Shown here piece by piece: positions 1 to 64,000 of a DNA stretch of 64,000 nt; the first letter of the stretch is position 1, and each line of letters starts with the position of its first letter. The notes under the pieces were generated by a model. That model was not told where the DNA came from and did not search any database. It was given only the letters and a program-made list of their open reading frames with translations. Source of the stretch: Streptococcus sp. 29892 (GTDB taxonomy: Bacteria > Bacillota > Bacilli > Lactobacillales > Streptococcaceae); the NCBI RefSeq assembly GCF_032594935.1, contig NZ_CP118734.1, positions 1 through 64,000 of the forward strand. Reading direction: 5' to 3'. The position numbers and the translations under genes are program-made.

Positions 1-1368
1 ATGAATAAAGAACAACAATTCTGGCAACGATTTATTGAACTAGTCCAAGCAAGTTTCAAAGCTTCCATTTATGATTTTTACGTTGCAGATGCAAGATTAC
101 TAAACCTAGAACAGCAAGTAGCCACCATCTTCTTAAATCGCCCATTTAAAAAAGATTTCTGGGAAACAAACTTTGAGGAGCTAATGATTGCGGCTAGTTT
201 TGAAATTTTCGGTGAACCGCTCACTACTCGCTACCAATTTACAGAAGAAGTGACTGAAGTAGTTTCTACTACTAGAACAACATACAGCCCTTCCACCCCG
301 TCTTCTATAACTGATATAGCAGAGGGAGTACTACAACCTGTTCATTCTGATATAAAATCCCAATATACCTTTTCAAACTTTGTTCAAGGAGATAACAATC
401 ATTGGGCAAAAGCGGCTGCACTAGCTGTTTCTGATAACTTAGGAGAGCTCTATAATCCACTATTTATCTTTGGTGGACCAGGTTTAGGGAAAACTCATAT
501 TCTAAATGCAATCGGTAATAAGGTCCTAGCTGACAATCCTCATGCAAAAATAAAGTATGTTTCATCAGAAACTTTTATCAATGAGTTATTGGAACACATG
601 CGATTAAATAAAATGAAACAGTTCAAAGAAATCTATCGTAATCTTGACCTGCTCCTCATTGATGATATCCAATCCATTCAGAAAAAAGAAACCACGCAAG
701 AAGAATTTTTCCATACTTTCAATGCACTCCATCAAAAAAATAAACAAATAGTCCTGACAAGTGATAGAAACCCTGACTATCTAGACAATCTTGAAGAACG
801 ATTAGTCACTCGTTTTAAGTGGGGCTTAACGAGTGAAATCACACCTCCTGACTTTGAAACACGCATTGCTATTTTACGCAATAAATGCGAGGCCTTCCCT
901 TATGATTTCACTAATGATACCCTGTCCTACTTAGCAGGTCAATTTGATTCCAACGTCCGTGATCTTGAGGGAGCATTGAAAGACATTAACCTACTTGCTA
1001 CCATGCGAAATCTGTCTGAGATAACAGTAGAAGTAGCTGCTGAAGCCATTCGTTCTAGGAAGCAAACAAACCCTCAAAACATGGTCATTCCGATTGAAAA
1101 AATCCAAACAGAAGTTGGAAATTTCTATGGAGTTAGCCTCAAAGAAATAAAGGGCTCTAAACGTGTCCAACACATTGTTCACGCGCGCCAGGTTGCTATG
1201 TTCTTAGCCCGCGAAATGACAGACAACTCTTTGCCAAAAATTGGTAGAGAATTTGGTAATCGTGACCATACAACAGTCATGCACGCCTATAATAAGATTA
1301 AAAGTTTGCTAATGGATGATGATAATTTAGAAATCGAAATAACCAGTATCAAAAATAAAATTCGATGA
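1..1368 (+). CDS. dnaA: Chromosomal replication initiator protein DnaA
   Basis: DnaA binds DnaA boxes at oriC and melts the origin in its ATP form. At 455 residues it has the family's full length. The AAA+ P-loop GGPGLGKT lies at residues 158-165, a Walker B segment LLLIDDIQ follows near residue 220, and the domain IV DNA-binding signature RDHTTVMHA is at 421-429. Domain I/II (about 1-110) is less conserved, as usual. The window begins exactly at the ATG, so its promoter and any origin half upstream cannot be seen. The oriC boxes and dnaN follow directly. Confidence 0.98.
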
Positions 1369-1521
1369 CCTGTGTATAAGTTTTAAAAAATCCATCTACT
1401 TTTCCACAAGTTGTGAACAAGCTATTTTTCTTGAAATTTATGGCTTTGACCTACTTTTCCACAGAATACACAGGACCTACTACTACTACTAACCTTATAA
1501 ATAATAAATAAAGGAGTTTCC
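1369..1521. other. oriC: oriC unwinding region between dnaA and dnaN
   Basis: This 153-base spacer holds several DnaA-box-like 9-mers: TGTGTATAA at 1371-1379, TTTTCCACA at 1400-1408, TGTGAACAA at 1412-1420 and TTTTCCACA at 1455-1463. After the last box come a short GC-containing stretch and five CTA triplets at 1477-1491, then an AT-rich tract up to the dnaN ribosome binding site. This order (box, spacer, DnaA-trios, AT-rich DNA) matches the basal unwinding system described in Bacillus subtilis. Strand opening would be expected just to the right of the trios. Confidence 0.88.
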
Positions 1522-2658
1522 ATGATTCAATTTTCAATTAACAAAAATGTATTTCTCCAAGCACTAAATACAACTAAACGAGCAATCAGCACAAAAAATG
1601 CTATTCCCATTCTTTCAACTGTTAAAATCACGGTTACTAGTGATGGAATTACTTTAACAGGTTCTAATGGACAGATTTCTATCGAACATTTTATTTCTAT
1701 CCAGGATGAAAATGCAGGTCTGTTGATAAGCTCTCCTGGCGCTATTCTTTTAGAAGCAGGCTTCTTTATCAATATTGTATCTAGCCTACCTGATGTTGTA
1801 GTTGATTTTAATGAAATTGAGCAAAAGCAAGTTGTACTAACAAGTGGTAAGTCTGAAATTACTTTGAAAGGTAAAGATGCGGAACAGTATCCTCGTCTGC
1901 AAGAAGTGCCAACTTCAAAACCTTTGGTCCTAGAAACAAAAGTACTAAAACAAACTATCAATGAAACAGCCTTTGCAGCTTCATTACAAGAAAGTCGCCC
2001 AATACTAACAGGTGTTCACTTTGTCTTGACAGATAATAAAAATCTAAAAACAGTTGCGACAGATTCACACCGTATGAGCCAACGAAAATTAGTTCTTGAA
2101 AAAGCAGGGGACGATTTTAATGTGGTGATTCCAAGTCGTTCTCTTCGCGAATTTACAGTCGTTTTTACGGATGATATCGAAACTGTAGAAGTATTCTTCT
2201 CCAACAATCAAATCCTTTTCAGAAGTGAGCATATTAGTTTCTATACACGCTTGCTTGAAGGAACCTATCCAGATACGGATCGCCTGATTCCAACGGAATT
2301 CAAAACAGTTGCTGTCTTTGACACAGCTAATCTCCGTCATTCAATGGAACGTGCCCGTCTTCTTTCAAATGCAACTCAGAATGGTACAGTGAAACTTGAG
2401 ATTGCTAACAATATTGTCACAGCTCATGTAAACTCACCAGAAGTTGGACGTGTAAACGAAGAATTGGATACCTTGGAAGTGACCGGTGAAGACTTGGTAA
2501 TTAGTTTTAACCCGACTTACTTGATTGAAGCCTTGAAGGCTACCAATAGTGAGCAGGTCAAAATTAGCTTTATCTCATCTGTTCGTCCATTTACAGTGGT
2601 ACCAAATAGCGAAGGGGATGACCTCATTCAATTGGTGACACCAGTTCGAACCAACTAA
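1522..2658 (+). CDS. dnaN: DNA polymerase III beta subunit (sliding clamp)
   Basis: DnaN forms the ring-shaped dimer that tethers DNA polymerase III and repair enzymes to DNA. The 378-residue length and three repeated clamp domains fit the family, and the protein ends in the usual hydrophobic strand (LIQLVTPVRTN). An AAAGGAG ribosome binding site lies just before the ATG. The gene follows dnaA across oriC and ends at its own terminator. Confidence 0.98.
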   Translation: MIQFSINKNVFLQALNTTKRAISTKNAIPILSTVKITVTSDGITLTGSNGQISIEHFISIQDENAGLLISSPGAILLEAGFFINIVSSLPDVVVDFNEIEQKQVVLTSGKSEITLKGKDAEQYPRLQEVPTSKPLVLETKVLKQTINETAFAASLQESRPILTGVHFVLTDNKNLKTVATDSHRMSQRKLVLEKAGDDFNVVIPSRSLREFTVVFTDDIETVEVFFSNNQILFRSEHISFYTRLLEGTYPDTDRLIPTEFKTVAVFDTANLRHSMERARLLSNATQNGTVKLEIANNIVTAHVNSPEVGRVNEELDTLEVTGEDLVISFNPTYLIEALKATNSEQVKISFISSVRPFTVVPNSEGDDLIQLVTPVRTN

Positions 2659-2662
2659 TTCC

Positions 2663-2695
2663 AACATAAACGGCTAGTTTAGCCGTTTTTATGTT
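2663..2695 (+). terminator. Rho-independent terminator after dnaN
   Basis: A hairpin with stem CGGCTA/TAGCCG, extended by A-T pairs, ends in a T run. Confidence 0.85.
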
Positions 2696-2727
2696 ATACT
2701 GAAAGAAATAGAACTAAAGGAGTATCT

Positions 2728-2931
2728 ATGTACCAATTAGGAACCTTTGTCGAAATGAAAAAGCCCCATGCCTGTGTCATCAAATCGACCGGCAAGAAGG
2801 CCAATAAGTGGGAGGTTATCCGACTAGGAGCAGATATTAAAATCCGCTGCAGTAATTGTGACCATGTTGTTATGATGAGCCGGCATGATTTTGAACGAAA
2901 AATGAAACAAGTTCTGCCGAGTGAAGCTTAG
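2728..2931 (+). CDS. DUF951 domain protein
   Basis: A 67-residue protein matching the small DUF951 family found after dnaN in many Firmicutes. It has a conserved MKKPHAC segment (residues 10-16) and a CSNC pair (C41, C44), which together suggest a metal-binding knuckle. The function is not established; nucleic acid binding is plausible from the size and Cys arrangement. The AAAGGAG site before the ATG supports this start. A TATACT -10-like element overlaps the end of the dnaN terminator. Confidence 0.9.
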   Translation: MYQLGTFVEMKKPHACVIKSTGKKANKWEVIRLGADIKIRCSNCDHVVMMSRHDFERKMKQVLPSEA

Positions 2932-2941
2932 TTGACAGTTT

Positions 2942-2964
2942 GCAACTGCTGGTTGCGATTTTTT
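2942..2964 (+). terminator. Rho-independent terminator after DUF951 gene
   Basis: GCAAC/GTTGC hairpin followed by seven T residues. Confidence 0.8.
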
Positions 2965-3034
2965 CCTAAAAATTGCTAGTCAACTCTTCCTTTCTAAGCT
3001 ATAATAGACTTAGAAAAAAGAGGAGGAAATGATC

Positions 3035-3394
3035 ATGAAGCAGTTAGCACAGCAAATTCGAGTTTTACGCACATCCAAGAACCTATCCCAAGATGAGTTG
3101 GCAGAGAAACTCTATATTTCCCGTCAGGCTGTTTCCAAGTGGGAAAATGGCGAAGCAACGCCAGATATTGATAAACTGGTTCAGCTGGCAGAAATCTTTG
3201 GTGTTAGTCTGGATTATCTGGTTTTAGGAAAAGAGCATGAGAAGGAAATTGTGGTGGAACAACGAGGAAAAATGAATGGTTGGGAATACTTGTACGAAGA
3301 ATCCAAACGACCTCTTACAAGAGGAGATGTTGTCGTTCTCATTTTTTTTGCAGTTATATTTTTAGGTGGATTATTCATTAAGTATTATTTTTAA
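3035..3394 (+). CDS. XRE-family helix-turn-helix regulator with C-terminal membrane segment
   Basis: The N-terminal 65 residues form a Cro/CI-type helix-turn-helix (recognition region ISRQAVSKWENGEATP). A hydrophobic stretch at the C-terminus (about 97-117) looks like one membrane-spanning helix, so this is probably a membrane-anchored regulator. AGGAGG at 3021-3026 is eight bases from the ATG at 3035; an in-frame ATG at 3029 is too close to it. A TATAAT at 3000-3005 is the likely -10. The target genes are unknown, and there is no obvious partner next to it. A similar HTH-plus-membrane protein occurs at 58002. Confidence 0.85.
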   Translation: MKQLAQQIRVLRTSKNLSQDELAEKLYISRQAVSKWENGEATPDIDKLVQLAEIFGVSLDYLVLGKEHEKEIVVEQRGKMNGWEYLYEESKRPLTRGDVVVLIFFAVIFLGGLFIKYYF

Positions 3395-3396
3395 CG

Positions 3397-3423
3397 AAGC
3401 TTGCCAAACAGCAAGCTTTTTCT
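3397..3423 (+). terminator. Rho-independent terminator
   Basis: Perfect AAGCTTGC/GCAAGCTT stem with a six-base loop and T run. Confidence 0.88.
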
Positions 3424-3430
3424 CTACTTT

Positions 3431-3441
3431 TCTGCTATAAT
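3431..3441 (+). promoter_or_regulatory. Extended -10 promoter of ychF
   Basis: TCTGCTATAAT fits TnTGnTATAAT exactly. There is no convincing -35 element. Confidence 0.7.
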
Positions 3442-3478
3442 AGTCATGATTGAATTTTTAATTGGAGAGTAAAAAAAC

Positions 3479-4594
3479 ATGGCTTTAACAGCAGGAATCG
3501 TCGGTTTGCCAAACGTTGGTAAATCAACCCTATTTAACGCAATTACCAAGGCAGGAGCAGAGGCAGCAAACTATCCTTTCGCGACTATTGATCCAAACGT
3601 CGGCATGGTGGAAGTGCCTGATGAGCGTCTGCAGAAGTTGACAGAACTCATCACCCCTAAAAAGACTGTACCAACCACCTTTGAATTTACCGATATTGCC
3701 GGTATCGTAAAAGGTGCTTCTAAAGGTGAGGGGCTTGGAAATAAATTCTTGGCCAATATTCGTGAGGTTGATGCCATTGTCCACGTGGTGCGTGCCTTTG
3801 ATGATGAAAATGTCATGCGTGAACAAGGCCGTGAAGACGCCTTTGTGGACCCTATCGCAGATATTGATACTATTAACCTAGAATTGATTTTGGCGGACCT
3901 AGAGAGCATCAACAAGCGTTATGCGCGTGTAGAAAAAATGGCACGTACGCAAAAAGACAAGGATTCTGTCGCAGAATTTGCAGTTCTTGAAAAAATCAAA
4001 CCTGTCCTAGAAGACGGGAAATCTGCTCGTACAGTTGACTTCACCGATGAAGAACAAAAAATCGTCAAGCAACTTTTCCTTTTAACGACCAAGCCAGTCC
4101 TCTATGTTGCCAACGTCGATGAAGACAAGGTAGCAGATCCTGAGTCTATCAGCTATGTTCAGCAAATCCGCGACTTTGCGGCAACAGAAAATGCAGAAGT
4201 AGTAGTGATTTCTGCGCGTGCAGAAGAGGAAATCTCAGAGTTGGACGATGAAGACAAGGTTGAATTTTTAGAAGCCCTTGGTCTGACAGAATCTGGCGTG
4301 GATAAATTGACCCGTGCAGCCTACCACTTGCTTGGACTTGGTACCTACTTTACAGCAGGGGAAAAAGAAGTGCGTGCTTGGACTTTCAAACGTGGCATCA
4401 AGGCTCCACAAGCCGCTGGTATCATCCACTCAGACTTTGAAAAAGGCTTTATTCGTGCGGTGACCATGTCTTATGATGATTTAATGACCTACGGCTCTGA
4501 GAAGGCTGTTAAGGAAGCAGGACGCCTCCGTGAAGAAGGAAAAGAGTACGTGGTTCAAGATGGGGACATCATGGAGTTCCGCTTTAACGTATAA
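3479..4594 (+). CDS. ychF: Redox-regulated ATPase YchF (Obg family)
   Basis: YchF is a ribosome-associated P-loop NTPase. The G1 motif GLPNVGKS is at residues 9-16 and the switch motif DIAGI follows. The G4 position reads NVDE rather than NKxD, the change that gives YchF proteins ATP preference. The C-terminal part is the TGS domain. Length (371) is normal. A GGAGAG site precedes the ATG. It is followed by its own terminator and then by pth, the usual firmicute order. Confidence 0.97.
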
Positions 4595-4604
4595 TAGAAA
4601 ATCA

Positions 4605-4630
4605 GGTTGGAAAGTATTTTCCAGCCTTTT
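4605..4630 (+). terminator. Probable terminator between ychF and pth
   Basis: GGTTGGAAA pairs with TTTCCAGCC around a short loop. The T run is only four bases, so read-through into pth is likely. Confidence 0.6.
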
Positions 4631-4647
4631 GGTATTAAGGAGAAAAA

Positions 4648-5217
4648 ATGACAAGATTGATCATCGGCCTAGGAAATCCTGGGGACCGTTATTTTGAAAC
4701 AAAACATAACGTTGGTTTTATGTTGCTGGATAAGATTGCCAAACGTGAAAATGTGACCTTTAGTCACGATAAGATTTTCCAAGCAGACATTGCCACAACC
4801 TTTATTGATGGTGAAAAAATTTACCTGGTCAAACCAACGACTTTCATGAATGAATCAGGTAAGGCTGTTCATGCCTTGATGGCCTATTATGGATTGGATG
4901 AGACTGATATTCTGGTGGCTTATGATGATTTGGACATGGCAGTAGGGAAAATCCGTTTCCGACAAAAAGGTTCGGCAGGTGGCCACAACGGGATTAAGTC
5001 CATTGTTAAGCATATTGGCACACAGGAATTTGACCGTATCAAGATTGGTATTGGACGACCAAAAGGAAAAATGAGTGTTGTCAACCATGTCCTATCAGGA
5101 TTTGACACAGAAGACCGTATTGAAATCGACTTAGCACTAGATAAACTTGACAAGGCTGTCAACTTCTATTTGGAAGAAGATGATTTTGATACCATTATGA
5201 GAAAGTTTAATGGCTAA
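4648..5217 (+). CDS. pth: Peptidyl-tRNA hydrolase
   Basis: Pth releases peptides from peptidyl-tRNAs that fall off the ribosome. The sequence shows the N-terminal GLGNPG motif (residues 7-12), the catalytic histidine H20 in KHNVGF, the FMNESG motif and the YDDLDM motif carrying the catalytic aspartate. Length 189 is typical. Its stop codon overlaps the mfd start (TAATG), indicating translational coupling. Confidence 0.98.
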
Positions 5218-8200
5218 TGAATATACTAGATATACTTCACAAGAACAAACAGATCAATCAATGGCAGTCTGGTTTGAACAAATCAACACGCCAGTTACTA
5301 TTAGGATTGTCTGGAACCAGTAAGTCATTAGTCATGGCGACTGCCTACGATAGTTTAGCTGAGAAAATAATGATTGTAACGGCTAGTCAGAATGAAGCGG
5401 AGAGGTTGGTTACAGATTTATCAGCCATTATAGGCAGTGAGAATGTTTACAACTTCTTTACAGATGATAGTCCGATTGCAGAGTTTGTTTTCGCTTCTAA
5501 GGAACGAACGCAGTCAAGAATTGATAGCTTGAATTTTCTGACTGATCCAACTCAGTCAGGAGTTCTAGTTGTCAGCATGGCTGCTTGTAGGATTCTGTTA
5601 CCGAATCCAGAAATATTTAGAGAGTCAAAAATTCAAATCGAAGTTGGTCAAGAAATAGAAGTTGACAATCTTGTAAAGAAACTTGTCAACACAGGCTACA
5701 AAAAGGTGTCCAGAGTTTTAACTCAGGGAGAATTTAGCCAACGAGGGGACATCCTAGATGTTTTTGATATGCAAGCCGATGCCCCTTATCGTTTAGAATT
5801 TTTTGGAGATGAGATTGATGGCATTCGTATCTTTGATGTTGACAGTCAGAAGTCTTTAGAAAATTTGGATAGCATCAGCATTGCTCCAGCATCGGATATT
5901 CTTTTGACAGCTACTGACTATGAACGGGCCTGCAGTAGCATTGAAACAGCTATTGAACAATCGCATATAGAAGAGCAGCAGTCTTATTTACGGGAAGTTT
6001 TGGCGGATCTGCAAACAGAATATCGTCATCCCGATTTACGAAAATTTCTCTCATTTTTATATGAACAATCTTGGACATTGTTGGATTATTTGCCAAAGGG
6101 CTCTCCCTTATTTTTAGATGATTTTCATAAAATCGCTGACAAGCAGGCTCAATTCGAAAAAGAAACAGCAGAGTTGTTGACAGATGATTTACAAAAGGGT
6201 AAATCAGTGTCAAGTTTAAACTATTTTGCATCTACCTATTCGGAATTAAGAAAATATAAACCTGCTACCTTCTTTTCAAGTTTTCAAAAGGGGTTAGGAA
6301 ATGTAAAATTTGATGCCCTCTATCAATTTACTCAACATCCTATGCAGGAATTCTTCCATCAAATTCCCCTCTTGAAAGAAGAACTAACTCGGTATACAAA
6401 GTCGAAGAATACAGTCATTATTCAAGCAAGTTCTGAAGTAAGTTTACAGACTTTACAAAAATCTTTACAGGAGTATGGTATCCAGCTACCTACCTATCCA
6501 TCGGATAAATTAGTAGAAGGTCAACAACAAGTGACCATTGGTCAGTTAGCTTCTGGATTTCATTTGATGGATGAGAAGTTCGTTCTCATTACTGAAAAAG
6601 AGATTTTTAATAAAAAGATTAAGCGTAAGGTCCGTAGAACTAATATTTCTAATGCTGAGCGCATTAAGGACTATAGTGAGCTAGCTGTTGGTGACTATGT
6701 CGTTCACCATGTTCACGGGATCGGTCAGTATTTAGGGATAGAAACCATTGAAATATCAGGCATCCACCGTGACTATGTGACAGTTCAATATCAAAATGCT
6801 GATCGTATTTCCATTCCTGTAGAGCAGATTGATCTCCTTTCCAAATACTTAGCCTCCGATGGAAAAGCTCCCAAGGTCAATAAACTGAACGATGGTCGTT
6901 TCCAACGAACCAAGCAAAAAGTTCAGAAGCAGGTAGAGGATATTGCGGATGATTTGATTAAGCTTTACGCTGAACGTAGCCAATTGAAAGGCTTTGCCTT
7001 TTCACCTGATGATGAAAATCAAGTTGAATTTGACAACTACTTTACACACGTGGAAACAGATGATCAACTCCGTTCCATTGATGAAATCAAAAAAGATATG
7101 GAAAAAGACTCTCCAATGGATCGCCTGTTAGTAGGAGATGTTGGATTTGGTAAGACAGAAGTAGCCATGCGGGCTGCCTTTAAAGCTGTTAATGATGGCA
7201 AGCAAGTAGCTATTCTTGTTCCAACGACTGTTTTAGCCCAGCAACATTATGCTAATTTCCAAGAACGATTTGCTGAATTTCCTGTCAATGTGGATGTTAT
7301 GAGTCGTTTTAAAACAAAGGCAGAGCAGGAAAAAACACTAGAGAAGCTGAAAAAAGGTCAAGTTGACATCTTGATTGGTACCCATCGCCTTCTATCAAAA
7401 GATGTTATTTTTGCCGATTTAGGTTTACTGGTCATTGACGAAGAGCAACGGTTTGGTGTCAAGCATAAGGAACGCTTGAAGGAATTAAAAAAGAAGATTG
7501 ATGTTTTGACATTGACTGCAACCCCAATTCCTCGTACCTTACAAATGTCTATGTTGGGAATTCGCGACTTATCAGTAATTGAGACGCCACCGACCAATCG
7601 CTATCCTGTCCAAACCTATGTTATGGAAACGAATGCGTCTGTCATTAGGGATGCAATTTTACGTGAAATTGATCGTGGAGGACAGGTTTACTATCTTTAC
7701 AACAAAGTTGACACCATTGAGCAAAAAGTTTCGGAATTAAAAGAATTAGTTCCAGAAGCAACCATCGGATACGTCCATGGTCAAATGTCAGAAATTCAGC
7801 TAGAAAATACCCTTTATGCCTTTGTTGAGGGCGAATATGATATCTTAGTGACCACAACAATCATTGAAACGGGTGTTGATATTCCAAATGCGAATACCTT
7901 ATTTATTGAAAATGCCGATCACATGGGACTGTCAACTCTCTATCAACTTCGAGGTCGTGTCGGTCGTTCCAATCGGATTGCCTACGCCTATCTTATGTAT
8001 CGTCCTGATAAATCCTTGACAGAAGTGGCTGAAAAACGTTTGGAAGCTATTAAGGGCTTTACAGAACTAGGTTCTGGTTTCAAGATTGCCATGCAAGATT
8101 TGTCCATTCGCGGTGCGGGAAATATCCTGGGAGCTGCCCAATCTGGCTTTATTGATTCAGTTGGTTACGAACTCTATTCTCAACTCTTAGAACAAGCTAT

Positions 8201-8711
8201 CTTAGAAAAACAAGGTAAGGCAGCTCAACGTCAGAAAAGCAATTCAGAGGTCAATCTACAGATCGATGCCTACCTACCAAGTGACTATATTGCTGACCAA
8301 CGTCAAAAAATTGAAATTTACAAGCGTATAAAGAATGTTGACAGTCGTGTAAACTATCAAGAATTACAGGAAGAATTGATTGACCGTTTTGGAGAGTATC
8401 CTGATGTAGTAGCCTACTTGCTTGAAATCGGTCTATTGAAGTCATTTTTAGATCAAGTTTTCTGTCATACAGTTCTTAGACGACAACATCAAGTGACAGT
8501 GACATTCGAACCTATGGCTGGTCAAATTTTCCTAACGCAAGATTACTTTGAAGCACTATCTGCTACGAATTTGAAAGCTCAGATAACGGAAAATAAAGGA
8601 AAGCTAGCTGTTGTGTTTAACATTCAACAGAAAAAAGACTTTGAAATTATTGAAGAATTGATTTCTTTTGCGGAGAAGTTACAAGAAATCAAGACCAGAA
8701 AGACAGAATAA
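5217..8711 (+). CDS. mfd: Transcription-repair coupling factor Mfd
   Basis: Mfd removes RNA polymerase stalled at DNA lesions and recruits UvrA. The order is a UvrB-like N-terminal module, a CarD-like RNA polymerase interaction domain (about residues 490-560), then a RecG-like translocase with P-loop GDVGFGKT at 640-647 and helicase motif DEEQRFG, and a C-terminal TRCF domain. The 1164-residue length is complete. It starts inside the pth stop codon. Confidence 0.97.
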   Translation: MNILDILHKNKQINQWQSGLNKSTRQLLLGLSGTSKSLVMATAYDSLAEKIMIVTASQNEAERLVTDLSAIIGSENVYNFFTDDSPIAEFVFASKERTQSRIDSLNFLTDPTQSGVLVVSMAACRILLPNPEIFRESKIQIEVGQEIEVDNLVKKLVNTGYKKVSRVLTQGEFSQRGDILDVFDMQADAPYRLEFFGDEIDGIRIFDVDSQKSLENLDSISIAPASDILLTATDYERACSSIETAIEQSHIEEQQSYLREVLADLQTEYRHPDLRKFLSFLYEQSWTLLDYLPKGSPLFLDDFHKIADKQAQFEKETAELLTDDLQKGKSVSSLNYFASTYSELRKYKPATFFSSFQKGLGNVKFDALYQFTQHPMQEFFHQIPLLKEELTRYTKSKNTVIIQASSEVSLQTLQKSLQEYGIQLPTYPSDKLVEGQQQVTIGQLASGFHLMDEKFVLITEKEIFNKKIKRKVRRTNISNAERIKDYSELAVGDYVVHHVHGIGQYLGIETIEISGIHRDYVTVQYQNADRISIPVEQIDLLSKYLASDGKAPKVNKLNDGRFQRTKQKVQKQVEDIADDLIKLYAERSQLKGFAFSPDDENQVEFDNYFTHVETDDQLRSIDEIKKDMEKDSPMDRLLVGDVGFGKTEVAMRAAFKAVNDGKQVAILVPTTVLAQQHYANFQERFAEFPVNVDVMSRFKTKAEQEKTLEKLKKGQVDILIGTHRLLSKDVIFADLGLLVIDEEQRFGVKHKERLKELKKKIDVLTLTATPIPRTLQMSMLGIRDLSVIETPPTNRYPVQTYVMETNASVIRDAILREIDRGGQVYYLYNKVDTIEQKVSELKELVPEATIGYVHGQMSEIQLENTLYAFVEGEYDILVTTTIIETGVDIPNANTLFIENADHMGLSTLYQLRGRVGRSNRIAYAYLMYRPDKSLTEVAEKRLEAIKGFTELGSGFKIAMQDLSIRGAGNILGAAQSGFIDSVGYELYSQLLEQAILEKQGKAAQRQKSNSEVNLQIDAYLPSDYIADQRQKIEIYKRIKNVDSRVNYQELQEELIDRFGEYPDVVAYLLEIGLLKSFLDQVFCHTVLRRQHQVTVTFEPMAGQIFLTQDYFEALSATNLKAQITENKGKLAVVFNIQQKKDFEIIEELISFAEKLQEIKTRKTE

Positions 8712-8761
8712 ATTTCTCAATTAGATGAAAAAATGGTAGAATATATAGTTGAGGTAAGTTT

Positions 8762-9034
8762 ATGAGACTAGATAAATATTTAAAAGTTTCTCGCATTATC
8801 AAGCGTCGGACAGTTGCAAAGGAAGTAGCTGATAAGGGAAGGATTAAAGTTAATGGTATTTTGGCTAAGTCTTCAACAGATTTGAAAGTGAATGATCAGG
8901 TTGAAATCCAATTTGGCAATAAGTTGCTAACTGTAAAAGTCCTTGAAATGAAAGATTCTACAAAAAAAGAAGATGCACTGAAAATGTATGAAATTGTCAG
9001 TGAAAAAAGGATAGAAGCAGATGAGAAAATCTAA
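8762..9034 (+). CDS. rqcP: S4-domain RNA-binding protein, RqcP-like
   Basis: A 90-residue protein beginning with an S4 RNA-binding fold ([17 protein letters not shown]) and a basic surface. It matches the YabO/RqcP family, which works with RqcH to add alanine tails to stalled nascent chains in Firmicutes. It lies between mfd and divIC, the position of yabO in Bacillus. The start is set by a GAGG site shortly upstream, and it overlaps divIC by 14 bases. Confidence 0.93.
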
Positions 9035-9389
9035 AATCCTGCAGTTGAATAATGCCTTTATTCAATCGGAACGTGCAAAATCTCAGAATAAATTGGCAGA
9101 GCGTCAGCAGAAAAATCGTTTCATGGCTGCTATTTTGGTTTTGGTTATCTTTTTATTTATGTTGCCAGCCTATAATCTGGTGGTGACCTATACAACTATT
9201 CAGCAACAGGAAAAGAAGTTAGCTGAATTAGAAAAAAACTATGATGAATTGACCAAAGAGCAAAAACAAGTAGCCGAAATGGTTACGAAATTAAAGAATG
9301 AAGATTACGCTGCCAAATATGTTCGTGCCAAATACCAATACTCTAAAGAAGGGGAATTTGTCTACAATATTCCAGGGTTACCAAAATGA
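9021..9389 (+). CDS. divIC: Septum formation initiator DivIC/FtsB family protein
   Basis: A 122-residue bitopic division protein. It has a basic cytoplasmic start, one membrane helix (about 33-52) and an extracytoplasmic coiled coil rich in E, K and Q (about 60-95), ending in a conserved YxxxGE segment. DivIC forms a complex with FtsL and DivIB at the septum. It overlaps both neighbours, so it is co-translated with rqcP and the following small gene. Confidence 0.93.
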
Positions 9390-9499
9390 CAGATTCTATT
9401 TTTAAAATTGTAGAGCAATTTCTACAGCATTCGGAAGAGAAGTTGGCAGAGTTGTCTCAAAAAAATCAGGAATTGAAGTTAGAGGAAAAGGATTTATAG
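9386..9499 (+). CDS. Small conserved-position protein (37 aa)
   Basis: An ATG overlapping the divIC stop (ATGA) opens a 37-residue frame, [20 protein letters not shown] and onward, ending in TAG. It is amphipathic and rich in E, K, L and Q, probably one or two helices. The overlap and tight packing between divIC and the next gene argue for real, coupled translation. Related streptococci are believed to carry a small hypothetical gene here. No function can be assigned. Confidence 0.6.
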   Translation: MTDSIFKIVEQFLQHSEEKLAELSQKNQELKLEEKDL

Positions 9500-9511
9500 A
9501 AGGGAGGGAGT

Positions 9512-10792
9512 ATGCAGAAGAAACTGCTCGTATGGTTATTGCCAGTTTTATTTGGATGGCAGGTGGTTGATAGTACAGAAATACCGTTTAAACTCACAGC
9601 ACAAGAAGAATATGAATTGACTCAGACAGTATATGACCAGTATTTTCAGACTATCCCTCAAAATCCAAATGTGTTTCAAGTTGAAAATCTTTATTCTGAC
9701 CTAGAATTAACACAAGTAGTAGGTCAGTTGAAACCAAATCAGGCTTTTTCCATCACAGACGTGATTGTGAATTCCAAAAAAGAGTTGGTTTTTCAGATTG
9801 ACAATGCTTCCTATATTGTGGCAGATACCAATAAATTATTTGATGACGTCGTTTTAACAGAAACTCTTGTTGAGCAGACCTACTGGACAAATAAAAATCT
9901 TACTGTTCTATCTTCTCCGATAGCAAATCAAGCCAAGGAAGTCAAAACAGATATACAGGCTTATCAAGCTGTTACCATTTCTAAAATTTCTACTACGCCA
10001 ATAGGTGACTTTGCTTATGTCGCAGACAAGGGCTGGATTGCTATGGACGATTTGTCTACAGTTGACAATAGAATGGAAGCCGTTCAAGCCTTGCTCACAC
10101 AAAAATATTCTAAAAACAACATTGGAATATATGTTAAGCAACTTTCAACTGGTCAGTCAGCGGGTCTTAATCAAGATAAGGTGTTTTATTCTGCCAGTAT
10201 TGCTAAATTACCAATCCTTTACTATGTTCAGGAGCAAATCAATGCTGGTCAGATTGATTTGACAACGAAAGTCAAATATACAGCAGAATCCATGGTATTT
10301 CCTGGTGCTTATGTCGTTGGTGGTAGCGGTTCTTTATCAAAAACACCAGATAATAAAGAATATTCACTGGAAGAATTGATTAACAAGACTGCTAAAGAGT
10401 CAGATAATGTAGCCAGTAATTTACTTTCTTATTATGTGACACATAGATTTGATAAGGATTTTGAACAAATTATCACAGATGTTACAGACAGTAAGTGGGA
10501 CATGGTTACACGTGAAACAACGGCAGAAGTTGCGGGAACAATGATGGAAGCCTTGTATGAACAAGAAGGCTACGTTTTAGAAAGCCTTCTGTCAACACAA
10601 TTCGATAATCAGCGCATTTCAAAAGATATTGCCGTTCCAGTGGCCCATAAAATTGGTGATGCGGATGATGTCAAACATGACGTGGCCATTGTCTATGCAG
10701 AATCTCCGTTTGTTTTATCCATCTTTACAGATAAATCAAGCTATGATGAGATTACGCAAATTGCAAATGATATTTACGGGATTTTAAAGTAA
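9512..10792 (+). CDS. Secreted serine hydrolase of the beta-lactamase/PBP fold
   Basis: A 426-residue exported protein with a short N-terminal signal segment (MQKKLLVWLLPVLFGWQVV). All three motifs of serine penicillin-recognising enzymes are visible: SIAK (S229, K232), SDN in KESDNVASN, and a KxG box in HKIGDADD. About 190 residues precede the catalytic domain, possibly for wall interaction. It probably acts on peptidoglycan peptides or their mimics; resistance should not be assumed. RBS AAGGGAGGG is strong. tilS begins at the very next base. Confidence 0.85.
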   Translation: MQKKLLVWLLPVLFGWQVVDSTEIPFKLTAQEEYELTQTVYDQYFQTIPQNPNVFQVENLYSDLELTQVVGQLKPNQAFSITDVIVNSKKELVFQIDNASYIVADTNKLFDDVVLTETLVEQTYWTNKNLTVLSSPIANQAKEVKTDIQAYQAVTISKISTTPIGDFAYVADKGWIAMDDLSTVDNRMEAVQALLTQKYSKNNIGIYVKQLSTGQSAGLNQDKVFYSASIAKLPILYYVQEQINAGQIDLTTKVKYTAESMVFPGAYVVGGSGSLSKTPDNKEYSLEELINKTAKESDNVASNLLSYYVTHRFDKDFEQIITDVTDSKWDMVTRETTAEVAGTMMEALYEQEGYVLESLLSTQFDNQRISKDIAVPVAHKIGDADDVKHDVAIVYAESPFVLSIFTDKSSYDEITQIANDIYGILK

Positions 10793-12061
10793 ATGAAAAA
10801 TAGATTTTTAAAAGTGACACAGGAAGGTCACTTTTTTGATAAGCATGAGAAAGTTCTTGTAGCAGTTTCAGGTGGTTTGGATTCTATGAATTTATTTAAT
10901 CTTTTATACCAATGCCGACAAGAATTGGGAATTTCTCTGGGACTTGCCCATGTTAATCATGGACAAAGAGAAGAATCTATTAGTGAAGAAAGCTACCTTA
11001 AGCAGTTAGCAGAGGATTGTACGGTTCCATTCTATCTATCACATTTTGAAGGAATGTTTTCAGAAGAAGCAGCGAGGAAATGGCGTTACGCATTCTTTGC
11101 GAAAATCATGGAGCAGGAAGGCTACACTGCACTGGTAACAGCCCACCATGCTGATGACCAAGCAGAGACAGTTTTGATGCGTTTGATTCGAGGAAGTCGC
11201 TTGCGACATCTGTCTGCTATTCAGCCTATCCAACCCTTTGCAAGCGGAGAACTCATTCGGCCACTCTTGTCTTTTAAAAAGTCTGACTTTGATACTGTGT
11301 TTCATTTTGAAGATGCTAGCAATCTTAGCTCAACCTATTTCAGAAATAGAGTTCGGCATGCTTATTTACCGCAATTTAAACAGGAAAATCCTAAAATTGA
11401 AAAAGCTCTATGTCACCTTGCAGATGATACCAGTAATTTATTACAGGCTTTGCGAGATTTAACCAACCATTTATCTGTAACAGATTTGACAAGTTTTCGA
11501 CAGCAGACCCAGGCTGTACAGACTTATCTGCTAGAGGAGTATGTAGAGAAATTCCCTGATTTGCAACTATCACGTTCGCAATTTAATGAGCTCCTTCATA
11601 TTTTGCAATCAAAAGCCAACTATAGACATCTACTAAAAAATAATTATATTCTAGAAAAAGAGTATGATAGTTTCAAAATTTATAAAATAGGACCTCAGAC
11701 GGATGAGCAAAAAGAGCCAGTCATGGTAGAATCAGAAGGTATTTTTTCTTATGGTTCTTACATTTTTTCTCTCAATCAACCCCTTGAAAATACTGAGCAG
11801 ATTTTATATTTTCCAAGTGAGGTTCCAATTCGATTGCGGGGCAGGCAGGCAGGAGATACTATCCTGATAAATGGTGTGAATAAAAAAGTTCGCCGCTGGT
11901 TTATTGACAATAAAATACCTCAACAAGTACGACAAGAGGCTGTTATTATTGAACAAGCAGGAGAAATTTATGGAATTGCCAATCTTGCTAGCAGTGATTT
12001 GAGTAAATCAATAAAAAATGATATAATCAAAGCTACCTTATATATTAAAATGAAAGAGTAG
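10793..12061 (+). CDS. tilS: tRNA(Ile)-lysidine synthetase
   Basis: TilS changes the wobble C of tRNA-Ile2(CAU) to lysidine so that it reads AUA and is charged with isoleucine. The PP-loop SGGLDS is at residues 26-31, and HHADDQAET follows. The C-terminal domain carries [11 protein letters not shown] and [13 protein letters not shown]. The ATG directly abuts the preceding TAA. A likely substrate tRNA is encoded at 20875 in this window. Confidence 0.97.
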
Positions 12062-12068
12062 AACAACT

Positions 12069-12611
12069 ATGTTGGACAAAGATATTAAGAAAATTCTTGT
12101 TTCAGAAGAAGAAATTGTTGCAAAATGTAAAGAACTTGGGCAAATTCTAGCAAACGATTACGCAGATAAGAACCCTATTCTTGTTGGAATTTTAAAAGGT
12201 TCTATTCCATTTATGGCAGAATTGATGAAGCATATTGATGCGCATATCGAAACGGATTATATGGTTGTTTCAAGCTATCATGGTGGTACGGAGAGTAGCG
12301 GAACTGTTAAAATCATCAAGGATTTAGATAACAGTGTTGCTGGTCGTCATATTATCTTTGTTGAGGATATTATTGATACTGGTCGTACCTTGAAGGAATT
12401 GAAAGAGCTTTTTGCATTCCGTCAAGCAGCTTCAATCAAGATTGCTACATTACTTGATAAACCAGAAGGTCGTGTAGTTGAAATTGAGCCAGACTATACT
12501 TGCTTCACTATTCCAAATGAATTTGTAGTTGGCTTTGGATTAGACTACGATGAAAACTACCGTAACCTTCCTTACGTTGGTGTACTAAAAGAGGAAGTTT
12601 ATACAAAATAG
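12069..12611 (+). CDS. hpt: Hypoxanthine-guanine phosphoribosyltransferase
   Basis: Converts hypoxanthine or guanine plus PRPP to IMP or GMP (purine salvage). The PRPP-binding motif [10 protein letters not shown] is at residues 98-107. The 180-residue length is standard. It sits between tilS and ftsH, the order shared by Bacillus and Streptococcus, with only 7 bases after tilS. Confidence 0.97.
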
Positions 12612-12632
12612 AAAAAGGTTTCCTACTATATT

Positions 12633-14606
12633 ATGAACAATCAACCAAATAAAGGATTTATAAGAAATCCTTTTCTCATTATTCTTGTCATCGCGACCAT
12701 TCTTACAGCATTCCAATTTTTTAATGCAGGTCAACAGGTTGCGACTCAAGAAATCAGCTATTCACAAGTTATTACCGAGCTTAAGAATAATAACGTTTCA
12801 GAATTGACCTATCAACCAGATTCAAGTGTTATTGAAATTACTGGTAAGTACAAGACAGAACAGACTGCAACTGATGAACTAGCTTCTTCTATTAAGCTAT
12901 TCCAAGTGTCAAATACTGTTACCTATAAAAACTTTAAATCGCTTATTCTACCGTCTGAAACAAATTTATCAGAATTACAAACCCTAGCAAATGAAAATGG
13001 TGTTAAGGTAACCATTAAACCAGAAAGTTCTAATGGACTATGGTTAAATATCATCTTTAATTTGTTACCGCTTGTTATCGTTGGTGTATTTTTCATGATG
13101 ATGATGAACCAGGGTGGTGGCGGAGCTCGAGGAGCAATGAACTTTGGACGAAACAAAGCAAAAGCTCTTGAGCAAAGCAATATCAAAGTTCGTTTCTCAG
13201 ATGTCGCAGGTGCAGAAGAAGAAAAACAAGAATTGGTAGAAGTGGTAGAGTTTTTGAAAGATCCTAAACGCTTTACCAAGCTTGGTGCCCGTATTCCAGC
13301 AGGTGTCTTATTAGAGGGACCTCCAGGAACAGGTAAAACTCTTTTGGCAAAAGCTGTAGCAGGTGAAGCAGGTGTTCCATTCTTCTCGATTTCTGGTTCT
13401 GATTTCGTTGAAATGTTTGTCGGTGTCGGTGCCAGCCGTGTTCGTTCATTATTTGAAGATGCAAAAAAAGCAGCACCAGCTATCATTTTCATCGATGAAA
13501 TCGATGCTGTCGGTCGCCAACGTGGTGTCGGCATGGGTGGTGGTAATGACGAACGGGAACAAACCCTCAACCAACTCTTGATTGAAATGGATGGATTTGA
13601 AGGCAACGAAGGGATTATCGTCATTGCCGCAACCAACCGTAGTGATGTTTTAGACCCGGCCCTTCTTCGTCCAGGACGTTTTGACCGTAAGGTATTGGTT
13701 GGTCGTCCAGATGTCAAGGGTCGCGAAGCAATCCTTAAAGTTCATGCGAAGAATAAACCATTAGCAGCAGATGTAGACTTGAAATTGGTTGCTCAGCAAA
13801 CTCCAGGTTTTGTTGGTGCTGATTTAGAGAACGTTCTTAACGAAGCAGCCCTTGTAGCCGCACGTCGAAACAAAACTGTCATTGATGCTTCAGATATTGA
13901 TGAAGCAGAAGACCGTGTTATTGCAGGACCTTCTAAGAAAGACCGCCAAATTTCAGCTAAAGAACGTGAGATCGTTGCCTACCATGAAGCTGGTCATACG
14001 ATTGTTGGACTTGTCTTATCAAATGCACGTGAAGTTCATAAAGTTACTATTGTACCACGTGGCCGTGCTGGTGGTTACATGATTGCCCTTCCAAAAGAAG
14101 ACCAAATGCTCCTATCTAAAGAAGATATGAAAGAGCAATTAGCTGGTCTTATGGGTGGACGTGTCGCAGAAGAAATTATTTTCAATACCCAAACAACAGG
14201 TGCCTCAAATGATTTTGAACAAGCGACACAGATGGCGCGTGCTATGGTTGCAGAATATGGTATGAGTGAAAAAATGGGTCCAATGCAATACGAAGGTAGT
14301 CATGCTATGTTTGGTGGACAAACAACTCACAAACACATATCAGAACAAACTGCCTATGAATTAGACAACGAAGTCCGTGATTTGCTGAATGAAGCTCGCA
14401 ATAAAGCGGCTGAAATTATTCATTCTAATCGCGAAACTCATAAATTAATCGCAGAAGCCTTGCTTAAATACGAAACTCTTGATAGTGTTCAAATTAAATC
14501 TCTTTATGAAACAGGCAAAATGCCAGAGAATATTGAACACGAGGACGAGGATGTTCATCCCCTTTCTTACGAAGAAGTAAAAGAGAAGATTAATACGAAG
14601 GAATAA
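12633..14606 (+). CDS. ftsH: ATP-dependent zinc metalloprotease FtsH
   Basis: A membrane AAA+ protease that degrades misfolded and regulatory membrane proteins. Two N-terminal membrane helices (about 10-29 and 133-153) flank an extracytoplasmic loop. The Walker A GPPGTGKT is at 229-236, the second region of homology includes RPGRFDR, and the zinc site HEAGH is at 451-455. Length 657 is normal. No clear ribosome binding site is visible beyond GAAAAAGG; the ATG at 12633 is the only sensible start. Confidence 0.97.
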
Positions 14607-14610
14607 ATTT

Positions 14611-14646
14611 AACAGCTGATAATCATTTGAGGTTATCAGCTGTTCT
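14611..14646 (+). terminator. Hairpin after ftsH
   Basis: AACAGCTGATAA pairs perfectly with TTATCAGCTGTT (12 bp). The T run is poor, so it may act partly as an RNA-stabilising or processing hairpin. Confidence 0.7.
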
Positions 14647-14686
14647 TAATAAAAGGTAAAGATCAAAAAAGTTTTCAAAAAAATAG

Positions 14687-14715
14687 TTGACAAGTAGATA
14701 AGAAGATGATAAAAT
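14687..14715 (+). promoter_or_regulatory. rrn promoter P1
   Basis: TTGACA at 14687-14692 and TAAAAT at 14710-14715 are separated by exactly 17 bases. Confidence 0.85.
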
Positions 14716-14780
14716 GAATGGGTTGTCAAATCTTCGTCTCTGTTAACACTAAAGAAATTAAAAAAAGTTTCAAAAAATAG

Positions 14781-14809
14781 TTGACAAGCCGTTGAAGAAA
14801 TGATAAACT
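14781..14809 (+). promoter_or_regulatory. rrn promoter P2
   Basis: TTGACA at 14781-14786 and TAAACT at 14804-14809 with a 17-base spacer. The sequence AAAAATAGTTGACA is repeated from P1, showing duplicated promoters. The 361-base stretch between ftsH and 16S holds only the hairpin, these promoters and the rRNA leader; no gene is visible. Confidence 0.85.
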
Positions 14810-14966
14810 AAGATAGTTGTCGCAAGAGAGTGATGACGAACAAGACCTTTGAAAATTAAAGAAGACGAACCAAACGTGCAGGGTGATTTATCTGATGATA
14901 AATCGTCAATAACGAAAAAAACAATAAAACGGAAAGCTAGTGATAGCTTGAGTTTGAATCAAAACT

Positions 14967-16529
<1,563 letters not shown>

Positions 16530-16575
16530 AAACGGAACCTGTACGTTAATCTTCTTTAATTTTGAGAGGTCTTGT

Positions 16576-16648
16576 GGGGCCTTAGCTCAGCTGGGAGAGC
16601 GCCTGCTTTGCACGCAGGAGGTCAGCGGTTCGATCCCGCTAGGCTCCA
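16576..16648 (+). tRNA. tRNA-Ala (TGC)
   Basis: Full cloverleaf in the 16S-23S spacer; acceptor GGGGCCT/AGGCTCC, anticodon TGC in CTTTGCACG, T loop TTCGATC. No encoded CCA. Confidence 0.97.
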
Positions 16649-16814
16649 TTAACAACGGAAGTTGTTAAGGAATTGTCCATTGAAAATTGAATATCTATCA
16701 AACATTCCTGATGTATCTGCAAGGATACATTAAGAAATAGTAACAAGAAAATAAACCGAAAACGCTGTGAATATTTAATGAGTTTTCTAATTTTTGAAAA
16801 AATTAGGTTAATAA

Positions 16815-19715
<2,901 letters not shown>

Positions 19716-19808
19716 TAGATAAGCAAAATTCAACGAAGTCAATATTGACAAGCGTCCGGTTTCTTGTTAGAATATAGATATTCAATTTTGAGTTGACAAG
19801 ACTCAGTA

Positions 19809-19925
19809 GTTAAGTGACGATAGCCTAGGAGATACACCTGTTCCCATGCCGAACACAGCAGTTAAGCCCTAGAACGCCTGAAGTAGTTGGGGGTTGCCCC
19901 CTGTGAGATACGGTAGTCGCTTAGC
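19809..19925 (+). rRNA. rrf: 5S ribosomal RNA
   Basis: About 117 bases with CCGAACACAGCAGTTAAGCC and pairing termini (TTAAGTGACG / CGCTTAGC). Last rRNA of the operon. Confidence 0.97.
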
Positions 19926-19930
19926 AAATA

Positions 19931-20003
19931 GGGAGTTTAGCTCAGCTGGGAGAGCATCTGCCTTACAAGCAGAGGGTCAGCGGTTCGATCCCGTTAACTC
20001 CCA
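19931..20003 (+). tRNA. tRNA-Val (TAC)
   Basis: Acceptor GGGAGTT/AACTCCC, anticodon loop CTTACAA. First tRNA of the long cluster after 5S. Confidence 0.97.
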
Positions 20004-20005
20004 TA

Positions 20006-20078
20006 GGTCCCGTAGTGTAGCGGTTATCACGTCGCCCTGTCACGGCGAAGATCGCGGGTTCGATTCCCGTCGGGACCG
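20006..20078 (+). tRNA. tRNA-Asp (GTC)
   Basis: Acceptor GGTCCCG/CGGGACC, anticodon loop CTGTCAC, discriminator G. Confidence 0.97.
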
Positions 20079-20143
20079 TTCAAATAGTCTGGGAGACTAT
20101 TTGAAGTTGGAAATAGAGCAAACAGAGTTTGCGTCATATTTAC

Positions 20144-20216
20144 GACTCGTTAGCTCAGTTGGTAGAGCAATTGACTTTTAATCAATGGGTCGCTGGTTCG
20201 AGCCCAGCACGAGTCA
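20144..20216 (+). tRNA. tRNA-Lys (TTT)
   Basis: Acceptor GACTCGT/ACGAGTC, anticodon loop CTTTTAA. Confidence 0.97.
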
Positions 20217-20219
20217 TAT

Positions 20220-20301
20220 GCGGGTTTGGCGGAATTGGCAGACGCACCAGATTTAGGATCTGGCGCTTTCGGGCGTGGGGGTTCAAGTCCCTTAACCCGC
20301 A
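20220..20301 (+). tRNA. tRNA-Leu (TAG)
   Basis: Long variable arm, acceptor GCGGGTT/AACCCGC, anticodon loop TTTAGGA. Confidence 0.97.
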
Positions 20302-20318
20302 TAAGGAAATACTAATAA

Positions 20319-20391
20319 GCCGGCTTAGCTCAGTTGGTAGAGCATCTGATTTGTAATCAGAGGGTCGCGTGTTCAAGTCATGTAGCCGGCA
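20319..20391 (+). tRNA. tRNA-Thr (TGT)
   Basis: Acceptor GCCGGCT/AGCCGGC, anticodon loop TTTGTAA. Confidence 0.97.
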
Positions 20392-20403
20392 TTTGAAGAG
20401 ATT

Positions 20404-20475
20404 GCGAACGTAGTTCAGTGGTAGAACACCACCTTGCCAAGGTGGGGGTCGCGGGTTCGAATCCCGTCGTTCGCT
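20404..20475 (+). tRNA. tRNA-Gly (GCC)
   Basis: Acceptor GCGAACG/CGTTCGC, anticodon loop TTGCCAA, discriminator T. Confidence 0.97.
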
Positions 20476-20482
20476 TTGAGAG

Positions 20483-20566
20483 GCCGGGGTGGCGGAACTG
20501 GCAGACGCACAGGACTTAAAATCCTGCGATGGCAACATCGTACCGGTTCGATTCCGGTCCTCGGCA
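20483..20566 (+). tRNA. tRNA-Leu (TAA)
   Basis: Long variable arm, acceptor start GCCGGGG with end CTCGGC, anticodon loop CTTAAAA. Confidence 0.96.
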
Positions 20567-20580
20567 TGGACTTTATAGAA

Positions 20581-20654
20581 GCACCCTTAGCTCAACTGGA
20601 TAGAGTACCTGACTACGAATCAGGCGGTTAGAGGTTCGAATCCTCTAGGGTGCA
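20581..20654 (+). tRNA. tRNA-Arg (ACG)
   Basis: Acceptor GCACCCT/AGGGTGC, anticodon loop CTACGAA; the A34 is the target of TadA. Confidence 0.97.
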
Positions 20655-20701
20655 TGACTCGCTTAATGATGTCATTAGGGGAGCTTTATTTTTAATAACA
20701 G

Positions 20702-20775
20702 CGGGAAGTAGCTCAGCTTGGTAGAGTACTTGGTTTGGGACCAAGGTGTCGCAGGTTCGAATCCTGTCTTCCCGA
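20702..20775 (+). tRNA. tRNA-Pro (TGG)
   Basis: Acceptor CGGGAAG/CTTCCCG, anticodon loop TTTGGGA. Confidence 0.97.
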
Positions 20776-20784
20776 TTTATATTT

Positions 20785-20858
20785 GGCGGTGTAGCTCAGC
20801 TGGCTAGAGCGTCCGGTTCATACCCGGGAGGTCGGGGGTTCGATCCCCTTCGCCGCTA
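20785..20858 (+). tRNA. tRNA-Met (CAT), elongator
   Basis: Acceptor GGCGGTG pairs with CGCCGCT through a G1-U72 pair. Anticodon loop TTCATAC. It lacks the C1xA72 mismatch of initiators, and positions 4-5 are GG, unlike the Ile2 tRNA next to it. Confidence 0.9.
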
Positions 20859-20874
20859 TTTACTCTTGTTTGCT

Positions 20875-20948
20875 GGACCTTTAGCTCAGCTGGTTAGAGC
20901 TCTCGGCTCATAACCGAGCGGTCGTAGGTTCAAGTCCTACAAGGTCCA
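20875..20948 (+). tRNA. tRNA with CAT anticodon, probably tRNA-Ile2 (lysidine)
   Basis: Acceptor GGACCTT/AAGGTCC gives C4-G69 and C5-G68, the pairs TilS recognises in E. coli tRNA-Ile2. The anticodon loop is CTCATAA. Automated callers often label this Met. It differs throughout from the Met tRNA 17 bases upstream. The Ile2 reading is an inference from identity elements and from the presence of tilS. Confidence 0.75.
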
Positions 20949-20953
20949 TAATT

Positions 20954-21043
20954 GGAGGATTACCCAAGTCCGGCTGAAGGGAACGGTCTTGAAAACCGTC
21001 AGGCGTGTAAAAGCGTGCGTGGGTTCGAATCCCACATCCTCCT
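20954..21043 (+). tRNA. tRNA-Ser (TGA)
   Basis: Long variable arm, acceptor GGAGGAT/ATCCTCC, anticodon loop CTTGAAA. Confidence 0.96.
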
Positions 21044-21051
21044 TTCACTAC

Positions 21052-21105
21052 CGTGGGATGGAGTTTCTTTGACTTGTGGTCGTAGGTTCCAATTCAGGTC
21101 CACAA
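21052..21105 (+). pseudogene. Relic of initiator tRNA-fMet, anticodon arm deleted
   Basis: The 5' part CGTGGGATGGAG matches the initiator-tRNA start (CGCGGGATGGAG type). The 3' part GGTCGTAGGTTCCAATTCAGGTCCACAA matches the variable/T arm and acceptor in piecewise fashion. The D-loop half and the whole anticodon arm are missing, and only 54 bases remain. The C1xA72 mismatch typical of initiators is kept. It lies between tRNA-Ser and tRNA-Phe, the place of fMet in related streptococcal clusters. It cannot function as a tRNA. Confidence 0.7.
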
Positions 21106-21114
21106 TAATCTTAT

Positions 21115-21187
21115 GGCTCGGTAGCTCAGTTGGTAGAGCAATGGATTGAAGCTCCATGTGTCGGCGGTTCGATTCCGTCTCGCGCCA
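21115..21187 (+). tRNA. tRNA-Phe (GAA)
   Basis: Anticodon loop TTGAAGC; acceptor GGCTCGG against TCGCGCC leaves one mismatch at pair 4-69 but the cloverleaf is otherwise sound. Confidence 0.93.
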
Positions 21188-21215
21188 TTATTTACTTGTC
21201 CAAGTATATGTTCTT

Positions 21216-21289
<74 letters not shown>

Positions 21290-21304
21290 TTATATTGTAT
21301 AAAT

Positions 21305-21392
21305 GGAGAATTACTCAAGAGGCTGAAGAGGACGGTTTGCTAAATCGTTAGGTCGGGTAACTGGCGCAAGGGTTCGAATCCCTTATTCTCCG
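21305..21392 (+). tRNA. tRNA-Ser (GCT)
   Basis: Long variable arm, acceptor GGAGAAT/ATTCTCC, anticodon loop TTGCTAA, discriminator G. Last tRNA of the cluster. Confidence 0.96.
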
Positions 21393-21397
21393 TAATG

Positions 21398-21427
21398 AAC
21401 GAGATTATCATTTGATATTCTCGTTTT
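21398..21427 (+). terminator. Terminator of the rRNA-tRNA operon
   Basis: AACGAGA pairs with TCTCGTT, with further internal pairing, followed by T residues. Confidence 0.75.
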
Positions 21428-21449
21428 ATTGTATCTTATTGGAGGAGCC

Positions 21450-22286
21450 ATGAATAAATTTTCTAAATTGTTGATTGCAATTTCAGTTTTTCTGTTGTTG
21501 TCATTTTCATTATTGTTTTTAACTTTTTCAAAGGGAGCAGAGTTACCCTTTGTCAATTCTTCTATAAATTTACTCGTTAGACCAATTCAATCTTTTTTAT
21601 CAGTTCCTACTAGGTTTTTCTCTGACCAACAGTCCTCTCTTTCGCATTTGTTTGCTACCTACGAAGAAAATAAGGAATTAAAGAAGTCTTTGCTCTCAGT
21701 ACAAGATTTCGCAAATGAGAATGCTAGTTTAAAAGCTGAAAATGAGACATTGCGAAAGAGTTTAGAAATGGCTTCGTCTTTCCCAGAGAAAGGGTATATT
21801 GCAGGTTCAGTTTTGGTTAGAACACCTGCTTCATGGTCGGAGCAGGTGACCATAGATGTTGGTCAGAATATGGGGATTTCTGAAAATGCTCTGGTAGTTG
21901 CAAATGGTGGTTTAGTTGGTGTAGTTAGCTCCATTGAGGAGAACTCATCAGTGGTAAAATTGTTTACTAATGCTGATGATTTTACCAAACTTCCAGTAAA
22001 AATAAGCACCAATTCCAAGGATATATACGGGATTTTAGCTGGTTTTGATTTGGATTCAAATAGTTTTATTATCAATCAGTTAAATGCTACGGATGATATT
22101 GCGGTTGGTAGTAACGTTGTGACGAGTGATTTGGCTGGTGCGACACCTGCTAACGTTCAAATTGGAAAAGTTCGTTCGGTTAAGGCTAGCAGCAATAACT
22201 TAAATCGTGAACTATATGTAGAGCCTTCAGCTAGTTTTTCATCAATATATTCAGTATTAGTAGTGGGTCAATCAGATGCGCAATAG
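21450..22286 (+). CDS. mreC: Rod shape-determining protein MreC
   Basis: MreC organises peripheral (sidewall) peptidoglycan synthesis. There is one N-terminal membrane helix (about 9-28), then a coiled coil (about 65-105), then the beta-barrel MreC domain. GGAGGAG at 21441-21447 fixes the ATG at 21450. An upstream in-frame TTG would overlap the terminator of the tRNA operon. About 278 residues, normal length. It overlaps mreD by 11 bases. Confidence 0.95.
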   Translation: MNKFSKLLIAISVFLLLSFSLLFLTFSKGAELPFVNSSINLLVRPIQSFLSVPTRFFSDQQSSLSHLFATYEENKELKKSLLSVQDFANENASLKAENETLRKSLEMASSFPEKGYIAGSVLVRTPASWSEQVTIDVGQNMGISENALVVANGGLVGVVSSIEENSSVVKLFTNADDFTKLPVKISTNSKDIYGILAGFDLDSNSFIINQLNATDDIAVGSNVVTSDLAGATPANVQIGKVRSVKASSNNLNRELYVEPSASFSSIYSVLVVGQSDAQ

Positions 22287-22791
22287 AGTTTTAGAATTTT
22301 TCATGTTTCCTGTTCTGTTTTTAGTTTTGTTGATTGATGGGCAGGTATCGACTCTTTTATCCAATATGTCAGCTGGCTTATTTGCTATATCTTGCCATAT
22401 CTTATTTATGCTTGCTATTTTTTATGCAAACTATGTTTCTCTCTCTATTTCTCTTGTTGTTTTTACTTTATTAGGATTGATTTATGATATATCTTATCTT
22501 TCCTTAGTAGGAATTGCAACGACCACTTTTCCTCTTGTTATTTTTTGTATTTATTTCTATTTTAAAGGTGTTGGAAATAAGAGTTCAATCAATCTATTGA
22601 TTTTGCTAGTTTCTATTTTTCAATTTGAATTTATTAGTTATTTATTTGCTAGAGTATTTCAGATGACAAATTTGTCTGTTTTCATCTTTGTTTTTAATAA
22701 ATTACTACCGAGTTTATTATTTAATCTTATTTTGTTTTTACTTATCCAACCTGTCTTAGAACGGATTTTTGGAATTACGAATAAGACATAG
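22276..22791 (+). CDS. mreD: Rod shape-determining protein MreD
   Basis: A 171-residue hydrophobic protein with about five membrane helices and few charged residues. It is the usual partner of MreC in the elongasome. It begins inside mreC and shares its transcript. The last codons contain the sequence TACGAATA (see findings). Confidence 0.92.
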   Translation: MRNRVLEFFMFPVLFLVLLIDGQVSTLLSNMSAGLFAISCHILFMLAIFYANYVSLSISLVVFTLLGLIYDISYLSLVGIATTTFPLVIFCIYFYFKGVGNKSSINLLILLVSIFQFEFISYLFARVFQMTNLSVFIFVFNKLLPSLLFNLILFLLIQPVLERIFGITNKT

Positions 22792-22794
22792 AAA

Positions 22795-22811
22795 TGTAAT
22801 AATTGCGTAAT
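22795..22811 (+). promoter_or_regulatory. Candidate WalR (VicR) box upstream of pcsB
   Basis: TGTAAT-AATTG-CGTAAT fits the streptococcal VicR pattern TGTnAn-N5-nGTnA. Pneumococcal pcsB is a known WalRK target. It overlaps the mreD terminator stem, so it could also be coincidental. Confidence 0.45.
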
Positions 22812-22830
22812 ATACTTACGCAATTTTTTT
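22801..22830 (+). terminator. Terminator after mreD
   Basis: AATTGCGTAA/TTACGCAATT perfect 10-bp stem with T run. Confidence 0.9.
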
Positions 22831-22837
22831 GTTAAAA

Positions 22838-22846
22838 TGGTATAGT
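22838..22846 (+). promoter_or_regulatory. Extended -10 of pcsB
   Basis: TGGTATAGT is an extended -10 located 27 bases downstream of the candidate WalR box, with no good -35. Confidence 0.6.
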
Positions 22847-22876
22847 CAGAAAGTATAGAGGAGTTAGTATTAGTTT

Positions 22877-24136
22877 ATGAAGAAAAAAATCTTAGCTACA
22901 TTATTGTTAAGCACAGTCGTTCTTACAAGTTTGAATGATGTGGCTGTGATTGTTGCAAATGATATTGATAGTCAGATTGCAGCTAAAAACCAACAAATCA
23001 ATGAACTTGCGGCTCAACAAGTAGATGCTCAACAACAGGTCGATGTTATCCAAGGACAAGTTGATGAAATTGTTGCTGAACAAGTAAAATTGACAGAAGA
23101 AAATACCCGTTTGGAAGCTGAATCACAGGCTTTGGCAGCAGATATTGAGCGTTTATCAGCTGATATCGTATCACGTGATGGTGCTTTGAAAGAACAAGCT
23201 CGTAGTGCGCAAACTGATGCTTCTGCTTCTAGTTATATCAATACAATTTTGGATTCAAAATCAATTGTTGATGCTGTATCACGTGTTAATGCAATGCGTG
23301 AGATTGTTGCGGCCAACAATCGTATGTTAGAACAACAAAAAACGGATAAAGAAGTTATTGTAGAAAAACAGAAAGCTAACCAAGAAGCTATCAATACTTT
23401 AGCAGCTAACCGTCAGAAATTGGAAGACGATGCACAGGTATTACAGGTTCGTCAGGCAGAATTACAAGTTGCTCAATTAAATCTTGCTGCTCAAAAAGCA
23501 ACTGCTGAAGATGAGAAAAACTCTTTGCTTGAACAAAAGGCAGCTGCTGAAGAGGCAGCACGTCAGGCAGCGGCACGTCAGGCAGAATATGAAGCGCAAC
23601 AACGTGCCTTAGCAGCACAACAGGCTGCATCGGTTGCAGCACCAGTCGCTGCAACAGCACCAGTAGAAGCGGCAGTAGCTGAATCTACTGCAACTGTAGC
23701 AGTTAGTGAACCTGTTGTTACACAAACTGTTTCTACTCCAGCTGTGTCATCTTCAACTGGTTCTGGTAATTCAGCAGCAGCGCGTAATGCGACTTTTGAT
23801 GCTTCATCTTATCCAGTTGGTGAATGTACTTGGGGTGTTAAATCACAACTTTCATGGGTTGGTCCGTACTGGGGTGATGCGAAACATTGGTTGGCTTCAG
23901 CAGCAGCAGAAGGTTTCCGTACGGGTTCAACTCCACAGGTTGGAGCAATTGCAGTATGGACTGGTGGATACTATGGTCACGTTGCGGTTGTTACTGCAGT
24001 GGAATCTTCTACAAGTATCCAAGTTGTAGAATCTAACTATATGGGTCGTCGTTATATTGGCAACCACCGTGGTGGCTACTTCAATCCAACAACAACTTCA
24101 GAGGGTGCTGTTTATTATATTTATCCTCCATATTAA
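22877..24136 (+). CDS. pcsB: Secreted peptidoglycan hydrolase PcsB (CHAP domain)
   Basis: PcsB splits septal peptidoglycan together with FtsEX. A signal peptide (about 1-28, cleavage near VANDI) is followed by a long coiled coil rich in A, E and Q (about 30-255) that docks to FtsX, then an Ala/Val/Thr/Pro-rich linker, then a C-terminal CHAP domain with catalytic C317 (YPVGECTWG) and H368 (YGHVAVV). The mreCD-pcsB order is conserved among streptococci. Confidence 0.95.
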
Positions 24137-24144
24137 GAATTTTA

Positions 24145-24176
24145 ATAGAGCGTAGTAGAACTACGTTCTATTTTTG
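24145..24176 (+). terminator. Terminator after pcsB
   Basis: ATAGAGCGTAGT pairs with ACTACGTTCTAT around a three-base loop, with a T run. Confidence 0.9.
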
Positions 24177-24236
24177 TTTGAAAAATGAAAGAAAAAGCGT
24201 TAGAATAGTAAAGGTAGAAATAAAGAGGAGGCTGTC

Positions 24237-25205
24237 ATGGCGTTTACTGACTTAAAATTGTTCGCTCTTTCGTCAAATCAGAAGTTAGCTGAACAGGTGT
24301 CGAAAAAAATAGGAATTCCTTTGGGGAAATCAAGTGTTCGTCAGTTTTCAGATGGTGAAATTCAAGTGAATATTGAAGAATCAATTCGTGGGACTCATGT
24401 CTTCATTCTTCAATCAACAAGTTCACCTGTTAATGATAATTTAATGGAAATTTTGATTATGGTAGATGCCTTGAAACGTGCATCTGCTGAATCAGTAAAC
24501 GTAGTAATGCCTTATTATGGCTATGCACGTCAGGATCGGAAAGCTCGTGCTCGTGAGCCAATCACATCTAAATTAGTGGCAAATATGTTGCAGACTGCTG
24601 GTGTGAATCGTTTATTAACTATTGATCTTCATGCTGCTCAAATTCAAGGATTCTTTGATATTCCAGTGGATCATTTGATGGGGGCTCCGCTGATTGCTGA
24701 TTATTTTGAACGTCGTGGTATGGTTGGTGAGGGATATGTGGTTGTTTCACCAGACCACGGTGGTGTAACTCGTGCACGTAAATTGGCCCAATTTCTGAAA
24801 ACACCGATTGCGATTATTGATAAGCGTCGTAGTGTTGATAAGATGAATACATCTGAGGTTATGAATATTATCGGTGATATTAAGGGTAAGACTTGTATCT
24901 TGATTGATGATATGATTGATACTGCGGGGACTATTTGCCATGCGGCAGATGCTTTGGCTGAGGCTGGTGCGACAGCTGTCTATGCGTCTTGCACCCACCC
25001 TGTTTTATCTGGGCCAGCCATGGATAACATTAGCAAGTCTGCGATTGAGAAATTGGTTGTTTTGGACACTATCGAAATTCCTCAGGAGCGTTTGATTGAT
25101 AAGATTGAGCACATTTCAACTGCGGATTTGTTAGCAGATGCTATCATTCGTATCCATGAAAAACGCCCACTTTCGCCTTTATTTGAAACAAAGATTGTTA
25201 AATAG
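24237..25205 (+). CDS. prs: Ribose-phosphate pyrophosphokinase
   Basis: Makes PRPP from ribose-5-phosphate and ATP, the starting substrate for the purine genes downstream and for hpt. Class I features are visible: the [11 protein letters not shown] segment, the PRPP loop [13 protein letters not shown] and [14 protein letters not shown]. It has 322 residues. An AGAGGAGG site precedes the ATG. Confidence 0.97.
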
Positions 25206-25211
25206 CTGTTT

Positions 25212-25237
25212 GGGGAACCGAAAGGTTCTCCTTTTTT
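25212..25237 (+). terminator. Terminator after prs
   Basis: GGGGAACC-GAAA-GGTTCTCC with a six-T tail. The T tail also forms the upstream part of the next extended -10 promoter (TATAAT at 25240-25245). Confidence 0.9.
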
Positions 25238-25274
25238 GGTATAATGTTCTTATATAATGATTAGGAGGTCTGTT

Positions 25275-26453
25275 ATGGATTTACGTCACCGTTTTAATAA
25301 GAATTTGAACCGAATTGAGGTTTCTATGATTCGTCAGTTTGATCAGTCAATTTCAGATGTACCTGGAATTTTAAAATTAACCCTGGGAGAGCCTGACTTT
25401 ACAACGCCAGACCATGTCAAAGAGGCAGCTAAGGCTGCTATCGATGCTAACTATAGCTATTATACTGGTATGGCAGGTCTTTTGGAGTTACGCCAAGCAG
25501 CGGCAGAATTTGTGGCTGAAAAATACAACTTGCACTACAATCCAGAAAATGAAATTCTCTCTACGATTGGTGCGACAGAGGCTTTATCAGCAAGTCTAGT
25601 TGCTATTTTGGAGCCTGGGGATACAGTTCTTTTACCTGCCCCTGCCTATCCTGGCTATGAGCCAATTGTCAATATGGTGGGAGCGGATGTAGTAGAAATT
25701 GATACAACAGCCAATGATTTCGTATTGACACCTGAGATGTTGGAAGAGGCCATTATTGCCCAGGGTGATAAGTTAAAAGCTGTCATTCTTAACTATCCTG
25801 CCAACCCAACGGGTGTGACCTATTCACGCGAGCAAATCCAGGCTTTTGCTGATATTATTCGTAAGTACCCTATTTTTGTCCTGTCGGATGAGGTCTATGC
25901 GGAGTTGACGTACACTGGTCAACCTCATACTTCGATTGCGGAGTTTTTACCAGAGCAGACTATTTTAATTCAGGGCTTGTCTAAGTCCCATGCCATGACA
26001 GGCTGGCGGATTGGCTTGATTATGAGTCAGGCTCCTATTGTCGCTCAAATCATCAAGAGCCATCAGTATCTGGTAACAGCAGCGTCTACAGCTATGCAGT
26101 ATGGTGCGGTTGAAGCCTTGAAAAACGGTAAGGATGATGCTCTTCCGATGCGGGAGGAGTACGTCAAGCGTAGGGATTACATCATCGATAAGATGACAGA
26201 CTTGGGCTTTGAGATTATTAAGCCAGACGGAGCCTTTTACATTTTTGCAAAAATCCCTGCGGGCTATAATCAAGATTCCTTTAGTTTCTTGCAGGACTTT
26301 GCGAGGAAGAAAGCGGTGGCCTTTATTCCAGGTGCGGCCTTTGGTCAATACGGGGAAGGCTATGTGCGGATTTCCTATGCAGCAAGTATGGAGAAAATTC
26401 AGACAGCTATGGCTCGTTTGAAGGACTATCTAGAAGAAAATGGAACGAATTGA
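25275..26453 (+). CDS. araT: Class I/II PLP-dependent aminotransferase (aromatic type)
   Basis: A fold-type I aminotransferase of 392 residues. The Schiff-base lysine is K237 in [12 protein letters not shown], and NYPANPTG and the SDEVYAEL aspartate motif precede it. Similarity is to the AraT/PatA group in streptococci; exact substrates cannot be read. AGGAGG at 25263-25268 selects the ATG at 25275 over an in-frame ATG at 25257. It overlaps recO by 14 bases. Confidence 0.85.
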
Positions 26454-27222
26454 AACTAGAGGCTTAGTCCTTTACAATCGCAACTTTCGGGAAGATGATA
26501 AGCTGGTCAAGATTTTTACGGAGAAGGCTGGCAAGCGGATGTTTTTCGTGAAACATGCTTCTAAGTCTAAGCTGGTTGCTGCTATCCAACCCTTGACCTA
26601 TGCCGATTTTATCGTTAAAATCAATGATGATGGTCTGTCTTATATCGAAGATTTTCATCAGGTCCAGCCTTTTAAAGCCATCAACGGCGATATTTTTAAG
26701 CTCAGTTATGCGACCTATATTTTGGCTTTGGCAGATGCGTCCCTGCAGGACAAGGTCTATGACCCAGCTCTCTTTGCTTTTTTGGTCAAGACCTTGGACT
26801 TGATGGAAACGGGCTTGGACTATGAAATTTTGACAAATATTTTTGAAATTCAGATCTTGGGTCGATTTGGGATCAGTCTGAATTTTCACGAGTGTGCTTT
26901 TTGTCATCGGGTAGGTCAGCCTTTTGACTATTCCTACAAGTACAGCGGGGTCTTATGTCCGCAACACTATCAACAAGATGAGCGACGGGCTTATCTGGAT
27001 CCCAATGTTCCTTATCTACTTGATCAATTTCAAGCCATTTCCTTTGATGAACTAGAAACCATTTCCATCAAGCCTGAGATGAAGCGAAAATTACGGCTTT
27101 TTATTGACCAGCTGTACGAGGAATATGTGGGGATTCACTTGAAATCCAAGAAATTTATAGATGATTTGTCTTCTTGGGGGCAGATTATGAAACCAAGAAC
27201 AGAAAATGAGGAAACAGAATGA
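26440..27222 (+). CDS. recO: DNA repair protein RecO
   Basis: RecO loads RecA on SSB-coated DNA with RecR. The N-terminal OB fold ([20 protein letters not shown]) and the zinc-type site C-x2-C...C-x2-H (CAFC, CPQH) in the C-terminal half are visible. 260 residues. It overlaps the gene before it and plsX after it. Confidence 0.95.
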
Positions 27223-28226
27223 AACGTATTGCAGTAGATGCTATGGGTGGGGACCACGCCCCTCAGGCAGTGGTAGAAGGTGTCAATCAGGCCTTATCTA
27301 CCTTTCCAGACATTGAAATTCAGCTTTATGGTGATGAGGCTAAAATCAAGCAGTATTTGACAGCGACAGAGCGTGTCAGAATCGTCCATACGACGGAGAA
27401 AATCAATTCAGATGATGAGCCTGTCAAGGCGATTCGTCGGAAGAAAGAGGCTTCTATGGTTTTAGCGACCAAGGCTGTCAAGGATGGTCAGGCAGATGCG
27501 GTCTTATCAGCTGGAAATACAGGGGCTCTTTTGGCGGCAGGCGTCTTTGTGGTTGGACGGATCAAACACATTGACCGTCCAGGTCTTATGTCAACTCTTC
27601 CTACTATGGATGGTAAGGGATTTGATATGATGGACCTGGGGGCAAATGCTGAAAATACAGCCCATCACCTCTATCAGTATGGTATCCTTGGCTCATTTTA
27701 CGCGGAGCACGTGCGTGGTGTCAAACAACCTCGTGTGGGACTTTTGAACAACGGTACGGAAGATACCAAGGGCACGCCAGTTCACCAAGAAGCCTATAAA
27801 CTCTTGGCGGAAGACAAGTCGATTAACTTTATCGGAAATGTGGAGGCGCGTGAGTTGCTCAACAGTGTGGCGGATGTGGTTGTGACGGATGGTTTCACGG
27901 GAAACGCTGTGCTGAAAACCATTGAGGGAACGGCAAAATCTATCGTCGGTCAGTTGACAGGCTCTATCAAAAATGGTGGTCTGCGTGCCAAATTGGGTGG
28001 TCTTTTGGTCAAGCCAACCTTGAAAAAAGCACTTGGGGCTATGGACTACAAGAAGGCTGGCGGTGCTGTCTTGCTTGGTTTGAAAGCTCCAGTTATCAAG
28101 GCTCACGGGTCCAGCGATGCCCAGTCGATTTTCTATACCATCAAGCAGACGCGTTCGATTTTGGAGGCTGGTATTGTTGAAAAATCAGTGGCGAAATTTT
28201 CAGTAGTGGAGGATAGTAATGACTAG
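27219..28226 (+). CDS. plsX: Phosphate acyltransferase PlsX
   Basis: Converts acyl-ACP to acyl-phosphate for phospholipid synthesis. The start [16 protein letters not shown] is diagnostic. 335 residues. ATGA overlap with recO, and an 8-base overlap with the acyl carrier protein gene that supplies its substrate carrier. Confidence 0.96.
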
Positions 28227-28467
28227 AGAGCAGGTCTATCAGCGGGTTGTTGCCATTATCCAAGAGGAGAAGGGTGATGATTTTCAAGTACAAGCAGAAT
28301 CTTCTTTAGCAGAGAATATAGCTGCGGATTCAGTGGAAATTATGGAATTCGTATTGACCTTGGAAGACGAGTTTGGTGTCGATGTTCCTGATGCGGCCAT
28401 TGAGCGCTTTGAAACATTAGCAGATATTGTGGATTTTGTTTATGAAGAATTACAGAAACGTTCGTAG
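28219..28467 (+). CDS. acpP: Acyl carrier protein
   Basis: 82 residues, four-helix acidic protein. The 4'-phosphopantetheine serine is S38 in [10 protein letters not shown] (variant of the usual DSL). Its coupling to plsX suggests a role in phospholipid acyl transfer or as a second ACP; the main fatty acid synthesis ACP is usually in the fab cluster elsewhere. Confidence 0.92.
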
Positions 28468-28482
28468 TTTACGGGCGTTTTT
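28457..28482 (+). terminator. Terminator overlapping the ACP stop codon
   Basis: AACGTTCGTA pairs with TACGGGCGTT through two G-U pairs, then T residues. Confidence 0.65.
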
Positions 28483-28531
28483 CTTTGTTTTTAGTTGAAA
28501 GACCGTAAAATTCTTGTATAGGCGAATGTTG

Positions 28532-28540
28532 TGTGTTAGA
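28532..28540 (+). promoter_or_regulatory. Extended -10 upstream of purC
   Basis: TGTTAGAAT resembles an extended -10. The related blocks GGCGAATGTT (28521) and GGCGAACATT (28571) around it share the CGAAC/T core of PurR boxes, so PurR control is possible. Confidence 0.45.
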
Positions 28541-28584
28541 ATAAACGAAAAGACTAGAATATTTTATGAAAGGCGAACATTTTA

Positions 28585-29292
28585 ATGAAAACAGACCTTC
28601 TCTATTCAGGAAAAGCCAAAGATATCTACGCTACAGTTGATAGTGACCAGATTGTTGCAGTTTACAAGGACCAGGCAACGGCTTTTAATGGTGGCAAGAA
28701 AGAACAGATTGTGGGCAAGGGCCGACTGAATAATCTAATTTCTTCGCTTATTTTTGAAAAGTTGAATGCTGCAGGTGTTAAGACACATTTTATCAAGCGT
28801 TTGTCGGATACAGAGCAGTTGAATAGGAAAGTAGAAATTATTCCGCTGGAGGTTGTTTTGCGAAATGTGACCGCTGGTTCTTTCTCAAAACGTTTTGGAG
28901 TAGAAGAAGGAATTGCATTAGTTACTCCAATCGTGGAATTTTACTATAAAAAAGATGAGTTGGACGATCCTTTTATCAACGACGAACATATTGCTTTTCT
29001 TAATCTAGCTAGTTCAGAAGAAATTGCCTATATCAAGGAAGAAACAAGACGAATCAATGGGTTCTTGAAGGACTTGTTTGCTCAGCTTGGGTTGACTTTG
29101 GTGGATTTCAAGCTAGAATTTGGGATTGACTCGTCTGGTCAGATATTATTGGCGGATGAGTTTTCTCCGGATAATTGTCGTCTATGGGATGCGGATGGCA
29201 ACCATCTGGACAAGGATGTTTTCCGTCGGGGGCTCGGGGAGTTGACCGATGTTTACGAGGTCGTATTGGCAAAGTTACAAGAAGTGAAGTAA
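28585..29292 (+). CDS. purC: Phosphoribosylaminoimidazole-succinocarboxamide synthase
   Basis: Joins CAIR with aspartate to form SAICAR. The YSGKAKDIY start, [11 protein letters not shown] and the [13 protein letters not shown] motif identify it. 235 residues. First gene of the purine cluster, following a terminator, so it likely has its own promoter in the 100-base gap. Confidence 0.97.
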
Positions 29293-29304
29293 GGATTGGA
29301 AAAA

Positions 29305-32300
29305 ATGGCGAAGCGAATTTTTGTTGAGAAGAAGGCGGATTTTCAGATTAAGGCGGAGGCTCTTCGTAAGGAGTTGACCCATAATTTGCAGTTGACAAGC
29401 CTGTCAAGTTTGCGGTTAGTGCAGGTTTACGATGTTTTCAATCTTGAGGAGGACTTGTTAGAGCAGGCCATCAAGCACATCTTTACTGAGCAGGTGACGG
29501 ACAAGGTCTTGTCGGAAGCGGAACTGGGCTTGGAAGACGCGGTTTATTTTGCTATTGAGGCTTTGCCTGGTCAGTTTGACCAGCGGGCTGCAAGCAGTCA
29601 GGAGGCCCTTCTCTTGTTGGGCAGTCGCCAGGAGGTGCGTGTCAATACAGGGCAACTTTACATCTTGAACGGTGATGTGCAGGAAGAAGAGTTGGCTGCT
29701 ATCAAGAATTATTTGCTCAATCCTGTGGATTCGCGTTTCAAGGATTTGAATGCTCCTTTGGTGGCTCAGGAGTTTTCGGTGTCGGATGCTACTATTCCGA
29801 CCCTAGACTTTTTTGCTAGCTACGGAGCGGATGATTTTGCAGCTTACAAGCGTGAGGCTGGCTTGGCTATGGAAGTGGAAGACTTGCTCTTCATTCAGGA
29901 CTATTTCAAGTCAATCGGTCGTGTGCCAACTGAGACAGAACTCAAGGTCTTGGATACTTACTGGAGTGACCACTGCCGTCATACGACATTTGAAACGGAA
30001 CTCAAGTCTATTGACTTTTCAGCTTCAAAATTCCACAAGCAATTGCAGGCGACTTATGACAAGTACCTGGCTATGCGAACTGAGTTGGGTCGGACAGACA
30101 AGCCACAGACATTGATGGATATGGCAACCATTTTTGGTCGCTATGAGAGAGCAAATGGTCGTCTGGATGACATGGAAGTGTCAGATGAAATCAATGCCTG
30201 CTCGGTGGAAATTGAAGTGGATGTGGATGGCGTAAAAGAGCCATGGCTCCTTATGTTCAAGAATGAAACCCATAACCACCCAACAGAAATCGAGCCTTTT
30301 GGTGGTGCCGCAACCTGTATTGGTGGTGCCATTCGCGATCCCTTGTCAGGTCGTTCTTATGTTTATCAGGCTTTGCGGATTTCAGGTGCGGGCGATATTA
30401 CCCAGCCACTGACTGCTACTCGCCCAGGGAAATTGCCACAGCAAATCATTTCAAAAACAGCGGCACATGGCTATTCTTCTTATGGAAATCAAATCGGTCT
30501 TGCGACCACCTATGTGCGTGAGTATTTCCACCCAGGCTTTATCGCTAAACGGATGGAACTTGGTGCCGTGGTCGGTGCCGCTCCAAAGGAAAATGTGGTC
30601 CGTGAAAAACCAGTCGCAGGCGATGTAGTCATTCTACTCGGTGGCAAAACAGGCCGTGACGGTATCGGTGGAGCAACAGGCTCGTCCAAGGTGCAGACGG
30701 TTAAGTCTGTGGAAACGGCTGGTGCGGAAGTCCAAAAAGGAAATGCCATTGAAGAACGTAAAATCCAACGTTTGTTCCGAAATGGTGACGTTACACGCCT
30801 TATCAAAAAATCCAATGACTTCGGTGCAGGCGGTGTCTGCGTAGCTATTGGAGAACTGGCAGACGGTTTGGAAATTGACTTGGACAAGGTACCGCTCAAG
30901 TATGCAGGTCTGAATGGAACGGAAATTGCCATTTCTGAATCACAGGAGCGGATGAGTGTCGTTGTCCGTCCAGAAGACGTAGACGCCTTTATCGCAGCCT
31001 GCCGTCAGGAAAATATCCATGCGGTTGTTGTAGCCAAAGTCACTGAAAAACCAAATCTCGTTATGACTTGGAATGGTCAAACCATAGTCGATTTGGAACG
31101 TTCCTTCCTTGATACCAACGGTGTGCGCGTGGTAGTGGATGCTAAAGTGATTGACAGCACTGTCAATTTACCAGAAATGCGTAAAACATCTGCTGAAAGC
31201 CTACAAGAAGACTTGAAAGAACTTTTGTCAGACCTCAACCATACTAGCCAAAAAGGTTTGCAGACGATTTTTGACTCATCAGTTGGTCGCTCAACTGTCA
31301 ACCACCCACTCGGAGGTCGTCACCAGCTGACACCGACCGAAAGTTCGGTGCAAAAGTTGCCTGTCCAGCACGGTGTGACGACGACGGCTTCTGTTATGGC
31401 CCAGGGCTACCATCCTTACCTAGCAGACTGGTCACCTTACCACGGAGCAGCCTATGCGGTCATTGAAGCGACTGCTCGCTTGGTGGCAACAGGTGCTAAC
31501 TGGTCCAAGGCTCGCTTCTCTTATCAGGAGTATTTCCAGCGCATGGACAAGCAAGCAGAGCGTTTTGGTCAGCCAGTAGCAGCCTTGCTTGGCTCTATCG
31601 AGGCTCAGATCCAGCTTGGATTGCCGTCTATTGGTGGCAAGGATTCCATGTCTGGTACCTTTGAGGACTTGACTGTTCCGCCGACCCTGGTTGCCTTTGG
31701 CGTGACAACGGCAGACAGCCGTAAGGTCCTCTCGCCTGAGTTCAAGGCAGCTGGCGAGCACATTTATTACTTACCAGGTCAGATTTTGTCAGAAGACATT
31801 GATTTTGCCTTGATGAAGTCTAATTTTGAGACTTTTGAAAAATGGCAGAGCGATTATGTGTTTACGGCTGCTAGCGCAGTCAAGTATGGTGGTGTTCTAG
31901 AAAGTCTAGCCCTCATGTCCTTTGGTAACCAAATCGGTGCAGAAGTTGAGTTAGCGGAGCTTGAAATTAGTCTAACAGGTCAGCTAGGTGGCTTTGTCTT
32001 CACATCGAAAGAAGTCATTCCAGATGCGGTGAAAATCGGTCAAACGACAACGGACTTTACACTGGTTGTCAATGGTGGCAACCTTGCTGGACAGGACTTG
32101 CAAGCTGCCTTTGAAGGCAAACTAGAAGAAGTTTACCCAACAGAATTTGAACAGGCGACAGAGTTGCAGGATGTTCCAGCAGTCACAGGTTCAGCGGTTA
32201 TTCAAGCCAAGGAAAGAGTTGAAGTACCTGTAGTTTACATTCCAGTCTTCCCAGGTACCAACTCAGAATACGACTCAGCCAAGGCCTTCGAACAGGCTGG

Positions 32301-33024
32301 TGCCAAGGTTAATCTGGTGCCATTTGTGACCTTAGATGCAGAGAGCATTGAAAACTCGGTTGACACCATGGTTGCCAACATTGCCAAGGCTAATATTCTA
32401 TTCTTTGCAGGTGGATTCTCCGCTGCGGATGAGCCAGACGGGTCTGCTAAGTTTATCGTGACTATCTTACGAAACGCCAAGGTCCGCTCTGCTATTGACA
32501 AATTTATCGAAAAAGGTGGCCTCATCATCGGTATCTGTAATGGTTTCCAGGCCCTTGTCAAATCAGGCTTGCTGCCGTATGGTAACTTTGAGGAGGCTGG
32601 TGAAAACAGTCCGACACTTTTCTACAACGATGCCAACCAGCACGTTGCAAAAATGGTGGAAACGCGGATTGCCAATGTCAACTCACCGTGGTTGGCAGGT
32701 GTTCAGGTCGGTGATATTCATGCTATCCCAGTTTCTCACGGGGAAGGAAAATTTGTAGTGACGGACGAAGAATTCGCTGTCTTGCGGGATAATGGGCAGA
32801 TTTTCAGCCAATACGTTGATTTTGCAGGTCAGCCAAGCATGGATTCTAAGTACAATCCAAATGGATCCAGCCATGCTATTGAAGGAATCACTAGCCGAAA
32901 TGGTCAGATTATCGGGAAAATGGGACACTCGGAGCGTTACGAGGACGGTCTTTTCCAAAACATTCCAGGTAAGAAAGACCAAGGGCTCTTTGTTTCAGCG
33001 GTTCGCTATTTTACAGGAAAATAA
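29305..33024 (+). CDS. purL: Phosphoribosylformylglycinamidine synthase, single-chain
   Basis: Large fused FGAM synthetase (about 1239 residues) holding the ATP-dependent synthetase halves (NETHNHPTEIEPFGGA motif) and a C-terminal glutaminase with IIGICNGFQ nucleophile cysteine. The fused form is typical of streptococci, not Bacillus. AAGGA at 29291 favours the ATG at 29305; the frame is open to a TTG at 29296. Three bases separate it from purF. Confidence 0.97.
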   Translation: MAKRIFVEKKADFQIKAEALRKELTHNLQLTSLSSLRLVQVYDVFNLEEDLLEQAIKHIFTEQVTDKVLSEAELGLEDAVYFAIEALPGQFDQRAASSQEALLLLGSRQEVRVNTGQLYILNGDVQEEELAAIKNYLLNPVDSRFKDLNAPLVAQEFSVSDATIPTLDFFASYGADDFAAYKREAGLAMEVEDLLFIQDYFKSIGRVPTETELKVLDTYWSDHCRHTTFETELKSIDFSASKFHKQLQATYDKYLAMRTELGRTDKPQTLMDMATIFGRYERANGRLDDMEVSDEINACSVEIEVDVDGVKEPWLLMFKNETHNHPTEIEPFGGAATCIGGAIRDPLSGRSYVYQALRISGAGDITQPLTATRPGKLPQQIISKTAAHGYSSYGNQIGLATTYVREYFHPGFIAKRMELGAVVGAAPKENVVREKPVAGDVVILLGGKTGRDGIGGATGSSKVQTVKSVETAGAEVQKGNAIEERKIQRLFRNGDVTRLIKKSNDFGAGGVCVAIGELADGLEIDLDKVPLKYAGLNGTEIAISESQERMSVVVRPEDVDAFIAACRQENIHAVVVAKVTEKPNLVMTWNGQTIVDLERSFLDTNGVRVVVDAKVIDSTVNLPEMRKTSAESLQEDLKELLSDLNHTSQKGLQTIFDSSVGRSTVNHPLGGRHQLTPTESSVQKLPVQHGVTTTASVMAQGYHPYLADWSPYHGAAYAVIEATARLVATGANWSKARFSYQEYFQRMDKQAERFGQPVAALLGSIEAQIQLGLPSIGGKDSMSGTFEDLTVPPTLVAFGVTTADSRKVLSPEFKAAGEHIYYLPGQILSEDIDFALMKSNFETFEKWQSDYVFTAASAVKYGGVLESLALMSFGNQIGAEVELAELEISLTGQLGGFVFTSKEVIPDAVKIGQTTTDFTLVVNGGNLAGQDLQAAFEGKLEEVYPTEFEQATELQDVPAVTGSAVIQAKERVEVPVVYIPVFPGTNSEYDSAKAFEQAGAKVNLVPFVTLDAESIENSVDTMVANIAKANILFFAGGFSAADEPDGSAKFIVTILRNAKVRSAIDKFIEKGGLIIGICNGFQALVKSGLLPYGNFEEAGENSPTLFYNDANQHVAKMVETRIANVNSPWLAGVQVGDIHAIPVSHGEGKFVVTDEEFAVLRDNGQIFSQYVDFAGQPSMDSKYNPNGSSHAIEGITSRNGQIIGKMGHSERYEDGLFQNIPGKKDQGLFVSAVRYFTGK

Positions 33025-33026
33025 AT

Positions 33027-34481
33027 ATGACATACGAAGTTAAATCACTCAATGAAGAATGCGGTGTTTTCGGCATTTGGGGACATCCGCAGGCTGCTCA
33101 GGTGACCTATTTTGGTCTGCATAGCTTGCAGCACCGAGGACAAGAAGGAGCAGGGATTTTGGCCAATGATGGTGGGCATTTACGTCGCCATCGCGGAACA
33201 GGCCTGATTGCAGAAGTCTTTAAAAATCCAGCAGATTTAGAAGCCTTGACAGGAACGGCTGCCATTGGTCATGTCCGCTATGCGACTTCTGGCTCTGCTT
33301 CAATCAATAATATCCAGCCCTTCCTCTTTGACTTTGCAGATATGCAGATGGGTTTGGCTCATAATGGGAACTTAACCAACGCGGTCAGCTTGAAGGCTGA
33401 GTTGGAAAAGAACGGTTCAATCTTTTCTAGTTCCTCAGACACAGAGATTTTGATGCACTTGATTCGCCGCAGTCACAATCCAGACTTTATGGGCAAAATC
33501 AAGGAAGCCCTCAATACTGTTAAAGGTGGCTTTGCTTACCTGATTATGTTGGAAGACAAATTGGTTGCTGCCTTGGACCCTAACGGTTTCCGTCCACTTT
33601 CAATTGGAAAGATGAAAAATGGTGCCTGGGTTGTTGCTAGTGAAACCTGTGCCTTTGAAGTAGTAGGTGCTGAGTGGGTGCGAGATGTCTTACCTGGAGA
33701 GCTAGTCATTATTGATGATAATGGCGTTCACTATGACCGTTATACGACCGACACTCAGCTAGCAGTTTGTTCTATGGAGTATGTCTATTTTGCCCGACCG
33801 GACTCGGTTATTCACGGGGTCAATGTCCACACGGCTCGTAAAAATATGGGTCGTCGTTTGGCCCGGGAATTTCAACATGAAGCGGATATCGTGGTTGGTG
33901 TGCCAAACTCCTCCCTATCTGCGGCTATGGGATTTGCAGAAGAATCTGGTTTGCCAAATGAAATGGGTCTAATCAAAAACCAATATACCCAACGGACTTT
34001 TATTCAACCGACCCAGGAATTACGGGAGCAGGGTGTGCGCATGAAGTTGTCAGCTGTTTCAAGCGTTGTCAAAGGCAAGCGCGTGGTCATGATTGATGAC
34101 TCCATTGTTCGTGGTACAACTAGCCGTCGCATTGTCCAGCTTCTCCGTGATGCTGGGGCAAAAGAAGTTCATGTGGCTATCGGCAGCCCAGAACTCAAGT
34201 ACCCATGTTTCTATGGTATCGATATCCAGACCCGTCGGGAGCTGATTTCAGCCAACCACACCGTTGATGAAGTCTGTGAGATTATTGGGGCAGACAGTCT
34301 GACCTACCTTTCTCTTGAAGGGATGATTGAGGCCATTGGCATCAACACAGATGCACCTAAAGGTGGGCTTTGTGTGGCCTATTTTGATGGAGAATTTCCA
34401 ACGCCTCTCTATGACTATGAGGAAGAATACCTCCGTAGCCTAGAAGAGAAAACGAGTTTCTACATTGAAAATGTCAAGTAA
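33027..34481 (+). CDS. purF: Amidophosphoribosyltransferase
   Basis: First committed enzyme of purine synthesis: PRPP plus glutamine to phosphoribosylamine. An 11-residue propeptide precedes the nucleophile C12 (EECGVFG). The PRPP motif VVMIDDSIVRGTTS is present. 484 residues. Confidence 0.98.
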   Translation: MTYEVKSLNEECGVFGIWGHPQAAQVTYFGLHSLQHRGQEGAGILANDGGHLRRHRGTGLIAEVFKNPADLEALTGTAAIGHVRYATSGSASINNIQPFLFDFADMQMGLAHNGNLTNAVSLKAELEKNGSIFSSSSDTEILMHLIRRSHNPDFMGKIKEALNTVKGGFAYLIMLEDKLVAALDPNGFRPLSIGKMKNGAWVVASETCAFEVVGAEWVRDVLPGELVIIDDNGVHYDRYTTDTQLAVCSMEYVYFARPDSVIHGVNVHTARKNMGRRLAREFQHEADIVVGVPNSSLSAAMGFAEESGLPNEMGLIKNQYTQRTFIQPTQELREQGVRMKLSAVSSVVKGKRVVMIDDSIVRGTTSRRIVQLLRDAGAKEVHVAIGSPELKYPCFYGIDIQTRRELISANHTVDEVCEIIGADSLTYLSLEGMIEAIGINTDAPKGGLCVAYFDGEFPTPLYDYEEEYLRSLEEKTSFYIENVK

Positions 34482-34514
34482 ATTATGTAACATTTCACGA
34501 AGAAAGGACCCAAG

Positions 34515-35537
34515 ATGACAAATAAAAATGCATATGCCCAATCGGGTGTTGACGTCGAAGCTGGCTACGAAGTGGTTGAGCGGATTAAGAAACACGTTGC
34601 TCGGACAGAACGTTTGGGTGTTATGGGAGCTCTCGGTGGCTTTGGTGGTATGTTTGACCTGACCAAGCTGGATGTCAAAGAGCCAGTCTTGGTATCTGGG
34701 ACAGACGGTGTCGGCACCAAGCTCATGCTAGCTATCCAGTACGACAAACATGATACCATTGGTCAGGATTGTGTGGCCATGTGTGTCAACGACATCATCG
34801 CTGCAGGAGCGGAGCCACTTTACTTCCTCGACTACATAGCGACTGGAAAAAATGAGCCAGCCAAGCTGGAGCAGGTGGTTGCAGGTGTTGCGGAAGGCTG
34901 TGTCCAAGCTGGTTGCGGTCTGATTGGTGGTGAAACGGCTGAAATGCCTGGAATGTACGGCGAGGATGACTATGACCTGGCTGGCTTTGCAGTCGGTATT
35001 GCGGAGAAGTCTCAGATTATTGACGGCAGTAAGGTCCAGGAGGGCGATATTCTCCTCGGCTTGGCCTCAAGCGGCATCCACTCCAACGGCTATTCCCTAG
35101 TCCGTCGTGTTTTTGCGGATGTTTCTGGCGACGCTCTGTTGCCAGAGCTCAATGGCAGAGCTCTTAAGGAAGTCCTTCTAGAGCCTACCCGTATCTATGT
35201 CCAGCAGGTGTTGCCTTTGGTAAAAGCAGGGCTGGTCAACGGCATTGCCCATATCACAGGCGGTGGCTTTATCGAAAATATTCCCCGTATGTTTGCTGAT
35301 AATCTTGCAGCTGAGATTGAAGAAGATAAGATTCCAGTCCTTCCAATCTTCACAGCCCTTGAAAAATATGGCAACATCAAACATGAAGAAATGTTTGAAA
35401 TCTTCAATATGGGTATCGGTCTGGTACTAGCTGTCAGTCCAGAGCAGGTGGAGAAAGTCCGTGAATTGGTAGGCGAAGAAGTCTATGAAATCGGCCGCAT
35501 TATCACTAAGGAAGACAAGAGCGTGGTCATCAAATGA
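34515..35537 (+). CDS. purM: Phosphoribosylformylglycinamidine cyclo-ligase
   Basis: AIR synthetase. The N-terminal YAQSGVD, the [13 protein letters not shown]-binding stretch and [11 protein letters not shown] are diagnostic. 340 residues. AGAAAGGA precedes the ATG. It overlaps purN by four bases (ATGA). Confidence 0.98.
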
Positions 35538-36085
35538 AACGAATAGCTGTTTTTGCCAGTGGGTCTGGTTCTAATTTTCAAGTCATCGCAGAGCAGTTTG
35601 AAGTAGCCTTCCTCTTTTCAGACCACAGAAATGCCTATGTCCTGGAACGGGCTGAAAAACTTGGTGTGCCAGTCTTTACTTTTGAATTAAAAGAGTTCGC
35701 CGATAAGCAGGCTTACGAAGAAACCCTCATCCAACTCTTAGACCAGCACCAGATTGACTTGGTGGTCTTGGCAGGCTATATGAAGATTGTTGGTCCGACC
35801 TTGCTGGCTCAGTACGAAGGTCGTATCATCAATATTCACCCGGCTTATCTGCCTGAATTTCCAGGGGCTCACGGGATTGAAGACGCTTGGAATGCAGGTG
35901 TGGCAGAAAGTGGTGTGACAGTTCACTGGGTTGACAGCGGCATTGACACAGGACAAATTATCAAACAAGTCCGAGTACCCCGATTGGCCGATGACACATT
36001 GGAAGCCTTTGAAGCAAGAATACATGAAGCGGAGTACCAACTCTATCCAGCAGTTTTGGAGGAGTTAGGGGCAGTGAAAAAATAA
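35534..36085 (+). CDS. purN: Phosphoribosylglycinamide formyltransferase
   Basis: Transfers formyl from 10-formyl-THF to GAR. The sequence shows [10 protein letters not shown], the catalytic [15 protein letters not shown] region (Asn and His) and VDSGIDTG with the catalytic aspartate. 183 residues. Coupled to purM. Confidence 0.97.
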
Positions 36086-36094
36086 GGAGAAATC

Positions 36095-39320
<3,226 letters not shown>

Positions 39321-39343
<23 letters not shown>

Positions 39344-40247
39344 TTGGTTTGAAACTTTTACAGATACGGTTGCTGATTGGAAATACTATGTTGACTTTAC
39401 AAAGGTTTTTAATAATATGAACGACCTGTATTTGAGAACTAATTTGAATATCTTGAATACGTTGGTAGGGAGTAAACAAATTCGAGAAGATTTTATCGCA
39501 ATATGTGAAAAGTATCCAGATGTGTTAACTATCATACCAATTCTTTTGGCTATACGTTTGGAATCTAAAGGCCGAGGAAAAAATCGTAAACCAATTGCTT
39601 TACCTATTCGCGAGTATGGGGACGATGCTATAATAAGCTACGATTTTGATTTTTATTCTCCTAACTATACCATAGAGAATTATGCAGATTTGCTAGAGAA
39701 TACAGGTGTTTTTGAACTACTGCAATCACATCTAGTTAAAAACTTACAGGACTATGTTTACGGTGTAGAAGTCGGGTTAGATTCAAATGGTCGTAAAAAT
39801 AGAATGGGTAAGATAATGGAAGCTTTGGTTGAAAGAGAACTTTGGAATGCAGGACTAAAAGAAAAAACGGACTACTATAAACAAATAAGTACTAAGCAAA
39901 TTGAATCACTATTTCATATTGATTTAAGTGCCATAACGAATAATGGTAAAAATCATAAGAAATTCGATTTTGCAATTCACGCAAATGGTCAATTGTATTT
40001 AACGGAAGTAAATTTCTATTCTAAATCAGGGTCAAAACCAAATGAAACCACACGTTCATATGAAAATTTAGCAGAAAAACTTACTGAAATTTCGAATGTT
40101 CATTTTGTTTGGATAACAGATGGTGAAGGTTGGCAAAGGTCTAAATCTAATTTAGAGGAGGCATTTGAAAGAATACCAAGATTGTACAATCTCCATGATA
40201 TTCGGAATAAAAATATTAAAGAGTTATTAGAAATGGAGATGGACTAA
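39321..40247 (+). CDS. DpnII-like type II restriction endonuclease (first)
   Basis: 308 residues, cuts unmethylated GATC by homology to DpnII (DpnB). Shared blocks are TDTVADWKYYVDF near the start, DYVYGVEVGLDSNGRKNR in the middle, and FDFAIHANGQLYLTEVNFYSKSGSK with the D...E-x-N catalytic spacing, then WITDGEGW. It overlaps the methylase end by 23 bases and abuts the second endonuclease (the last base of its stop is the A of the next ATG). Confidence 0.9.
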
Positions 40248-41152
40248 TGAATTTGCAAGCTTATATAAATTTATCTTCTGAAGAACGCTTAAAAATATTT
40301 TTAAGTACTTTATCAGTTACTAATCGAACGCCAGATTACTATGTCAATTGGTCTAAGGTTGCACGAGAAACAAAAAAATATGAGTTAGAATTAAATACTT
40401 TGAATTATTTAATTGGTAAAGATGATATATACAACGAAGCGTTGCAACTTTTTAATAAACAACCAAATTTATTAAAAGCTATACCAAGTTTGATTGCAAG
40501 TCGTGATAAAACACTGGATATTTTATCAATTGATGCCGATGATAATATGAGTTTTGATAACTTAGATTTTGCAAAAATTGATGAGGATAGAATTGTAGAT
40601 TATACTAACTTTGTAGAAGCAACAGGATTATTAGATTTTTTGCAAAAGAAAGCCAATCGCTCTCTAGTGGACTACGTTTATGGAGTAGAGGCGGGACTTG
40701 ACAGTAATGCTCGTAAGAATAGAAGCGGAACTACCATGGAGGGGATTTTAGAGCGAACAGTAGCACATGTCTGTAAAGAATATGGATTGGAGTTTAAGGC
40801 ACAAGCAACAGCTCCATTTATAAAGGATAATTGGGGGATTGAGGTCCCTGTTGATAAGTCGGAACGCCGATTTGATGTTGCTGTATTTTCAAAAGATAAA
40901 CATAAAGTATGGTTAATTGAAACGAATTATTATGGTGGAGGCGGTAGTAAGTTAAAGGCTGTAGCTGGAGAATTTACAGAATTAAGCCAATTTGTAACAA
41001 AATCGGTAGATGATGTGAATTTTGTTTGGGTAACGGATGGTCAGGGATGGAAGACTGCCCATCTTCCTTTAGCAGAAGCATTTGGTCATATAACCCATGT
41101 CTTCAATCTCGACATGCTAAAACAAGGTTACTTATATGATTTGTTTAGATAA
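40247..41152 (+). CDS. DpnII/MboI-family restriction endonuclease (second)
   Basis: 301 residues. It shares the family blocks DYVYGVEAGLDSNARKNRSG, RRFDVAVFSKDKHKVWLIETNYYGGGGSK and WVTDGQGW, but is clearly divergent from the first endonuclease, especially in the N-terminal 120 residues, and looks nearer to the LlaDCHI/MboI branch. Two endonucleases of the same specificity in one cassette matches S. suis SsuDAT1I. Both nuclease motifs look intact. Confidence 0.88.
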   Translation: MNLQAYINLSSEERLKIFLSTLSVTNRTPDYYVNWSKVARETKKYELELNTLNYLIGKDDIYNEALQLFNKQPNLLKAIPSLIASRDKTLDILSIDADDNMSFDNLDFAKIDEDRIVDYTNFVEATGLLDFLQKKANRSLVDYVYGVEAGLDSNARKNRSGTTMEGILERTVAHVCKEYGLEFKAQATAPFIKDNWGIEVPVDKSERRFDVAVFSKDKHKVWLIETNYYGGGGSKLKAVAGEFTELSQFVTKSVDDVNFVWVTDGQGWKTAHLPLAEAFGHITHVFNLDMLKQGYLYDLFR

Positions 41153-41160
41153 TCAAATTT

Positions 41161-41182
41161 GCTCACCTTGTGTGAGCTTTTT
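41161..41182 (+). terminator. Terminator of the restriction-modification cassette
   Basis: GCTCAC/GTGAGC stem with T run. Confidence 0.85.
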
Positions 41183-41184
41183 CC

Positions 41185-41197
41185 ATTCCCGAACGTT
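41185..41197 (+). promoter_or_regulatory. Candidate PurR box upstream of purD
   Basis: ATTCCCGAACGTT matches 11 of 13 positions of AWWWCCGAACWWT, the PurBox of lactococcal and bacillar PurR. An extended -10 (TTTGCTATACT, 41229-41239) follows. Confidence 0.5.
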
Positions 41198-41272
41198 TCC
41201 TTGTTCTTTCTATCAAAAACCGTCTATTTTTGCTATACTGTTTATAGAAAATCCGTTTTTGAGGTGTGAAAA

Positions 41273-42538
41273 ATGAAACTTTTGGTCGTTGGGTCTGGTG
41301 GTCGTGAACATGCTATTGCAAAGAAATTGTTAGAGTCTGATCAGGTAGAGCAGGTCTTTGTTGCTCCTGGTAATGACGGAATGACCTTGGACGGTATCGA
41401 GTTGGTCAACATCGGAATTTCCGAACATTCCGCTCTCATCAACTTTGCCAAGGAAAATGATATTGCTTGGACTTTTGTTGGTCCAGATGATGCTTTGGCA
41501 GCAGGTATCGTTGATGATTTTGAACAGGCTGGGCTAAAAGCTTTTGGCCCGAGTCGTCTCGCCGCGGAGCTGGAGTGGTCAAAAGACTTTGCCAAACAAA
41601 TCATGGTCAAATACGGCATTCCAACAGCAGCCTTTGGCACATTTTCCAACTTCGAAGAAGCCAAAGCCTACATCGAAGAGCAGGGGGCTCCAATCGTGGT
41701 CAAGGCGGACGGCTTGGCACTGGGCAAGGGCGTAGTCGTGGCAGAAACCGTCGAGCAGGCGATCGATGCGGCACGGGAGATGCTCTTGGACAACAAGTTC
41801 GGCGACTCGGGTGCCCGCGTGGTCATCGAGGAGTTCTTGGCGGGCGAGGAGTTTTCCCTCTTTGCTCTAGTCAACGGCGACCAGTTCTATATCCTGCCGA
41901 CAGCCCAGGACCACAAGCGTGCCTTTGACGGCGACCAAGGTCCCAACACAGGCGGTATGGGGGCTTACGCTCCTGTTCCCCACCTGCCTCAAAGCGTGGT
42001 AGATACAGCGGTTGACACCATTGTCAAGCCTATTCTGGACGGCATGATTGCGGAGGGGCGGTCTTATATGGGCGTGCTCTATGCTGGTTTGATTCTGACC
42101 GACCAAGGTCCCAAGGTTATCGAGTTCAACGCTCGATTTGGTGACCCAGAAACCCAGATTATCCTGCCTCGCCTGACCTCTGACTTTGCTCAGAATATCG
42201 ACGATATCCTCCACATACGCCCGACCCAGCTGACTTGGCTGGATAGTGGCGTAACCCTCGGTGTGGTCGTGGCTTCAAACGGCTACCCACTGGACTACGA
42301 AAAAGGCGTAGAGTTGCCAGCGAAGACTGAAGGAGACATCACAACCTACTATGCTGGGGCTCGTTTTGCGGAAAATAGCAGAGCACTGCTCTCAAACGGC
42401 GGTCGGGTCTATATGTTGGTCACCACAGCAGACACCGTCCAAGAAGCCCAGGAAAAAATTTACTCGGAGCTGAAAAATCAAGATACGTCAGGCTTCTTTT
42501 ATCGGACGGATATTGGAGGAAAAGCAATTGGAAAATAA
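41273..42538 (+). CDS. purD: Phosphoribosylamine-glycine ligase
   Basis: GAR synthetase, an ATP-grasp enzyme: VVGSGGREHAIA at the start, KADGLALGKGVVVA, GGMGAYAP and IEFNARFGDPE. 421 residues. Base composition becomes GC-richer than in the cassette before it. Preceded by its own promoter. A GGTGTG-type ribosome site is present. Confidence 0.97.
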   Translation: MKLLVVGSGGREHAIAKKLLESDQVEQVFVAPGNDGMTLDGIELVNIGISEHSALINFAKENDIAWTFVGPDDALAAGIVDDFEQAGLKAFGPSRLAAELEWSKDFAKQIMVKYGIPTAAFGTFSNFEEAKAYIEEQGAPIVVKADGLALGKGVVVAETVEQAIDAAREMLLDNKFGDSGARVVIEEFLAGEEFSLFALVNGDQFYILPTAQDHKRAFDGDQGPNTGGMGAYAPVPHLPQSVVDTAVDTIVKPILDGMIAEGRSYMGVLYAGLILTDQGPKVIEFNARFGDPETQIILPRLTSDFAQNIDDILHIRPTQLTWLDSGVTLGVVVASNGYPLDYEKGVELPAKTEGDITTYYAGARFAENSRALLSNGGRVYMLVTTADTVQEAQEKIYSELKNQDTSGFFYRTDIGGKAIGK

Positions 42539-42974
42539 GCAAACCTGTGTCTTAGTCAGTGCCTGCTTGCTTGGAGAAAATTGCAAGTACAACGGCGGAA
42601 ATAATTACAATCAAGCAGTTGTTGATGCTGTATCGGATAAGCAAGTTCTATCGGTTTGTCCAGAGGTTGCAGGCGGCCTTCCCACTCCAAGAGAGCCAGT
42701 CGAAATTGTGGACGGAAGTGTACGAGATGTGAGCGGAACATCTTATGACAAAGCATTTCAACAAGGCATTGCTAGAACGCTTGAAAGACTAGAAGGACAA
42801 GAGATAGAAATGGCCATTCTACAATCTAGAAGTCCGTCCTGTGGTGTCAAGCAGGTTTACGACGGTACCTTTTCAGGACAAAAAGTTGCAGGTAGCGGTT
42901 TATTTGCCCAAGCCTTGAAAGAAAGAGGCTATCAGGTAGTAGATGCAGAAGATATAAACGAGGTAACATCATGA
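42528..42974 (+). CDS. DUF523 family protein (TudS-like thiouracil desulfurase fold)
   Basis: About 148 residues with the family blocks [28 protein letters not shown] and SRSPSCG. The three cysteine sites match those that hold a [4Fe-4S] cluster in TudS (thiouracil desulfurase). There is no ATG nearby; TTG at 42528 is eight bases after GGAGGA (42515-42520) and is the likely start, overlapping purD. It overlaps purE by four bases. A role in sulfur removal from thiolated nucleobases is plausible; not proven here. Confidence 0.82.
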
Positions 42975-43459
42975 AACCAATCATTTCCATCATCATGGGC
43001 TCTAGTTCCGACTGGAAAACCATGAAAAAAGCAGCCGATGTGCTGGACAAATTTGGCGTAGCCTATGAAAAGAAAGTGGTCTCTGCCCACCGCACACCAG
43101 ACCTCATGTTCCGTCACGCCGAGGAAGCGCGTGGCCGTGGCATCAAGGTCATCATCGCAGGAGCGGGCGGTGCGGCTCATTTGCCAGGTATGGTAGCAGC
43201 TAAGACCACCCTGCCTGTCATCGGTGTCCCTGTCCAATCTCGTGCCCTCAGCGGTGTGGATTCCCTCTATTCTATCGTGCAAATGCCGGGTGGTGTGCCT
43301 GTTGCGACTATGGCGATTGGTGAAGCAGGTGCAACCAACGCAGCCCTGACAGCTCTCCGCATTCTCTCCATTGAAGACCAAACCATTGCAGCTCAGCTGG
43401 CAGAATTTGCCAAGGAACAGGAAAAAATTGCGGAGGCGATGACAGATGACCTCATCTAA
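42971..43459 (+). CDS. purE: N5-CAIR mutase, catalytic subunit
   Basis: Class I Pur[23 protein letters not shown] and [11 protein letters not shown]. 162 residues. Converts N5-CAIR from PurK into CAIR. Overlaps the genes on both sides. Confidence 0.97.
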
Positions 43460-44510
43460 GACAATCGGAATCATCGGCGGCGGTCAGCTGGGTCAGATGA
43501 TGGCTATTTCGGCTATTTACATGGGGAACAAGGTAATCACGCTGGATCCTGCGGCGGACTGCCCAGCCTCCAAGGTGAGCGAGGTTATCGTCGCTCCCTA
43601 TCACGATGTGGCGGCCCTCAAACAGCTGGCGGAGCGGTGCCATGTCCTGACCTACGAGTTTGAAAATGTCGATGCCGACGGACTGGACGCGGTCATCAAG
43701 GACGGTCAGCTCCCTCAGGGGACAGATCTCCTCCGCATTTCCCAGAACCGCATTTTTGAGAAGGATTTTTTGGCAAAAAAAGCTGGCGTGCAAGTCGCCC
43801 CCTATAAAGTCATCACTTCTAGCCTAGACCTAGAAGGACTGGACCTCAGCAAAAACTACGTCTTAAAGACAGCCACTGGGGGTTATGATGGACATGGTCA
43901 GAAGGTTATTCGAGAAGAGGCGGACTTGGTAGAGGCTAGTCAGTTAGCTAACTCTGCCGAGTGTGTTTTGGAAGAGTTTGTGAATTTTGACCTGGAAATC
44001 TCCGTCCTTGTGTCTGGCAATGGCTCCGACTACACCGCCTTTCCTGTGCAGGAAAATATCCACCGCAATAATATTCTTTACAAAACCATCGTGCCTGCAC
44101 GTATTTCAGATCAACTTGCTGAAAAAGCCAAAACCATGGCCCTGCAAATTGCAGACAGACTCCATTTGGCAGGCACCCTTTGCGTTGAAATGTTTGTGGC
44201 AGGTCAGGATATTCTGGTCAATGAAATCGCTCCTCGCCCGCACAACTCAGGACATTACTCTATCGAAGCCTGTGATTTTTCACAGTTTGACACCCATATC
44301 CGAGGCATTCTAGGGGAGCCTCTCCCCCCTATCCGCCTGCTCTCTCCAGCTGTCATGATTAACGTCCTCGGACAAGATATGGAAGCAGTCCAAATCTTTC
44401 TTCAAGAAAACCCTACCGCCCATCCCCACTTTTATGGTAAACTAGAAGCAAAGCACAATCGCAAAATGGGACACGTGACGGTGTTGGGGGAGGGTTGTGA
44501 TAGTGTGTAA
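43446..44510 (+). CDS. purK: N5-carboxyaminoimidazole ribonucleotide synthetase
   Basis: ATP-grasp carboxylase with [24 protein letters not shown] and [14 protein letters not shown]. 354 residues, slightly short but complete. Overlaps purE. In many streptococci purB follows soon after; here a two-gene AT-rich cassette lies between. Confidence 0.97.
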
Positions 44511-44558
44511 GATGGTGAAAATTCACTTAAAATTATTAAATATTATGGTGGTGTAAAT

Positions 44559-45653
44559 ATGAGTCGACGCATATCTGAACTTTTAACTAAGGATAAAATA
44601 AAAAATATTTTGAATTCACCGGTCACTGAAAAAGTTGATTTTCGAATTGTTACAGAGCAAGCAAGGTATCCGCTAAATAATGTAAAAGAAATTTTTCAAA
44701 GCTACGATTTAGATCCTTATTATCAAAGGAACATAGTTTGGCAAAACTCAAAAAAATCGAAGCTGATTGAGAGTTTTATAATTAATATTCCAATTCCCCC
44801 AATTTTTTTATTCGAATATGATTATGGTAAGTATGAAATTATGGACGGAAAACAAAGGATTTCAACAATTATTTCATTTTTAGACGATGAATTTGCATTG
44901 GAATCTTTAGAATTTTTTCCTGAGTATGAAGGGATGAACTTTTCAAATCTACCAGCAAAGATTCAAGATATGATAACAAGAAGATATATTTCTGCAACAA
45001 TATTATTAAGTGAATCAACAAAAAATGAATTTGAAAAAGAAAATATGAGGAGGTTGGTGTTTGAAAGATTAAATACTGGTGGGTTGGCATTAAATAAGCA
45101 AGAAGTCAGAAATGCATTGTATACTGGTAAATTTAATGACTTAATAAATCGTTTAGCTGAAAATAATATTTTTAAAGAACTTTGGTCGCCTGCTAAAAAA
45201 GATGAGTATAATAATAGGTTAGAATATTCAGAGAAAGTAGTGCGTTTCTTTGCATATTATAGCGCTATAAATGGGGATATTACTCCTATTTCAACATCAA
45301 AACTTTTAGATTTGTATATGGAAGCGTCAAAAGATTGGACAGAGAGTGATATTGCTGAATTGGAGGGATTTTTTATTGCAGTGATAACAACTGTAAAAAG
45401 ATTATTTGGTAAAAAAGCTTTTAGGTCAAGCCTAAGTAAAAGCAAAGCAGAGAATATGGTTTATGATAGTACAATGCTTTTTGTTGCAAATGAACTGGAT
45501 CGACTAGAAAGTTTAACTGATTTAATGTTTGAAGAAAGTAAATTTTCTATCATTAAAGAAAATAAAAGTGACTTTAATGGAAAGTATACTGCAATTTCAA
45601 ATGTAAAATCTAGAGTAGATATTTTTAAAAGGAAACTATTGGAAAATGAATAG
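44559..45653 (+). CDS. DUF262 (GmrS-N/ParB-like) domain protein, probable defence factor
   Basis: 364 residues. The DUF262 signature is clear: DPYYQRNIVW (Y54-R57) followed by the nucleotide/nuclease motif DGKQR at 96-100, and FERLNTGGLALNKQEVRNAL from residue 168. DUF262 is the N-terminal, ParB-like NTPase/nuclease fold of type IV enzymes such as GmrSD. The C-terminal HNH/DUF1524 nuclease of full GmrSD is absent. It is strongly AT-rich and overlaps the HEPN gene by eight bases, so the two work together. A role in phage defence is inferred. Confidence 0.85.
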   Translation: MSRRISELLTKDKIKNILNSPVTEKVDFRIVTEQARYPLNNVKEIFQSYDLDPYYQRNIVWQNSKKSKLIESFIINIPIPPIFLFEYDYGKYEIMDGKQRISTIISFLDDEFALESLEFFPEYEGMNFSNLPAKIQDMITRRYISATILLSESTKNEFEKENMRRLVFERLNTGGLALNKQEVRNALYTGKFNDLINRLAENNIFKELWSPAKKDEYNNRLEYSEKVVRFFAYYSAINGDITPISTSKLLDLYMEASKDWTESDIAELEGFFIAVITTVKRLFGKKAFRSSLSKSKAENMVYDSTMLFVANELDRLESLTDLMFEESKFSIIKENKSDFNGKYTAISNVKSRVDIFKRKLLENE

Positions 45654-46965
45654 TTTTATTCTGAGTGATAATTTTTATAAAAATATCAACAAATTCAAGG
45701 ATATTATTGATGTAGTTGAACAGAAGAATTTTATGAAGGAAACATTACAGAAAAATTTTATTATTACTCTATATACCATTTGGGAAAATGAATCAAAAGG
45801 TATTCTTTTTGATCATCTAGAAGAAAAGAATGAGATAATTTTTGATAATAATTTTACAGCTGTATTTTATAAGACGATTCTTAATTCAACACAATATGTC
45901 AAGGAAGAGTATATTAAATCTATTGCAAATTGGGAATTATCTATAAAAAAAGATTATTATTTTGCAAGTAATAATCTGTGGTTTAATAATTTAATTGATT
46001 TGATAAAAAGATTATATCCGGAAGCGTCAAGTGAGGAACTTCTTAAGATGAGTAACTCATTTCCCAGAATGCAACGATGCATCGAAAATTTGGAGACAGG
46101 TTCTATATCAAAATATTCAAAAAAAGGAGAGAATCCAAATGGTTTTGAAGGATATATAGATAGTTTAGTAGATAAGAGAAATAGTTTAGCACACTCAGGA
46201 GAATGTGATGAGTATGTAAATATAGATAATATGGGCGAATTTTTTCATTTTATTGATTGTGCGTTAATACTAGTTTATCAGTATCTCAATAATTTATACG
46301 TTAAAAGACTTATAAATGGTAAAATACTTGTTAAACTTAAAAATATTTATGAGATAGCTTTTCCAGAAGCAACTGCTAGAGTTGATTTTAATTCAGAACA
46401 AGTTGATTTCATGAACGAATATAAGATTCTAAAATCCAAATGGTTCATCAATAATAATGGTGAATACCCCATAGAGATACTTGAAATAAGAGATGAAGTA
46501 AGACAAACGATTTCAGAGTTGCCTTCAAATGGTCATGTTATTTTGAGAATAAAAAGCGAGAGCATTCAGTTTGAAGAAGAAAAGGAATACAATCTTTACA
46601 ATTTAAGTGGACATACTGATATTTCCAATGTATTTTTGGAGTCTGATTTTGAGAAAGATGGAATTATTGAGGTAAATTTCGACTTAAATCAGGTTAATCT
46701 TTGGAATAATAATACAAATGATGATTTTGCAAAGCATTGGTACATTGAACATGATGAGTTAATTTACCCAATAGAAATACTTGAAATAAGAAATGAAGAA
46801 AGCCAAACGATTTCAGAGTTACCTCCAAATGGTCATGTTACTTTGAAAATAAAAAGTGAGTATATAGATGTCAAAAGGAATAAGAAGTATAAGATTTTTA
46901 ATTTATACTATTTTGATAGATTAGAAAATATTCACACAGAAAAATCACTATTGTTTAAAATTTAG
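45646..46965 (+). CDS. HEPN-domain protein (MAE_28990/MAE_18760-like), probable RNase partner
   Basis: 439 residues. The N-terminal about 220 residues are helical and contain RNSLAH (R178-H183), the R-x4-H motif of HEPN ribonucleases, in the context [12 protein letters not shown]. The C-terminal part holds two beta-rich copies (about 271-322 and 371-422) exactly 100 residues apart, with shared [16 protein letters not shown] and NGHV segments. HEPN proteins of this group are known next to DUF262 proteins. AT-rich like its partner. The substrate is unknown. Confidence 0.8.
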
Positions 46966-47021
46966 AGCTGATAAATTATTTCAAAAATAAAAAATTATAT
47001 TTATATGGAGTAGGAGTACAT

Positions 47022-48314
47022 ATGTTATCACGTTATTCCCGCCCTGAGATGGCGGCTATTTGGAGTGAAGAGAACAAGTACAAGGCTTGGTTGGAGGTGG
47101 AAATCCTCGCAGATGAGGCTTGGGCTGAGTTGGGTGAGATTCCCAAAGAAGATGTGGCCTTGATTCGTGAGAAGGCGACTTTTGACATCGACCGCATTTT
47201 AGAGATTGAAGAGGAAACCCGTCACGATGTGGTGGCTTTCACGCGTGCGGTTTCGGAAAGTCTTGGTGAGGAACGCAAGTGGGTTCACTATGGTTTGACT
47301 TCGACCGATGTGGTGGATACGGCTTACGGCTACCTCTACAAGCAGGCCAACGATATCATCCGTCGTGACCTTGAAAACTTCACCGATATCATCGCCGACA
47401 AGGCGCGTGAGCACAAATATACCATCATGATGGGTCGGACCCACGGTGTTCATGCGGAGCCAACGACCTTCGGTCTTAAATTGGCGACTTGGTATAGCGA
47501 AATGAAACGCAACATGGAGCGTTTTGATGTGGCAGCCAAGGGTGTTGAGGCTGGTAAAATTTCAGGTGCGGTTGGTAACTTTGCCAACATCCCTCCATTT
47601 GTGGAAGAGTATGTTTGTGGCAAATTGGGCATTCGTCCGCAGGAAATTTCGACCCAGGTCCTTCCTCGTGACCTCCACGCAGAATATTTCTCAGCCCTAG
47701 CCCTGATTGCAACGTCTATCGAGCGTATGGCGACAGAGATCCGTGGGCTACAAAAATCTGAACAACGCGAAGTCGAAGAGTATTTCGCCAAAGGCCAAAA
47801 AGGCAGCTCTGCTATGCCCCATAAACGCAACCCTATCGGCTCTGAAAACATGACCGGTCTGGCTCGTGTGGTGCGTGGTCACTTGGTGACGGCTTTTGAG
47901 AATGTGGCTCTCTGGCACGAACGCGATATTTCCCACTCGTCAGCAGAGCGGATTATCACGCCGGATACGACCATTCTCATCAACTATATGCTCAATCGTT
48001 TTGGCAATATTGTTAAGAATTTGACGGTCTTCCCTGAGAATATGAAACGCAATATGGAGTCGACTTTTGGCTTGATTTACAGTCAGCGTGTTATGCTCAA
48101 ATTGATTGAAAAAGGTATGACCCGTGAGGAAGCCTATGATTTGGTGCAACCAAAAACTGCGCAGTCATGGGATAATCAAGTGGACTTCAAGCCCCTTCTC
48201 GAAGCAGATGAGCGCGTGACAGCTAAACTCAGCCAGGAAGAAATCGATGAACTCTTCAACCCAGACTACTATGCGAAGCGGGTTGATGACATTTTTGAAC
48301 GACTTGGGTTATAA
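47022..48314 (+). CDS. purB: Adenylosuccinate lyase
   Basis: Cleaves SAICAR and adenylosuccinate to release fumarate. LTSTDVVDT and the signature loop [11 protein letters not shown] are present. 430 residues. GGAGTAGGAG lies before the ATG. It returns to the GC level of the other pur genes. Its promoter is not obvious; the 56-base gap before it is AT-rich. Confidence 0.98.
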
Positions 48315-48322
48315 AAAAATCA

Positions 48323-48352
48323 AAATTCTTTGGATTTTCCAGAGAATTTTTT
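48323..48352 (+). terminator. Terminator after purB
   Basis: AAATTCTTTGGA pairs with TCCAGAGAATTT, followed by T residues; the T run overlaps the next CiaR-type repeat. Confidence 0.8.
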
Positions 48353-48381
48353 AGTTTTCCTTAAGTTTGACGAGTTATACT
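48349..48381 (+). promoter_or_regulatory. CiaR-type promoter of small RNA copy 1
   Basis: TTTTAG-N5-CTTAAG (48349-48365) matches the CiaR direct repeat TTTAAG-N5-TTTAAG with one change per half. TATACT follows after exactly 10 bases, the spacing of CiaR-activated promoters. Confidence 0.7.
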
Positions 48382-48475
48382 TTATCCAAGCTAGAAATAG
48401 CGGATTTCCTTTTCACCTAAAGGTGTCCCTAGCTCTAAGTCGCAAGCGACAAGAGCTAGGTATCATATAATCTCC
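48349..48475 (+). repeat. 127-bp direct repeat, copy A (small-RNA gene with promoter)
   Basis: Identical to 49873-49999 except one T/C difference at 48358. The two copies flank the MerR gene. Downstream of the repeat the terminators differ. Confidence 0.95.
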
Positions 48476-48510
48476 AGAAAACAGTCAGCAAGAATTAGCT
48501 GACTGTTTTT
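48388..48510 (+). ncRNA. Probable csRNA (CiaR-dependent small RNA), copy 1
   Basis: About 123 nt from the expected start to the T run. It folds into GCTA-GAAA-TAGC, a CACCT/AGGTG hairpin and a longer CCTAGCTCT/AGAGCTAGG stem. It has CU-rich anti-Shine-Dalgarno stretches (TTTCCTTTTCACCT, AATCTCC), and ends at an AAACAGTCAGC/GCTGACTGTTT terminator (48479-48510). The first 127 bases of the locus (48349-48475) recur at 49873-49999 with one mismatch. Confidence 0.72.
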
Positions 48511-48531
48511 GTATAAAAAATCAAAAAATCC

Positions 48532-48562
48532 TTGACTCATCCCTAGGGGAATAGTGTATGCT
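48532..48562 (+). promoter_or_regulatory. MerR-type promoter with 19-bp spacer
   Basis: TTGACT (48532-48537) and TATGCT (48557-48562) are 19 bases apart, the overlong spacer of MerR-controlled promoters. A TCCCTAGGGGA dyad lies in the spacer. This implies autoregulation of the gene that follows. Confidence 0.8.
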
Positions 48563-48591
48563 AGGACTATCAAAACAGATGGAGGTTGTTT

Positions 48592-49860
48592 ATGCAGGTC
48601 AAAGATGTGGAGAAGTTGACAGGCTTGTCAACTAAGGCGATACGGCTGTATGAAGAAAAGGGCTTGATTGAAGTGGCGAGAAATCCGCTCAACGATTACC
48701 GTAATTATTCAGAGGAAAATGTACGTCAGCTTCGCTTGATTAAGTTGCTCCGCTATTTTGAGTTTTCCCTAGCAGAGATTACGGACCTCCTATCCTTGCC
48801 AGAGGAGGACTTGCAGTCAGCCTTGCGTGAGAAAAAGCGGGGAATCAACCAGCAAGCAGAAGAATTGAGAGACAAGGTTGATTTATTGGACCAGCTGGTC
48901 AGGGATTTGGGCAAGGAAGAGGATTGGTTGGAAGAAGCACAGGAATCCATTGCTTTTGTGGAAAGTGGTGAGTTCCAAGACTTCAAACAAGATTTAGAAG
49001 ATGCCTTGTTGCCAAGTATTTGGATGACTCTCTTGCAGACCTTGTCGTTATCAGGTCCAATCCTCTGGCTGTTTATCCGAATCCAAGAGGGTCGTCAGGA
49101 AAATCTTTTCCTATTAGCAGTGGTGTCCCTATTGGCAACCGCTTGGATAACGCTTCTCTGGCGAGACTACCTCGTAACCTGGTGGAAACATCGGGACAAG
49201 GTCCGCCAGAAGAATCGCAGTCAGGCCTGGTGGATTCCGATTGGTCTCATCTCCCTCGTAGGTGGGATTGCCTACTTTGTCCTTGTCGGCTGGTTGACTG
49301 AAAGATTTTTCCTACCAAGCGATTGGCTCTTCTATGAGTATTCGACTGGTCTGGGCAAGATTGCTATATTGTTTATCATGGCTTTTCTTGCTTTTCTTTT
49401 GGGCAAACTGGCGAGGCTGGTGAAATTATCTTGGAAATATGGCTTGGGTCTGGCAGGTTCTTGTATCCTATTGACCGCTCTGCTCATTTCTACCACAACA
49501 GCCGTGACCAAAGACCAGATTATCGACATCAATCTGCTGGCTCCGTCCAAGGAATATCTTTACAGCGATGTCAAGTCTGTCTGGACAGGCTTTGGGACCA
49601 AGCTAGTGACAGTGAACAGGTCTGAAAGGCAAGGGGAATTCAGCTATCAAATTCAACTGGATGGAAAAAAGATTGTGTTTATGCAACCAGCTGTTAATCA
49701 GAACTTGGTACCTGACGATACCTATATTGAGTTGGAGGAGTTTGATCGGCAGTTGATGAATCTGAAAATTCCCAAAGAAAGTTCAACAGAAGGTAGTCAG
49801 TACAATGAGTTAGATTCGCACTATCTAAAACGATTTTTACGGATTATTGAAAAGAAATAA
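48592..49860 (+). CDS. Membrane-anchored MerR-family regulator
   Basis: 422 residues. The N-terminal winged helix reads MQVKDVEKLTGLSTKAIRLY and is followed by the MerR dimerisation coiled coil (to about 120). The rest is unusual: about five hydrophobic segments between residues 140 and 300, then a hydrophilic C-terminal domain of about 110 residues probably outside the membrane. GGAGG at 48581-48585 supports the ATG at 48592. No transporter lies beside it. It probably senses a membrane or external signal; the target is likely itself. Confidence 0.85.
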   Translation: MQVKDVEKLTGLSTKAIRLYEEKGLIEVARNPLNDYRNYSEENVRQLRLIKLLRYFEFSLAEITDLLSLPEEDLQSALREKKRGINQQAEELRDKVDLLDQLVRDLGKEEDWLEEAQESIAFVESGEFQDFKQDLEDALLPSIWMTLLQTLSLSGPILWLFIRIQEGRQENLFLLAVVSLLATAWITLLWRDYLVTWWKHRDKVRQKNRSQAWWIPIGLISLVGGIAYFVLVGWLTERFFLPSDWLFYEYSTGLGKIAILFIMAFLAFLLGKLARLVKLSWKYGLGLAGSCILLTALLISTTTAVTKDQIIDINLLAPSKEYLYSDVKSVWTGFGTKLVTVNRSERQGEFSYQIQLDGKKIVFMQPAVNQNLVPDDTYIELEEFDRQLMNLKIPKESSTEGSQYNELDSHYLKRFLRIIEKK

Positions 49861-49872
49861 GCATAAATCCTG

Positions 49873-49905
49873 TTTTAGTTTCCCTTAAGTTTGACGAGTT
49901 ATACT
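49873..49905 (+). promoter_or_regulatory. CiaR-type promoter of small RNA copy 2
   Basis: TTTTAG-N5-CTTAAG (49873-49889), 10 bases, TATACT (49900-49905), as in copy 1. Confidence 0.7.
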
Positions 49906-49999
49906 TTATCCAAGCTAGAAATAGCGGATTTCCTTTTCACCTAAAGGTGTCCCTAGCTCTAAGTCGCAAGCGACAAGAGCTAGGTATCATATAATCTCC
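49873..49999 (+). repeat. 127-bp direct repeat, copy B
   Basis: Second copy of the small-RNA locus at 48349-48475; 126 of 127 bases identical. Confidence 0.95.
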
Positions 50000-50032
50000 T
50001 GGAAATACTGGACTCACTGAGTCTGGTATTTT
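49912..50032 (+). ncRNA. Probable csRNA (CiaR-dependent small RNA), copy 2
   Basis: Same body as copy 1, ending in a different hairpin (AATACTGGACTCA/TGAGTCTGGTATT with G-U pairs, 50004-50030) and T run. The segment AATCTCCT (49993-50000) is perfectly complementary to AGGAGATT at the comS ribosome binding site (52812-52819). Confidence 0.72.
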
Positions 50033-50037
50033 CATTT

Positions 50038-50048
50038 TGTGCTATAAT
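50038..50048 (+). promoter_or_regulatory. Extended -10 promoter of leaderless ruvB
   Basis: TGTGCTATAAT fits TnTGnTATAAT; the ATG at 50055 is six bases further on, at the expected transcript start. Confidence 0.75.
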
Positions 50049-50054
50049 GGTTTC

Positions 50055-51053
50055 ATGACTAGAATTTTAGATATGGAACAAATGCAGGATGAGGAGTACG
50101 TAGAACGTACCCTGCGTCCCCAGAAATTAAATGAATACATCGGTCAGGACAAGGTCAAGGACCAGCTCAAAATCTTTATCGAGGCAGCCAAGCTCCGTGA
50201 TGAAGCCTTGGACCATACCCTTCTGTTTGGCCCTCCGGGTCTGGGGAAGACCACTATGGCCTTTGTCATCGCCAATGAACTGGGCGTTAATATCAAGCAG
50301 ACCAGTGGTCCTGTTATTGAAAAAGCAGGTGACTTGGTGGCCCTTCTCAATGACTTGGAGCCTGGCGACGTCCTCTTTATTGATGAAATCCACCGTATGC
50401 CTATGGCGGTTGAGGAGATTCTCTATTCTGCAATGGAAGACTTCTACATCGACATCATGATTGGGTCTGGGGAGGCCAGTCGCTCTGTGCATTTGGAGTT
50501 ACCACCTTTTACCCTGATTGGAGCGACCACTCGTGCGGGTATGTTGTCCAATCCTCTGCGGGCCCGTTTTGGTATCACCGGTCATATGGAGTATTATGAA
50601 CTGGCTGATTTGACGGAGATTGTTGAGCGGACGGCGGATATCTTTGATATGGAGATTACCCATGAAGCCGCTATCGAGCTAGCTCGTCGTTCTCGTGGAA
50701 CCCCACGTATCGCCAACCGTCTGCTCAAGCGGGTGCGGGATTTCGCACAGATTATGGGCGACGGGCTGATTGATGACACCATTACGGACAGGGCCTTGAC
50801 TATGCTGGATGTGGACCGCGAGGGGCTGGACTACGTGGACCAGAAGATTCTCCGCACCATGATTGAGATGTACGGCGGCGGTCCTGTCGGCCTCAACACT
50901 CTGTCGGTCAATATTGCCGAGGAGCGTGAGACGGTGGAGGACATGTACGAACCTTACCTGATTCAGCAGGGCTTCCTCATGCGGACACGGACAGGGCGGG
51001 TTGCGACAGCTAAGGCCTACGAGCACTTGGGCTATCCCTATACGGAAAAATAA
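50055..51053 (+). CDS. ruvB: Holliday junction branch migration helicase RuvB
   Basis: AAA+ motor that drives branch migration with RuvA. Walker A GPPGLGKT at residues 59-66, FIDEIHRM Walker B, GATTRAG sensor, and a C-terminal winged helix. 332 residues from the ATG at 50055. No Shine-Dalgarno is visible, in line with a leaderless mRNA. ruvA is about 8 kb downstream, the usual split arrangement in streptococci. Confidence 0.96.
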
Positions 51054-51119
51054 TGGCAGAGCAGATGAGAAAGCTACGATTGCATTTCGAGTTTGGTCTA
51101 GACTACAAATGGAGATAAG

Positions 51120-51734
51120 ATGAAACCGACATTTATTTGGGATTTGGATGGAACGCTCTTGGATTCTTATGAGGCGATATTGGCTGGAATTCAAGAAACC
51201 TATGAACAATACAAACTACCTTTTGACCGTGAGGAAGTCAAACAATTTATACTGCGCTATTCTGTTAAAGATTTATTGGTGCGTGATGCGGACAAGTACG
51301 GTCTAGATAGCGATGAACTTAATCGTGTGCGTGCGACTTCCTTGAAGGAGAAAAATACGCAGATTCCCTTGATGGCTGGTGCGCGTGAAATTCTGGACTG
51401 GACAGCAGAGAAAGGAATTCAAAATTTCGTTTATACACACAAGAGTGACAATGCTTTTCAGGTTTTGGAGGATCTGGGTATCCGCCACCATTTCACAGAA
51501 ATCTTGACCAGCGATTCTGGTTTTGCCCGCAAACCAAGTCCAGAAGCTCTGCTATTTCTCATCGAAAAATACGGACTGGACAAAGAAAATACCTACTATA
51601 TCGGGGATCGTATGCTCGATGTAGAAACGGCTGTCAACGCAGGGATACATAGTATCAACCTGCAAATTGATGGTTTGGATAAAAATTGGAAGATTGAACA
51701 TTTGGTGGATATTAAGAAAAAGTTTGAAGTATAG
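51120..51734 (+). CDS. HAD-family hydrolase (phosphoglycolate phosphatase-like)
   Basis: 204 residues, HAD subfamily IA. Motif I WDLDGTLLDS near residue 9, motif II TH at VYTHKSDN, motif III lysine in FARKPSPEAL, motif IV YIGDRMLDVE. The helical cap lies between residues 16 and 85. The substrate cannot be deduced. GGAGATAAG before the ATG. A 21-codon frame bridges the ruvB stop and this start. Confidence 0.88.
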   Translation: MKPTFIWDLDGTLLDSYEAILAGIQETYEQYKLPFDREEVKQFILRYSVKDLLVRDADKYGLDSDELNRVRATSLKEKNTQIPLMAGAREILDWTAEKGIQNFVYTHKSDNAFQVLEDLGIRHHFTEILTSDSGFARKPSPEALLFLIEKYGLDKENTYYIGDRMLDVETAVNAGIHSINLQIDGLDKNWKIEHLVDIKKKFEV

Positions 51735-51835
51735 ATATAGTTTAAAACTATTGCAAGTCATGAAAATATTCAATTAGTCATCTATAGCTAATTTTGATAC
51801 ACTAGGGATGTGAAATAAAAATAGCGAGGTGAGTT

Positions 51836-52750
51836 ATGAACGATAAAGGATTTGGGCAGCGCGTGCGTCAGTTGCGAGAAACTGCTAGTCTGACACGTGA
51901 ACAGTTTTGCGATGACGAACTTGAGCTCTCCGTACGCCAATTAACCCGTATCGAAGCAGGCACTTCCAAGCCAACTTTGTCAAAGATTCAATATATTGCA
52001 AATCGCTTAGGTATGAGTCTTTATGAACTTATGCCTGACTATGTGAAACTCCCAAATAGGTATTTGAAGCTTAAGTTTGAAGTTCTTCGCACACCGACTT
52101 ATGAAAATGAAGAATTGATGGATAAGCGCAATCAATTGATGGAAGAAATTTATGATAATTATTACGATGACTTGCCAGAGGAAGAACAAGTGGCTATTGA
52201 TGCATTTCAGTCTTTTGTTGATATTTATGAAACAAAATCAGTTCATTTTGGCAAAGAGATCTTAGATGATTATTTTGAACAGGTTCATCGTAAGGATAAG
52301 TTCACAGTCAATGATTTATTGATTATTCGGTTGTACTTAGAACACTTGCAGGATGAGGATGTACACTCGCAAAGTTTTCAACACTTTTTAGATATTACCC
52401 GACATTTTCCAACACAGATGGAGGTTATCGATTCAAATGAACTTTTTATTTTGCGAGATGTAATGCTGGCCGCAATCGGGGTCCTTGGAAGCAAGCAGAG
52501 TTTTGACTACATTCCCCCTATTTTTGCTACTTTGGACCAGTTAATGGTTCAAACTCATGACTTTCAGAAGAAACCTATTTTGAATCTGCTAAAGTGGAAG
52601 TATGAGCTATATGTTAATGATGACAAACAAGCCGCTCAACAGTTGTATCAAGAAGCTGTTATGTTTGCGAAACTTATTGGGGATAATCATTTGGTGGCGA
52701 AGTTGGAGAAGGCTTGGGTAGAAGAATACAATGGAATAGCTAAAAAATAA
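51836..52750 (+). CDS. comR: Competence regulator ComR (Rgg family)
   Basis: 304 residues: an XRE-type DNA-binding domain (about 6-62, RVRQLRETASLTREQFCDDE) followed by a TPR-like helical peptide-binding domain. Rgg proteins bind imported short peptides. A ComR-box and a small peptide gene with a Trp-rich C-terminus lie directly downstream, which identifies it as ComR rather than another Rgg. ComR bound to its pheromone activates comS and comX. Its own ribosome site is GAGGTGAG. Confidence 0.9.
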   Translation: MNDKGFGQRVRQLRETASLTREQFCDDELELSVRQLTRIEAGTSKPTLSKIQYIANRLGMSLYELMPDYVKLPNRYLKLKFEVLRTPTYENEELMDKRNQLMEEIYDNYYDDLPEEEQVAIDAFQSFVDIYETKSVHFGKEILDDYFEQVHRKDKFTVNDLLIIRLYLEHLQDEDVHSQSFQHFLDITRHFPTQMEVIDSNELFILRDVMLAAIGVLGSKQSFDYIPPIFATLDQLMVQTHDFQKKPILNLLKWKYELYVNDDKQAAQQLYQEAVMFAKLIGDNHLVAKLEKAWVEEYNGIAKK

Positions 52751-52753
52751 TGT

Positions 52754-52765
52754 GACATTTTTGTC
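52754..52765 (+). promoter_or_regulatory. ComR box of comS
   Basis: GACA-TTTT-TGTC perfect dyad, followed by a -10 TATTAT at 52790-52795. This is the ComR-box core and spacing pattern of streptococcal comS/comX promoters. Confidence 0.85.
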
Positions 52766-52826
52766 CTGTTGAAATTATTCTCCTTTCTGTATTATAGATG
52801 TATAAAGTGAAAGGAGATTCTAAATT

Positions 52827-52889
52827 ATGAATTTTATTAAGGTATTGACTATTTTTGGGGCAGACTGGGGCTGGTGGTGGAAAGGTTAA
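52827..52889 (+). CDS. comS: Competence pheromone precursor ComS (20 aa)
   Basis: ATG at 52827 behind AAAGGAG opens MNFIKVLTIFGADWGWWWKG and a TAA stop. The hydrophobic N-terminus and Trp-rich C-terminus match precursors of SigX-inducing peptides; the mature pheromone is probably the last 7-9 residues, after cleavage on export. Placed between the ComR box and a dedicated terminator, right after comR. The C-terminal sequence differs from the GNWGTWVEE peptide I recall for other S. suis, so it likely represents another pherotype. Confidence 0.85.
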   Translation: MNFIKVLTIFGADWGWWWKG

Positions 52890-52902
52890 TATTATTTTCA
52901 GT

Positions 52903-52929
52903 AAAAACCAACGTAATTGTTGGTTTTTT
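52903..52929 (+). terminator. Terminator of comS
   Basis: AAAAACCAAC/GTTGGTTTTT stem with T run; its end overlaps the folC extended -10. Confidence 0.88.
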
Positions 52930-52937
52930 GTTATACT
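52927..52937 (+). promoter_or_regulatory. Extended -10 promoter of leaderless folC
   Basis: TTTGTTATACT fits TnTGnTATACT, and the ATG at 52944 begins six bases further on. Confidence 0.7.
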
Positions 52938-52943
52938 TAATGC

Positions 52944-54179
52944 ATGAAAAATTTCCATAAACTGGAAACCTGGCTAAACTGTAAGCAGGGCCAAGAGTTT
53001 CGTTACAAACTAGAGAAAATAACCCACGCCCTTGATTTATTGGGCAAGCCACACCGAGAACTTTCACTCATTCATGTGGCTGGAACCAACGGTAAGGGGT
53101 CGACCATTGCTTTTTTGCGTCAGCTATTTCAGGCCCATGGCTTGCGTGTCGGTAGTTTTGTATCTCCCCACATGGTGAGTGTACACGACAGGATTTGTAT
53201 TGACAGCCAACCCATTTCAGACCATGATTTTCAGCGCTATTTACAGAAAGTCTACGACTTGGAGCAGGAAGTTGCCGCACGCTATGAGCCTTTCCGCTAT
53301 TTTGAGGTCATGGTACTCATTATGTTCCTCTATTTCAAGGACCAACAGCCTGATTTGGCGCTAGTAGAGGTAGGTATCGGCGGACTTTTGGATACGACCA
53401 ATGTCGTGGCACCAGCCCTAAGCGTGATTACCTCTATCGGCATGGACCATCAGGATTTACTAGGCTCGACTTTAAGGGAAATAGCAGAGCAGAAAGCAGG
53501 GATTATCAAGCAAAACGTGCCTGTCGTCCTAGGACCGCTTTGTCCAGAAACCACAGTTATCTGTCGCCAAATTGCCCTTTACAATCAAGCCTCTGTCTAC
53601 CAATTTGGTCAGGAATTCACCTATAAAGCAGGACAGTTCAGCAATGCGGACTTGGAACTGTCAGAATTGGTTCTAGGCTTGGCTGGTCAGCACCAAGAAG
53701 AAAATGCGGCCGTTGCCTTGCAAACTTTTTTGCTTTATATGGCAAGAATTCAACAAGCGATTTTTCCTCAGGTCATCAAAAATGCCCTTGCTCAAACCAG
53801 CTGGGCTGGTCGTTTGGAATTGGTCGTTCAAAAGCCAAAAATCTATTTGGACGGTGCTCATAATGTTCCTGCTATCGAACGCTTGATTGACTTTATTCAG
53901 GAGCAAGACGAACCTGTCACTATTCTCTTTTCTGCCCTTCGACGCAAGGATTTTCAAGAAATGCTTGGATTATTGGAAGAAAAGTTACCGCATACTCCCC
54001 TTGTATTAACCAGCTTTGCCTATGATGGTGCCTTGTCGGAGGAAAATCGTCAAGGTCGAGAATATGTTGAAAATTACCAGCAATTTATAGAAGACTGGCA
54101 GTCGGATGGCCAGGGGATGTTGATTATTACAGGTTCCCTTTACTTTATCTCAGAAGTACGTCAGATTTTTAAAAAATGA
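52944..54179 (+). CDS. folC: Folylpolyglutamate synthase/dihydrofolate synthase
   Basis: Adds glutamates to folates. HVAGTNGKGST begins at H44; DLALVEVGIGGLLDTTN and the C-terminal YLDGAHNVPA motif are present. 411 residues. No Shine-Dalgarno precedes the ATG; the N-terminal helix fits the family start, so a leaderless mRNA is likely. Folate supply connects with PurN and PurH, which use 10-formyl-THF. Confidence 0.93.
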   Translation: MKNFHKLETWLNCKQGQEFRYKLEKITHALDLLGKPHRELSLIHVAGTNGKGSTIAFLRQLFQAHGLRVGSFVSPHMVSVHDRICIDSQPISDHDFQRYLQKVYDLEQEVAARYEPFRYFEVMVLIMFLYFKDQQPDLALVEVGIGGLLDTTNVVAPALSVITSIGMDHQDLLGSTLREIAEQKAGIIKQNVPVVLGPLCPETTVICRQIALYNQASVYQFGQEFTYKAGQFSNADLELSELVLGLAGQHQEENAAVALQTFLLYMARIQQAIFPQVIKNALAQTSWAGRLELVVQKPKIYLDGAHNVPAIERLIDFIQEQDEPVTILFSALRRKDFQEMLGLLEEKLPHTPLVLTSFAYDGALSEENRQGREYVENYQQFIEDWQSDGQGMLIITGSLYFISEVRQIFKK

Positions 54180-54187
54180 GTAGCATT

Positions 54188-54195
54188 TTCGAATA
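54188..54195 (+). promoter_or_regulatory. Com-box-like TTCGAATA
   Basis: One base from TACGAATA, in intergenic DNA just before a small ORF with its own terminator. The functional link is speculative. Confidence 0.3.
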
Positions 54196-54202
54196 AATAG
54201 GT

Positions 54203-54316
54203 ATGACACATGCAGAAAAAGTAGCATTTTTAAAAGAATTCCAAGAGAACAAACGCCATACCTTTCGACAATTAGAGCAATTTGCGAAAATTTCCAGAAC
54301 TCCCGATAGGAAATGA
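54203..54316 (+). CDS. Small ORF of unknown function, possibly a truncated gene
   Basis: A 37-residue frame beginning MTHAEKVAFLKEFQENKR, charged and helical. It fills the folC to membrane-protein gap and ends within a strong terminator hairpin (54299-54333). There is no good ribosome site. It could be the remaining 5' end of a longer gene. I do not recognise it. Confidence 0.35.
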   Translation: MTHAEKVAFLKEFQENKRHTFRQLEQFAKISRTPDRK

Positions 54317-54333
54317 CATTGGGAGTGCTTTTT
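54299..54333 (+). terminator. Terminator after the small ORF
   Basis: Nine-pair stem ACTCCCGAT/ATTGGGAGT and T run. TATAAT of the next extended -10 (54336-54341) follows at once. Confidence 0.85.
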
Positions 54334-54368
54334 GATATAATAAAAAAAGTACATTCAAGGAGGAGAAC

Positions 54369-55883
54369 ATGACAGAATTAGATGCAGTTGCTCGTGAAGT
54401 ATCTCATCAACCTCGGCGCCGTCGAAGAGCAAGGCGTTCACAGGGTTATCAGCTGAGTGAAGATTTTAAGGCCAGGATGCCCAAAACAAAGATTTGGCCG
54501 GCTCTCGTTTGGAGTTTAGTACTGAGCCTTGTGAGCGTAGCCAATCCTTTTCTAACCTTTTTAGCTACAAATGAGCAGACCCAGCATTTGTATGCCGGAA
54601 TGGCTATGATGGCTGGTCAGAATCCCTACGGAGATTTCTTCGCAACAAACGGTGTTTTTTATTACTTACTAGCCTGGTTAGGTCATATTGATGGAGGATT
54701 TATTGTATTTGGTTTTCTCCAAATGATTGCGCTGTTTATCGCAGGAGTTTATTTCTATAAAATCATGGTCTATTTTAGTCAGTCGGAACGGTTGGCGACC
54801 AGTTCAAGTCATTGGTTTTATATTTTTATTGCTTCTTTAGGATTTGGTGGCTTATATGCAGAAATCTTTGCGCTTCCCTTTGTTTTGGCAGGTATTTGGT
54901 TCCTAGTCCGCTATTTTGCAAATGCTGTGGGCGATGAGGCCTTTATCCTGTATGGAATTGAGGCAGCCTTGGCCTTTCTGATTTATCCAAAGAGCCTCTT
55001 ATTATGGTTGCTAGCTGGTTTCATATTGTTTGTTTTTAACACGCAACAACGGCAAATGGCTCGAGGGTTCTATCAATTATTGGCAAGTATATTTGGTCTT
55101 CTTTTGGTCTTGTATCTAGTTGGCTACTATGCCTTTGAAGCACAGATTCTAGGAACAGCTATCCAGCAGACTTTTCTTTACAATTTAGGCTTGGATTTCC
55201 AATATGCTGGTTTGTATGTGACACTGGCAGTTGTAGCTGGATTCTTATTGCTATCTGGTTTTTTCAAGGGATTTATCCAGACCGTATCTTCCTTCGGTCA
55301 AGGTCTGCATACTCATATCAAGGTTCTAATCCTGCTCGTTTTTATAGCTCAGCTGGTGTTTATTATTGGAACCCAAAATGGTCATTATAGCCAACTGCTT
55401 AGTCTATTGCCTTATGGTTTTGTACTGACTGTTCTTCATTTGGGAGCTGGCTCAGAAGTGGAGGAAAGAGGCTATCTCAGTCGTCACTTTTTCCTGCCTC
55501 TTGTCATGGCTTTTGGAATGGTCGCACAACCAGCCTATACTTATTTTGTAGAGGGGGATTTGGTCACGGATCGTGCAAGCATTGCTAGTTATGTTGGGCA
55601 AGAAACGACTAAGACGGATAAGATTTACGTTTGGGATAATAGCGCTAGTATCTATCTGGATAGCCAGCGTCTGTCATCCGCCACCATTATCTCAGCGGAG
55701 CCTTATCTGACTACGACTGGTAATCAAAATAGCTTGCTATATGACCTCAATAAAAATGAGGCAAGTCTGGTGATTGTTAATAAGAACATCCCACTCTTAG
55801 ATGATGTAAAAGCAAATTTAGAGCTGCAGTATAAACCTGTCAAAACGACCGATTACTTTACTGTCTATCAAAAGAATGAATGA
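54369..55883 (+). CDS. Multi-pass membrane protein, GT-C glycosyltransferase-like
   Basis: 504 residues. A basic N-terminus (RRRRRARRS) is followed by about ten or more membrane helices and a C-terminal soluble domain (about 400-504). The first outer loop, MMAGQNPYGDFFATNGVFYY, resembles the acceptor-proximal loop of GT-C enzymes that use polyprenyl-phosphate sugars. Similar streptococcal proteins are sometimes misnamed carotene monooxygenase. AAGGAGGAG precedes the ATG. The substrate is unknown. Confidence 0.65.
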   Translation: MTELDAVAREVSHQPRRRRRARRSQGYQLSEDFKARMPKTKIWPALVWSLVLSLVSVANPFLTFLATNEQTQHLYAGMAMMAGQNPYGDFFATNGVFYYLLAWLGHIDGGFIVFGFLQMIALFIAGVYFYKIMVYFSQSERLATSSSHWFYIFIASLGFGGLYAEIFALPFVLAGIWFLVRYFANAVGDEAFILYGIEAALAFLIYPKSLLLWLLAGFILFVFNTQQRQMARGFYQLLASIFGLLLVLYLVGYYAFEAQILGTAIQQTFLYNLGLDFQYAGLYVTLAVVAGFLLLSGFFKGFIQTVSSFGQGLHTHIKVLILLVFIAQLVFIIGTQNGHYSQLLSLLPYGFVLTVLHLGAGSEVEERGYLSRHFFLPLVMAFGMVAQPAYTYFVEGDLVTDRASIASYVGQETTKTDKIYVWDNSASIYLDSQRLSSATIISAEPYLTTTGNQNSLLYDLNKNEASLVIVNKNIPLLDDVKANLELQYKPVKTTDYFTVYQKNE

Positions 55884-55904
55884 TTGCCCAGGCAGTCATT
55901 TTTT
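55879..55904 (+). terminator. Terminator after the membrane protein
   Basis: AATGATTGCC/GGCAGTCATT and six T; overlaps the stop codon. Confidence 0.85.
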
Positions 55905-55990
55905 CATGGACTTAGAAACGAAGGGATGTGTGGTATAATGGAGGAATAAGTAAACGGGAAAAGAATGTCTAAAGGAATGTAGGGAATATC

Positions 55991-57928
55991 ATGTCACAAA
56001 TTATCGAATTACCAGAAATTTTAGCCAACCAGATTGCAGCAGGTGAGGTGATTGAGCGACCTGCCAGTGTGGTTAAGGAGTTGGTGGAGAACTCGATTGA
56101 TGCGGGGGCCAGCCAGATAGAAATTCGTATCGAGGAAGCTGGCCTAAAATCCATTCAAATTACAGATAACGGCGAAGGTATTGCCCCTGACCAAGTAGCC
56201 TTGGCTTTGCGTCGTCATGCCACCAGTAAGATCAAAAATCAGGCGGACCTGTTCCGCATTCGGACCTTGGGTTTCCGTGGTGAAGCCCTGCCCTCCATCG
56301 CCTCTGTCAGTCAAATGGTGATTGAAACGGCTACAGCCAACCATGCCCACGGCTTGCGTCTGGTTTCTAAGGGTGGAGTGATTGAGTCAGAGGAGCCAAT
56401 CAGTCGCCCAGTCGGCACCCAGATAACCGTTTCGGATTTGTTTTACAATACCCCTGCCCGTCTTAAGTATGTTCGCAGTCAGCAGGCTGAACTATCGCAT
56501 ATTGCTGACATCATCAACAGGCTGAGCCTGGCCCATCCTGAAATCGCCTTTACCCTGGTCAATGAAGGGCGGGAATTGATGCGGACAGCAGGAACGGGCA
56601 AGCTCCGTCAAGCCATTTCGGGTATTTACGGCATTGCTTCTGCTAAAAAAATGGTCGAGATTGAGGCTGAGGACTTGGATTTTCAGGTTTCTGGCTATGT
56701 TTCCCTGCCAGAATTGACCCGTGCCAATCGCAACTACATTTCCATTTTCATCAATGGTCGCTACATCAAGAATTTCTTGCTCAACCGTGCCATTTTGGAA
56801 GGTTACGGTAGTAAGCTCATGGTGGGGCGTTTTCCATTGGCGGTGATTTCTATCGAGATTGATCCCTATCTTGCTGATGTCAATGTTCACCCGACCAAGC
56901 AAGAAGTCCGCATTTCCAAGGAAAAGGAACTGATGAGCCTGATCCGTGAAGCTATTATCAAGGCCCTCAAGGAGCAGGATTTAATTCCTGACGCCCTTGA
57001 AAATCTGGCCCAGTCTAGTACGCGTACCAAGGTCAAAGCAGAGCAGGTCACCTTGCCACTCAAGGAAAGCAAGCTCTACTATGATACTGTCAAACAAGAT
57101 TTCTTCCTCAAGCCAGAAGTGGTGTCCGAAGACATCAAGCCTTTGGAGGAAGACAAGAACCTGATAGAGATGACAAGTCAAGTTGACAAGTCTGTCACTA
57201 TCAAATTTGCCCAACGGCAGACAGAAATTACTGATGACCTTGACCACCCAAATCTAACTAGTAAGGAACTTGCTAAGGTGGCAGATAAGCTAGACCAGGA
57301 AGAAACCTCCACCTTCCCAGAATTGGAATATTTTGGTCAAATGCATGGCACCTATCTCTTTGCACAAGGAAAAACAGGACTGTATATCATCGACCAACAT
57401 GCTGCACAGGAGCGGGTCAAATACGAATACTACCGTGAGAAAATTGGTCAGGTAGATAACTCTGCCCAGCAGTTGCTGGTGCCTTATATTTTTGAATTCC
57501 CTCAAAATGATGCCCTCAATCTTGCGTATAAAATGGATGCCCTCTGTCAAGTTGGTGTCAACTTAGAAGAGTATGGTGTCAACCAATTCATCTTACGTGA
57601 GCACCCTATCTGGATGAAGGAAGAGGAGATTGAGGCTGGTATTTACGAGATGTGCGATATGTTACTTCTAACAGACCAGGTGTCCATCAAGCAGTATCGG
57701 GCAGAGTTGGCTATTATGATGTCCTGCAAGCGTTCGATTAAGGCCAATCATGCCTTAGATGATTACTCGGCGCGTGATTTGTTGCGACAATTATCCCATT
57801 GTCAAAATCCTTATAACTGCCCGCACGGCCGACCAGTCTTGGTGCATTTTAGCAAATCGGATATGGAAAAAATGTTCAGACGCATTCAGGAAAATCACAC
57901 GAGTTTACGTGAGTTGGGGAAGTATTAA
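55991..57928 (+). CDS. mutL: DNA mismatch repair protein MutL
   Basis: GHKL ATPase domain with [17 protein letters not shown] and GFRGEAL. The C-terminal domain keeps the endonuclease motif DQHA-x2-E-x4-E (D468-E479), and also SCK and CPHGRP, so MutL should nick DNA itself. 645 residues. Preceded by an extended -10 (TGTGGTATAAT, 55929-55939). mutS is not adjacent. Confidence 0.96.
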
Positions 57929-58001
57929 GGATTTTAACACCCCTGTAAAAGCATTTGGACTAGCTATTTTTACCGCCAGATTGTAAAGTAAAGGAGGAAA
58001 C

Positions 58002-58367
58002 ATGACTCATCTTGGACAGCTTATTCACATGGAGCGAACAAAACGACAGGAATCGCAAGAAACCTTGGCAAAAGCAATCGGAGTGTCACGGCAAACAGTC
58101 TTAAACTGGGAAAAAGGTCGCACTTTACCTGATAGTGCCAGTCTAGTCAGCATTGCCCAACGTTATCACCTCTCTTTTGACCAGCTGATTGGCTTACAAG
58201 TCAAGGCTAAGAAAAGGCGGGTCTGGATAAATTACCTGATTCTCCTAATCCTATTCGGTCTAGGTATCTTTGTCGGTGGTAATGCCACTCTCTTCCTTCC
58301 TTTCCTCATCGTTTTTCTCCTCATCGGTTTCCTTATCCAAGAATTCATGTTGACCAAATCTTTATAA
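58002..58367 (+). CDS. XRE-family regulator with two C-terminal membrane segments
   Basis: 121 residues: helix-turn-helix at 4-62 (IGVSRQTVLNWEKGRTLPD) and two hydrophobic helices at about 76-95 and 97-117. AAGGAGG precedes the ATG. Followed after 14 bases by a CPBP membrane protease gene, so they likely form one unit, perhaps sensing the membrane. Architecture as in the regulator at 3035. Confidence 0.85.
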   Translation: MTHLGQLIHMERTKRQESQETLAKAIGVSRQTVLNWEKGRTLPDSASLVSIAQRYHLSFDQLIGLQVKAKKRRVWINYLILLILFGLGIFVGGNATLFLPFLIVFLLIGFLIQEFMLTKSL

Positions 58368-58381
58368 AGTGAGGTCATCGT

Positions 58382-59029
58382 ATGGTCCGAAAGGATAGAC
58401 TATTTATTGCATTTATTGTTCTTGGTGTGCTTAATTTGCTACTCAAGCTTCACCGTTATTTAGAGTTGCCCCCAACCTATAGTCTTTATTACCAGCTTGC
58501 TAGTTTTGTCTTGCTATTTGCACTTGGCGTATACCACTATAGAAAGCTCCTTTGGACTGATTTTGGAAAAATGTGGAGCTGGAAACTGCTTTACCAATTC
58601 CCTTTGTTTTATCTTACAGACTTTTTGGTCATGTATGGAGGAAGTTTTCTCCAATATTTGCTAATGAAATCATTCCATATCTCAGAAGGTATAAACAATG
58701 TCACAGCAGTTAATAAGATAAGCCAAATCGTCCCACTTCCAATCTTTTTGCTGATAGTGGGAATCATCGGTCCAATTGTTGAAGAACTTTTTTATCGGAA
58801 ATGTTTACAGGATAGTCTGAAAAATGTTTTAAATCCATGGTTTGCTATTGTCTTGCAAGGTCTCATTTTTGGCTTAGGGCATGCTAAATCTCTGGATAGT
58901 TCAGAAATTATCAACACGATTCCCCAGATTTGTTCGGGTATTTACTTGGGTTATCTCTATCACAGAACAGGCAATCTTTGTTATCCGATGCTCGTTCATT
59001 GTGTAGGCAACCTATCCGTCGGATATTGA
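58382..59029 (+). CDS. CPBP-family intramembrane metalloprotease (CAAX/Abi type)
   Basis: 215 residues with about six membrane helices. The family motifs EELFYR (E134-R139), FGLGHAKS and a C-terminal HCVGN supply the glutamates and histidines of the active site. CPBP proteins in Gram-positives are often linked to bacteriocin self-immunity. Here the partner is the small HTH regulator upstream. The target is unknown. Confidence 0.85.
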   Translation: MVRKDRLFIAFIVLGVLNLLLKLHRYLELPPTYSLYYQLASFVLLFALGVYHYRKLLWTDFGKMWSWKLLYQFPLFYLTDFLVMYGGSFLQYLLMKSFHISEGINNVTAVNKISQIVPLPIFLLIVGIIGPIVEELFYRKCLQDSLKNVLNPWFAIVLQGLIFGLGHAKSLDSSEIINTIPQICSGIYLGYLYHRTGNLCYPMLVHCVGNLSVGY

Positions 59030-59034
59030 AACCT

Positions 59035-59062
59035 AGCTTCGCTATCAATAGCGAGGCTTTTT
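59035..59062 (+). terminator. Terminator before ruvA
   Basis: AGCTTCGCTA/TAGCGAGGCT hairpin with five T. An extended -10 (TGGTACAAT, 59064-59072) follows. Confidence 0.82.
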
Positions 59063-59107
59063 ATGGTACAATGGAAAGACATAAATTATCATCGATAAAG
59101 GAAGTAT

Positions 59108-59698
59108 ATGTACGACTATATCAAAGGAATGTTAACAAAAATCACTGCAAAGTATATTGTAGTAGAAACGCATGGGGTAGGTTACCTCTTGCAGGTGGCT
59201 AACCCATATGCTTACTCTGGACAGGTCCAGCAAGAAGTAACGGTCTATACCCATCAAGTTATTCGTGAAGATGCTCACTTGCTATACGGTTTTAAGACAG
59301 AAGCTGAGAAGTCTGTTTTCCTCAGTCTGATTTCTGTTTCAGGAATTGGTCCGACAACGGCTCTAGCCATTATTGCTGTTGATGACAATGACGGTCTGGT
59401 ACGCGCTATTGAGCAGAAAAATATTACTTATCTGACCAAGTTTCCAAAGATTGGCAAGAAAACAGCGCAACAGATGATTTTGGACCTGGAAGGCAAGTTT
59501 GTCATGAGTGAGGAGGCAGGACCTGTCCAACAAGAAGTACCTACTAGTGAAAATGTTGCACTTGATGAAGCCATGGAAGCTATGGAAGCACTCGGTTACC
59601 GACCAGCCGAACTCAAGAAAATCAAGAAATTCTTTGACGGCACGACCGATACCGCTGAGAACTATATCAAATCAGCCCTTAAAATGCTGATGAAGTGA
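59108..59698 (+). CDS. ruvA: Holliday junction DNA-binding protein RuvA
   Basis: N-terminal OB fold ([16 protein letters not shown]), two helix-hairpin-helix motifs ([11 protein letters not shown] and [13 protein letters not shown]), and a C-terminal RuvB-binding domain. 196 residues. AAAGGAAG precedes the ATG. Starts a unit continuing into tag. Confidence 0.96.
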
Positions 59699-59706
59699 GG
59701 ATAGTG

Positions 59707-60348
59707 ATGAGTTTAAATTTGATACATGCTGGGACTAGCCATAGACCAAATTATCCTTTGTCAGGGAAAGAATTTTCTATTGATTATCACTATATGCCTC
59801 ATGAAGAGGTTGTCATCATAGGACGCATAGACCCCAATTACCACTTTTTTGAAGCTCGAGCATCTTTGAAAGACACGGAAAAAATATCGACCATCTATAA
59901 GGCCTTGATGGCGGATCAACAGGACTATGTTCGCCTTGGGACACTCCATCATCTCGGCGATACCTATTCTGGTCGTCTAACTGCTTCTCTAATACCGAAT
60001 TATGTCGGTTATTGGGATACATACACGGGTCGGCAAATTAAGCAGAAAGATGAACATTCTGGCGGACATTTTGCTTATTTTTTACAAAGACACTATCGTG
60101 AACAAGTGAGAAAGGCGGAGCTACGCGATAGGAGTGGTTCTTATGTATCAATCCTGGAAAATTATCAAGCCTATCTAAAAACAGTTGATTATATGGCTTA
60201 TGAGGGTAAGGTAGAACCTCTGAGGCAGATATTGGAGCAAGAGGCTTATGTGCTTCTGTCTCAAAATGAAGAGCTCGTTCAAGCTTATAAAGCTTGTCTA
60301 GATTTGATAGGATCGCTCTATAATGCTTATCAGACTGCCATTCGTTAA
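59707..60348 (+). CDS. Protein of unknown function between ruvA and tag
   Basis: About 213 residues from ATG 59707 (GAGG at 59697-59700); an in-frame GTG at 59695 lies inside the ruvA stop region. No known motif is recognised. The first 105 residues look alpha/beta, the rest helical and rich in Y, R and Q. No signal peptide or membrane segment. Its position inside a repair operon hints at, but does not show, a link to DNA repair. Confidence 0.75.
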   Translation: MSLNLIHAGTSHRPNYPLSGKEFSIDYHYMPHEEVVIIGRIDPNYHFFEARASLKDTEKISTIYKALMADQQDYVRLGTLHHLGDTYSGRLTASLIPNYVGYWDTYTGRQIKQKDEHSGGHFAYFLQRHYREQVRKAELRDRSGSYVSILENYQAYLKTVDYMAYEGKVEPLRQILEQEAYVLLSQNEELVQAYKACLDLIGSLYNAYQTAIR

Positions 60349-60365
60349 TGCTAGAAAGGAAAAAT

Positions 60366-60923
60366 ATGAACCGTTGTTCTTGGGTCAATCTCAACAATCC
60401 CCTCTATATAGCCTATCACGATCAAGAATGGGGGCGCCCTTTGCATGAGGAGCGGGCTCTCTTTGAATTGCTCTGTTTGGAGACCTATCAAGCAGGTCTG
60501 TCTTGGGAAATTGTGCTCAACAAGCGACAGGCTTTCAAGGCTGTCTTTCATGATTATGACTATCATGCGGTTGCTAGCATGACTGACCAGCAGCTGGATG
60601 CCCTGCTCGACAATCCAGCTATTATTCGGCACAAAGCTAAGCTCTACGCGACCCGTGCCAATGCCCAAGCCTTTCTCAAGTTACAGGAAGAATGCGGCAG
60701 TTTTGACCATTATATCTGGTCTTGGCTAGCAGGTCGCCCACAGGTCAATTCGGTTGGTGACTACCGTCAAGTTCCTGCTAAAACCTCCCTTTCCGAGGCT
60801 ATTTCCAAGGACTTGAAAAAACGAGGTTTTAAATTTGTCGGTCCTGTCTGTGTCTATTCTTTCCTACAAGCAGCCGGGCTCATTAACGACCATGAAAATA
60901 CGTGTGACTGGAAAAATATCTAA
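60366..60923 (+). CDS. tag: DNA-3-methyladenine glycosylase I
   Basis: Removes 3-methyladenine from DNA. N-terminal MNRCSWVNL with zinc-ligand Cys and YHDQEWG His, catalytic LETYQAGLSWEIVLNKR, and C-terminal HENTCDW zinc ligands. GAAAGGA at 60355 favours ATG 60366; an ATG at 60348 overlapping the previous stop is less likely. 185 residues, normal. Confidence 0.95.
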   Translation: MNRCSWVNLNNPLYIAYHDQEWGRPLHEERALFELLCLETYQAGLSWEIVLNKRQAFKAVFHDYDYHAVASMTDQQLDALLDNPAIIRHKAKLYATRANAQAFLKLQEECGSFDHYIWSWLAGRPQVNSVGDYRQVPAKTSLSEAISKDLKKRGFKFVGPVCVYSFLQAAGLINDHENTCDWKNI

Positions 60924-60937
60924 AACCACCACCCAAT

Positions 60938-60945
60938 TACGAACT
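60938..60945 (+). promoter_or_regulatory. Com-box-like TACGAACT upstream of cinA
   Basis: Six of eight bases of TACGAATA, 48 bases before the cinA start; cinA-recA is a SigX-induced operon in pneumococcus. Confidence 0.5.
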
Positions 60946-60992
60946 AATAGATAGGCAGGTAACTGCATGCTATCAAAAGTAGAAGGAGGATT

Positions 60993-62174
60993 ATGAAAGC
61001 AGAACTCATCGCCGTAGGCACTGAAATTTTGACCGGTCAGATTGTCAATACCAACGCGCAATTTCTATCTGAAAAATGTGCTGAATTGGGTATTGACGTC
61101 TATTTTCATACAGCAGTAGGCGATAATGAAAAGCGTCTTTTGTCTGTACTGGAGGTAGCCAGCAAGCGTAGTGAGCTAGTTATTCTCTGTGGAGGACTGG
61201 GGCCAACAGAAGATGACTTGACTAAGCAGACCTTGGCAGCCTTCTTAGGTAGAAAATTGGTCTTTGATGAAAAAGCCATGGCAAAATTAGACCGCTTCTT
61301 TGCCAGCCGACCAGGTCGTGTCCGCACGCCCAACAATGAGCGCCAAGCACAAATCGTTGAGGGAAGTCAGGCTTTGCAAAATCCAGCTGGTTTGGCAGTA
61401 GGAGGCTTGATCGAGCAAGCTGGAGTGACCTATGTTGTCTTACCTGGTCCTCCAAGTGAACTTAGAGCCATGTTTACAGAAAGTTTACAACCTTTGCTTA
61501 ACCAGTCAAGTCAGCAACTCTATTCTCGTGTTCTACGCTTTTTTGGTATTGGCGAAAGTCAGTTGGTGACGATTTTAGCTGATTTGATTGACAAACAAAC
61601 TGACCCAACTCTTGCCCCCTATGCCAAGGTTGGTGAAGTGACCTTGCGCTTGTCCACCAAGGCAAACAGTCAAGAAGAAGCCGATTTCCGTCTGAAACAG
61701 TTGGAAGAAGACATCTTACAACGTGATAAACTGAGAGAATATTTCTATGCTTACGGTGAGGAAAATAGTCTAGTACAGACAGTAGCAGAGCGATTGGTGG
61801 AAAAGAATAAAAGCATAGCCATCGTCGAACAGGGAACAGGCGGACTTTTACAGTCAGAAGTCAGTTTGGCTTTGACTGGGCAACCTTATTTTAGCGGTGG
61901 TCAAGTCATCGGTCAGTTAGGTACAGAATCGGGTAGGTGCTCAGAAGAAGCTGATGGCATTCGTGAGGAGCTACAGGCTGATTTGGGACTGGCTGTGTCG
62001 GTACTTATCAAGTCTGAGTCGACAGAGGATAACGTTCTTGCAAAGGTATATATAGCCTTGGCTAGCACCTCTGGCATTTCCCAAAAAGAGGTTGACTTGG
62101 GTGGCTACTCCTGGCAACACATCCGCCAATTAGCTTGCTTGCAAGCCTTAGATTTTGTACGAAACACTTTGTGA
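60993..62174 (+). CDS. cinA: Competence/damage-inducible protein CinA
   Basis: N-terminal molybdopterin-binding-like domain is typical ([44 protein letters not shown]). The C-terminal NMN-deamidase domain is degenerate: ESxTxG reads EQGTGG (279-284), and the conserved TGxAGP region is replaced by SVLIKSES. At 393 residues it is shorter than most. It probably keeps the RecA-targeting role but not the deamidase activity. An AGAAGGAGG site precedes the ATG. Confidence 0.92.
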
Positions 62175-62185
62175 AAGAAAAGAAT

Positions 62186-62196
62186 TTTGCTATAAT
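62186..62196 (+). promoter_or_regulatory. Extended -10 promoter of recA
   Basis: TTTGCTATAAT in the cinA-recA gap gives recA a promoter independent of the competence operon. Confidence 0.7.
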
Positions 62197-62225
62197 AGTT
62201 TGATTAAGAAAAGAGGAGAACAGCA

Positions 62226-63377
62226 TTGGCTAAAAAACCTGCTAAAAAATTAGAAGAAATTACAAAGAAATTTGGAGATGAGCGTAAAAAGGCGCTCGAC
62301 GATGCCCTTAAAGCTATTGAAAAAGATTTTGGTAAGGGTGCGGTGATGCGCTTGGGAGAGCGTGCTGAACAGAAAGTTCAGGTTATGAGCTCAGGTAGTC
62401 TGTCTATCGATATCGCCTTAGGTGCAGGCGGCTATCCTAAAGGGCGTATTGTGGAAATTTATGGTCCTGAAAGTTCAGGTAAGACAACCGTTGCTTTGCA
62501 CGCAGTGGCTCAAGCTCAGAAAGATGGCGGTATTGCTGCCTTTATCGATGCGGAACACGCCTTGGATCCAGCTTATGCGGCGGCACTGGGTGTTAATATT
62601 GATGAGTTGCTCCTGTCACAGCCGGACTCAGGGGAACAAGGTCTTGAAATTGCTGGTAAGTTGATTGACTCAGGTGCGGTTGACTTGGTTGTTGTGGACT
62701 CTGTTGCAGCTCTTGTACCTCGTGCAGAAATCGACGGAGATATCGGCGATAGCCACGTTGGTTTGCAGGCTCGCATGATGAGTCAGGCCATGCGCAAACT
62801 CGGTGCATCCATCAACAAAACCAAGACAGTAGCCATTTTCATTAACCAATTGCGTGAAAAAGTAGGGGTTATGTTTGGTAACCCTGAAACAACGCCTGGT
62901 GGACGTGCGCTCAAATTCTATGCTTCTGTTCGTATGGATGTCCGTGGAAATACGCAAATCAAGGGTACTGGTGACCAAAAAGATCAAAACGTTGGTAAGG
63001 AAACCAAGGTGAAAATCGTGAAGAACAAGGTGGCTCCACCATTTAAAGAAGCTGTTGTTGAAATCATGTACGGTGAAGGAATTTCTCGTACAGGTGAATT
63101 GATTGAGATTGGAACCAATCTTGGTTTTATCAAAAAAGCTGGTGCATGGTATTCATATAATGGCGAAAAAATCGGACAAGGATCTGAGAATGCTAAGAAG
63201 TATCTTGTTGAACATCCAGAAGTCTTTGACGAAATTGACCGCAAAATCCGTATTCACTACGGCTTGATTGAAGGTGAGGAAGCACCAGAAGTCGTTACAG
63301 AAGAGGCTCCTGTTGCAATCGAAGAGGTTCAAGATGTTATTTTGGACTTGGATGGCGGTATTGAATTAGAAGAATAA
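62226..63377 (+). CDS. recA: Recombinase RecA
   Basis: Forms the ATP-dependent strand-exchange filament. Walker A GPESSGKT at 80-87, loop regions and [17 protein letters not shown] are conserved. 383 residues with an acidic tail. It starts with TTG behind AGAGGAG (62212-62218), as in pneumococcus. No LexA-type box is evident, as usual for streptococci. Confidence 0.98.
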
Positions 63378-63383
63378 AAGCGA

Positions 63384-63410
63384 AAAAGTTTGGGTTATCC
63401 AGACTTTTTT
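63384..63410 (+). terminator. Terminator after recA
   Basis: AAAAGTTTGG/CCAGACTTTT stem and T run. Confidence 0.88.
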
Positions 63411-63481
63411 CTGATTAAAAAACGAATATTCGCCCCAAAATTTAAAGTTTTTTAAAAATAGGTCTACAGACGGATGGAATT

Positions 63482-63492
63482 TGTGGTATAAT
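63482..63492 (+). promoter_or_regulatory. Extended -10 promoter of spxA
   Basis: TGTGGTATAAT matches TnTGnTATAAT. Confidence 0.7.
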
Positions 63493-63535
63493 AGTCTATA
63501 ATGTGCTTACTAAGATGTAGCAAAGGAGTGACTAC

Positions 63536-63934
63536 ATGATTAAAATTTATACAGTATCTAGTTGTACTTCTTGTAAGAAAGCAAAGAACTGGTTGAATGC
63601 CCATCAATTGTCCTATAACGAACATAACCTAGCTAAAGAGGCAATCACCAAGGAAGAAATTTTAAATATCTTGACCAAGACGGAAAACGGCATTGCAAGT
63701 ATTGTATCGTCAAAAAATCGCTATGCTAAGAGTTTGGATTTTGATATCGAAGATTTGAGTGTCAATGAAGTGATTGACTTGATTACTTCTAATCCACGTA
63801 TTTTGAAAAGTCCAATTCTGATTGATGAGAAGCGATTGCAGGTTGGATATAAAGAAGATGACATTCGCGCCTTCTTACCACGAGCGGTTCGCAATGTAGA
63901 GAACGCTCAAGCTCGTATGCGAGCAGCCTTATAA
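63536..63934 (+). CDS. spxA: Transcriptional regulator SpxA
   Basis: 132 residues of the ArsC/Spx thioredoxin-like family. The redox switch C10-T-S-C13 and the downstream RPI-type loop region (RILKSPILIDEKRLQVGY) are present. Spx binds the RNA polymerase alpha subunit and redirects transcription in oxidative stress. The position after recA and very high likeness to pneumococcal SpxA1 support the A1 paralogue. AAAGGAG precedes the ATG. Confidence 0.93.
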   Translation: MIKIYTVSSCTSCKKAKNWLNAHQLSYNEHNLAKEAITKEEILNILTKTENGIASIVSSKNRYAKSLDFDIEDLSVNEVIDLITSNPRILKSPILIDEKRLQVGYKEDDIRAFLPRAVRNVENAQARMRAAL

Positions 63935-63942
63935 GAGTGAGG

Positions 63943-63968
63943 AAGAACTCTGTTTCAGGGTTCTTTTT
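63943..63968 (+). terminator. Terminator after spxA
   Basis: AAGAACTCTG/CAGGGTTCTT with T run. Confidence 0.88.
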
Positions 63969-64000
63969 ACACTTTCTTTGTGCTTGCTCTGGAAATATGA

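Follow-up and report, generated by a model that had tools for sequence, protein, structure and literature searches.

Two near-identical predicted csRNA genes with CiaR-type promoters flank a merR gene in Streptococcus sp. 29892 and show a modular make-up among relatives

Two near-identical blocks, one on either side of a MerR-family regulator gene, lie within the 64,000 nucleotides analyzed here (positions 1-64000, referred to as the window) of the 2.06-Mb single-contig, S. suis-type genome of Streptococcus sp. 29892. With a probability of roughly 85%, we read each block as a CiaR-activated promoter followed by an untranslated RNA of 123-127 nt and its own terminator, and the pair as old, separate mosaic loci that were subject to conversion here and whose recombination removed merR in some relatives. 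On the sequence level, both blocks are supported as genes of csRNAs (CiaR-dependent small RNAs, a stress-response family), a kind already known, the ruvB-side copy being the positional counterpart of csRNA26 predicted in 2010. The modular make-up, the probable gene conversion, and the proposed merR deletion represent the new part, for which the consulted portions of the searched literature contain no earlier description.

The repeat search returned one such direct repeat (133 nt, 98%; 48349-48481 and 49873-50005). The original prediction of a 127-bp block occurring twice in direct orientation with one mismatch was borne out by base-by-base comparison, 48349-48475 and 49873-49999 differing only at 48358 (T/C). 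The twin blocks, 1524 bp apart and equally oriented, enclose the MerR-family gene (421 aa, 48595-49860, + strand; Pfam PF13411, 4.1e-14). On the left they are bordered by a gene at 47022-48314 (+), which we take from sequence knowledge to be purB and which adjoins the csRNA in four merR-less relatives, and on the right by a gene at 50055-51053 (+), presumably ruvB judging from sequence knowledge, the original prediction, and the flanks of relatives. Beyond the 127-bp blocks similarity drops off abruptly on either side, and the repeat is not a product of chance. Many copies across the genome, as of an ordinary mobile repeat, had been named as an outcome that would refute the original prediction; at E 1e-3 the own-genome copies consisted of the two twins and three shorter matches, located in two other csRNA-like genes and one csRNA remnant. 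The twin blocks are not a dispersed mobile repeat. As a separate observation, the stretch 44559-46965 between a purK-like gene and purB encodes a GmrSD/DUF262-type protein (PADLOC NsnA 1.3e-60, PD-T4-2_A 7.6e-43) and, following it, a protein of 439 aa whose HEPN match stays below threshold (27.2 bits, cut-off 28.4) and which has no PADLOC match, the two possibly constituting a phage-defence pair.

In the consulted sections of Marx et al. 2010 (PMC3091779), the csRNA search rule demands TTTAAG-N5-TTTAAG with at most one mismatch per half and the G intact, followed at a distance of ten bases by a -10 element that deviates at no more than two positions, and termination within 250 bases; the box positions noted there as variable are the first A (first half) and the first T (second half). 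Both copies carry TTTTAG-N5-CTTAAG, N10, and TATACT as originally described, the upstream copy (U) at 48349-48354, 48360-48365, and 48376-48381, and the downstream copy (D) within 49873-49905, each on the + strand, intergenic, and with a predicted terminator within 250 bases. A genome-wide promoter pattern, fitted to the published consensus and the twin copies and chosen after the copies had been seen, gave six matches in 2.06 Mb and none when reversed. Five of these are csRNA-like genes. Besides the twins, they comprise a short gene (near 254.8 kb) upstream of a presumed mevalonate-kinase-like gene, a minimal gene lacking the 5' hairpin (876.6 kb), and a gene beside a presumed valS-like gene (1565.4 kb), both neighbours being named from sequence knowledge. 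The sixth match precedes a 148-codon secreted-protein-like frame followed by ciaR, and this recovery of the regulator's own operon provides good internal support for the pattern. The CiaR recognition helix VVEVYVSKVRKKL encoded in this genome (L189) equals the pneumococcal helix. With the 2010 rule applying to both copies, a ciaR gene in the genome, and an existing csRNA prediction at the S. suis ruvB locus, the initial csRNA assignment holds up on the sequence level. Independently of the twins, the CiaR box ahead of the small secreted-protein frame and ciaR (L042; genome 1172740-1172771, minus strand) suggests that this operon is possibly autoregulated.

By the published rule, which sets the transcript start seven bases after the -10 element, the predicted RNAs start at 48388 and 49912 and have lengths of 123 nt (48388-48510, +) and at most 127 nt (49912-50038, +), in agreement with the approximately 120 nt anticipated. 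Their minimum-free-energy folds (-47.6 and -48.2 kcal/mol; z-scores against shuffles of -7.0 and -6.8) show four stem-loops counting the terminator, in place of the three hairpins proposed earlier. Along copy U, the 5' hairpin GCUAGAAAUAGC (48390-48401), found in 67 of 81 distinct related csRNA sequences, is followed by the 49-nt module A with a small and a compound hairpin (48414-48462), the anti-translation-start core UCAUAUAAUCUCC (48463-48475), and a predicted terminator of the U type (48476-48510). The corresponding features of copy D are module A at 49938-49986, the core at 49987-49999, whose fold was computed on copy U with its identical letters, and a predicted terminator of the D type at 50000-50038, which is kept beside ruvB in relatives. 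As in the original prediction, the terminators are separate, each copy ending in its own predicted hairpin with a sequence differing between the two.

Since each block is located directly upstream of merR or ruvB in the same orientation and read-through is possible, the blocks could also be 5' leader or attenuator elements of these genes instead of free sRNAs. We regard this as highly improbable, the least likely of the explanations weighed here: each block ends in a predicted terminator, both genes have sites of their own, and the same RNA type occurs beside other genes, e.g., the mevalonate-kinase-like and valS-like ones. The site of merR at 48532-48562 (+) is promoter-like (TTGACT-N19-TATGCT with a CCCTAGGGG dyad), its 19-bp spacer being what we take to be a MerR-type motif, while ruvB has a TGCTATAAT site at the D terminator end.

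Read as free small RNAs, both transcripts would be made when CiaRH is active and CiaR binds the repeat. Their open CAUAUAAUCUCC core, combining anti-start codon and anti-Shine-Dalgarno, would then pair in trans with mRNA start regions and block translation, and the sibling csRNAs may act additively, as reported for pneumococcus in the available part of PMC4507080. In the predicted fold this core is mostly unpaired (unpaired probability at least 0.8) and offers both complementary stretches. The complement of the 18-nt CTTTTTCATATAATCTCC is GGAG-ATTAT-ATG-AAA-AAG, a complete start region, and this fits the anti-start-region model printed for csRNAs in the consulted sections of PMC3091779. Half-box, -10 element, and the exact CTTTTTCATATAATCTCC occur together in 31 of 284 genus genomes, the reversed pattern in 0 of 284. 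In the short form of the RNA, UUUUUCAUAUAAUCUCC continues the core and could cover starts of the AUG-AAA-AA kind; in the A form, GGUAUC stands in place of UUUUUCAUAUAAUCUCC and there is a second CU-rich stretch. The seed of the original prediction corresponds to the constant CAUAUAAUCUCC core, and the middle of the RNA is an optional inserted module.

In the search for targets, perfect complements of CATATAATCTCC were found at six places in the genome, the five csRNA genes and one remnant, and one-mismatch complements of the core numbered nine versus seven for the reversed control, showing no target enrichment in the own genome. A 16-nt complement with at most three mismatches was found at 77 places (six of them csRNA loci) versus 20 in the control, which is not evidence of targeting because start regions favour such letters. 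Full-length duplex energies were discarded because they ignore internal structure. A lipoprotein gene (1101714-1102733) pairs with the csRNA over 16 nt, one G-U counted. Three close orthologues (G057, G257, G258) retain the start region of this gene, the G260 orthologue (80% identical) has lost it, and this candidate was not relied on. The competence pheromone gene comS (52827) appeared attractive because pneumococcal csRNAs exert additive control on comC (PMC4507080, in the portion available) and because of its location 2.8 kb downstream of copy D. The A-form linker, itself largely paired in the predicted fold, pairs with the comS start region at -16.6 kcal/mol and ranks 2/52, the two core segments 14/52 and 13/52, among start regions taken from a crude window gene list; 1/1000 shuffled linkers and 2/1000 shuffled start regions pair equally well. 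With own linker and own comS, four other genomes gave -11.1, -3.2, -3.2, and -4.8. Since the pairing is not conserved in these genomes, comS was set aside as a conserved target and stays a guess. The region itself (51836-52889) contains a comR-like gene and, preceded by a ComR box, a comS-like frame of 20 codons (MNFIKVLTIFGADWGWWWKG). The ComS-like peptide encoded here differs from the others recovered (22 of 30 loci gave one, this included), the nearest being that of G261.

In respect to known csRNAs, the closest reference is csRNA26 of S. suis 05ZYH33 (52590-52761, 172 nt), predicted by Marx et al. 2010 (PMC3091779) in the part of the paper at hand; the accessible part of a 2021 review lists S. 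suis csRNAs as not confirmed. csRNA26 occupies the same position before ruvB as copy D, and the ruvB-side gene of genome G246, starting at 52588 and extending 172 nt to the first and 178 nt to the last of the terminator Us, matches it. This matching locus shares promoter type, 5' hairpin, and terminator type with the window copies. In contrast, the G246 allele combines module B with a truncated module A and reads UAUAUAAUCUCC where the window copies have CAUAUAAUCUCC; the latter are without B, have the full A, and measure 123/127 nt. Compared by eye with this allele, the twins fall short of csRNA26-type likeness (at least 80% identity, indels below 3 nt), as B is missing, A differs, and 123/127 nt stand against 172 nt. 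Furthermore, the consulted sections of PMC3091779 place one csRNA gene at the S. suis ruvB locus, compared with two here.

Pneumococcal csRNA1-5 (CcnA-E) resemble the twins in the CiaR box spacing of 5, the distance of 10 to the -10 element, the anti-start-region stretch, and the existence of several siblings, some near ruvB. Unlike these, the window copies miss the Rfam csRNA threshold, are without the nonamer, and have an extra structured module. The covariance search with known csRNA models, suggested as a check at the outset, brought no support: the Rfam csRNA model matched neither within 48250-50150 (up to E 1) nor, at gathering score, anywhere in the window. The gathering score of RF02379 csRNA is missed by the twins, and a relative in L051 scores 32.2 versus 57. 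An Rfam Yfr1 match (E 0.77) inside ruvB on the other strand was taken as chance. With four exceptions, the csRNAs of Marx et al. contain the nonamer [A/C]UCCUAAA[A/C], which is reported missing in all S. suis predictions, according to the available text (PMC3091779). It is absent from the twins as well, the nearest sequence being CACCUAAAG inside module A, although this test is not exclusive. Among other csRNAs with the same core, two do contain the UCCUAAA nonamer that S. suis is said to lack (L050 at 6827, from S. suis HN129, and L122, from G133).

Comparison across relatives showed that the csRNA genes here are mosaics, in which a constant 5' hairpin and anti-start core are joined by optional folded modules A and B; modules are present or absent at the same locus among relatives, and the terminator is kept per locus. 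The twin RNAs correspond to the short type with the 49-nt module A inserted in the core between CTTTT and TCATATAATCTCC, and module A of the U locus is missing at the same locus in G262 and G265. Module B (~65 nt), found in other genomes, is located between 5' hairpin and core. For each module the predicted fold is a compound hairpin interrupted by a small, A-rich internal loop. For module A, covariation is weak: among 11 aligned variants, two pairs have changed on both sides, each in a single sequence; three sequences break one of these two pairs, and one sequence breaks another pair. The 81 distinct csRNA sequences fall into hairpin only (35), hairpin+A (15), hairpin+B (9), hairpin+B+A (8), no hairpin (11), nonamer (2), and nonamer+B (1), in a non-random set that was recovered by pattern from loci gathered by searches; the G246 allele, whose core is changed, is not among them. 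Modules A and B would have been swapped between csRNA loci by recombination, with promoter type, 5' hairpin, and core staying constant.

This modularity raises the question of small mobile or BOX-like elements with a chance promoter, since S. suis BOX-type repeats have interchangeable modules (PMC3049150, in the part available) and, in an informal comparison, such building blocks are similar to modules A and B in size and fold. The likeness to the S. suis BOX elements of Croucher et al. 2011 lies, as far as the accessible description goes, in modular short repeats with variable inner modules. Those are described there as dispersed repeats, while modules A and B sit in csRNA genes or remnants wherever resolved, a context that argues against BOX elements. 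The twin RNA body matches 30 of 284 genomes at E 1e-3; weak body matches in eight genomes (G028, G069, G092, G095, G209, G222, G230, G279) came without a csRNA by pattern in the fetched locus. Strong module-A places amount to 33 in 20 genomes (E <=1.5e-24), and a CiaR-type promoter precedes 29 of these 33, with an imperfect box in two (G257, G050); no promoter was recognized by pattern at the remaining four (G000, G251, G253, G262). Module B matches 19 of 284 genomes. Of 14 further fetched stretches, from genomes other than G151 and G176, 10 could be resolved, the remainder being four distant ones from G164, G217, and G033, and a CiaR-type promoter was present at 10/10. At E 1e-3 the own genome has module A only in csRNA genes and one remnant, and module B was not found there. 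Taken together, promoter association and confinement leave mobile elements a very unlikely explanation, and we retain the reading as sRNA genes.

Several module-related structures were noted along the way. A csRNA remnant with module A and no recognisable promoter (L006 1960-2065, genome ~254960-255065), one of the four such module-A places named above, lies directly behind the complete short csRNA gene. L226 has two module-B copies ~230 bp apart, the inner palindrome of one being inverted relative to the other. A hairpin-rich stretch 75-77% like module A was seen in other genus genomes (L030, L031, L033, L035-L037, and L032, around 1500), after an apparent dnaK 3' end in L033 and L037 and as two tandem units in L032. 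It had no Rfam match in the four loci scanned (L030, L032, L033, L036) and is possibly an undescribed structured element.

The history of the pair was approached through merR. MerR homologues at E 1e-30 are present in 21 of 284 genomes, and 20 of the 21 loci were read with 1.5-kb flanks, csRNAs being called by pattern; from a 62-locus set, only ten Streptococcus loci were used. A csRNA downstream of merR (D) was found in 16/20 loci (A 7, short 3, B 3, B+A 3), one upstream (U) in addition in seven genomes (A 3, short 2, B+A 2), and none within reach by pattern at 4/20. Within these seven genomes U terminators differ from each other by at most 4 mismatches and 6 gap columns and D terminators by at most 4 and 0, compared with 5-13 mismatches and 12-24 gap columns between U and D of one genome. 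U and D bodies of the seven often differ by whole modules. Here, they differ by one base; G063 has a D body identical to the one here, and the U locus of G262 shares the base of U at 48358. An additional upstream copy, ~2 kb distant, was seen in G063, with other sequence in place of its terminator.

As the original prediction held, the bodies are near-identical and the terminators differ; its explanation by duplication is fitted less well than gene conversion between older separate loci. The two loci, U between purB and merR and D between merR and ruvB, would be old, and their bodies have probably been homogenised in this genome. Local gene conversion is preferred to recent duplication because relatives hold both loci with different bodies and locus-specific terminators. 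In the simplest account, D would have donated to U a tract beginning after 48358 and reaching no further than 48475, at most ~117 bp in length. The competing view of a recent tandem duplication of a csRNA-merR unit, with single-copy loci being ancestral, can draw on merR-less single-csRNA loci with these outer flanks in five genomes. It is nevertheless unlikely, though the strongest of the alternatives, as U and D terminators are distinct and each conserved across relatives, the D body of G063 equals D here while U loci elsewhere carry other bodies, and in the single loci the left flank of U is combined with the right flank of D, the arrangement that deletion predicts. In addition, G252 encodes a merR homologue of 54% identity with a csRNA downstream, suggesting an old association; its right flank is not the usual ruvB start.

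The five genomes in question (G249, G253, G257, G258, G259) have a single csRNA with U left flank, D terminator, and ruvB on the right, and no MerR match at 1e-30. In four of the five, purB and ruvB are both on the fetched stretch; the 1.65 kb read upstream in G253 did not reveal purB. A single csRNA with the outer flanks and without merR is the expected remnant of a crossover between twins. We infer that the twin pair may act as a direct repeat and that its recombination deleted merR in these five relatives. G246 and G050 are also without merR, and with their other left flanks they are not explained by twin crossover.

More tentatively, and with a greater chance of being wrong than right, csRNAs of the S. 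suis group might form a cassette system, in which self-folding modules are gained, lost, and copied between loci by recombination; the seed context would thereby be moved and CiaR control rewired post-transcriptionally without new promoters, with twins deleting a neighbouring regulator gene. For the csRNAs of S. suis, this analysis provides predicted start sites and sizes together with a map of the modules in relatives. Short, A, B, and A+B forms occur naturally at one locus under one promoter type and with one terminator type; these alleles would let the effect of a module on an sRNA be measured directly, and the findings suggest that sibling sRNA genes serve as recombination sites shaping gene content.
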